Virus record (IMG/VR): IMGVR_UViG_3300028392_000205
Location: 1-32,022 of that record
Strand: one strand, 5' to 3'
Source of the DNA: a virus
DNA length: 32,022 nt
Shown here: positions 1 through 32,022 of the stretch, in pieces
Layout: the number at the start of each line of letters is the position of its first letter
Position numbering within the stretch: position 1 is the first letter of the stretch
The notes under the pieces: generated by a model
Told to the model about the DNA's origin: nothing
Databases searched by the model: none
The model's input: the letters and a program-made list of their open reading frames with translations, nothing else
Program-made: the position numbers and the translations under genes

Positions 1-1
1 A

Positions 2-3000
2 AATACTCAATACTATTCTAATTTAACAGTTCCAGGAGGAACTAATTATACAGAGAATGAAATAGCTACACCAGCCATCACTCCTTCTATTACAGGACAT
101 GCTCAGTTTGCTACAGAGAATGGTATAGGATGGTTTAGAAGTGATGATGCTGTTGTTGGAGCTATTGTTAAATATGATCCAGATCCTATTGCACCTTCAA
201 CTTATTCAGAAGGAGGAAAAAGAGTCAATACTCGTAGAATACTAGAACTACAATCTGATCTTTTTCAGAAGGGTAGAGATAAAAAAGATTTAGTAAATAC
301 TATAGAAAAAAATTCAGCAAGTTCTGAAGAAACATTTAAAGATAGTAAAGGTTATACTTATTATTATTCTGAAATAAATAATAATTATTTTAAAGGAATA
401 AGAGGAGAATATATTAATCTTACAAAAGAAGAGTATTTAAGAGCTAAAAAAAATGGAACTGAAATTAAACAAAATCAATTCCTACAACTATTAAATCAAG
501 GATCTAACTGGGTTACATTCTTCATTAAATCTATTGTACAAGATTCAGCTAAGAAAGGATATGAGAAAGTGTTATTTCCTTCTGGTAATACAGCTAGTAA
601 AGTGGAAGGACATACAACATTAGAAGAGTTTAAGAAACAGAAAGAAGATAGGATAAAAAAGCTTGAAAGAATAAAAAAAGAACAAGGAAACATTGTACCA
701 AGTACAGCATTACCAGCACAAACTTTGCCTGGAGGAGGAAGAATTCTTGGTCAAATTGATTTAGAAAATGGAGGTGTTAAAAATACAAACATAGATAATG
801 AAATAGATCAACTTAAACAAGAACTTGAAAGAGTAGATAGAGAAGGGTTTGGTGCTCTTAAACCTATATATAAATTCTATGAAGAGAATGTAGCTAATGT
901 TCTTAAAAAACAAGGATACAATCCTAAGGTGGTTACAGACGAGTATGGCAACACTTGGAATGAAGTTAAAATAGATACTAAAAGAGATATGGGTAAAGTG
1001 TTATTTCAAAAAGATGCTCCTACCAATGTACCAACCATTGAATTAAGAAGTGTTGCTAAAGTGTTAGATAGACTAAAAGAAAAGTTTGGTGTAGATTATG
1101 AATTTGTAAATGAACCTAATGCTGATTGGAAAGGTAAGTTTGAAAATGGTAGAGTGTATATTAACTCTGCTAAAAACATAACAGCTGACACTCCTTTCCA
1201 TGAATACTTTCACCCTTTTATATCTGCTCTTAAAAAAGATAATAAAAGTCTTTACAATAAGCTTATAAATGAACTTCAATCTGTACAAGAAGGATTAGAT
1301 GAAATAGAAAGTATTAAAACATCACCGGGGTATTCTACTCTATCTGAAGAAGAAGTGTTGGACGAAGCTCTTGTTAGTTATCTAGGTAAGTTATCTTCTA
1401 AAACTTTGACTGATACAGGGGATGTAGTGGAAAGTAAAACAGAAAGAGTTAGACAATCTATCCTATCTCAGTTTACAAACTGGTTTCGTAGAACTTTAAA
1501 TAAATTACTTGGTATAAAAGTTAAAGATTTACAACTTAATTATAATCTTCAAGATCTAGCTGATATGGTGTCAATGTCAGATACAAAAATAAATCTTGGA
1601 GAACTTCCTATAGAACAAAATGCTCAGTATCAATTAGATGAAAAGACAAGAGGATTTAAACAAAGGATGAAGCAGGTTGCAAATGACATTCAGAATAAAG
1701 TTATTGATGACCTGCTCTTTGAAGCTAAGCCGGGTGAGGAAGATCTTGGTAAAGTAATACTTGAAGAAGAGAATCATATATACATGCACACTAAGACAGG
1801 GCAGATATATAAATCTACTACCACTGCTATCAAGGGTGAGCTAAAAGATCCTGAAGGATTATTCGAACTTAATAGACTTTTTGGTAAAAACTTTGATATA
1901 ACTTTACAAGACATTATAGAAGGTAAAACATTTGATCAAGCTAAGGCTAACATGACAGGTGTTGTATCAGAAGACATATCTAGAAGAGCATATGATGCAC
2001 TGCAGGGATATATTATAGGATTAACAGCAGATGGTTCTATTATACTTCCTCAGATTATACTTGCTGACCCACAATCTGGAATAGCTGGTTCACTGGATAT
2101 ATTCATTATTAAACCTAATGGAGATATATTTATTAGTGATTTAAAAGTTTCTAAGAATAGTTTTAAAAGTGATAGATATAGAAATAAAGCTTACGATGTA
2201 GGTGCTGAGGCTGTATTAAAAGGACCACTCACTACACAACAACAACATGGTATTCAGGTGGCTGTTTATAAAAGACTTGCTGAAGTAAATGGGTATCCAG
2301 TAAAAGGAATATCTACATTACATATTTTATTAGATGTAGAAGGAGAAGGTAAGGATCAAAAAGTTGTGCAGTTTCAATGGGAAGGTATTCAGGTTCACCA
2401 ACCTAGTGCCAATGTTAATGAAGTTAATCAAATAGTACCTACTAAAGGAAATAGAAGTAAGATAAAATCATTCAAGAAACTTCTTGGACTGAATAACCCG
2501 GCAGATGCTGAAGACTTTTTAAGTGATTCAGAAGCTCTTCCAGAAGAAGATATTCCAGGAGATCTACTTGATAAACTAAAAGGTACAATACAGAAGTATG
2601 TTACTAAACTAAGACAACGTCAGTTATATTTAGAAAATCTTACAAAGTCTGCAAGATTTGAAGCATTCACTGAAGAAAGTAAGGAACAAACTATTGATAA
2701 AATATCAGAGCTATTAACAGCAATAGAAACAAAAGATCTTGGTAGACCGGATGTTTCATTTGGTAGACTTTTAAACTATACTAAAGATAGTCTTACTAAC
2801 ATGTATAAGTATATCACAGACCCTACCAAGGTGGGCAATGATGGATATATAGATATAGTATTAGAAGCTGAGAAGTTTGTTGATTCTTATGATGGGCTGG
2901 CTAGTATCCCAGAACTAGGACTAGGCAGTCAGGAACAATATAAACTAATGAGAGATGTACAAAGTCTTCTTAATGCTGTAAAGCAAGAAATAAATCCTGC

Positions 3001-5887
3001 TTTAGAAGCTTATGTTAAAGACTTAATTAAGAAAAAATCTAATCAACCTATTACAGAAGCTGAGATAGATGCTATTCTTAAAGAAGGTTTTGATATCAGT
3101 GGTGATCAATATGCTTTAGGTGATTTACAAAACAGTAAAGAAAAACTTCTTGCTATTGCTGCTAACTTATATACAGAAGCTGACCAAAAAGCTAAAAATA
3201 GAACAGATGAATTTATTATCAGAGCTAAAACTCTTGGTAATAAATTAGCTAATGCTTTAGGAGTAAGTAAAATAGACTTCTCTTTTATGCTTAACTATGA
3301 TGCTGATGGAAATTTTTCAGGACGTTATTTACAAGCTATTGGTCAAAAGTATTATGATCTTAAAAGTAAAATATATGGTCTTCTTAAAGATGAGAATGGA
3401 GATCAACTTGAGTATATTCCTATAGCTAATTTAGAAGATGCAAGTGCTGAAGACATACTTCATAACATTGACCTTCAAAAGAAAAAAGAAAAAGTTAGAC
3501 AGTTTAGAGAAGCTGAAACTCTTGATGAAAATAATCAAATAGTTAGTGGTGAGTATCATAGACTATCTTCAGAGTTTATCAATGAAAGAGCTAAATATGA
3601 AATTCCACATCCTGCTTCTTTAAGAAAAGGTTTTCTTAGTTGGATTAAAAAACCCACAGTGAGTGATGAAGATTATAGAAAATATAAAAACAAATACTAT
3701 GATCGTAATGAATATTTAGGAGCAGTGTTTGAAAAAGATGGTTCTTATAGTGGTAAGACAGAAGAAAGAACAGCTTGGTTTCCTAAAGGTAAGTATGTAG
3801 AAATTAAAGAGCTTAGTTCCACTGGAGAAGACATGAGAGATTCTAGATATGTTAAACTTAACAATCCACAGAATGATGCTGAAAGAGTTCAGTTAGAATT
3901 TTATAAATTCTTTGATAAAGAAATGAGAGGCACTCTTGAAAAGTTAACTATATCAGAACAAGTAAGAATGTTAGGTAAAGTGGCTAGAGTGAAAGATAAT
4001 TATCTTAATGCTGCTAAACGTAAAGGAACATCTTACTTTAAGGCTGTAACAAGAAGTGCTCGTGATTGGTTTAGTACAGCTCCTCAGATGCATTCTGTAC
4101 AAAGGCTTACAGATGATGATGGTATTCCTGTAGATAACTTACCTATTCTTTACACAGGGGATGCTAGAAATGAAAAGAAGATTGAAAACATAAAAGAAAA
4201 AATTAAAGATTTAAAAGCTGAGTATATAGTTAAGAAATCTATAGGTACTGAAGAGTATGAGAAAGAACTTAAGAAACTTAACTTGTCTCTTGCTATTGAA
4301 AATGGTAAACTTGAATTTAATGATATTAATGTAGATCTTGTAGAAAACTTAATAGCATTTAGAATGATGGCTGAGAAGTTTGAACAGATGTCAGATATTG
4401 AAAGTAGTTTATTATCTATAGCTAAAATAGTTGAGAAGAAAAAATATTACGTAGCTAATTCTCAAGAAGAAAAATTTGTTAAAAAAGGTACTGAAGGTGA
4501 AGCTGTTATAAAAGGTGAAGGAGAATCTCTTGCATATAAACGTCTTAAGAAATGGTTTAAGATGGTGTACTATAATAATGATGAGTATGATTATAGTACA
4601 GTGGCTCAGGTTGCAAATAAGATTCAAAATTTAACATCTCTTAAGGGACTTGGTTTCAATATATTTGGTGGTATAAATAACTACGTAATGGGTAGAATAA
4701 ATAATGCCATAGAAGCTTATGGTGGTATTTATTATGAAAGAAAAGCTTATTTCAGATCCACTGGTTCTTATAACAAAGAATATATACCAGGGTTAATGAA
4801 AGGAATGGGATCTAAAGATGGAGTGTATAAATTAGATAGACCTAATTCTAAGTATGAGGCTATTGTAAACTATTTTAGAATGGTTCGTAAGTTTCAAGCT
4901 GATGCAGGTAGAGTGGATATAGCTAGTTTTGCTTACATATTTCAAGAAGGTGGTGAGTATAATGTACAGAGTAAAACTGGTGTAGCTGTAACAATGAGTA
5001 GTAAGTTTGAACTTACACACAATCAAACAGGAGAAAAGTTAGCTATATATGATGCTTTTAATTTTGATCCAAATACTGGTGAATTAACTCTTAAACCAGG
5101 ATACGAAATAGATGAAGCTTTTAAAACAAAAGTTACTAACTACATCTATGAAGTGAATAAACAAATACATGGTAACTATGCTTGGGAAGATAGAATGGTT
5201 ATTCAATCTCATTGGTTAGGACAACTTGGTGCTCAGTTCCATAAATTTTTATACCCTGCTATACGTGCAAGATTTCAGAAAAGATATACTAATGAAAACC
5301 TTGGTGAAATAGAAGGACGTTACAGAACATTTTTTAATGTAATGAAATATGTTTATCAAACAGAAGAAGGTTTTTTAGCAAAGGCTACAGGTATGCTGGC
5401 AGTTCTTGTTCCAGGGTCTAAAGCTTATAAAAAAATGAGTGATATGGAAGTGAGAAACATGTATAAAAATATTGCAGAGTTAGGTTTCTTTATGGCTTCA
5501 TTTATAATGGCTGAACTATTTAGCATGCTTGCAGCTGGTATTCCTCCTGATGATGATAAAGTTAAAAAACTGGTCAACTTTATGATCTATCAACAGACTC
5601 GTCAACAACAAGAGATTCAAACATACATTCCTGTAGTTGGTATTAAACAACAATATCAAATGGTTAAAAATCCTATTGCAGGTTTAAGTACTCTTAGAGA
5701 TTATGGTGAGATGATGAGTAGTGTTCTTAGTATTCCGTTCCCTCCTTATGATAAGAACTATTATGAAAGAGGCCCTCATAAAGGAAGTCTTAAAGCTTGG
5801 AAAGAAGCTAAGGATGTTATACCAGCTTTGGGTATGCTCAATAGATGGGAGAGCTTTGAGAATGTTAGAAATTTCTATATCAGATAG
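2..5887 (+). CDS. Giant polyvalent (probably virion-ejected) protein, 5' partial, with metallopeptidase and PD-(D/E)XK nuclease domains
   Basis: The frame is open from base 2 to the TAG at 5885-5887, so 1961 residues are visible and the true start lies off the left edge. The GTG at 569 is internal. Fragment residues about 80-330 match a module common in phage polyvalent proteins: ELQSD (82-86), a segment ending in KGYEKVLFPSG, then YEENVANVLKK and a closing KVLFQ. A zincin-like domain follows, with HEYFH (HExxH, 400-404) and a downstream DEALVSY (Glu455) as likely third ligand. A PD-(D/E)XK-like nuclease core has Asp699 and Asp713-Leu-Lys715, then a Gln-rich helix. The rest is mostly helical and charged, with one hydrophobic stretch near 1824-1850. 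Such proteins are thought to be packaged and injected with phage DNA; that role is inferred here. A terminator overlaps the stop codon. Confidence 0.8.
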   Translation, partial: NTQYYSNLTVPGGTNYTENEIATPAITPSITGHAQFATENGIGWFRSDDAVVGAIVKYDPDPIAPSTYSEGGKRVNTRRILELQSDLFQKGRDKKDLVNTIEKNSASSEETFKDSKGYTYYYSEINNNYFKGIRGEYINLTKEEYLRAKKNGTEIKQNQFLQLLNQGSNWVTFFIKSIVQDSAKKGYEKVLFPSGNTASKVEGHTTLEEFKKQKEDRIKKLERIKKEQGNIVPSTALPAQTLPGGGRILGQIDLENGGVKNTNIDNEIDQLKQELERVDREGFGALKPIYKFYEENVANVLKKQGYNPKVVTDEYGNTWNEVKIDTKRDMGKVLFQKDAPTNVPTIELRSVAKVLDRLKEKFGVDYEFVNEPNADWKGKFENGRVYINSAKNITADTPFHEYFHPFISALKKDNKSLYNKLINELQSVQEGLDEIESIKTSPGYSTLSEEEVLDEALVSYLGKLSSKTLTDTGDVVESKTERVRQSILSQFTNWFRRTLNKLLGIKVKDLQLNYNLQDLADMVSMSDTKINLGELPIEQNAQYQLDEKTRGFKQRMKQVANDIQNKVIDDLLFEAKPGEEDLGKVILEEENHIYMHTKTGQIYKSTTTAIKGELKDPEGLFELNRLFGKNFDITLQDIIEGKTFDQAKANMTGVVSEDISRRAYDALQGYIIGLTADGSIILPQIILADPQSGIAGSLDIFIIKPNGDIFISDLKVSKNSFKSDRYRNKAYDVGAEAVLKGPLTTQQQHGIQVAVYKRLAEVNGYPVKGISTLHILLDVEGEGKDQKVVQFQWEGIQVHQPSANVNEVNQIVPTKGNRSKIKSFKKLLGLNNPADAEDFLSDSEALPEEDIPGDLLDKLKGTIQKYVTKLRQRQLYLENLTKSARFEAFTEESKEQTIDKISELLTAIETKDLGRPDVSFGRLLNYTKDSLTNMYKYITDPTKVGNDGYIDIVLEAEKFVDSYDGLASIPELGLGSQEQYKLMRDVQSLLNAVKQEINPALEAYVKDLIKKKSNQPITEAEIDAILKEGFDISGDQYALGDLQNSKEKLLAIAANLYTEADQKAKNRTDEFIIRAKTLGNKLANALGVSKIDFSFMLNYDADGNFSGRYLQAIGQKYYDLKSKIYGLLKDENGDQLEYIPIANLEDASAEDILHNIDLQKKKEKVRQFREAETLDENNQIVSGEYHRLSSEFINERAKYEIPHPASLRKGFLSWIKKPTVSDEDYRKYKNKYYDRNEYLGAVFEKDGSYSGKTEERTAWFPKGKYVEIKELSSTGEDMRDSRYVKLNNPQNDAERVQLEFYKFFDKEMRGTLEKLTISEQVRMLGKVARVKDNYLNAAKRKGTSYFKAVTRSARDWFSTAPQMHSVQRLTDDDGIPVDNLPILYTGDARNEKKIENIKEKIKDLKAEYIVKKSIGTEEYEKELKKLNLSLAIENGKLEFNDINVDLVENLIAFRMMAEKFEQMSDIESSLLSIAKIVEKKKYYVANSQEEKFVKKGTEGEAVIKGEGESLAYKRLKKWFKMVYYNNDEYDYSTVAQVANKIQNLTSLKGLGFNIFGGINNYVMGRINNAIEAYGGIYYERKAYFRSTGSYNKEYIPGLMKGMGSKDGVYKLDRPNSKYEAIVNYFRMVRKFQADAGRVDIASFAYIFQEGGEYNVQSKTGVAVTMSSKFELTHNQTGEKLAIYDAFNFDPNTGELTLKPGYEIDEAFKTKVTNYIYEVNKQIHGNYAWEDRMVIQSHWLGQLGAQFHKFLYPAIRARFQKRYTNENLGEIEGRYRTFFNVMKYVYQTEEGFLAKATGMLAVLVPGSKAYKKMSDMEVRNMYKNIAELGFFMASFIMAELFSMLAAGIPPDDDKVKKLVNFMIYQQTRQQQEIQTYIPVVGIKQQYQMVKNPIAGLSTLRDYGEMMSSVLSIPFPPYDKNYYERGPHKGSLKAWKEAKDVIPALGMLNRWESFENVRNFYIR

Positions 5888-5920
5888 TAAAAGAGGGATT
5901 AATTTCCCTCTTTTACTTTT
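5887..5920. terminator. Intrinsic terminator between convergent genes
   Basis: A perfect 12-bp stem (5887-5898 with 5905-5916) and a 6-base loop TTAATT are followed by TTTT on the + strand. The stem begins at the last base of the giant gene's stop codon. The stop codon of the opposing 60-residue gene lies in the loop. The A/T-rich stem ends may let it work in both directions. Confidence 0.85.
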
Positions 5921-6081
5921 GTAATTAACAAGCTTATATTAAAAAAGATAAACCCTAATAATATTTCATGGAAGTCTTTATCTATTCCATCTTGTTCATG
6001 CATAACTCCTTTAGTGTAAGATATACCTAATACACATCTAGAAGGACTTAAAAATTCAAATTCAAAATTGCCTTTTATCAT
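5899..6081 (-). CDS. Small conserved phage protein with hydrophobic C-terminal half
   Basis: This encodes 60 residues from an ATG that follows the stop codon of the upstream cREC-fusion gene by 5 bases, so it is probably the last gene of that transcript. The N-terminal part is polar (SPSRCVLGISYTKG, MHEQDG). The C-terminal part, LLGFIFFNISLLI, could be one membrane-spanning segment. Its end lies inside the convergent terminator loop. I do not recognise a function. Position and spacing support a real gene more than the composition does. Confidence 0.55.
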   Translation of the reverse strand: MIKGNFEFEFLSPSRCVLGISYTKGVMHEQDGIDKDFHEILLGFIFFNISLLITKVKEGN

Positions 6082-6086
6082 AATTG

Positions 6087-6614
6087 TTATTTTTTAATTT
6101 CAAATGGATGTTTCATTAAGAAACAATCCTGTTCCTGTCCCATGTGTTTTTTAAACCCATTGAGAAAGTCTTGAATGTTCTTAGCACCCACAGGATTATG
6201 TGAGTGTACACAACATTGTTTTAAATCTAATTTCATTTTCTGGCAATACTCTACTAAGAAGTTAGCACAGTCTACACCAGTCTTTTCTTTATAAGACTCA
6301 TAGTTAGGATGTTGATACCCCTGTTGTGCCACTTGGTTAAAATAGTCATTACTATGCTCATCTGCTAAGTCATGATCAAAAGATACTAAGTCTGGTACAC
6401 CATTCTCAATTATCCATTTTTCAAACTCATCGTAGTTTCTAACTACCTTCCATGGGTGATACCCACGTATAGTTTCTATAGGTGTTCTTACATCGTCTAA
6501 ATAGAGTGCTGTTTTTAATTTATTCTTTTCCATATAAGGACAATTTTTACAACCATTATGACAGCAGAAACCTCTATTGAGTAAGAAGTCTCTGCTTAAT
6601 GGTGTTGGTTTCAT
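6087..6614 (-). CDS. DUF5522-like Cys-rich motif fused to a cyclic-phosphate-processing receiver (cREC-like) domain
   Basis: This 175-residue protein has two parts. Residues 7-27 carry RGFCCHNGCKNCPY, a CC-x3-C-x2-C pattern (Cys17, 18, 22, 25) like the DUF5522 motif seen in short Bacteroidota proteins, probably metal-binding. Residues 36-155 look like the cREC family: LYLDDVRTP (Asp40, Asp41), SFDHDLADEH (Asp80, His81, Asp82), GVDCANFL, and VHSHNPVGAKNI (His137, His139, Asn140). That family is predicted to process cyclic phosphates, often in RNA repair or signalling; activity here is inferred. Its ATG overlaps the TGA of the dNMP kinase gene by 4 bases (ATGA), implying coupled translation. 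A C-terminal tail (about 156-175) has no recognised domain. No RNA ligase or polynucleotide kinase is visible nearby. Confidence 0.7.
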   Translation of the reverse strand: MKPTPLSRDFLLNRGFCCHNGCKNCPYMEKNKLKTALYLDDVRTPIETIRGYHPWKVVRNYDEFEKWIIENGVPDLVSFDHDLADEHSNDYFNQVAQQGYQHPNYESYKEKTGVDCANFLVEYCQKMKLDLKQCCVHSHNPVGAKNIQDFLNGFKKHMGQEQDCFLMKHPFEIKK

Positions 6615-7318
6615 AATAATTTGGCATGTTTTAAAATATCTTGAACAGCTTCTTTTAGTTCAAATATACCGGATACATTAGCTATCTTATAGTCAAAATT
6701 CCAACCATCAAGTCCTATTTCAGAAGGATGATCATTAATAGGTTTAACACCTGGTTTATCTATACGAATGATTATTCCTCCTTTATCTTTGATAGCTTTA
6801 GCTTCATTAGGAAATCTAGTGTCAGTGATAACCCAATTAGGCATTATTTCAGCTTCTGTTAATGAATCAAAGTCCAATGGTTGATAATCAGCCATAAGAG
6901 CATTCACCCATACATTATCATGTAATCCCATTCTAAGAGCATCTGTACCAAGCTTCTGTAGAAAGTCTCTTACAGACATTAAACTATTAAATTGAACATC
7001 TTCAAATACAGGTATATTGTTTAATGGGTTATGTTCAACTGTTCCCCATTCAGGACCTAATAAAGTTTTTTTAAATTCTTGGTCTTCAAACTTTTCTATA
7101 TCTATACCTGTAAGATGAGAAGCTATATCTTTAAGCTTACCTGCAAACTTTCTTATTTCCCAACTAGACTGGTCTTCTAACCACCATTCATGATCCTTAT
7201 AATCTTTACATACATCTTCTATGGTTAATTCACCTTTGTTAGTACAATTTAAATACTGTATAATCATTCCTACAGTGTCTTTACCAGATCCAGAGTATCC
7301 TGAAATTCCGATTATCAT
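6611..7318 (-). CDS. Deoxynucleoside monophosphate kinase-like protein
   Basis: At 235 residues this resembles phage dNMP kinases, which phosphorylate dNMPs to feed DNA synthesis. The N-terminus has a P-loop, GYSGSGKDT (residues 7-15). Further along are the family-like segments RDFLQKLGTDALR, VWVNAL, WVITDTRFPNEAKAI and a GGIIIRIDKPG strand, followed by HPSEIGLDG. The Arg in DTRFPNE is typical of this family. The start ATG overlaps the stop of a 29-codon ORF, and its own stop overlaps the next gene, so it sits in a coupled string. General P-loop kinase is certain; dNMP kinase as the substrate class is likely. Confidence 0.82.
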   Translation of the reverse strand: MIIGISGYSGSGKDTVGMIIQYLNCTNKGELTIEDVCKDYKDHEWWLEDQSSWEIRKFAGKLKDIASHLTGIDIEKFEDQEFKKTLLGPEWGTVEHNPLNNIPVFEDVQFNSLMSVRDFLQKLGTDALRMGLHDNVWVNALMADYQPLDFDSLTEAEIMPNWVITDTRFPNEAKAIKDKGGIIIRIDKPGVKPINDHPSEIGLDGWNFDYKIANVSGIFELKEAVQDILKHAKLL

Positions 7319-7404
7319 TTTATAGATTTTTTAGTTATTGACAAAATTACTAACCAGATGTGATATATCCATCCTTTTAGTGTGTTTTTTCTTTTGTATT
7401 CCAT
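7315..7404 (-). CDS. 29-residue membrane-prone peptide coupled to the dNMP kinase gene
   Basis: The ORF begins with MEYKRKNTLKG and continues WIYHIWLVILSITKKSIK, a short hydrophobic helix flanked by lysines. Its ATG lies 3 bases past the T-tract of the terminator behind the DUF932-like gene. Its TGA overlaps the kinase ATG in an ATGA. That arrangement suggests either a small membrane peptide or a leader ORF that couples translation to the kinase. Because it is so short, the case rests on position and overlap. Confidence 0.45.
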   Translation of the reverse strand: MEYKRKNTLKGWIYHIWLVILSITKKSIK

Positions 7405-7407
7405 AAT

Positions 7408-7442
7408 AAAAATGGAGATGACTACATAGTGTAGCCACCTCC
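7408..7442 (-). terminator. Intrinsic terminator after the DUF932-like gene
   Basis: On the minus strand a 13-bp stem (7442-7430 with 7426-7414, two G-U pairs) with a 3-base loop is followed by TTTTT. It lies 15 bases past the stop codon of the 283-residue gene and just before the 29-codon ORF. Confidence 0.85.
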
Positions 7443-7456
7443 TGTTGGTTTTTGGG

Positions 7457-8308
7457 TTAGAGAAAATTTACTCCATATGCATTCATATCTACATCATAGT
7501 CAGAACCTGCTGGGCTAACAATAAGATTTTCTCTTACATCATCTTCATCTTCCTCATCTATAGGATCAACTAGTTGGTTAGTGGTAGTAACCAACTGACC
7601 AAATTCATTAACAAAATATCCATGTACTCTTTGATGATCTTTCATATAACTACTAGGATGAGATTCTTTTAGAGCAAGTGTAATATGATTATACATAGTC
7701 CATGCAGAATTTACATCTGAGTTATAGTTGTGACTTGGTTTATCAAGTTCACGTTTAACTATACCCACTTGTGTAAGAGTGAGAATTTCATCATTAGCAA
7801 ATAGCTCACCTAATATTTTACCTTTATCTCTAGGACTAAGTAGAACATTCTTAAGCATTTGTTTATCTTGTAAAAGTACATCATAGTGTTCTTTAGCATG
7901 AGCTATCTGATGAGTGATTTCATTTATTACATCCTGCAAAGCTGTACCAGAATGTTTCCTGGAATAATTACCCATGTTTCCACTCACTACACCATTCATA
8001 CATATAAACACATACCCACCTACAGCACATTTAAATCTCATAGTTTTGTTGTAACTATTACTCCATGCAAACATCATTCCCATATCAGGATCATTTGCAT
8101 AGTCTAGATGATAAACTCCTTGAGCAATATTACCATCATTGCTCATTCTATATTCTGTTTTATTAATACTAAATCCAGAATTTAATATCTGGTTCTTTGC
8201 ATTGTCTATAACATCACCGTGTGCTACTACGGCATAACGTCCCCCATGATTTGGAAGACTAGCATTTCTTAATTCTTGTTCTGAGTAGAACGGTATTTTA
8301 CTTGGCAT
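7457..8308 (-). CDS. DUF932-like phage/plasmid protein
   Basis: The protein has 283 residues. The central part, with WSNSYNKTMRFKCAVGGYVFICMNGVV around residues 80-108, resembles the DUF932/DUF945 family, where a conserved strand leads to C-x-N-G. Helices follow, including EITHQIAHAKEHYDVLLQDK and a segment with SAWTMYNHIT. The C-terminus is acidic (PIDEEDEDDVREN) and ends DVDMNAYGVNFL. DUF932 proteins are common on phages and plasmids and their role is unknown. It follows the DNA polymerase gene by 9 bases and ends at a strong terminator, so it is probably co-transcribed with polymerase. The family match is moderate. Confidence 0.6.
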   Translation of the reverse strand: MPSKIPFYSEQELRNASLPNHGGRYAVVAHGDVIDNAKNQILNSGFSINKTEYRMSNDGNIAQGVYHLDYANDPDMGMMFAWSNSYNKTMRFKCAVGGYVFICMNGVVSGNMGNYSRKHSGTALQDVINEITHQIAHAKEHYDVLLQDKQMLKNVLLSPRDKGKILGELFANDEILTLTQVGIVKRELDKPSHNYNSDVNSAWTMYNHITLALKESHPSSYMKDHQRVHGYFVNEFGQLVTTTNQLVDPIDEEDEDDVRENLIVSPAGSDYDVDMNAYGVNFL

Positions 8309-8317
8309 ATTGTTGGT

Positions 8318-10246
8318 TTAAAATAATGATAATTGTTTTGCAGATTTGAATGTTAGTTCTTGAATCTGCTCTATTTGTTTGTATATCTCTTCTAAATAAT
8401 ACTTCTTGTTAATATCATAACTATTGAAAGAAACATTTGCATCTAGTTTATTAACTACAGTTTGTAGCCATTCACCAGACTCCACTTGTATTTCTCTTCC
8501 ATCATTATGACACTTAACTAACTTTCCTCCTTCATTAGATATATAATATCTAACAATCTTTTGCTGTTTAGTATTTATAACATCTCCTTTTACAAGTTGT
8601 CTGTCTACAAATTTCCATCCAGCTTTAGCTTTAACAGCTCCACAATAATCAAAGATGTCTGTATTAGCATCTAAGAAATCTTCAGGTTTAGTATTATTTA
8701 CAAAGAATGCATAGATGGCTTTAGGTATAATAAGAAAGCTTTTATTCTTATGGAATGTAGCCACTTTCTTTTTAGCTAAGTCTTCCCATTCAAATGCACC
8801 TTTACTTTTAACTTTACCATTCTTAGATACGGCCATGTAATTATTTACATCACGGATGATCATCTTAGAATATTCATCATGCTCAAGAGCCAGCTGTGTA
8901 AGATCTTCCCATTGTTTACATATATCTAGATACAACTCCACCTTATCATTAGGTATCATTATCTCTAAGCCATCTGTATTTAACATAAGAGGCTGACCTT
9001 CTGGAATAGCCAAACTTAACATTTCTGCAAGTTTTGATAATAATAGCTGACCATTGATAGTAATCTGCATAGTCATTTTAGGATCATACAGAAAACTATT
9101 CTCGTCACCTGTAAGTCCATAAGTAGAATTTAGGATAATCTTAAATACATAGTTCTTAGGATCTGTCTTAGGTATCTTCTTTCTTTCTTCAAAGAACCAC
9201 TCATACAATTGTCCAAACTCTTTCTGTGGTAGATGAGCAGGAGCAAAGTTATTCTTGATAGCTAGATTAGGATAGAAACTAGTAACGTCAGACGTCATTA
9301 TTGTCCAGCCTGGTTTAGCTTCATAAATACCAGAACTAATTGTACCATGAATACCACCTAGTCCATAATCAGTTTTTACACTTTTATAATCAAGTGTATA
9401 TTTAAATCCGTCTTTAGTAGATGTAATCACCTTAGTACGGAAATAGTCTAGCACTTTATTAAACTGTTCTGTTTCAAACTTAATATATGGTAGGATACAA
9501 TCAGCAAGTACAATATAATCTCTTGGAGTTCTGAGAGTTTTAAGATGTGTCTTAGAAAGACCTGTTTTCTGTTCAAGAAAATAAAGAAATAGTTCTTTAG
9601 ATATTCTTGGTTCTGATGCAGAATATAAATCAATTCCATATTCTTTACTAAGATTTTGCCTAAGCTGAATCTGTTCTTTAGAATGATTAAATATTTGCTT
9701 GGTAGATGTAACATCATTAATACAATAACTTATAACAGAATCTAACGTGTCACTATCTGTGACTGGTTCATTATGTTTATGAGGCATGTCTTCTACATTC
9801 TGCCAGTCCATAGAATACTGTATCCATTTAAGGCTAGACATCTTTGCTTTGTTATCCCAATGATTAAGCTTAAATAAATCAATCTGTTTGATTTTTAACT
9901 TATACGGGGCAAACTCAGCAAAGTCTCCTTTATTAGATTTTTCAATAACAGTTTGTGCATAAGCATAGATGTAAGTTACAAGTGCCTGAGTATCAAGCTT
10001 TAAAAGAGCTTTTTGATTTAATAATAACTTCTGTGTAATCTGAGCATCAAATGATAATCCATTATAGGATATATGCCATTGATTTTTAGTTACACAATCA
10101 TTAAGAAATTTTATAAGCTCAGGAAAGTCTGTTCTCTGTTCGTGAACAACGAACACTTTAGTTTCTTCTGTTTTGTAATGTTGAAACACTGCAATAAAAC
10201 AATTGCAAATAGTTTCATAGTCCATTACCCAGTGTGGTTTATCCAT
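8318..10246 (-). CDS. Compact family-B DNA polymerase with 3'-5' exonuclease
   Basis: This 642-residue replicative polymerase copies the phage genome. Exonuclease motifs are present in order: MDYET (Asp9, Glu11), SYNGLSFD and YCINDV. Polymerase motif A is DVTSFYPN, motif B is KIILNSTYG, and motif C is LMLNTDGLEI. Motif C keeps one catalytic Asp but has Asn where DTD is usual. The C-terminal third carries basic stretches consistent with a thumb. It is shorter than cellular family-B enzymes (about 800 or more). A terminator lies upstream between it and the 135-residue gene, so it may have its own promoter or depend on readthrough. A run AAAGGGG about 30 bases before the ATG is too far to be a normal ribosome site. 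Confidence 0.93.
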   Translation of the reverse strand: MDKPHWVMDYETICNCFIAVFQHYKTEETKVFVVHEQRTDFPELIKFLNDCVTKNQWHISYNGLSFDAQITQKLLLNQKALLKLDTQALVTYIYAYAQTVIEKSNKGDFAEFAPYKLKIKQIDLFKLNHWDNKAKMSSLKWIQYSMDWQNVEDMPHKHNEPVTDSDTLDSVISYCINDVTSTKQIFNHSKEQIQLRQNLSKEYGIDLYSASEPRISKELFLYFLEQKTGLSKTHLKTLRTPRDYIVLADCILPYIKFETEQFNKVLDYFRTKVITSTKDGFKYTLDYKSVKTDYGLGGIHGTISSGIYEAKPGWTIMTSDVTSFYPNLAIKNNFAPAHLPQKEFGQLYEWFFEERKKIPKTDPKNYVFKIILNSTYGLTGDENSFLYDPKMTMQITINGQLLLSKLAEMLSLAIPEGQPLMLNTDGLEIMIPNDKVELYLDICKQWEDLTQLALEHDEYSKMIIRDVNNYMAVSKNGKVKSKGAFEWEDLAKKKVATFHKNKSFLIIPKAIYAFFVNNTKPEDFLDANTDIFDYCGAVKAKAGWKFVDRQLVKGDVINTKQQKIVRYYISNEGGKLVKCHNDGREIQVESGEWLQTVVNKLDANVSFNSYDINKKYYLEEIYKQIEQIQELTFKSAKQLSLF

Positions 10247-10285
10247 TTTTATAATATTCAGTTAAGCTGTTTCCCCTTTAGAGCC

Positions 10286-10308
10286 AAAAAAAGCAGACAA
10301 TGTCTGCT
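10286..10308 (-). terminator. Intrinsic terminator upstream of the DNA polymerase gene
   Basis: On the minus strand, a 7-bp stem AGCAGAC/GTCTGCT with a 3-base loop (10308-10292) is followed by six T residues (10291-10286). It lies between the 135-residue gene and the polymerase start, so it may separate or attenuate transcription into polymerase. Confidence 0.75.
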
Positions 10309-10334
10309 AAATTTTGGTAATTATAAACATAACC

Positions 10335-10742
10335 CTATGCAGTTATAATATTTTTTGGAGCAACTTGAGGTTTTTCTTTAGATTCCAAGAAAGGTTTGAT
10401 ATCAAAATCTTTAGCATTTATTGCTACTGACTTAACAAAATTTTCTATTTCTTTAATATCCTCAATATAATACTCATAGAAAGTCTCTATAGTTTTACGT
10501 TCTTCAGCATAGTCTTTACCATTAGATCTTTTACCAATCTTCATACTAACAGGATCTCCCCATTCATTAAGTTTGGTTAACATGTGCATAGTATCTTTTT
10601 TCTCTTTACCAATAAGTGCTAATACTTTAGCATCAATATCAAAGATAGCTTCATTATAGACAGCTTCTTTGCTTGCTGGGATAAGTTTAAAAGTCTTTTT
10701 TTCTCCCCAGCTAGATGTGATTAATAACATTGTGTTGTTCAT
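10335..10742 (-). CDS. Conserved phage hypothetical protein
   Basis: The protein has 135 residues. It begins MNNTMLLITSSWGEKKTFKLIPAS and contains EAIFDIDAKVLALIGKEKKDTMHML, a polar stretch with NGKDYAEERKTIETF, and EYYIEDIKEIENFVKSVAINA. The KTFKLIP / EEIENF / NA pattern is familiar to me from small proteins in the replication regions of Bacteroidota phages, but I cannot name a function. It lies upstream of DNA polymerase, 21 bases after the 186-residue gene, and ends just before a terminator. Confidence 0.65.
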   Translation of the reverse strand: MNNTMLLITSSWGEKKTFKLIPASKEAVYNEAIFDIDAKVLALIGKEKKDTMHMLTKLNEWGDPVSMKIGKRSNGKDYAEERKTIETFYEYYIEDIKEIENFVKSVAINAKDFDIKPFLESKEKPQVAPKNIITA

Positions 10743-10763
10743 ACTTGATTTTTTTTTACAAAC

Positions 10764-11324
10764 CTACGATATTTTATTTAGTATTTCCAAATCTTCCTTA
10801 GGAATTTTTAATGTTTCTTTATCTAAGTCACATGGATTACATAATTCTCCAGATTTTTTTAATATTTCAACATCAATGTCTAGTAGTTTTGCATACACTT
10901 CAAAATATTTTTCAGGATGTAGATACGTTTCTATATACTTATATTCTGCTGACTTTTCACCATAATAGTTTTTAATAGCTCTTTTTAGATGAGCTGATAA
11001 TTTAGAATATTTACCAAGAAGAAAATTAAAATAATCAGCTTGATATATCTCTAAGTCAAACACATACAGATTATAGTCTTTTAGAGGTATTTTTTCAACA
11101 AACAGAGGATTACTCAAAAGCATTTGTTCTTCAAACACTTTAAATTCTTCAATATCTGTTTGTTGAAAAATACATATAAGTCTTATATCTTCTGGTTCTA
11201 TTTTATCAGTGATTGATATATAAGTACCAGAAGGCATAGTGGAGCTTGTACGTTTTATACCTAATGCAGGATATAGAAACGATCTAGATTTCTGAAAGTA
11301 TTTTCCATAGAGTTTATCTATCAT
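10764..11324 (-). CDS. Conserved hypothetical protein of the replication block
   Basis: This encodes 186 residues. The N-terminus (KLYGKYFQKSRSFLYPALGI) is basic and aromatic. The middle is mixed alpha/beta, with IRLICIFQQ and YNLYVFDLEIYQADYFNFLLGKYS. The C-terminus is acidic and helical. No catalytic motif is visible to me. It follows the exonuclease gene by 11 bases, so it is probably in the same transcript as recombination genes. Function unknown. Confidence 0.65.
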   Translation of the reverse strand: MIDKLYGKYFQKSRSFLYPALGIKRTSSTMPSGTYISITDKIEPEDIRLICIFQQTDIEEFKVFEEQMLLSNPLFVEKIPLKDYNLYVFDLEIYQADYFNFLLGKYSKLSAHLKRAIKNYYGEKSAEYKYIETYLHPEKYFEVYAKLLDIDVEILKKSGELCNPCDLDKETLKIPKEDLEILNKIS

Positions 11325-11335
11325 TTTAAATTTCT

Positions 11336-12364
11336 TTATAGAACTACATTACCTGTTGCAAAATCATAAGGTAATTCATAATTCTTATTTGTATAATGCC
11401 AGTTAGCTTTTTCTAATACATCTGTTAACTTACCAAACCAGGTATTCATTGTATTGTCACTAACTGGGAAAGGATACACTTGGTAAGCTTTGTCTATTAC
11501 AACAAAGTGAAACTTCAGTTGGTATCCACTATCAATTAAATTTATGAATTTTATTGCAATAATTGTAGAATAAATTGCAGCTTGCATCCAATAATTATAA
11601 AAATCTATAGATTCGTGGAAATCTTTAAGATCTTTACTGGTGGTTTTAATATCATTTATAAAGATTATTCTCTTATCATGATCTATTACCAAATTATCCA
11701 CAATTCCTTTAAGACCAAAAGATTTACTATTAATATTACATTCTATAGGTAATTCATTAAAGATTTCCTTATTGCTAAAATCATTAGTATTACATCCTAA
11801 TAAGTCACAAACTTGTTTATTCATCTTAATAAGATCCACACCTGTTTTACAGAAGTCATAGTTGTCTTGATCTATAAGAGTTTTGTTACCCTTAGATTTA
11901 AGAAAGTCCCAATAGTTCATAGCTTCAGATGTATACATCTTATCTATTCTCTGCTGGTCTGTTTTTAGTGCCTGATGTAAATTAATATCTTTTAAAACAT
12001 CTAATACAGCATCACTAAATTCTGTCAACTCTGTTCTTTGATCACCATTAGCATGTAGTTCTGTAGCATGACTAAACACTCTGTCTATAACAGTTCTTGT
12101 ATTTCCAGTGGGTAGATTAGCAGGGCTTACTATAAACTGATCATTAAACTTATCTGCTTCTAGTAGGAGAGCATGTATTATTTTACCATTTACTAGATAA
12201 CTTTCTGTCTTTTCTTCCCTGTTACCAAGGACATACATTTGATAGAAAGCCTGTGGGTTCCATAATAATTTGTTTAAGCTACTATAAGAAAAATTAAAGG
12301 GTTTGCTATAAAAGTCTTTTTCCATTATTTCTATAGATTCTTGCATAATATCTTCTAGTTCCAT
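11336..12364 (-). CDS. PD-(D/E)XK exonuclease (RecE/YqaJ-like)
   Basis: This 342-residue nuclease carries the family layout: a helix SYSSLNKLLWNPQAFY (27-41), GKIIHALLLE (60-69), the strand GIVDNLVID with Asp223, then INDIKTT with Asp238 and Lys240, and a QAAIY helix with Gln261. This is the G-x-x-D...D-x-K...Q-x-x-x-Y order of phage recombination exonucleases. In phage genomes such enzymes resect double-stranded ends for single-strand annealing, and here a Sak4-like ATPase and an SSB-like gene lie upstream in the same block. The start ATG overlaps the stop of the upstream 49-residue gene by 10 bases. Confidence 0.87.
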   Translation of the reverse strand: MELEDIMQESIEIMEKDFYSKPFNFSYSSLNKLLWNPQAFYQMYVLGNREEKTESYLVNGKIIHALLLEADKFNDQFIVSPANLPTGNTRTVIDRVFSHATELHANGDQRTELTEFSDAVLDVLKDINLHQALKTDQQRIDKMYTSEAMNYWDFLKSKGNKTLIDQDNYDFCKTGVDLIKMNKQVCDLLGCNTNDFSNKEIFNELPIECNINSKSFGLKGIVDNLVIDHDKRIIFINDIKTTSKDLKDFHESIDFYNYWMQAAIYSTIIAIKFINLIDSGYQLKFHFVVIDKAYQVYPFPVSDNTMNTWFGKLTDVLEKANWHYTNKNYELPYDFATGNVVL

Positions 12365-12504
12365 ACTTTCATAATTTTTAAAAGTGTTCTAATTCTTGAT
12401 GCTGTTGCTTTATCTGTTGTCAGTGCTTCCTCATATTCAAGGAATTCTATAACGAGCTTTAATGTTAACTCAGGTTCCATGTCTTGTTTTATTTCGTCTG
12501 CCAT
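12355..12504 (-). CDS. Small acidic helical protein, 49 residues
   Basis: This ORF runs from ATG at 12504 to TAG at 12355 and begins MADEIKQDMEPELTLKLV, continuing with a helix IEFLEYEEALTTDKATAS and a basic end RTLLKIMKVWN. Its start overlaps the stop of the upstream 69-residue gene by 16 bases, and its end overlaps the start of the exonuclease gene by 10 bases. It fills what would otherwise be a 124-base gap in a packed operon. Function unknown. Confidence 0.6.
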   Translation of the reverse strand: MADEIKQDMEPELTLKLVIEFLEYEEALTTDKATASRIRTLLKIMKVWN

Positions 12505-12698
12505 AATTGTCTAATTTTTTTTCCTAAATCTGCATCATTAGGATAGTTATTAATGTAAGTTTCAAATGATGTTCTGGTTTGATCTGGTTTCTGGTTTTTT
12601 TCTAAAGTATCTGCTATACGTTCTAATTGTCTAGCAATTTCTGGTAGTGTACCTTCTATAAGTTTTCTACCCATTAGGGTGTCGTGTAAACTAGGCAT
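12489..12698 (-). CDS. Small helical protein, 69 residues
   Basis: The N-terminus MPSLHDTLMGRKLIEGTLP leads to a coiled-coil-like helix EIARQLERIADTLEKNQ, then a polar tail with FETYINNYPNDADLGKKIRQLW. The helix type is common in small phage proteins of unknown role. It overlaps the gene before it by 8 bases and the gene after it by 16 bases, supporting expression within one operon. Confidence 0.6.
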   Translation of the reverse strand: MPSLHDTLMGRKLIEGTLPEIARQLERIADTLEKNQKPDQTRTSFETYINNYPNDADLGKKIRQLWQTK

Positions 12699-12873
12699 TT
12701 CTTAAGTGTTTAAATTGTTTCCAGTCTTCTTCTGGTAAATATTCTATTAAATTTACATTAGGTAAGAACCCAAGTAGTTCTTCTATGGCTTCTGAATCTC
12801 CACAGTGAACATCTAATCTGATTTGATCCATTACAATTTCTATAAGGTCCTGTTTATCTTTTGGACTTTTCAT
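12691..12873 (-). CDS. Small acidic protein, 60 residues
   Basis: I choose the ATG at 12873 (MKSPKDKQDLIEIVMDQIRL) over an earlier ATG at 12930. The later start overlaps the HNH gene by only 20 bases, while the earlier one adds a Cys/Arg-rich stretch encoded within the HNH gene. The protein continues HCGDSEAIEELLGFLPN and ends near YLPEEDWKQFKHLRNA. It overlaps the following 69-residue gene by 8 bases. It resembles short phage proteins containing an L-P-E-E pattern. Function unknown. Confidence 0.6.
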   Translation of the reverse strand: MKSPKDKQDLIEIVMDQIRLDVHCGDSEAIEELLGFLPNVNLIEYLPEEDWKQFKHLRNA

Positions 12874-13237
12874 CTTGTGTTTTTTTATTGTGGCAGGTCT
12901 CACAAAGCACCTGTAGATTATCCACCTCACAGAATAACCTCTCTACAAAGCCTGGGAGGTCATTAGCACACCTTAATGTACCAGCTGGTATTATGTGGTC
13001 AACATTAATTTTCTTGTCAGGAAACCAATTAGAACACTCTTTACACTGATATTCAAATTTCTGTCTCTTAAGAGGACCTTTATAGGTTCTACGAGCTTTC
13101 ATTTTACATTGTGTAATAGGTTTCCAAAATCTTGATTTCTGTCTTAAAGCACTACGTATAAAAGACCAAAATGCAGACTCTGTTAAACTGCCTGCATTTC
13201 TAGTCTTTGGGGTTAGTACTCGTTTATTTTTAGCCAT
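12854..13237 (-). CDS. HNH endonuclease
   Basis: This 127-residue protein has a zinc-binding pair CKEC (Cys65, Cys68), the catalytic core INVDHIIPAG (Asp80, His81), and a second pair in LCETCHNKKT (Cys112, Cys115, His116), preceded by NLQ. That is the standard HNH fold. The N-terminus is basic. It overlaps the primase gene by 8 bases and sits within the replication operon, so it may act in DNA processing; a homing enzyme is the main alternative. There is no intron or intein scar around it. Confidence 0.85.
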   Translation of the reverse strand: MAKNKRVLTPKTRNAGSLTESAFWSFIRSALRQKSRFWKPITQCKMKARRTYKGPLKRQKFEYQCKECSNWFPDKKINVDHIIPAGTLRCANDLPGFVERLFCEVDNLQVLCETCHNKKTQDEKSKR

Positions 13238-14201
13238 TGCTTAATTTTTTATCTAAGATAGGAACTAATCTGTTACGAACTTCTTTAGCTCCTGAATCTT
13301 TAATTGAGTCAGATACATCCTTACTCATAGGAAGCACTGTAATTTCTATAAAGGAATATTTTTCTTTGTAAGATTTCATAGATTCTATACCTGCTTGGTC
13401 AAAATCAAACATTACAATAATCTTTTCATACTTTTTTTTAAGCTCTTCCATTACATCTTTCTTAAGCATAGTGTTCTCACTATCAGGAGCTATAACATCT
13501 AGATCAAGTTTGAGTGACTTAATAGACATTATATCTTTAAGACTAGATGTAATTAGTAAATGCTTACGATTTTGTAATTGATCCCAGCCTTGGATGTAAT
13601 CAGTCACCTTAATAAACTTTTTATCAAGAGTCTTTGGCTGATAGATTTTATAGAGAGTACCATCTTCTTTGAAATAACCATATAAATAAAGTCCTTTTAT
13701 ACAAAGTTCATTACCGTCCTTGGTCATACAATAACTTTCTAGTGGTTTCACAATGTGAGCATCAAGAAGTTTAGATCCAATATTAAACTGTGTCCAGAAA
13801 TATTGATCTTGGCTACTCCAGTTTCTTATATTATAACTAGTCACTCTATATTTAGATGCTCTTTGAAATTTTTCTATGTCATAACCTCCATTATTATGCA
13901 GAACAAAATCATTATATGTTTCTATAATAAACTGACAAGTTTTATGAAATGATAGATGTGTCATTTCTTTTACTAAATCTATAGCACTACCACCTTTACC
14001 TGTAGAGAAATCTTTATACCTGTAAACATTGTGAGTATCAGTATAAATACACATACTAGGTGTACGTTCACCAGGATTAAATATAGATTTAAACTTTACA
14101 TCTTGTCCATTTAGTTTTTCTTTAAGTACACAGAAATGTTCAAATATCCATGTAACTGGTACATCTTTTATATCATGTACTAGATCTTTTGTGTTAAACA
14201 T
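13230..14201 (-). CDS. DnaG-type primase with degenerate zinc-binding domain
   Basis: This 323-residue protein would make RNA primers for replication. Residues 35-80 follow the CHC2 layout (FNPGERTPSMCIY, then YRYKDFSTGKGGSAIDLV), but the usual zinc-binding Cys/His residues are missing. The C-terminal half is TOPRIM-like: LLITSSLKDIMSI (215-227), a segment with PDSEN, then VMFDFDQAGIESM with Asp266 and Asp268. The usual first Glu of TOPRIM is not obvious; Ser replaces it. The helicase gene is close by. Primase is likely; the changed residues raise the possibility of an accessory role. Confidence 0.78.
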   Translation of the reverse strand: MFNTKDLVHDIKDVPVTWIFEHFCVLKEKLNGQDVKFKSIFNPGERTPSMCIYTDTHNVYRYKDFSTGKGGSAIDLVKEMTHLSFHKTCQFIIETYNDFVLHNNGGYDIEKFQRASKYRVTSYNIRNWSSQDQYFWTQFNIGSKLLDAHIVKPLESYCMTKDGNELCIKGLYLYGYFKEDGTLYKIYQPKTLDKKFIKVTDYIQGWDQLQNRKHLLITSSLKDIMSIKSLKLDLDVIAPDSENTMLKKDVMEELKKKYEKIIVMFDFDQAGIESMKSYKEKYSFIEITVLPMSKDVSDSIKDSGAKEVRNRLVPILDKKLSNG

Positions 14202-14210
14202 AAATAAAAA

Positions 14211-14248
14211 TTTAAAAAAATAAAGGGGAGATGTAGAAACATCCCCCC
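14211..14248 (-). terminator. Intrinsic terminator between SSB-like and primase genes
   Basis: On the minus strand a 10-bp G/C-rich stem (14248-14239 with 14234-14225, one G-U pair) and a 4-base loop is followed by TTTATTTTTTT. The primase ATG is about 10 bases beyond, so primase expression may depend on readthrough or a promoter hidden in the T/A-rich stretch. Confidence 0.85.
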
Positions 14249-14270
14249 GACTATAAACTAAAACTGGAAA

Positions 14271-14888
14271 TTAAATATTAAAATCATCATTCACTGGTTC
14301 AAAACCACTAACTGGTTTAGATGCTAATGGAGTGAAATGATATTTATTAGTTTTATCAAACTTGTTCATTTTGGTTTCATCAGAAGAACAGAATTTGTAT
14401 TTAGGAAGAGACAATCTTACAATCACTTTTCCATTATATTCATCTTCCTTACCTGCTAGGAACCAATACATATCTTTTTCTTTTAAGATGTTCACTGCTT
14501 TCTCTACCCACTGCTCAATGGATGTAATACTTGCATCTTTAGATAGGTTATCAATTTCTTTTCTAAGTCCTAACTCATTAGCAATCATAATAATCTTGCT
14601 AAGAATCTCATTTTTATTTACATCATCACTGTTAAAGTCAGCAATGTAAATACTTGCACTAACTCGTGCTGTTTGGCCTTTGTACTTTTCACCTTCTGGG
14701 TCTTCTCTATCAATAGCCCAACCTTCAAAGTTAGGTATTGCTGGACCTTCTAGTGTAATCTCTAAAGATTTTTTACCAGTTTTAGCCGTTCTTACTTGAG
14801 CACCATAAATGTGTGCCAATACTACTCCGGGTTCAAAGGATTTTCCTAATCCTCCTCCCTTGACATCTTGTCCTTCTGTTTTGAACAT
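14271..14888 (-). CDS. SSB-like single-stranded DNA-binding protein
   Basis: This 205-residue protein has an N-terminal glycine-rich segment (VKGGGLGKSF), then beta strands consistent with an OB-type fold (LAHIYGAQVRTAKTGKKSLEITLEG; TARVSASIYIADF), helices with IIMIANELG, further strands (KVIVRLSLPKYKF), and an acidic tail ending NDDFNI. An acidic tip like this is typical of SSB proteins and recruits partners. Position between the Sak4-like ATPase and primase genes fits. Similar proteins occur at this place in crAss-like phages as far as I know; the assignment is by layout rather than a strict motif. Confidence 0.6.
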   Translation of the reverse strand: MFKTEGQDVKGGGLGKSFEPGVVLAHIYGAQVRTAKTGKKSLEITLEGPAIPNFEGWAIDREDPEGEKYKGQTARVSASIYIADFNSDDVNKNEILSKIIMIANELGLRKEIDNLSKDASITSIEQWVEKAVNILKEKDMYWFLAGKEDEYNGKVIVRLSLPKYKFCSSDETKMNKFDKTNKYHFTPLASKPVSGFEPVNDDFNI

Positions 14889-14919
14889 GTGTTTTGTTTT
14901 TTAAATTAATAAATGGGTT

Positions 14920-15603
14920 TTAATTTTCATAATCTTTAATAGCTTTCACTACTAGTTGTAAATCATTAGCTACTTCTAAAGTGGGAAACATTCCACGTGG
15001 ACTTTTGCATGTATTCTCACCGTTGGTTTGGGTTTCAAATACATATCTAATATCTCCGTCTTTGTTTCTCTTGGCTTTTCCAAACAAAACTATGGAAAAA
15101 AGTCCTTCCAAAGTTAGTTTTTCATCAACCATTTTACCAATAGTTTTTGCTTTCAATCTACGTTTACCTTCCATATCAGTAGCTTCTTCTGCATGAGTTA
15201 GAAAGAAGATGAGCAAATCTTCTCTCATGTCTTTAGGCATACGAGCAATTCTAGCTAGGTGTGCACCTATCTGTGTGAATTTTTCATAACCTTTCTCATT
15301 AGCTTTGTCAAAGAATTCAAAGGAACTCATGTACTGAAAGTCGTCTATAATTATGTTTTTGATCTCAGGACGTTTTTCACTAACATATTTAACACAAGCT
15401 TCTATACTTTCAGGATTAGATTTGTCATACATATTACCATTTGGAGATTCTTTACTCCATAATGTATACTTCTTTTTCCATCCTTTAAAAGGAAGAGGCT
15501 TGTTAGCTACGTTAATAATAAATGTCTCTTTGGGATCTAATGTCTCAATGCTGGTAGACTTTCCAGCACCGGACTCTGCAATGATTAATACACCTTGTGC
15601 CAT
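14920..15603 (-). CDS. Sak4-like RecA-fold ATPase
   Basis: This 227-residue protein has Walker A AESGAGKST (residues 9-17) at the very N-terminus and Walker B NIIIDDFQYM (83-92), followed by an FFLTHAEE strand and LKAKTIGKMVDEK. This matches the short phage ATP-binding proteins related to Sak4, predicted single-strand annealing or recombinase proteins with a RecA core. An SSB-like gene directly downstream and the PD-(D/E)XK exonuclease further on support a recombination module. A general phage AAA-type ATPase is the alternative. Confidence 0.78.
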   Translation of the reverse strand: MAQGVLIIAESGAGKSTSIETLDPKETFIINVANKPLPFKGWKKKYTLWSKESPNGNMYDKSNPESIEACVKYVSEKRPEIKNIIIDDFQYMSSFEFFDKANEKGYEKFTQIGAHLARIARMPKDMREDLLIFFLTHAEEATDMEGKRRLKAKTIGKMVDEKLTLEGLFSIVLFGKAKRNKDGDIRYVFETQTNGENTCKSPRGMFPTLEVANDLQLVVKAIKDYEN

Positions 15604-15615
15604 ATGTGGTTGTTT

Positions 15616-16200
15616 TTATTTACTTTTTATAAGTTCATTTAACCAGTTCTTAGCACTAACTGGTTTGTTAGTAGAGATGGCATAGTAATCTCTAATAGTC
15701 ATATCAGCATACGGTGCATCTTCCATAGGAGAAGGAGCATTAGGAATGTTAGCTGTATTTTCTCGTGCTTTTTCTGTTATCTTAAAAACTGAGTCTACAG
15801 TTCCTGTAAAAGCTGACATTTTACTAATAGCTACAGAACTTCTATGTACCACTTTAAGTTCTTCAATTGGAACTAAATAAGAACCTTTGGCATTAAGTTC
15901 ATACTCTTCTTCAAAAGATGGTGTAGGTGGCACCCTATACACTTTTCTTTCTGAATCTGTTGGATTTAAATCTGAGTCAATAAGCTCAAAGAAAAATCCT
16001 TTTGTTTTTTTAAACTCTGATGGAAAGATTCCTACTACTAGTCTTCTTTGTTCATCGTAGAACTGAGTTTTCATGTTGAAATCAAATTGACTTATTTCTA
16101 AGTCAGCAATAATTTCAGCATTGAAATCTCTCATTTCTTTTGTTTTTTGAGCTTTGTATTTTGTCCTTTCTTCTTCGGACATACTGTGCATGATTGACAT
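15616..16200 (-). CDS. Conserved phage protein of the replication block
   Basis: The protein has 194 residues. The N-terminus is helical and charged (SEEERTKYKAQKTKEM). The middle is beta-rich (MKTQFYDEQRRLVVGIFP; GFFFELI). The C-terminus has TIRDYYAISTNKPVSAKNWLNELI, an R-D-Y-x-A-I...K-P-V-S-x-x-x-W-L-N pattern I associate with small proteins next to replication genes in Bacteroidota phages. It lies between DnaB and the Sak4-like gene with 12- and 24-base gaps. Function unknown. Confidence 0.65.
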   Translation of the reverse strand: MSIMHSMSEEERTKYKAQKTKEMRDFNAEIIADLEISQFDFNMKTQFYDEQRRLVVGIFPSEFKKTKGFFFELIDSDLNPTDSERKVYRVPPTPSFEEEYELNAKGSYLVPIEELKVVHRSSVAISKMSAFTGTVDSVFKITEKARENTANIPNAPSPMEDAPYADMTIRDYYAISTNKPVSAKNWLNELIKSK

Positions 16201-16224
16201 TGTGTTTTGTTTTAATTGTTATTG

Positions 16225-17280
16225 TTAAATTGTTGGTCCATTTATATTAGCAAATCTGTTTGCTGTTCTTCTTTGTGCAGGTTGTCCTGTTGGATTGTTA
16301 GCTGTAGGTTCTCCCACTTCTACCATTCTTTGTTTTGCAAACTCAGCTTTAAGAAATATTAAGTTAGTATCATCTGCACTATTTCTAGATTTTAATATAT
16401 GAGCAAATACATCATCAGTTTTACAAGGATATTCTTTACGTCCATAAATTTCTATGTCAGCTTTGAACGGTCTGGTGAGAACTAATACCATGTCACTACC
16501 TTGTTGTAATGCATCACCACCAAAGATATCTGAGCTAGTAGGATAGTTACCTACGGTGCCTGGAGTTTTTCTTGATGGTTCATCTATACTCCTATTAAGT
16601 TGAGAAATCATAAAAACTATAATAGGAAGTTTGTTCTTTACTTTCATTAACATTTCTACAGTGTTATAAAGGGTGCTAATCTTTTCTTTTTCTGTTACAT
16701 CTTTTTTAATTAACCAGCTATGATCTATAGTTACAATTAATGGTTTGCCTCCAAGTCCTTCATAGGATTTATAGATGGCTTCTTCCATTTGTTTTACAGT
16801 GATAGGTTCATTAATTTGACATCTATAGTTACCATGTTTATGAAATACTCTAGTGTCATTTAAATAGTTTTCCATCATTTTGATAGAGAAGTCATCCACT
16901 TGTTTAGTAGTAGATAACACTTGATTATAGTCAAGCCCCACTTGAGATGCAAAGTCTCTAGATGCTGTTTGTTTAGCACCCATTTCAAATTGAAATTCTA
17001 AAATGTTGAAATCTTGTGTTGGATTGAGATACTTAGATTCTCTTAGTATTTGACTAACAAACATTGTTTTTCCTGACCCAGGTCTTGCACCTATTGTTAG
17101 CATTGATCCCCATTCTAGTCCTGCAACTCCTGCATTATTTATTCCTGTCCATGGCAGGCTTAATGATTTAATTTTTCCGGATTGTCTATCTTTTATATAC
17201 TGTAAACCTTCTTCTAGAATTTCAACATAAGTCTTAATACCAAAGGGTCTATCTTTCTGTGGGAGATTTAAAATGTTCAT
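16225..17280 (-). CDS. DnaB-type replicative helicase
   Basis: This 351-residue RecA-fold helicase would unwind DNA ahead of the polymerase. Walker A is GARPGSGKT (64-72), Walker B is LIVTIDH (Asp186), and motif H3 is SQLNR (226-230). EFQFEM and LKSRNSADD match other DnaB positions. It lacks the N-terminal primase-interacting domain of bacterial DnaB (usual total about 450). It ends with a basic, flexible tail. The start is 1 base after the stop region of the small membrane protein gene. Upstream genes encode likely initiation factors. Confidence 0.9.
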   Translation of the reverse strand: MNILNLPQKDRPFGIKTYVEILEEGLQYIKDRQSGKIKSLSLPWTGINNAGVAGLEWGSMLTIGARPGSGKTMFVSQILRESKYLNPTQDFNILEFQFEMGAKQTASRDFASQVGLDYNQVLSTTKQVDDFSIKMMENYLNDTRVFHKHGNYRCQINEPITVKQMEEAIYKSYEGLGGKPLIVTIDHSWLIKKDVTEKEKISTLYNTVEMLMKVKNKLPIIVFMISQLNRSIDEPSRKTPGTVGNYPTSSDIFGGDALQQGSDMVLVLTRPFKADIEIYGRKEYPCKTDDVFAHILKSRNSADDTNLIFLKAEFAKQRMVEVGEPTANNPTGQPAQRRTANRFANINGPTI

Positions 17281-17465
17281 TAGTTTATTCCTAGTTTTAG
17301 TTTTGTAAATTTAAACAATTTTATTGATATAATCAAGACAATTTCTATAAAAATATATTTTAGAATTGTTACATTAATTATAAAAGTTTTAATTATAAAC
17401 CAATTAACTAAACTAAATAAAATTGAAATTAAAAAGCTATGTATTATTTTTTCACGTATTGTCAT
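17280..17465 (-). CDS. Small membrane protein between replication genes
   Basis: This encodes 61 residues, with two hydrophobic stretches (FLISILFSLVNWFIIKTFII and IFIEIVLIISIKLF) joined by a short linker and ending with basic residues. Its ATG overlaps the TGA of the 192-residue gene (ATGA, 17462-17465), and its stop overlaps the helicase start by 1 base. Such tight placement argues for a real coupled gene. It may tether replication to the membrane or have an unrelated role; neither can be shown here. Confidence 0.6.
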   Translation of the reverse strand: MTIREKIIHSFLISILFSLVNWFIIKTFIINVTILKYIFIEIVLIISIKLFKFTKLKLGIN

Positions 17466-18040
17466 ATTTTATTTTTTTGATTTTCTAATTCATCAAGTAT
17501 TTGCTGACAATGGTCTGCAAGTTTTGATGTCACTTCTTTTTGGGAATTCATTTTTTTTATAAAGTAACTACTTGTTGCCATATATTGATAATTTTTCATC
17601 TTGAACAATTTATTATAATCATCAGCAGCATCTAATACTAAATCCCAATCATACTCAGGATAATTTTTAAAGAACCATACAAACTTTTCTTTTAATTCAC
17701 TTACAGATTGTCTGGCTAATTCTCCAGAAGGTAATCTTTTAGCTGGAAAAATTTCTCTATACTCATTAATACGTTCATTCATGTCAGATCCTAATACTTC
17801 TGAAGCTACTTTCTTTTTTGTTTTAACTATAAATGTTTCATATTCATTAAGTATCATAGCTCCTTTATTAGTAAGATTACCTTTATCATCTATTAGTCCT
17901 TTAGCTTGGCATATAATTTTTTCAGGTTCTTGATTAATAATGCTAGTTGGTTTAATGTTAGATCTACAGCAATCTAAAAAGTAAATTTGGTTAGGACTAA
18001 CATTCCATTTGATCAATGGTGCCCAGTGTTGATGGCTCAT
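17462..18040 (-). CDS. Conserved phage protein, possible replication accessory factor
   Basis: This protein has 192 residues. It begins MSHQHWAPLIKWNVSPNQIYFLDCC, then NLTNKGAMILNEYETF, and carries INEYREIFPAKRLPSGELARQS, FFKNYPEYDWDLVLDAADDY and NYQYMATSSYFIKKM. The order (FP-x-x-x-PSG, W-x-x-x-L-x-A, Y-M-x-T-S-x-F-I) is one I associate with proteins preceding DnaB genes in Bacteroidota phages. A helicase-loader role is a guess from position. The start overlaps the DnaA-like gene by 44 bases, but the N-terminal YFLDCC block seems conserved, so I keep this start. Confidence 0.6.
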   Translation of the reverse strand: MSHQHWAPLIKWNVSPNQIYFLDCCRSNIKPTSIINQEPEKIICQAKGLIDDKGNLTNKGAMILNEYETFIVKTKKKVASEVLGSDMNERINEYREIFPAKRLPSGELARQSVSELKEKFVWFFKNYPEYDWDLVLDAADDYNKLFKMKNYQYMATSSYFIKKMNSQKEVTSKLADHCQQILDELENQKNKI

Positions 18041-18467
18041 AGTCTTTTTTTATTTGATTAATGATTAAATAGTATTTATCTTTAAATAAAGGGTCTGTTT
18101 CATATAAATTTCTAAATGTATTTATACCATGAATTACTGTAGTATGATCTCTACCTCCCATATAAATACCTAATTGCTTAAGATTATATCTCATAGATCT
18201 AGCTATAAAGAAAAATATACATCTAAGTTCTACAAGAGGTCTATTTCTATCTTTAGATTGTAATTTTGTTTTTTTATTATAAAAAGTAGGTAGATGTGGT
18301 TCAAAATACTTTTCTAGTTCTGGAAGTGTTAACGTAATAATTCCATCATCTGTAATTCTATGATTTGTAACCACTGTAGGATAGTAACCTATCTTATCGT
18401 AAAATCTATTAATAAATTCTGTAATAAGATCATGTTCTGCCTTTTTTTTATACTCTGCTGGATTCAT
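17997..18467 (-). CDS. DnaA domain IV-like DNA-binding protein
   Basis: This 156-residue protein contains a DnaA C-terminal (domain IV) signature: VELRCIFFFIARSM (79-92), NLKQLGIYMGGRDHTTV (95-111) and IHGINTFRNL. In bacterial DnaA this domain binds DnaA boxes at the origin. The AAA+ part is absent; the first 75 residues are helical with YPTVVTNHRITDDG. It is the first gene of the leftward replication block and lies beside the divergent intergenic region, which fits a role in origin recognition or regulation. It overlaps the next gene by 44 bases. Confidence 0.85.
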   Translation of the reverse strand: MNPAEYKKKAEHDLITEFINRFYDKIGYYPTVVTNHRITDDGIITLTLPELEKYFEPHLPTFYNKKTKLQSKDRNRPLVELRCIFFFIARSMRYNLKQLGIYMGGRDHTTVIHGINTFRNLYETDPLFKDKYYLIINQIKKDYEPSTLGTIDQMEC

Positions 18468-18585
18468 AAATTTTTAGGTTTGTTCTTGAAATTTTTGTAT
18501 ATTATAATGTAGGAAAGGGTTACAAATTTATAACCTTTTCTTCAAACTATTTATATTTTTATGTTATTATTTTTAATTTATCGAA
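18468..18585. promoter_or_regulatory. Divergent promoter region, possible origin
   Basis: This 118-base gap separates the leftward replication block from the rightward lysis/tail block. A + strand promoter candidate is TTGTTC (18480-18485), 17-base spacer, TATAAT (18503-18508). ATTATAAT (18501-18508) is a palindrome, so the minus strand also carries TATAAT (18506-18501). An inverted repeat GAAAGGGTTA...TAACCTTTTC with one G-T mismatch follows at about 18513-18540 (see the separate entry). The rest is A/T-rich. I see no full DnaA-box consensus by eye. Confidence 0.5.
18513..18540. repeat. Inverted repeat in the divergent region
   Basis: Two 10-base arms, GAAAGGGTTA and TAACCTTTTC, are separated by 8 bases and complementary except for one G-T pair. 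It lies about 5-30 bases downstream of the + strand -10 candidate and 46 bases before the first + gene. It could be an operator or a hairpin in the leader RNA. Confidence 0.6.
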
Positions 18586-18927
18586 ATGAGTGTAAATCCG
18601 ACACCCAAACAATCTGTGGCTAACACATTGAAAATCTATGTGTTCCCAGCATTAGTTACAATTCTAGCAACCCTTATTTGGAGGGATGTAACTGAAATGA
18701 GAAGTGACGTTAAAATGTTATTGGCTCAGTCTAATGTAGATAAGACTGAAATTCAACAACTTAAACGTGATGTACAAATGCTTGATCATCAAGTATTTAA
18801 AATACCTGTATCTGTAGCAATGAATGATCAAGAAACAAAATCTAAAGATTATTTATATGCTGATAGGTATTTTAAACATGAAGAAATTTTTGATATAACT
18901 AAATATATACCTAAAACTGAATTATAG
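18586..18927 (+). CDS. Membrane-anchored coiled-coil protein (lysis-region)
   Basis: This 113-residue protein has one hydrophobic segment near the N-terminus (IYVFPALVTILATLIW, 17-32), then a charged helix with heptad-like spacing (VTEMRSDVKMLLAQ; EIQQLKRDVQMLDHQV), then a polar tail. This is the layout of small phage inner-membrane proteins and holin- or spanin-associated proteins. It opens a + strand run leading to the M15 endolysin, so a lysis role is plausible but not shown by motif. It ends in tandem TAG TAG. Confidence 0.6.
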   Translation: MSVNPTPKQSVANTLKIYVFPALVTILATLIWRDVTEMRSDVKMLLAQSNVDKTEIQQLKRDVQMLDHQVFKIPVSVAMNDQETKSKDYLYADRYFKHEEIFDITKYIPKTEL

Positions 18928-18936
18928 TAGACAATT

Positions 18937-19200
18937 ATGGTAACAAGAATAAAACCTAGACGTAAGAAAGTAACTAAATTCAGTGTGAAGTCATACTGGG
19001 CTCCCACTCCTAACAAGATGAGGAAGATAGGTGATAGTTTGCTTGGTGTATTTTCCATTACATCTATGTCTTCTATGTTTTTAGACAACAAAAGTTTAGC
19101 TATAACATCTTTAATTATAGGTGTCGTAGGTAAAGTGTTAACTAATTTCTTTGCTGAAGAATCTGTTTATGTACAAGAAAAAGAAGAATACAATATATAA
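18937..19200 (+). CDS. Putative holin-like protein with two membrane segments
   Basis: This 87-residue protein begins with a basic N-terminus (TRIKPRRKKVTKF), then two hydrophobic helices (SLLGVFSITSMSSMFL and SLAITSLIIGVVGKVLTNFF) around a short NKS turn, and an acidic C-terminus ending EKEEYN. Two membrane helices with a short hairpin and placement three genes before the endolysin match a class II holin layout. No holin family motif is recognisable, so this is inference from topology and context. Confidence 0.5.
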   Translation: MVTRIKPRRKKVTKFSVKSYWAPTPNKMRKIGDSLLGVFSITSMSSMFLDNKSLAITSLIIGVVGKVLTNFFAEESVYVQEKEEYNI

Positions 19201-19202
19201 AT

Positions 19203-19829
19203 ATGGAAAAGATAACAAAAAATATTGTAAACATTTTTATTCTTATACTGTTAGTAATCATACTATTAAGAACATGTAAGGGAAAGACAATAGATGGTGG
19301 AGGTATTAAAATACTTAGAGATACAGTTTGGGTACATCATGATAGCACTGTTACTAGTAAGCCTCAGCTTATAAAAACTATTCCTTATGCTGTGCCTATT
19401 GATAGATGGAACACTGAGTATCTACCTGATACATCTAGTATGACTTTATTAATAAAGCAATATGAGCTTTTAGTTAGAGAGCTATTAGCTAAGAATATAC
19501 ATAATGATAGTATTAAGATAGACTCAATAGGTCATGTATATATTACAGACACTGTGAGTAAGAATCAAATAGTTAGTAGGACTACCCACTACAATCTTCA
19601 CTATCCTGTAATAACAAACACTATTATTATTCCTGCACCTAAGAAAGGACAGGTTTATATAGGAATGGGAATAGGGGGAGTTAAAGAAGATCTTATAAAT
19701 AAGATTAATCTAGGACTGATGTATAAAAACAAGCAAGATGTTATGTTTGGCCCTACACTTTCTATAGAACAGAATGGTAACTTATTTTATGGTATACAAG
19801 CATTTTGGAAAATTAAATTACATAAATAA
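19203..19829 (+). CDS. Membrane-anchored periplasmic protein with beta-rich end (lysis-region)
   Basis: The protein has 208 residues. One N-terminal membrane anchor (IVNIFILILLVIILLRTC) is followed by a predicted periplasmic part, with LRDTVWVHHDSTVT, a helix LIKQYELLVRELLAKN, and IVSRTTHYNLHYPVI. The last 60 residues alternate in a beta pattern and are glycine-rich (QVYIGMGIGGVKEDL, LGLMYKNKQDVMFGPTLSIE, FYGIQAFWKIKL), like strands of a small outer-membrane barrel. Its stop overlaps the endolysin ATG by one base. An anchor-spacer-barrel layout could bridge both membranes, as spanins do; this is inference. Confidence 0.6.
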   Translation: MEKITKNIVNIFILILLVIILLRTCKGKTIDGGGIKILRDTVWVHHDSTVTSKPQLIKTIPYAVPIDRWNTEYLPDTSSMTLLIKQYELLVRELLAKNIHNDSIKIDSIGHVYITDTVSKNQIVSRTTHYNLHYPVITNTIIIPAPKKGQVYIGMGIGGVKEDLINKINLGLMYKNKQDVMFGPTLSIEQNGNLFYGIQAFWKIKLHK

Positions 19830-20248
19830 TGGTCACATCAGCACAAGCTCTTAAGAAATACGGAGATCCTACAAAAGAATCTAGTATGGTTGTATGGGAT
19901 GTTCCTGGTTACTTAGAAGTGGGAGCTATCCCTAAGAAGCTCTATTGTAACAAGGACATGATTGTTCCTCTTACACAAGCATTTACAAATCTTACAGCTA
20001 GAGGGAAAACTTCTGAGCTAAAAACATTTGATGGTTGCTTTAACATTAGAAAGAAAAGAGGACTTGGCTCAATGAGCTTACACTCTTGGGGAATAGCAAT
20101 AGATGTTAATGCTGCTTGGAATGGGTTAAATACAAAAGGTACATTAAGTCCTGAGTTTATAAAATGTTTTACAGATGCAGGGTTTGATTGGGGTGGTCTT
20201 TGGTCAGGTAGAACAGATCCTATGCACTTTCAATTAGCTAAAATATAA
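19829..20248 (+). CDS. M15-family peptidoglycan peptidase (endolysin)
   Basis: This 139-residue protein is a VanY/Ply-type M15 peptidase that would cut the peptide cross-link or stem of peptidoglycan during lysis. Zinc ligands fit SLHSWGIAIDV (His85, Asp92) and DPMHF (His133), with Asp130 as the likely catalytic residue. FDWGGLWSGRTD is typical of the family just before the last ligand. It is a lone catalytic domain with no cell-wall-binding repeat and no signal peptide, so export would need a holin. The start shares one base with the previous stop. Confidence 0.92.
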   Translation: MVTSAQALKKYGDPTKESSMVVWDVPGYLEVGAIPKKLYCNKDMIVPLTQAFTNLTARGKTSELKTFDGCFNIRKKRGLGSMSLHSWGIAIDVNAAWNGLNTKGTLSPEFIKCFTDAGFDWGGLWSGRTDPMHFQLAKI

Positions 20249-20252
20249 AATA

Positions 20253-20621
20253 ATGGCACAATATCCACAAGGAATATATCAAAGTTTACAATGGTTATTA
20301 AAGAAGGTTAAGATACTTGCTTTAGATAAACAACCTACTTTTAGTATATCAACAACTTCTGCTGCTTATACTATTGTTGGTATGGGAGTATATGAAATTA
20401 CAGGAGTTGGTAATACTCTTACATTTCCTGATCCAGCACTTATGAATGGAATGTCTATAACAATTATTAATACTAGTGCTGGCACTCAAACAGTTAGTGC
20501 TACCAATTCACCATATAGTAAAGGAACAACTACTCTTATAAGTGCTGCAGGTATAGCTACACTTACTTATTATCAATTTGTTTCTATCAATGGTAAATGG
20601 AGAGGTGGAGTATTATCTTAA
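20253..20621 (+). CDS. Small tail-associated protein with one copy of the fibre repeat module
   Basis: The protein has 122 residues. After a short helix (SLQWLLKKVKIL) it has a beta-rich module: AYTIVGMGVYEITGVGNTLTFPDP, GMSITIINTSAGTQTV and a closing YYQFVSINGKWRGG. The same G-x-Y-x-V ... P-D-P ... G-x-x-I-x-I-I-N ... W order occurs three times in the 459-residue fibre gene downstream. The composition (Ser/Thr/Gly, alternating hydrophobic) fits a trimeric virion protein. A tail spike, fibre or adaptor part is the likely role. Confidence 0.7.
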   Translation: MAQYPQGIYQSLQWLLKKVKILALDKQPTFSISTTSAAYTIVGMGVYEITGVGNTLTFPDPALMNGMSITIINTSAGTQTVSATNSPYSKGTTTLISAAGIATLTYYQFVSINGKWRGGVLS

Positions 20622-20634
20622 ATCATGATAACTG

Positions 20635-20922
20635 ATGCCAATATATAAAGGAAAAATTAACAGCAGTATTTTATTACCATTTAACAGTTCAGTTGCTACA
20701 GTTCAGAGTGTTAATATTGTTAGCAAACATCCTGAAACAAACTTTATTGCTTTATATATTAGAGATGCTGCTGGCACTGATATTTCTATATCTGCAGCTC
20801 CTATGAGATTAAAACAAGGAGAAGCTTATATAAGAGATTCTACAATTCAAATTGATGCCGGTCATCAACTTTACATCACTGTAACAGGACCTATAGATTA
20901 TTACATTGTAACAATACCTTAA
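20635..20922 (+). CDS. Small beta-rich structural protein
   Basis: This 95-residue protein is almost entirely predicted beta strand (INSSILLPFNSSVATVQS, ETNFIALYIRDAAGTDISI, AGHQLYITVTGPIDYYIVTI). Its stop overlaps the start of the large fibre gene (TAATG). It looks like a virion decoration or tail protein, perhaps a fibre partner. No family recognised. A leading ATG at 20625 opens only 7 codons and is not used here. Confidence 0.6.
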   Translation: MPIYKGKINSSILLPFNSSVATVQSVNIVSKHPETNFIALYIRDAAGTDISISAAPMRLKQGEAYIRDSTIQIDAGHQLYITVTGPIDYYIVTIP

Positions 20923-23126
20923 TGGCTAGTAGAAAAGAACTCACTAATGGAAAATATATAGATGACCAAATGGGTAATGGAGTTCCTGAAGGAGGCACCA
21001 CAGGACAAGTGTTGAGAAAAAGTTCTAATGCAGATTATGATGTAGAATGGGGTGTTGGTATAGGAGGAGGTGTAAGTAATGGAAATATTACAGGAACTGG
21101 TGTAGCTACAAGAGTAGCTTTTTGGAGTGGTACATCTGTATTAAGTAGTAATACTAATTTATATTGGGATAACGTTAATAGTAGACTTGGTATAGGAACA
21201 GCTACTCCTGGATATAAATTAGATGTAAACGGTAATGAAAACATATCAGGTAAATTAAATTTTACCCATCCTAATAATGCTACACAAATTAGAATTGGAG
21301 CTAATGGTGATACTGTAGGTGGTTTACATACAGGAGGTGATTCTGTAATAATAGGGTCTATAGCAGGTAATAATTTATTAGCTGCAGGAGGTACAAGTTT
21401 GGTAGCAGTTGGACGTAATGCAGGTGGTACATATACATCTGGTGGTACTAGTTCTGTGCATATAGGTAGAAACTCTGGTAGTGGTATAACCACAGGATCT
21501 TTTAATACTCATATGGGTATGACAGATTCTGTTAGTATTCCTTCTAATACTAGTTATACATTACATTTGATAGGGGGTGGTGGTTATGAACTTAATAATG
21601 CAGCCACTGTATTATCAGGATTAACTAGTAATTATGCAATGATTGGAGGTGGATATAATTATGCTAGTTATATTAATGATTTTTATTTTGGAGCTGGACC
21701 TTTTGTAACAGTACCAAGTTCTGCTAATCTTGCTTTGTATGCACCATCTGGAACTGGAACTGATATAGTTGGATCTAATTTTACACTTAATGCAGGTAGA
21801 GGTACTGGCACAGGTACACCTGGAGATTTTATTATAAAAACATCTACAGCTCTTACTTCAGGAAGTACATTACAAACTCTTACAGAAAGATTTAAAATAA
21901 CTGGTGGCACAGGTGCTATAACAGTTAATAATCTTGCAACAGGTGGAGCAGACCAAATGGTAATATCTGATACCAATGGTAAACTTAAAATACAAACTAT
22001 TCCTTCAAGTGGTTTATTTAATTCTGATATAATAGTTTCTTTATCTGGGGGTAAAACTTTAGGTAGATATACTACAGGACAAACAATACCATCTAATGGA
22101 TTAAGTTCTCAAGCAGTGGTAACTCTTCTTGCTCAAGAAGCTCTTGCTCCTACACTTACATTAACATCTTCTACCACTATAGCATTTAATCAAACTGCTA
22201 TATCTAATGTTCTTAACTTTACTAAGACAATTAACTCTTTAGGAGCAAGTGTATCTACAGTGTCTTTAGAATGGAGAAGAAACAATACAGGATCTTGGAC
22301 AGTGTTATCAACAAACACAGCTCTCACTACTTATACACATTCTCTTACAGATAGTGCATTTAACACTCAACCTTTTAATTATAGATATATAGTGGTTGAT
22401 ACAGCCGGTGGTACAGCAACAGCTACATTAAATATAACTCCTGCTTCTTACGTAGCTCCAAGTATAAGTTTTTCTGCACCTGCTGCTAGTGGAATTACTT
22501 CTCCTGAAACTAATACAAATAGAGAATGGGGTAACACTCCATCATCTCTTCAGGGATCTTGGACAAGAAATAGTGCAAATGTACCAGTATCTTCTTATAC
22601 ATATTCAGTGAGTGTAAATAGTGGTTCCTATACTACAATTGGTACTTCTTATTCAATATCCGGATCTTCTGGATCGTTTGCTTCAGTAAGTAATACACAG
22701 GCAACTAGTACAACTACAAGTATAATATATAGAGTGCAAGTTGTTGATTCTTTTCAAACTACTACAGCTACATATTCTATTAATTTATCTCCTCTTATAT
22801 TTTATGGAGAAATAAATGTTGCAACAACAATAAATTCTGCAGCTATAAGAGCTCTTCCTTCTAGAAAGTTTGCTAATGATGGTGTTAATCCTTTTACATT
22901 CTCATCAGGTACAACTAACAGAAGATGGTTGGTAGCTATGAATAATACTTATTCATTAAGTAGTGCTACAGATATAACACAGAATGTTGATTTAACATCA
23001 AATTTTGCAGCTAGTAGTTTATCAGTTAATGATTTTGCAGGCAATGCAAGAACTTATAATTTATATAATTATACTAATGCAATTCCTTATAATCCAGCAA
23101 TTACAATAAGAATAACTTATATTTAA
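20922..23126 (+). CDS. Large tail fibre protein with Ig-like domains
   Basis: The protein has 734 residues. The N-terminus has GGTTGQVLRKSSNADYDVEW, a fibre start common in Bacteroidota phages. The segment YWDNVNSRLGIGTATPGYKL around 80-105 is another recurring fibre motif. A long Gly/Ser/Thr/Asn-rich repetitive shaft follows. Around 400-620 there are two domains like bacterial Ig folds (VSLEWRRNNTGSWTVL; SYTYSVSVNSGSYTTI). The last 100 residues (FYGEINVATT through TIRITYI) look like a tip domain. It is likely a receptor-binding fibre. There is no C-terminal chaperone motif that I recognise. Confidence 0.83.
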   Translation: MASRKELTNGKYIDDQMGNGVPEGGTTGQVLRKSSNADYDVEWGVGIGGGVSNGNITGTGVATRVAFWSGTSVLSSNTNLYWDNVNSRLGIGTATPGYKLDVNGNENISGKLNFTHPNNATQIRIGANGDTVGGLHTGGDSVIIGSIAGNNLLAAGGTSLVAVGRNAGGTYTSGGTSSVHIGRNSGSGITTGSFNTHMGMTDSVSIPSNTSYTLHLIGGGGYELNNAATVLSGLTSNYAMIGGGYNYASYINDFYFGAGPFVTVPSSANLALYAPSGTGTDIVGSNFTLNAGRGTGTGTPGDFIIKTSTALTSGSTLQTLTERFKITGGTGAITVNNLATGGADQMVISDTNGKLKIQTIPSSGLFNSDIIVSLSGGKTLGRYTTGQTIPSNGLSSQAVVTLLAQEALAPTLTLTSSTTIAFNQTAISNVLNFTKTINSLGASVSTVSLEWRRNNTGSWTVLSTNTALTTYTHSLTDSAFNTQPFNYRYIVVDTAGGTATATLNITPASYVAPSISFSAPAASGITSPETNTNREWGNTPSSLQGSWTRNSANVPVSSYTYSVSVNSGSYTTIGTSYSISGSSGSFASVSNTQATSTTTSIIYRVQVVDSFQTTTATYSINLSPLIFYGEINVATTINSAAIRALPSRKFANDGVNPFTFSSGTTNRRWLVAMNNTYSLSSATDITQNVDLTSNFAASSLSVNDFAGNARTYNLYNYTNAIPYNPAITIRITYI

Positions 23127-23127
23127 T

Positions 23128-24507
23128 ATGGCATTTCAATTACCAGCTAGTGTACAAACAAATAATCCTGTTCTCTTACATGAATGGGCAGGTCCTTTTA
23201 CAGGAGCAAATGCAACTGCTGCTAAAGCTGCTGCTAATGCTTATATACCTGCAGGTGTAAGACTTAAAGGATTAGAAGTGACACTTATTATTGCAGGAAC
23301 ACCTGCTAAATATTGGTATCAAAATGATGTTGCAGACAGTGACTTAATAGCTATGCCAACAGGTGGAGGAGGTGGGCCTATAGCAGTACTAGATGAAGGA
23401 GTAAGTGTAGAAGATGATACTAGAGCTATAAATTTTACTGGAGCTGGTGTTACAGCAACATTAGTTAGTTCTGGTCTTGTACAAGTAGATATACCAGGTG
23501 GATCTACTCCTACAATTACAAATATAGATTTAAATTATGGAAATTATTCAATATCTACGAAGGGTGTTTATTTTGTAAGTATAGGAACTGATTATTCAGC
23601 TACAGTTAATAAAATATTTTTTCCAGATCCTAGTAGTTTTGTTGATGGAGATGAGATAGTTATTATAAATAAAGATACAAGTAATGGTTTATCAGCTGCA
23701 ATAGATACCGAATCATTTTATCCATTTTATCAAGGAAGTGAAAAAGCTGTCTCAAATATTCCTTGGAATATGATGTATATATTTAAAAAATATAATGATA
23801 GTGGAGGAAACAAATGGTATTGCACTCCTCCTACAGCACAACCTACATATGATATTGATTTAGTTGTAGCAGGTACTAATGTTTCATATACTATTAAAAC
23901 AAATGGTATATACACTGTAAAAACTAATACTGGTGATAAAGCTTCATTTATAGAATGGCCTAATCCAGTGGATCATAATGGACAGGAAATAACAATTATA
24001 AATAATTCAGATTTTTTTATAAATTTAACTTCATGGACTTCAGCAGCTACTTTTGATGCATGGTTGCCTATATACAATACAAAAACACAATCAACTATTA
24101 GATACCTAGACATCATTCCTGTAAATTCTACATACACTTTTTTGTCAAATGGAGAATTTTGGTATTTAAAATCTAGTTATCCTGTTATAACTAATATAAC
24201 AGATGGTACATCTTATGATTTAAATGGTGGAAATATTCAACTTCCTCATGCTGGTATATATTATGTTGTTGCTGATGATGCTGAATACTATAAACTAAAA
24301 ATGCCATTAGGTAATAATTTTTTAGGGCAATCTATTACAATTATTAATACTAATACAAATCATCCCCTCAAACTTGATGGTGGTAGTAGTAGCACATCTA
24401 TATACAAAAGATATAATACTCAACTTCAAGAAATAAGAATTGCAGGAATAGTTACAGTGAACAATATACTTGGAACATGGTATGTGTTAGATGGGGAAAC
24501 TTATTAA
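23128..24507 (+). CDS. Tail fibre/spike protein with three copies of the repeat module
   Basis: The protein has 459 residues. Residues 1-80 include EWAGPFTGANATAAKA and a GVRLKGLEVTLI / YWYQNDVADSDLIAM block typical of phage tail proteins. Residues 84-125 resemble a fibre attachment motif (LDEGVSVEDDTRAINFTG, VQVDIPG). Three repeat modules follow (about 132-235, 240-350 and 352-456), each with G-x-Y-x-V, P-D/N/L-x and G-x-x-I-x-I-I-N. Spacing of roughly 105-110 residues suggests a tandem of beta domains. It starts 2 bases after the previous fibre gene. Probable host-recognition protein. Confidence 0.8.
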   Translation: MAFQLPASVQTNNPVLLHEWAGPFTGANATAAKAAANAYIPAGVRLKGLEVTLIIAGTPAKYWYQNDVADSDLIAMPTGGGGGPIAVLDEGVSVEDDTRAINFTGAGVTATLVSSGLVQVDIPGGSTPTITNIDLNYGNYSISTKGVYFVSIGTDYSATVNKIFFPDPSSFVDGDEIVIINKDTSNGLSAAIDTESFYPFYQGSEKAVSNIPWNMMYIFKKYNDSGGNKWYCTPPTAQPTYDIDLVVAGTNVSYTIKTNGIYTVKTNTGDKASFIEWPNPVDHNGQEITIINNSDFFINLTSWTSAATFDAWLPIYNTKTQSTIRYLDIIPVNSTYTFLSNGEFWYLKSSYPVITNITDGTSYDLNGGNIQLPHAGIYYVVADDAEYYKLKMPLGNNFLGQSITIINTNTNHPLKLDGGSSSTSIYKRYNTQLQEIRIAGIVTVNNILGTWYVLDGETY

Positions 24508-24525
24508 TATTTTGTAATTTGAGGT

Positions 24526-24544
24526 ATTTTTGATATATTATAAT
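24526..24544 (+). promoter_or_regulatory. Promoter-like AT element before the small basic gene
   Basis: ATTTTTGATATATTATAAT closely matches ATTTTTGTATATTATAAT at 18491-18508, differing by one extra base. It ends 7 bases before the ATG of the 40-residue gene, so a transcript starting here would have almost no leader. Two non-coding copies of an 18-base element suggest a shared promoter, but I saw only these two by eye. Confidence 0.45.
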
Positions 24545-24551
24545 AATAACA

Positions 24552-24674
24552 ATGGCAAAATCTTTAGGAGACACTAGAAAAGTAACATTTGGTAAAAGAA
24601 AGAAAGGACGTGCTAAAAAAGCATTTAACAAACACAATCCTAGACCAAAAGCTTACATAGGACAAGGACGATGA
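24552..24674 (+). CDS. Small, highly basic protein, 40 residues
   Basis: It begins MAKSLGDTRKVTFG and continues KRKKGRAKKAFNKHNPRPKA, ending YIGQGR. Nearly a third of residues are Lys or Arg, so DNA or RNA binding is likely. I recall similar K-V-T-F-G-K-R-K proteins in Bacteroidota phages, though with no firm function. Its TGA overlaps the ATG of the next gene (ATGA, 24671-24674), a promoter-like element precedes it, and the composition fits its neighbours. Confidence 0.7.
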   Translation: MAKSLGDTRKVTFGKRKKGRAKKAFNKHNPRPKAYIGQGR

Positions 24675-24862
24675 AATATTTTATCAAGTATTTAATTGTA
24701 TGGATAAGTCAAAACTTAGCTATACCATTTTGGATAGTTGGACATATTCATCTAAGTCTAAACATCTATGATGATATGTATGAATTAATAGCTTCTATAG
24801 GTATGAATATATTAGTGGCTATTGGATTTGTAATAAGTTATTTAGACAGCAAGAAAAGCTAA
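24671..24862 (+). CDS. Small membrane protein, 63 residues
   Basis: Two hydrophobic helices (FIKYLIVWISQNLAIPFWIVGHIHL and LIASIGMNILVAIGFVISYL) flank an acidic turn IYDDMYE; the C-terminus is SKKS. The overlap with the basic-protein gene is 4 bases. The two-helix topology is compatible with a holin, but it lies after the tail genes, far from the endolysin. Function unknown. Confidence 0.6.
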   Translation: MKYFIKYLIVWISQNLAIPFWIVGHIHLSLNIYDDMYELIASIGMNILVAIGFVISYLDSKKS

Positions 24863-24873
24863 CCCTCTCATAT

Positions 24874-24887
24874 AGTTGTTAACAACT
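24874..24887. repeat. 14-bp perfect palindrome
   Basis: AGTTGTTAACAACT lies between the membrane-protein stop and the terminator. It could be an operator or pairing site. Confidence 0.5.
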
Positions 24888-24906
24888 CCCTTCTGTTAAT
24901 AACAAA

Positions 24907-24943
24907 GAAAAAGGGCCCCTATGTTAATAGAGGCCCTATTTTT
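24907..24943. terminator. Intrinsic terminator between convergent blocks
   Basis: The stem AGGGCC...GGCCCT (24912-24917 with 24932-24937) extends by CTAT/ATAG around a GTTA loop with one mismatch. On the + strand it is followed by TTTTT after one A; on the minus strand by TTTTT as well. This suits both the + tail block and the minus VWA gene, whose stop is at 24942-24944. Confidence 0.85.
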
Positions 24944-26456
24944 ATTTCACTATCTCTCCGAACTCATCCACTTTGTGTATGGCTTCACCATTAAATACTA
25001 CAGCCTGACCTTTAGTAGCATATTCTTTGATGATATTCTCATTGAAGTAATTGAATCTTGCTCCGTCTACACCAATGAAGAATGCTTTATCAGAATAAAT
25101 AGAACAATTATCTTCAGCATCTGTAATTACTAATGCATTAACACCATTCTTTTCTATACTTTGTATAGCATTATCAATAGTAGTACCACCACCACAATCT
25201 AACATAGATATAGATATGATGTCATTCTTACGATGTTTCACTCTATTATCAAATGTATAAATTTCATTAAGCATGTCCATACCTTTTAGTTTGGCAGCAA
25301 ATGCTTTACAGAAATCTATTTTACTTATATTATCTCCATTACTATTTCTTACACCACAATTAGAAGACATAGATCCTGATACATCTATATAGAGATCAAT
25401 CTTACCTACTTTTTTGGTGTTTTTTACTTGCAGATCTTCAGCAAATATCTTTCTGAGTTTTGGATGTAATAGTTCATAATCCTCTAGCCCAGCTATGTTA
25501 TCACTATTAAACAAGTCTTCATACTCAGTGGTTTGATTAGCACTAAAATAACTAACAGATTTATCTAGTAATTTCTTAATCTTTTCTTTCAAACTTCCCA
25601 TAGAGAGATTGATATTCTCAAGTCTGGCTGCTATTTGTCTCATGAAGTCAGGACTAAGTTTACCTGCCATTCCTCCATCACCGTCTGGTTTATTAGCATT
25701 CTCAAACATTTGATCTTGAACATCTCCGTCCATTGCATCATCCATTTGTTTACACAAATCTTGGGCTTTTTGCATAGCATCATCTAGCATACTTTTACCT
25801 TGCTTACTATCCATCATATCATTCATAGCTTGATCTACACCATCATTATCAAAATCAGATTGACCATTCAATCCGTTTTTAATATCTTCAGATGTATTTG
25901 GATCTACAAAATCCATAATAGTCATACGGGTGATAAAATAAGATAGAATGTTACGTGCATATATAGCAGACTTTAGATTGCTATGTTCTGACATAATCTT
26001 ACCTACAGGATTATTAGCCCTTTCTAAGAATTTAAACTTAGTGTGGTTCTTCTCGTCCCTGTCTTCAAAATCAAGCTTATCTATAGGATTATAATACATC
26101 TTGAAGATGTCTTTAGCCATATGTTTAGGAAACTTTCTATAGTTCTCCTGAAACTTTTGATAGAATGCTTGTTGATCAGGTTGTTGTTTTGGATCAATCT
26201 TTTTAAAGTCAGTGGTTTTAGCAAACTTGTTATAGTTTTCACTTACTGCTTTAGTATCTTTCATATGAGTGTCCATAATATTCTCAAGCCTCCATTCATC
26301 TATATAATGCATATAAGGTTTGATAAGATCTGGTTTCTTATAAAAGTTAATTTTTCCAAATAAACCTTCATCATCTTTATAATAGGATTTGATTTCTCCT
26401 TTTTTTACTTTCTCAAGAATGGTATATACATTCTTATAACTTTTTTGACTTGCCAT
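24942..26456 (-). CDS. VWA-domain protein, partner of MoxR ATPase
   Basis: This 504-residue protein ends with a von Willebrand A domain with an intact metal-binding MIDAS site: DVSGS (Asp358, Ser360, Ser362), GGGTT (Thr425/426) and ITDAED (Asp446). The N-terminal 300 residues are helical, with acidic Met-rich middle parts (DDAMQKAQDLCKQMDDAMDG). In bacteria and archaea, MoxR AAA+ ATPases commonly pair with VWA proteins to fold, insert metal into, or remodel targets. Here the MoxR gene is directly upstream, separated by a hairpin. The target is not evident. No signal peptide or transmembrane segment is visible, so it probably acts in the cytoplasm. Confidence 0.85.
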   Translation of the reverse strand: MASQKSYKNVYTILEKVKKGEIKSYYKDDEGLFGKINFYKKPDLIKPYMHYIDEWRLENIMDTHMKDTKAVSENYNKFAKTTDFKKIDPKQQPDQQAFYQKFQENYRKFPKHMAKDIFKMYYNPIDKLDFEDRDEKNHTKFKFLERANNPVGKIMSEHSNLKSAIYARNILSYFITRMTIMDFVDPNTSEDIKNGLNGQSDFDNDGVDQAMNDMMDSKQGKSMLDDAMQKAQDLCKQMDDAMDGDVQDQMFENANKPDGDGGMAGKLSPDFMRQIAARLENINLSMGSLKEKIKKLLDKSVSYFSANQTTEYEDLFNSDNIAGLEDYELLHPKLRKIFAEDLQVKNTKKVGKIDLYIDVSGSMSSNCGVRNSNGDNISKIDFCKAFAAKLKGMDMLNEIYTFDNRVKHRKNDIISISMLDCGGGTTIDNAIQSIEKNGVNALVITDAEDNCSIYSDKAFFIGVDGARFNYFNENIIKEYATKGQAVVFNGEAIHKVDEFGEIVK

Positions 26457-26470
26457 AATTAGTTTATTTA

Positions 26471-26500
26471 AAATTGGGGGTACTAAATATTAGCACCCCC
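26471..26500 (-). terminator. Hairpin between MoxR and VWA genes
   Basis: On the minus strand an 11-bp stem starting with GGGGG (26500-26490 with 26486-26476, one G-U pair), a 3-base loop, then AATTTT. The T-tract is short, so it may be a partial terminator that lowers VWA relative to MoxR expression, or an mRNA-stabilising hairpin. Confidence 0.6.
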
Positions 26501-26506
26501 TAATTA

Positions 26507-27844
26507 TTAAAATGGATTTTCTACAGAATCAACCATTTCATCAAATTCTTCTGATGTTTGATAGTCAGCACGAGCTGGATGGTTCTGAAGAATAAACTGC
26601 ATAGTAGATTCTATTTCTTCCACTTGACCTGTATCCATTACACCTCTAGATGCATATGTATTAATCAAGCTTTCTATTTCAGCTACAGCTAACTCAAGAG
26701 CCTCATTATTACTATGAGAGTGTAGCATTTCCACCTTACTCATCACAGCTTTAATCTCTGGACTCATTAGCTTGTTCTGTAATTCTGAACCTGCTGTTTG
26801 ATTAATCATAATCTGAGCTGTCTTTACAAGAGCTTTATCTACACTAATATCCCATACATAACTTACAGCTTTAGTAAGCTTAGGTACAAAAGTTAGAGTA
26901 CGATCTGAGCTGTGTTGATAACCCACTTCCAAATACTTATCTAATTTGTTAGAAGGTATTTCTACAGTGTCTAATTCAGCTTGATTAGGAATACCAATCT
27001 TAAAGCTTTCTTTATAGTTACGTGCACCCTTAGCATAATACTTAGACATATCACCTGCAGAAACTCTGTTTACAGTCATCTTCAACATAAATCTGTCCCA
27101 GAACGGACTGTCTTTCTCATCTTTAGGTATTTCATTACATGTAGCAATGAACAATTTCCATTTACATGGGATTTTATTCTTACCATTAAACAAGAACTTC
27201 TCGTTCATTACACCTAACATAGCATTTCTAATAGCTGAGCTAGCTTTATCCACCTCGTTGATGATTACAATGTCAGCTTCTGCTACAGGAGCATTAACTT
27301 CATATATATTCTCAGTGAATAACTTACCTAAATCAGGCATACCCTTAATTTCTGATGCTTTAGTACCCTCGTCAGTCTCTAAGATGTACATTTTGTTTTG
27401 AAAATCTTCAGCTGTCATCTTACCATCCTTGTTCAACCATGCCTTAGCATATTCTATAATAGTTTTTGTCTTTGCTACACCTGGCTCACCTATTAATAAT
27501 AATGGTAATCCTGTAGCTTCTGCTAATGCTAGCATCTTAAATACTTCTTCCTTGTTAATTAAGGAAGTTTCAATTTGTCTCACTTCTTGAGTAGTCTTCT
27601 TAGTGATAGACTTTGTTGCCTTTGCCATGTTAAGGGGTTTTTTAATTGTTGTTATTGGTTGTTGTATACTTGGTTGCTGTGCAGGTGTTGTTTTTCCAGC
27701 ACTAGGGTCTGGTACCCATCTTTGAATACCTGCATTATTAGCTGTTACTTTCCACCATCTGCCATCATTACCTACAGCTTGTGTACCTACAGCAAATGAT
27801 GTAGCACTATGAGATGGACTAGGTCTATTTAATTGTCTTGCCAT
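26507..27844 (-). CDS. MoxR-type AAA+ ATPase with an N-terminal GNDG..W..V..RW module
   Basis: I use the ATG at 27844 (445 residues). An in-frame TTG 30 bases upstream overlaps the previous gene. Walker A is GEPGVAKT (119-126). Walker B is IVIINEVDK, with Asn where Asp is common. Sensor 1 is IATCNE, and an arginine finger sits in FWDRF. The order fits the MoxR/RavA clade. The first 80 residues carry an extra module, GNDGRWWKV through GIQRWVPD (about 25-46), then a Gln/Pro-rich linker. Similar short W...RW modules occur in other phage and virus proteins, perhaps for protein contact. It precedes the VWA partner gene. Its role in a phage is unknown. Confidence 0.85.
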   Translation of the reverse strand: MARQLNRPSPSHSATSFAVGTQAVGNDGRWWKVTANNAGIQRWVPDPSAGKTTPAQQPSIQQPITTIKKPLNMAKATKSITKKTTQEVRQIETSLINKEEVFKMLALAEATGLPLLLIGEPGVAKTKTIIEYAKAWLNKDGKMTAEDFQNKMYILETDEGTKASEIKGMPDLGKLFTENIYEVNAPVAEADIVIINEVDKASSAIRNAMLGVMNEKFLFNGKNKIPCKWKLFIATCNEIPKDEKDSPFWDRFMLKMTVNRVSAGDMSKYYAKGARNYKESFKIGIPNQAELDTVEIPSNKLDKYLEVGYQHSSDRTLTFVPKLTKAVSYVWDISVDKALVKTAQIMINQTAGSELQNKLMSPEIKAVMSKVEMLHSHSNNEALELAVAEIESLINTYASRGVMDTGQVEEIESTMQFILQNHPARADYQTSEEFDEMVDSVENPF

Positions 27845-27860
27845 GTCTAAGTGTGGTTGA

Positions 27861-28178
27861 TTAAAGGTTGGCAAAGATGTCGGCTGCTTCAGAAACAGTT
27901 TCTATTGTTTCTACTTGTTTAGTTTTATTCATAACATCAATTACTTGATCAGAATGTGATTCTTTTTTAGTGTCGTCTATAATGTTAAAGATTGTAAAAG
28001 TAGTCTCTGCATTTTTAAGAGCAGGATGTTTTCTAATAGCAGATATCTGCTGAGGATTAGCCCCATACTTTTCTTCTATAGATCCATAGCTAAGATCATC
28101 TTTCTTAAGCCATGTGTAACCTTCATTAAGGTCATTTACTAATTGAGAGACTGTCAAGTCTACTTTGTTGATTGCCAT
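27861..28178 (-). CDS. Small HTH-like protein before MoxR
   Basis: The start I prefer is the ATG at 28178 (MAINKVDLTVSQLVNDLNEG), one base after the glycosylase stop; a longer form from 28253 would overlap that gene by 74 bases. Of 105 residues, DLSYGSIEEKYGANPQQISAIRKHPAL resembles a helix-turn-helix: S-x-x-E-x-Y-G-x-x...Q-I-S-x-I-R. The C-terminal third is acidic and helical. It ends 16 bases before the MoxR start. DNA binding is possible but not certain. Confidence 0.55.
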   Translation of the reverse strand: MAINKVDLTVSQLVNDLNEGYTWLKKDDLSYGSIEEKYGANPQQISAIRKHPALKNAETTFTIFNIIDDTKKESHSDQVIDVMNKTKQVETIETVSEAADIFANL

Positions 28179-28179
28179 T

Positions 28180-28896
28180 TTACCAATTGATTTTAAATGT
28201 TGGACCATTTTGTCCGTTAATAATTTTGTTACATTCGTTGAATAAATCACCACAATCCCACACTGTCTTTGTATAAGCAGCTGAGGCTGGATGACTCACT
28301 TTAATTATATGATGGTGTTCACCAATCATACTTTCAAGTTCTTGTGCTTGTTTACCCATTAGGACAAATATTAGTCCTGAATCTGTATAATTAAGTATGT
28401 CCATAATGTATGCAATAAACTCTTTCCATACATTGTAGTGGCTTCCTACTTTATCTACCTGGCAGGTGAGAGCTGAATTTAATAAGAGTACACCCTGGTT
28501 AGCCCATCTAACTAGACTTGGATCTTGATAAGTTGGCCATTCTTGGTGTATTGTTTTTTCTACAGCTTCAAATATGTTCTTGAGGCTTGGTTGTGCCTTA
28601 TCTGTATTACCACATGAGAATGCTAATCCATCTGCAACACCTAAATGTGGATATGGATCTTGTCCTATTATTATCACTTTAAGTTTATCGTGTGGGCACT
28701 CTTCAAATGCCCTAAATACTTGTTTAAGAGGAGGAGTAAATCTCTTACCGTCTTCTCTTAGTTTATATAAGGTTTGTAAGATTTTATCAAAGTCTGAGCT
28801 TTGAACAAAACCTTTAAGCTTGTAAGCCCAGCCTGACGGTTTGAGACGTTCTACTAGCTTCAGTTTTATTTCTTCAAGATTTATTTGTTCTGTCAC
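28180..28896 (-). CDS. ung: Uracil-DNA glycosylase, family 1
   Basis: This 238-residue enzyme removes uracil from DNA. Motif GQDPYP (79-84, Asp80 catalytic), LLLNSALTC (Asn140) and SHPASAAY (His202) match UDG family 1, though the usual HPSPLS is HPASAA. Length is close to bacterial Ung. The start is a GTG (28896); no ATG is available further upstream. It starts a leftward transcript from the 35-base divergent gap to a + strand gene. Phage UDGs are common in crAss-like phages and protect against uracil from deamination or dUTP. UDG is near certain. Confidence 0.93.
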   Translation of the reverse strand: MTEQINLEEIKLKLVERLKPSGWAYKLKGFVQSSDFDKILQTLYKLREDGKRFTPPLKQVFRAFEECPHDKLKVIIIGQDPYPHLGVADGLAFSCGNTDKAQPSLKNIFEAVEKTIHQEWPTYQDPSLVRWANQGVLLLNSALTCQVDKVGSHYNVWKEFIAYIMDILNYTDSGLIFVLMGKQAQELESMIGEHHHIIKVSHPASAAYTKTVWDCGDLFNECNKIINGQNGPTFKINW

Positions 28897-28931
28897 AAAA
28901 AGTGTATTAAATTTGTTACAAAATATTATTT
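28897..28931. promoter_or_regulatory. Short divergent intergenic gap
   Basis: Only 35 bases separate the leftward ung start and a rightward 101-residue gene. It holds the odd-length palindrome TTTGTTACAAA (28912-28922). The same GTTACAAA occurs in the 18468-18585 divergent region (18519-18526). Both promoters must lie here or within the coding sequence. No clear -35/-10 pair. Confidence 0.35.
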
Positions 28932-29237
28932 ATGGACAAAGTAAAAATGATTAAAAAAGATGCTATTATTCAAATAGGAATAGGCACAGGATTCTTACAA
29001 CAAATTCAAAAAGTTATTTTATTTCTAGTTAAAGATTTAAAACAAGAACAACTTGATGAATATAAAAAACAAGCTGAACTTAAATCTAAAGATAATACTT
29101 ATGAATTCACTGAAGAGTGGATGGTAGCACTAACTACTCTATCTGTTTTGTTACGTGATGTTGAACAAAAAGCTGATGAACAAGGAGAGTCTTATGAAGC
29201 TGACATGGCTGAAGCAATGGCTTCTATCCAAGAATAA
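28932..29237 (+). CDS. Conserved small + strand protein embedded in the minus block
   Basis: The protein has 101 residues. It has a basic N-terminus (MDKVKMIKKDAIIQIGIGTG), then FLQQIQKVILFLVKDLKQEQL and a charged middle, a helix EEWMVALTTLSVLLRDVEQKA, and an acidic tail. It is the only + gene between 24942 and 32021. Its end overlaps the end of the opposing 130-residue gene by 14 bases, and the start follows an A/T-rich leader. The orientation suggests separate timing. Function unknown; composition fits a true gene. Confidence 0.6.
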   Translation: MDKVKMIKKDAIIQIGIGTGFLQQIQKVILFLVKDLKQEQLDEYKKQAELKSKDNTYEFTEEWMVALTTLSVLLRDVEQKADEQGESYEADMAEAMASIQE

Positions 29238-29616
29238 ACCCAACTTGTTCTCCAATTTCTATTGCTGCCTGTATTGCTAGGGACAACTCGTCCCTAGAAC
29301 AGTCAGCAAATGATTTGGCTAGAAAGTATTCTTTACCTGACACTTCTCTTGCTATACATAATCCTGCTCTGTCTTTTACTAATAATTTCATATTCTCCAC
29401 TGTCTCACCAATATGTGTAGACAAATGTTTAAGCATTACATGAAGTTTGGCCAGCTGTGGTAGTGTACCATCATCATGTTGTTCTTCATAAAAGAATTCT
29501 ACAATAGTTCCATCTGCTAGATTAGAAACAAACTTTTCATATTGTTTCATATCAGCTATAGTTATTGGTTTTAGAAGTCCTCTTTCTTTTCTATATTTAC
29601 CATTAAAGTGATTCAT
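29224..29616 (-). CDS. Conserved hypothetical protein, weakly NinB/Orf-recombinase-like
   Basis: The protein has 130 residues. It begins MNHFNGKYRKERGLLKPIT, then LPQLAKLHVMLKHLSTHIGET and ends with KSFADCSRDELSLAIQAAIEIGEQVGF. A layout of Q-x-A-K-L-x-x-M-L and S-x-F-x-x-x-S-x-x-E-L-x-x-A-I resembles phage NinB/Orf- or DUF1367-like proteins by order only. It starts 14 bases inside the helicase gene's end, so it is coupled. Function is uncertain. Confidence 0.5.
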   Translation of the reverse strand: MNHFNGKYRKERGLLKPITIADMKQYEKFVSNLADGTIVEFFYEEQHDDGTLPQLAKLHVMLKHLSTHIGETVENMKLLVKDRAGLCIAREVSGKEYFLAKSFADCSRDELSLAIQAAIEIGEQVGFILG

Positions 29617-30706
29617 CTACGTCAAAGTATTTAATTTTTTTATTGTCTAGATCTTTAAGTGCTTCTTCCACCCATTTTTCATCTACAGTGTTTTTATAAC
29701 AAAGTATATGCACTGTAGCTGTTTCATTAGGATTAAGTCTTAAAAGTCTACCTATACGTTGATTACTCTTTCTTTCATTACCATATGCATGCATAATTAT
29801 ACCTGCTCTAAGTTCTGGTATGTTCACACCCTCATTGAGTTGCATAACACAAGATAGTTTTTCTATAACACCATCTTTAAAGTTCTGTAAATTATCGTCT
29901 GCTTCAGAATTTTTAGAGTGGAAGGAATTACTACACGTTCTATCTGCTTGATCTTGTGTGTTACAAAATAGTATACACTTTTCATCAATATCATTTAAAA
30001 GATTTTTAGCATAGTTTTCTTTTGTTCTAAAATCCATTAAAGCTCTCATCCTCATAATAGAAGTTATCTGTCTTTGCTTAGGACTATTAGCTTCATACAC
30101 ACGTTCACTCCAATAATTATAATTTTTGGTTTCTGATGTATAAAATTCTTTATCTTTAAGCTTAATAAGAAGATTGTTACTATTTGATAAACTCATTTTA
30201 TGTACTATGATTCTATAATCATTTAGAATATCATCTGCTACGGCATCATCTGTAATATAACTAAACTTCATTGGACAGAATTGTGTTACCATTCTACCTT
30301 TTGCTGAATTTTCATATCTAGGAGGAGTACCAGTCAAACCCAATATTCTACCTGTAAAATGTCCTAAGAAGTTTAAGTGAGAGTCTAGTAAACTATGACA
30401 TTCATCAAGAACCACTATATCAAAAACTTGTGGATCATATTTGTTCAGAGATAAATATGTAGTAAACTCTACGTTAGTTATATCAATCTTAAATTTATCT
30501 GCATCATTTGTCCAGCTATCAAATATAGAGAGCTTGGGTGCTACAATGAGCACCCTAAGCTTTTCCATATTCTTCCCCTGTAAACTGTCAATATAATTAA
30601 GACCAATAAGAGTTTTACCAACACCCATAGATATTCCCAACCCACATCTTTTGTTATTTAATGCTATAGTGAGAGCATCTTTTTGGATTTGGTCTCTTTT
30701 ATTCAT
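29603..30706 (-). CDS. SF2 helicase (SNF2/DEAD-like)
   Basis: This 367-residue helicase has Walker A MGVGKT (27-32), motif Ia VLIVAPKLS, motif II DECH (101-104), motif III LTGTPPR and a C-terminal half with VMQLNEGVNIP and QRIGRLLR (motif VI). A compact SF2 core with no large accessory domain fits phage helicases in the crAss-like replication set (often called SNF2). It probably aids replication, recombination or transcription. Its start shares one base with the previous gene (TAATG). Confidence 0.88.
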   Translation of the reverse strand: MNKRDQIQKDALTIALNNKRCGLGISMGVGKTLIGLNYIDSLQGKNMEKLRVLIVAPKLSIFDSWTNDADKFKIDITNVEFTTYLSLNKYDPQVFDIVVLDECHSLLDSHLNFLGHFTGRILGLTGTPPRYENSAKGRMVTQFCPMKFSYITDDAVADDILNDYRIIVHKMSLSNSNNLLIKLKDKEFYTSETKNYNYWSERVYEANSPKQRQITSIMRMRALMDFRTKENYAKNLLNDIDEKCILFCNTQDQADRTCSNSFHSKNSEADDNLQNFKDGVIEKLSCVMQLNEGVNIPELRAGIIMHAYGNERKSNQRIGRLLRLNPNETATVHILCYKNTVDEKWVEEALKDLDNKKIKYFDVDESL

Positions 30707-30951
30707 TAATCAAATACTCTTTGTACTGTGTTATCAAAAGGATTAAACTCCACTTGATTGTATGATTTATAGTTTCCTTTAGGAAATACCATTTTATCAT
30801 GTTCATCATGTGTAAGAATACCCATGTCAGCTAACATAAATGTTATGCTATCATCATTTTGTTGATAACTCATGTCTTTTTTAGACTCTAAAATGTGTTT
30901 GTGTCCGATGATTTCTCCTTCACCTAGGACAATTCTTTTACTTTTTTCCAT
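30706..30951 (-). CDS. Conserved phage protein of the GEVTGHxHR family
   Basis: At 81 residues, its order matches a phage family I know only as uncharacterised: GEGEIIGHKH (10-19), then GILTHDEHDKMVFPKGNY and VEFNPFDNTVQRVFD. Usual members have GEVTGHxHR, H-E-E-H, PxGxYxV and a C-terminal V-A-D. Conserved His17, His19, His48 and His51 with Glu50 suggest a metal site. In other phages it often sits near DUF6745, and here a DUF6745-like gene lies at the right edge. Function unknown. Confidence 0.7.
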   Translation of the reverse strand: MEKSKRIVLGEGEIIGHKHILESKKDMSYQQNDDSITFMLADMGILTHDEHDKMVFPKGNYKSYNQVEFNPFDNTVQRVFD

Positions 30952-31111
30952 AATTGTATGTGTTTTTATATTTGTGATAAGATACTTTAATGAATGGAGT
31001 CCATCTCCATCCTTTATAATATATTCTTTTGGCTAAAAAGTAGCCATTTTTTACTGATAAAAATTTATAGGTGTTCCATTTAGTGAAGCTAATCCAATAA
31101 AAGGTTTTCAT
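30938..31111 (-). CDS. Aromatic-rich small protein, 57 residues
   Basis: Starting ATG at 31111: MKTFYWISFTKWNTYKFLS, then KNGYFLAKRIYYKGWRW and SYHKYKNTYNYGKK. Eighteen of 57 residues are Tyr, Trp or Phe and many others are Lys or Arg. Its end overlaps the GEVTGH-family gene by 14 bases, and it fills the 181-base gap before the 159-residue gene. The overlap and even codon use suggest a real gene. Function unknown. Confidence 0.55.
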   Translation of the reverse strand: MKTFYWISFTKWNTYKFLSVKNGYFLAKRIYYKGWRWTPFIKVSYHKYKNTYNYGKK

Positions 31112-31132
31112 TGTAACAGGTTAGTAAGTTAT

Positions 31133-31612
31133 TTAATCTTCTATATCATCGTCATCATCATTTTGAAATAACACTTCTACACTTCTTAGTGTACCATCAG
31201 CCATATAGTGTGCTATCACTGGATACATTCCATCTCCAAATGCTGTACTGAATGCTACACCAACACCTTCATTTCCATGTTTAAACCTAAGTTCACCATG
31301 TCCATCTTCTGATAGAGTGACATGAGCACATGCATTATAACTAAATGGATGTATTGCTTTAGTACCTGCTATTTCTTCCCATTCACCTGTAGCAATTAAT
31401 TCATTCATGTTTTTACCACCATATATTTCAATAGGTTCTTGGTAGTTTCTAAAATCTATTCTATAGGTAAGTTCTTTACCTGTGTCTTTGTGTTGGTAAG
31501 TTCTGAAGTCTTCAAAGTCTTCTTTCTCCCATTGACTATCTATATAACATGGGTCACACAGTAGGAGCTGACCTGAATCAACTCCTACATGACCAATTAA
31601 TTTTGTTCCCAA
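31133..31612 (-). CDS. DUF4241-like protein
   Basis: The protein has 159 residues. N-terminal VGVDSGQLLLCDPCYI and C-terminal GVAFSTAFGDGMYPVIAHYMADG with VEVLF are the two ends of a DUF4241-like pattern (V-D-S-G ... G-D-G-x-Y-P-V). The tail is a run of Asp. The only plausible start is a TTG at 31612, overlapping the upstream 40-residue gene by 16 bases; no ATG exists until residue 69. Function unknown. It is in a cluster of small uncharacterised phage genes. Confidence 0.6.
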   Translation of the reverse strand: MGTKLIGHVGVDSGQLLLCDPCYIDSQWEKEDFEDFRTYQHKDTGKELTYRIDFRNYQEPIEIYGGKNMNELIATGEWEEIAGTKAIHPFSYNACAHVTLSEDGHGELRFKHGNEGVGVAFSTAFGDGMYPVIAHYMADGTLRSVEVLFQNDDDDDIED

Positions 31613-31719
31613 TCGTCTAATTTTTTAAATTGTTTAAAAATGGATATTAAACCAGCCACTGCTGCTATTAACATTAGTGTAAACAAACAGATTGCTAGTA
31701 TTCCTGCTACTTTTGCCAT
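31597..31719 (-). CDS. Small single-span membrane protein, 40 residues
   Basis: Starting MAKVAGILAICLFTLMLIAA, then VAGLISIFKQFKKLDDWEQN. One hydrophobic helix plus a charged C-terminus. Its ATG overlaps the DUF6745-like gene's stop (TAATG), and its end overlaps the DUF4241-like gene by 16 bases, so it bridges two genes with no gap. Function unknown; topology is clear. Confidence 0.65.
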   Translation of the reverse strand: MAKVAGILAICLFTLMLIAAVAGLISIFKQFKKLDDWEQN

Positions 31720-32021
31720 TATGTTTCTGAATACATTAATGATAAATATTGTTCTTTAGAAAGATGATATGGATTAAAGGTGGTTTCTGTAGCTTTAGCA
31801 GAGTCTTTCATCTTAGCTACAATGATATCACCTTGTCTATATATCATCTCTACATTCTCTTCTGGTACATCTATACGTACAGTCCAGGCAATTGCACGTA
31901 TAGCATCTGGTTGTTCTGCTTCATCTCCAGTTGCCCACCATCTAGCTCCTAATGCTGCTTCTCTTGGTACATACAACCAATACTCACGATTAGTAGTAGT
32001 GCACCAGCATCTTACAGCATA
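31719..32021 (-). CDS. DUF6745-like phage protein, 5' partial
   Basis: The frame is open to the right edge (100 residues visible), so the TTG at 31976 is not a real start. The segment VRCWCTTTNREYWLYVPREA, then AIRAIAWTVRIDVPEE, a Y-RQGDII strand and the end LSLMYSET fit the DUF6745 order (V-x-C/x-x-x-G/N-R-x-Y-x-L-x-V-P ... A-I-A-W-T). Such genes are common in phages next to the GEVTGH family. Function unknown. Confidence 0.65.
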   Translation of the reverse strand, partial: YAVRCWCTTTNREYWLYVPREAALGARWWATGDEAEQPDAIRAIAWTVRIDVPEENVEMIYRQGDIIVAKMKDSAKATETTFNPYHLSKEQYLSLMYSET

Positions 32022-32022
32022 T

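Follow-up and report, generated by a model that had tools for sequence, protein, structure and literature searches.

Genomic setting of the fusion gene

The window, i.e., the whole stretch of DNA that was analysed, was a 32,022-base viral fragment from IMG/VR (IMGVR_UViG_3300028392_000205, positions 1 to 32,022). Apart from the cREC region it carried genes for phage replication and phage structural proteins. The features at the locus were as follows.

6087-6614 (-): fusion ORF of 175 aa, in which a DUF5522 motif and a cREC domain were joined in frame
6534..6614 (-): truncated DUF5522 (Cys4) module, N-terminal, 27 residues, MKPTPLSRDFLLNRGFCCHNGCKNCPY (PF17653, 28.6 bits)
6090..6533 (-): cREC domain, 148 residues counted from the internal Met, residue 28 (PF20274, E 4.5e-20; PHROG 1479, E 1.5e-24)
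6611..7318 (-): deoxynucleotide monophosphate (dNMP) kinase (PF21448, E 6.3e-15; PHROG 139, E 1.6e-45)
5899..6081 (-): short conserved ORF (FEFLSPxRC-LGISY..) just downstream of cREC, from the ORF lists

The start codon of the fusion ORF (ATG, 6614-6612) shared four bases (ATGA) with the stop of the upstream dNMP kinase gene, and Met 28 within the ORF matched the native start of unfused cREC relatives. The same fusion was present in a record from another sample (L001) with a protein identity of 78%, indicating that the window fusion was neither a chance event nor an assembly accident. A short ORF like that at 5899..6081, for which no Pfam or PHROG family was matched, was also found downstream of cREC in five relatives (G271, L003, L005, L006 and L013). 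Genes near the fusions in relatives encoded ThyX, a dCTP-deaminase-like protein, MazG and a phosphoesterase. Together with the dNMP kinase of the window, these neighbours suggest a setting of DNA-precursor rather than RNA-repair genes.

Elsewhere in the window, adjacent genes at 24942-26456 and 26507-27874 (-) encoded a von Willebrand-like DxSGS protein and a MoxR-type AAA ATPase (PHROG 19600, E 5.6e-19), a pair that resembled phage CobT/CobS-like pairs, and a small protein encoded at 17997-18467 (-) had a DnaA domain IV-like signature (GGRDHTTVIHG).

The cREC part

Residues 36-152 matched cREC_REC (PF20274) with an E-value of 4.5e-20 and 72.5 bits, cf. a cut-off of 27. The LDD, DHD and HS residues were invariant across 26 aligned cREC sequences, including proteins from Chryseobacterium and Comamonas, and the receiver-type aspartates D40, D41, D80 and D82 were likewise invariant in 26/26 relatives. 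In the AlphaFold model, pLDDT exceeded 90 throughout the cREC part outside an insert at residues 88-110, and Foldseek matched this part to receiver domains in the PDB (7qz2, 3h5i and 8thp) with probabilities of 0.90-0.99, albeit with weak E-values of about 0.01-0.03; the PDB matches at 0.97-0.99 were receiver folds. Judged by these residues and the predicted fold, the cREC part of the fusion ORF is an ordinary cREC, with both intact.

The published definition of the cREC family is a prediction, namely of a phosphoesterase that is aspartate-based and independent of metal, and fusions to Nudix as well as gene contexts of RNA repair and of ADP-ribose systems have been described for it (PMC7824862, PMC9503650); hydrolysis of cyclic phosphates has been shown for no member, according to PMC9503650. 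The window protein resembled the family (PF20274/PHROG 1479) in its profile match far above the cut-off, the retained LDD/DHD/HS residues, the receiver-like modelled fold and its location in a phage gene adjoining a nucleotide kinase. It differed in carrying an N-terminal DUF5522 remnant, whereas the fusion described in PMC9503650 is to Nudix. In the neighbourhood of the Escherichia phage V5 type, the genes run sirtuin/tRNA ligase/cREC/nucleotide kinase/MazG (PMC9503650). The window shared with it cREC and the nucleotide kinase, and sister phages shared MazG or a calcineurin-like phosphoesterase; in contrast, a search of 12 relatives' records with RNA_ligase (PF09414) found no RNA ligase, and thymidylate synthase and dCTP deaminase-like genes were present instead. 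In a PF09511 search the control itself gave no signal. The probable function of cREC is the processing of phosphoesters in the context of nucleotide metabolism.

The DUF5522 module

DUF5522 (PF17653) was matched at residues 10-31 with an E-value of 1.5e-6 and 28.6 bits (cut-off 25). The window module spanned just positions 27-48 of the 48-position profile and is a truncated form of the family. Its Cys motif, earlier described as CC-x3-C-x2-C, read FCCHNGCKNCPY and fitted the pattern CC-x3-C-x2-C-P-[YF]. All four Cys were invariant in 26 aligned DUF5522 rows. The motif was also conserved in fused forms, the sole exception seen being the module of G271, in which one Cys was replaced by Phe. The RGxCCxxxCxxCPY core thus placed the module within DUF5522, above the cut-off, and sister phages carried full-length forms. 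Unlike the family, the window module lacked profile positions 1-26, which make up the N-terminal half with the beta-hairpin, had Asn (CKNCP) in place of a near-invariant His (CRHCP), and was fused rather than standalone. From its Cys4 core, the module may have a metal or redox function.

AlphaFold did not place the module confidently (pLDDT 53-61), a fold search with DUF5522 gave no match to any solved structure, and no solved homologues were found by sequence. In the named-phage collection the short module had a single weak match (E 0.2). Four of 26 DUF5522 proteins weakly matched Oxidored-like (PF09791), which has a similar Cys cluster; these matches were below the cut-off (best E 0.034) and serve as a lead only. 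No mention of DUF5522 was found in the literature searched. Nor was anything helpful found there on C1orf53, a putative human DUF5522 protein.

Exchange of partners in related phages

Viral contigs related to the window were sorted into those with a short-module fusion, those with a full-length DUF5522 that was fused to or overlapped the next gene, and those in which DUF5522 was separate. The short module (25-29 residues) was fused in frame to cREC in the window and L001, to MazG in G271/L186 and L189, to ThyX in G011/L188 (Thy1, E 8.9e-35), to a small helical ORF (orfA) in L190, L191 and L192, and to another small ORF, orfB, unrelated to orfA, in L194; G272 also had the module on a non-cREC partner. 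Full-length DUF5522 was fused to cREC in L005 and L013-L015. It overlapped the next gene in the +1 frame by 41-65 nt in L006, L025, L026 and L100, and in L193 the short module overlapped a calcineurin-like phosphoesterase gene out of frame, within the same range of lengths. DUF5522 was separate in L044. At most one DUF5522 match per record was obtained in the PF17653 search.

In all short-module fusions the junction coincided with the partner's ATG, 0 or 3 bases (0-1 codon) past the CPY codons, and the partner's Met was retained in all fused forms. G271 had the same ATGA junction with the kinase as the window, with the module joined to MazG and cREC following as a free gene. cREC was also unfused in G011 and G272, so that phages with the module on MazG, ThyX or orfA had a free cREC, and cREC was missing from records of 88 and 125 kb that carried the module. 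On the cREC tree, the fused vs. free state required at least 4 changes and a single fused clade was rejected (AU test), although the trees were poorly resolved, with 10 open forks, i.e., most forks. The cREC-fused forms are polyphyletic. Since partners interchange and cREC is free in sister phages, the fusion is no proof of joint function. The module may nevertheless have some preference for cREC, its commonest partner (window, L001, L005 and L013-L015), and the partners may not be random, since both ThyX and MazG are nucleotide enzymes. The dN/dS of the module, over only 25-29 codons, was about 0.08-0.25 both in pairs that shared a partner and in pairs that did not; such low values whatever the partner suggest that the module is retained in its own right.

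A spore photoproduct lyase-like gene was located directly upstream of the module in L189 (2138-2986; PF20903, E 8.7e-14) and L194 (2132-2989).

DUF5522 and class II ribonucleotide reductase in other phages

In phages outside the cREC group, full-length DUF5522 was encoded directly after class II ribonucleotide reductase at 81 loci, which represented 18 clusters at 90% identity and 9 at 80%. The reductase was identified by Pfam (PF02867), and PF21995 was above the cut-off in 1 of the 4 tested. Examples of the pair occurred among L029-L122, e.g., L045 (2097-3953 and 3962-4168). In cREC-type phages, neither PF02867 nor an NrdJ protein query detected a ribonucleotide reductase in any of 14 records. 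From gene order, a role in nucleotide metabolism is plausible for the phage forms of DUF5522, and in general it is unproven. This conserved position behind the reductase in phages is a first functional lead for DUF5522.

Thioredoxin-like genes were present near the reductase-DUF5522 pair in some contigs. In L054, L063, L071, L094 and L113 an extra ORF, in some cases GIY-YIG- or HNH-like by eye, separated the two genes, giving the appearance of an insertion between genes that were once neighbours.

Interpretation of the fusion

The preliminary description had recognised a fusion of DUF5522-like and cREC-like parts directly coupled to a nucleotide kinase, and this was borne out, as both parts were above their Pfam cut-offs and in frame at 6087-6614 (-) and the ORF overlapped the dNMP kinase gene. 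Its further proposal, that the two parts together form an RNA end-processing or nucleotide-signal enzyme, fared differently. In such a bifunctional enzyme the metal bound by the Cys4 motif would serve the cREC active site, in RNA end repair or in nucleotide-signal degradation, as might be expected from the published contexts that connect cREC with ADP-ribose systems and the repair of RNA (PMC7824862, PMC9503650) and from the nucleotide kinase, MazG and calcineurin-like phosphoesterase in common with the V5-type neighbourhood (PMC9503650). However, relatives carried the module on MazG, ThyX and two other proteins while cREC stood free or, in the 88 and 125 kb records, was absent; the two parts separated readily, so that the outcome named beforehand as refuting the preliminary description, absence of the two parts together in related phages, largely held. 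The polyphyly of the fusions, the DNA-precursor neighbours, the lack of PF09414 matches in the 12 records, the proposed metal independence of cREC and the low-confidence placement of the module all argue against joint action, which we regard as very unlikely. The architecture is new and the families are known; the step from fusion to joint function is unsupported.

A fusion that came about neutrally through the close packing of genes and has no function of its own, the parts being made mainly as separate proteins or the tag being tolerated, would account for junctions exactly at start codons, the out-of-frame overlaps in sister phages and the retained internal Met. The conservation of the Cys motif in fused forms, with the G271 replacement as the sole exception, indicates that the module is not decaying, and a functionless fusion is accordingly unlikely. 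It is also rather improbable that the module acts as a docking tag that recruits ThyX, MazG or cREC, whichever it is fused to, to a phage dNTP-synthesis complex similar to the enzyme complex of T4, with free DUF5522 beside ribonucleotide reductase filling this role as a subunit of its own. ThyX and MazG are dNTP enzymes, genes for dNMP kinase, a dCTP-deaminase-like protein and ThyX adjoin the fusions, and the reductase is followed by full-length DUF5522 at the 81 loci; yet orfA and orfB have no known nucleotide link, the 14 cREC-group records held no ribonucleotide reductase, and DUF5522-bearing cells mostly lack the class II enzyme. More broadly, one might speculate that deoxynucleotide metabolism in phages and bacteria has an unrecognised small Cys4 component in DUF5522, which would be both a partner of class II reductase, as a separate protein, and a portable 27-residue tag on ThyX, MazG and cREC that brings these to a common complex or to a metal or redox supply; we consider this unlikely.

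We favour the reading, with a probability of roughly 0.6, that the ORF encodes a phage cREC protein whose start codon is abutted in frame by a promiscuous, stop-less DUF5522 mini-gene. Within the group, DUF5522 genes would have no stop of their own before the ATG of the next gene, and frame would decide the outcome: where the frames match, the mini-gene would be read into the next gene as a fusion, and where they do not, it would overlap the start of that gene in another frame. The gene that follows in the window is cREC, and a matching frame would have given the fusion. Because a stop-less mini-gene lies against the next start codon, exact junctions need no special mechanism. The module would act by itself and would probably be a small Cys4 element, metal-binding or redox, with a link to the deoxynucleotide metabolism of the phage. 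The cREC part would likewise work independently, as an aspartate-based phosphoesterase of receiver-like type whose substrate is a cyclic or nucleotide phosphate. Internal initiation at Met 28, a residue kept by all fused relatives, may in addition yield free cREC. With one module on five partners, this clearly illustrates how promiscuous an N-terminal mini-gene can be. The function of domains is often guessed from their fusions, and here sister phages expose a misleading one.

DUF5522 and cREC in cells

That the two parts are usually separate, as first supposed, was true for cells and for most phages looked at. None of 10 cREC loci in genome contigs of cells or prophages was fused, and no cREC was found beside DUF5522 at about 30 Bacteroidota DUF5522 loci inspected. 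DUF5522 was present in 42/148 Bacteroidota genomes and 1/100 Pseudomonadota-side genomes, with varied neighbours. A tight link between DUF5522 and class II ribonucleotide reductase in cells was considered and rejected, as the two did not track each other (42 vs. 5 genomes among the 148 Bacteroidota).

At four Bacteroidota-phylum loci (L140, L142, L144 and L152) DUF5522 was part of a longer open frame, of about 350-380 residues, and was followed by a signal-peptide-like stretch; these may be further read-through fusions or frame joins. At the cellular locus L165, DUF5522 was fused behind a Cys-rich CWC-like stretch with CobU- and B12-binding-protein-like neighbours, and at L166 it had a MeaB-like neighbour, which by eye hints at a possible B12 link. 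MW495066.1 (Microcystis phage MaAM05) carried purL-purF-DUF5522 and gatA, and near position 239,000 it looked bacterial despite its filing as a phage.
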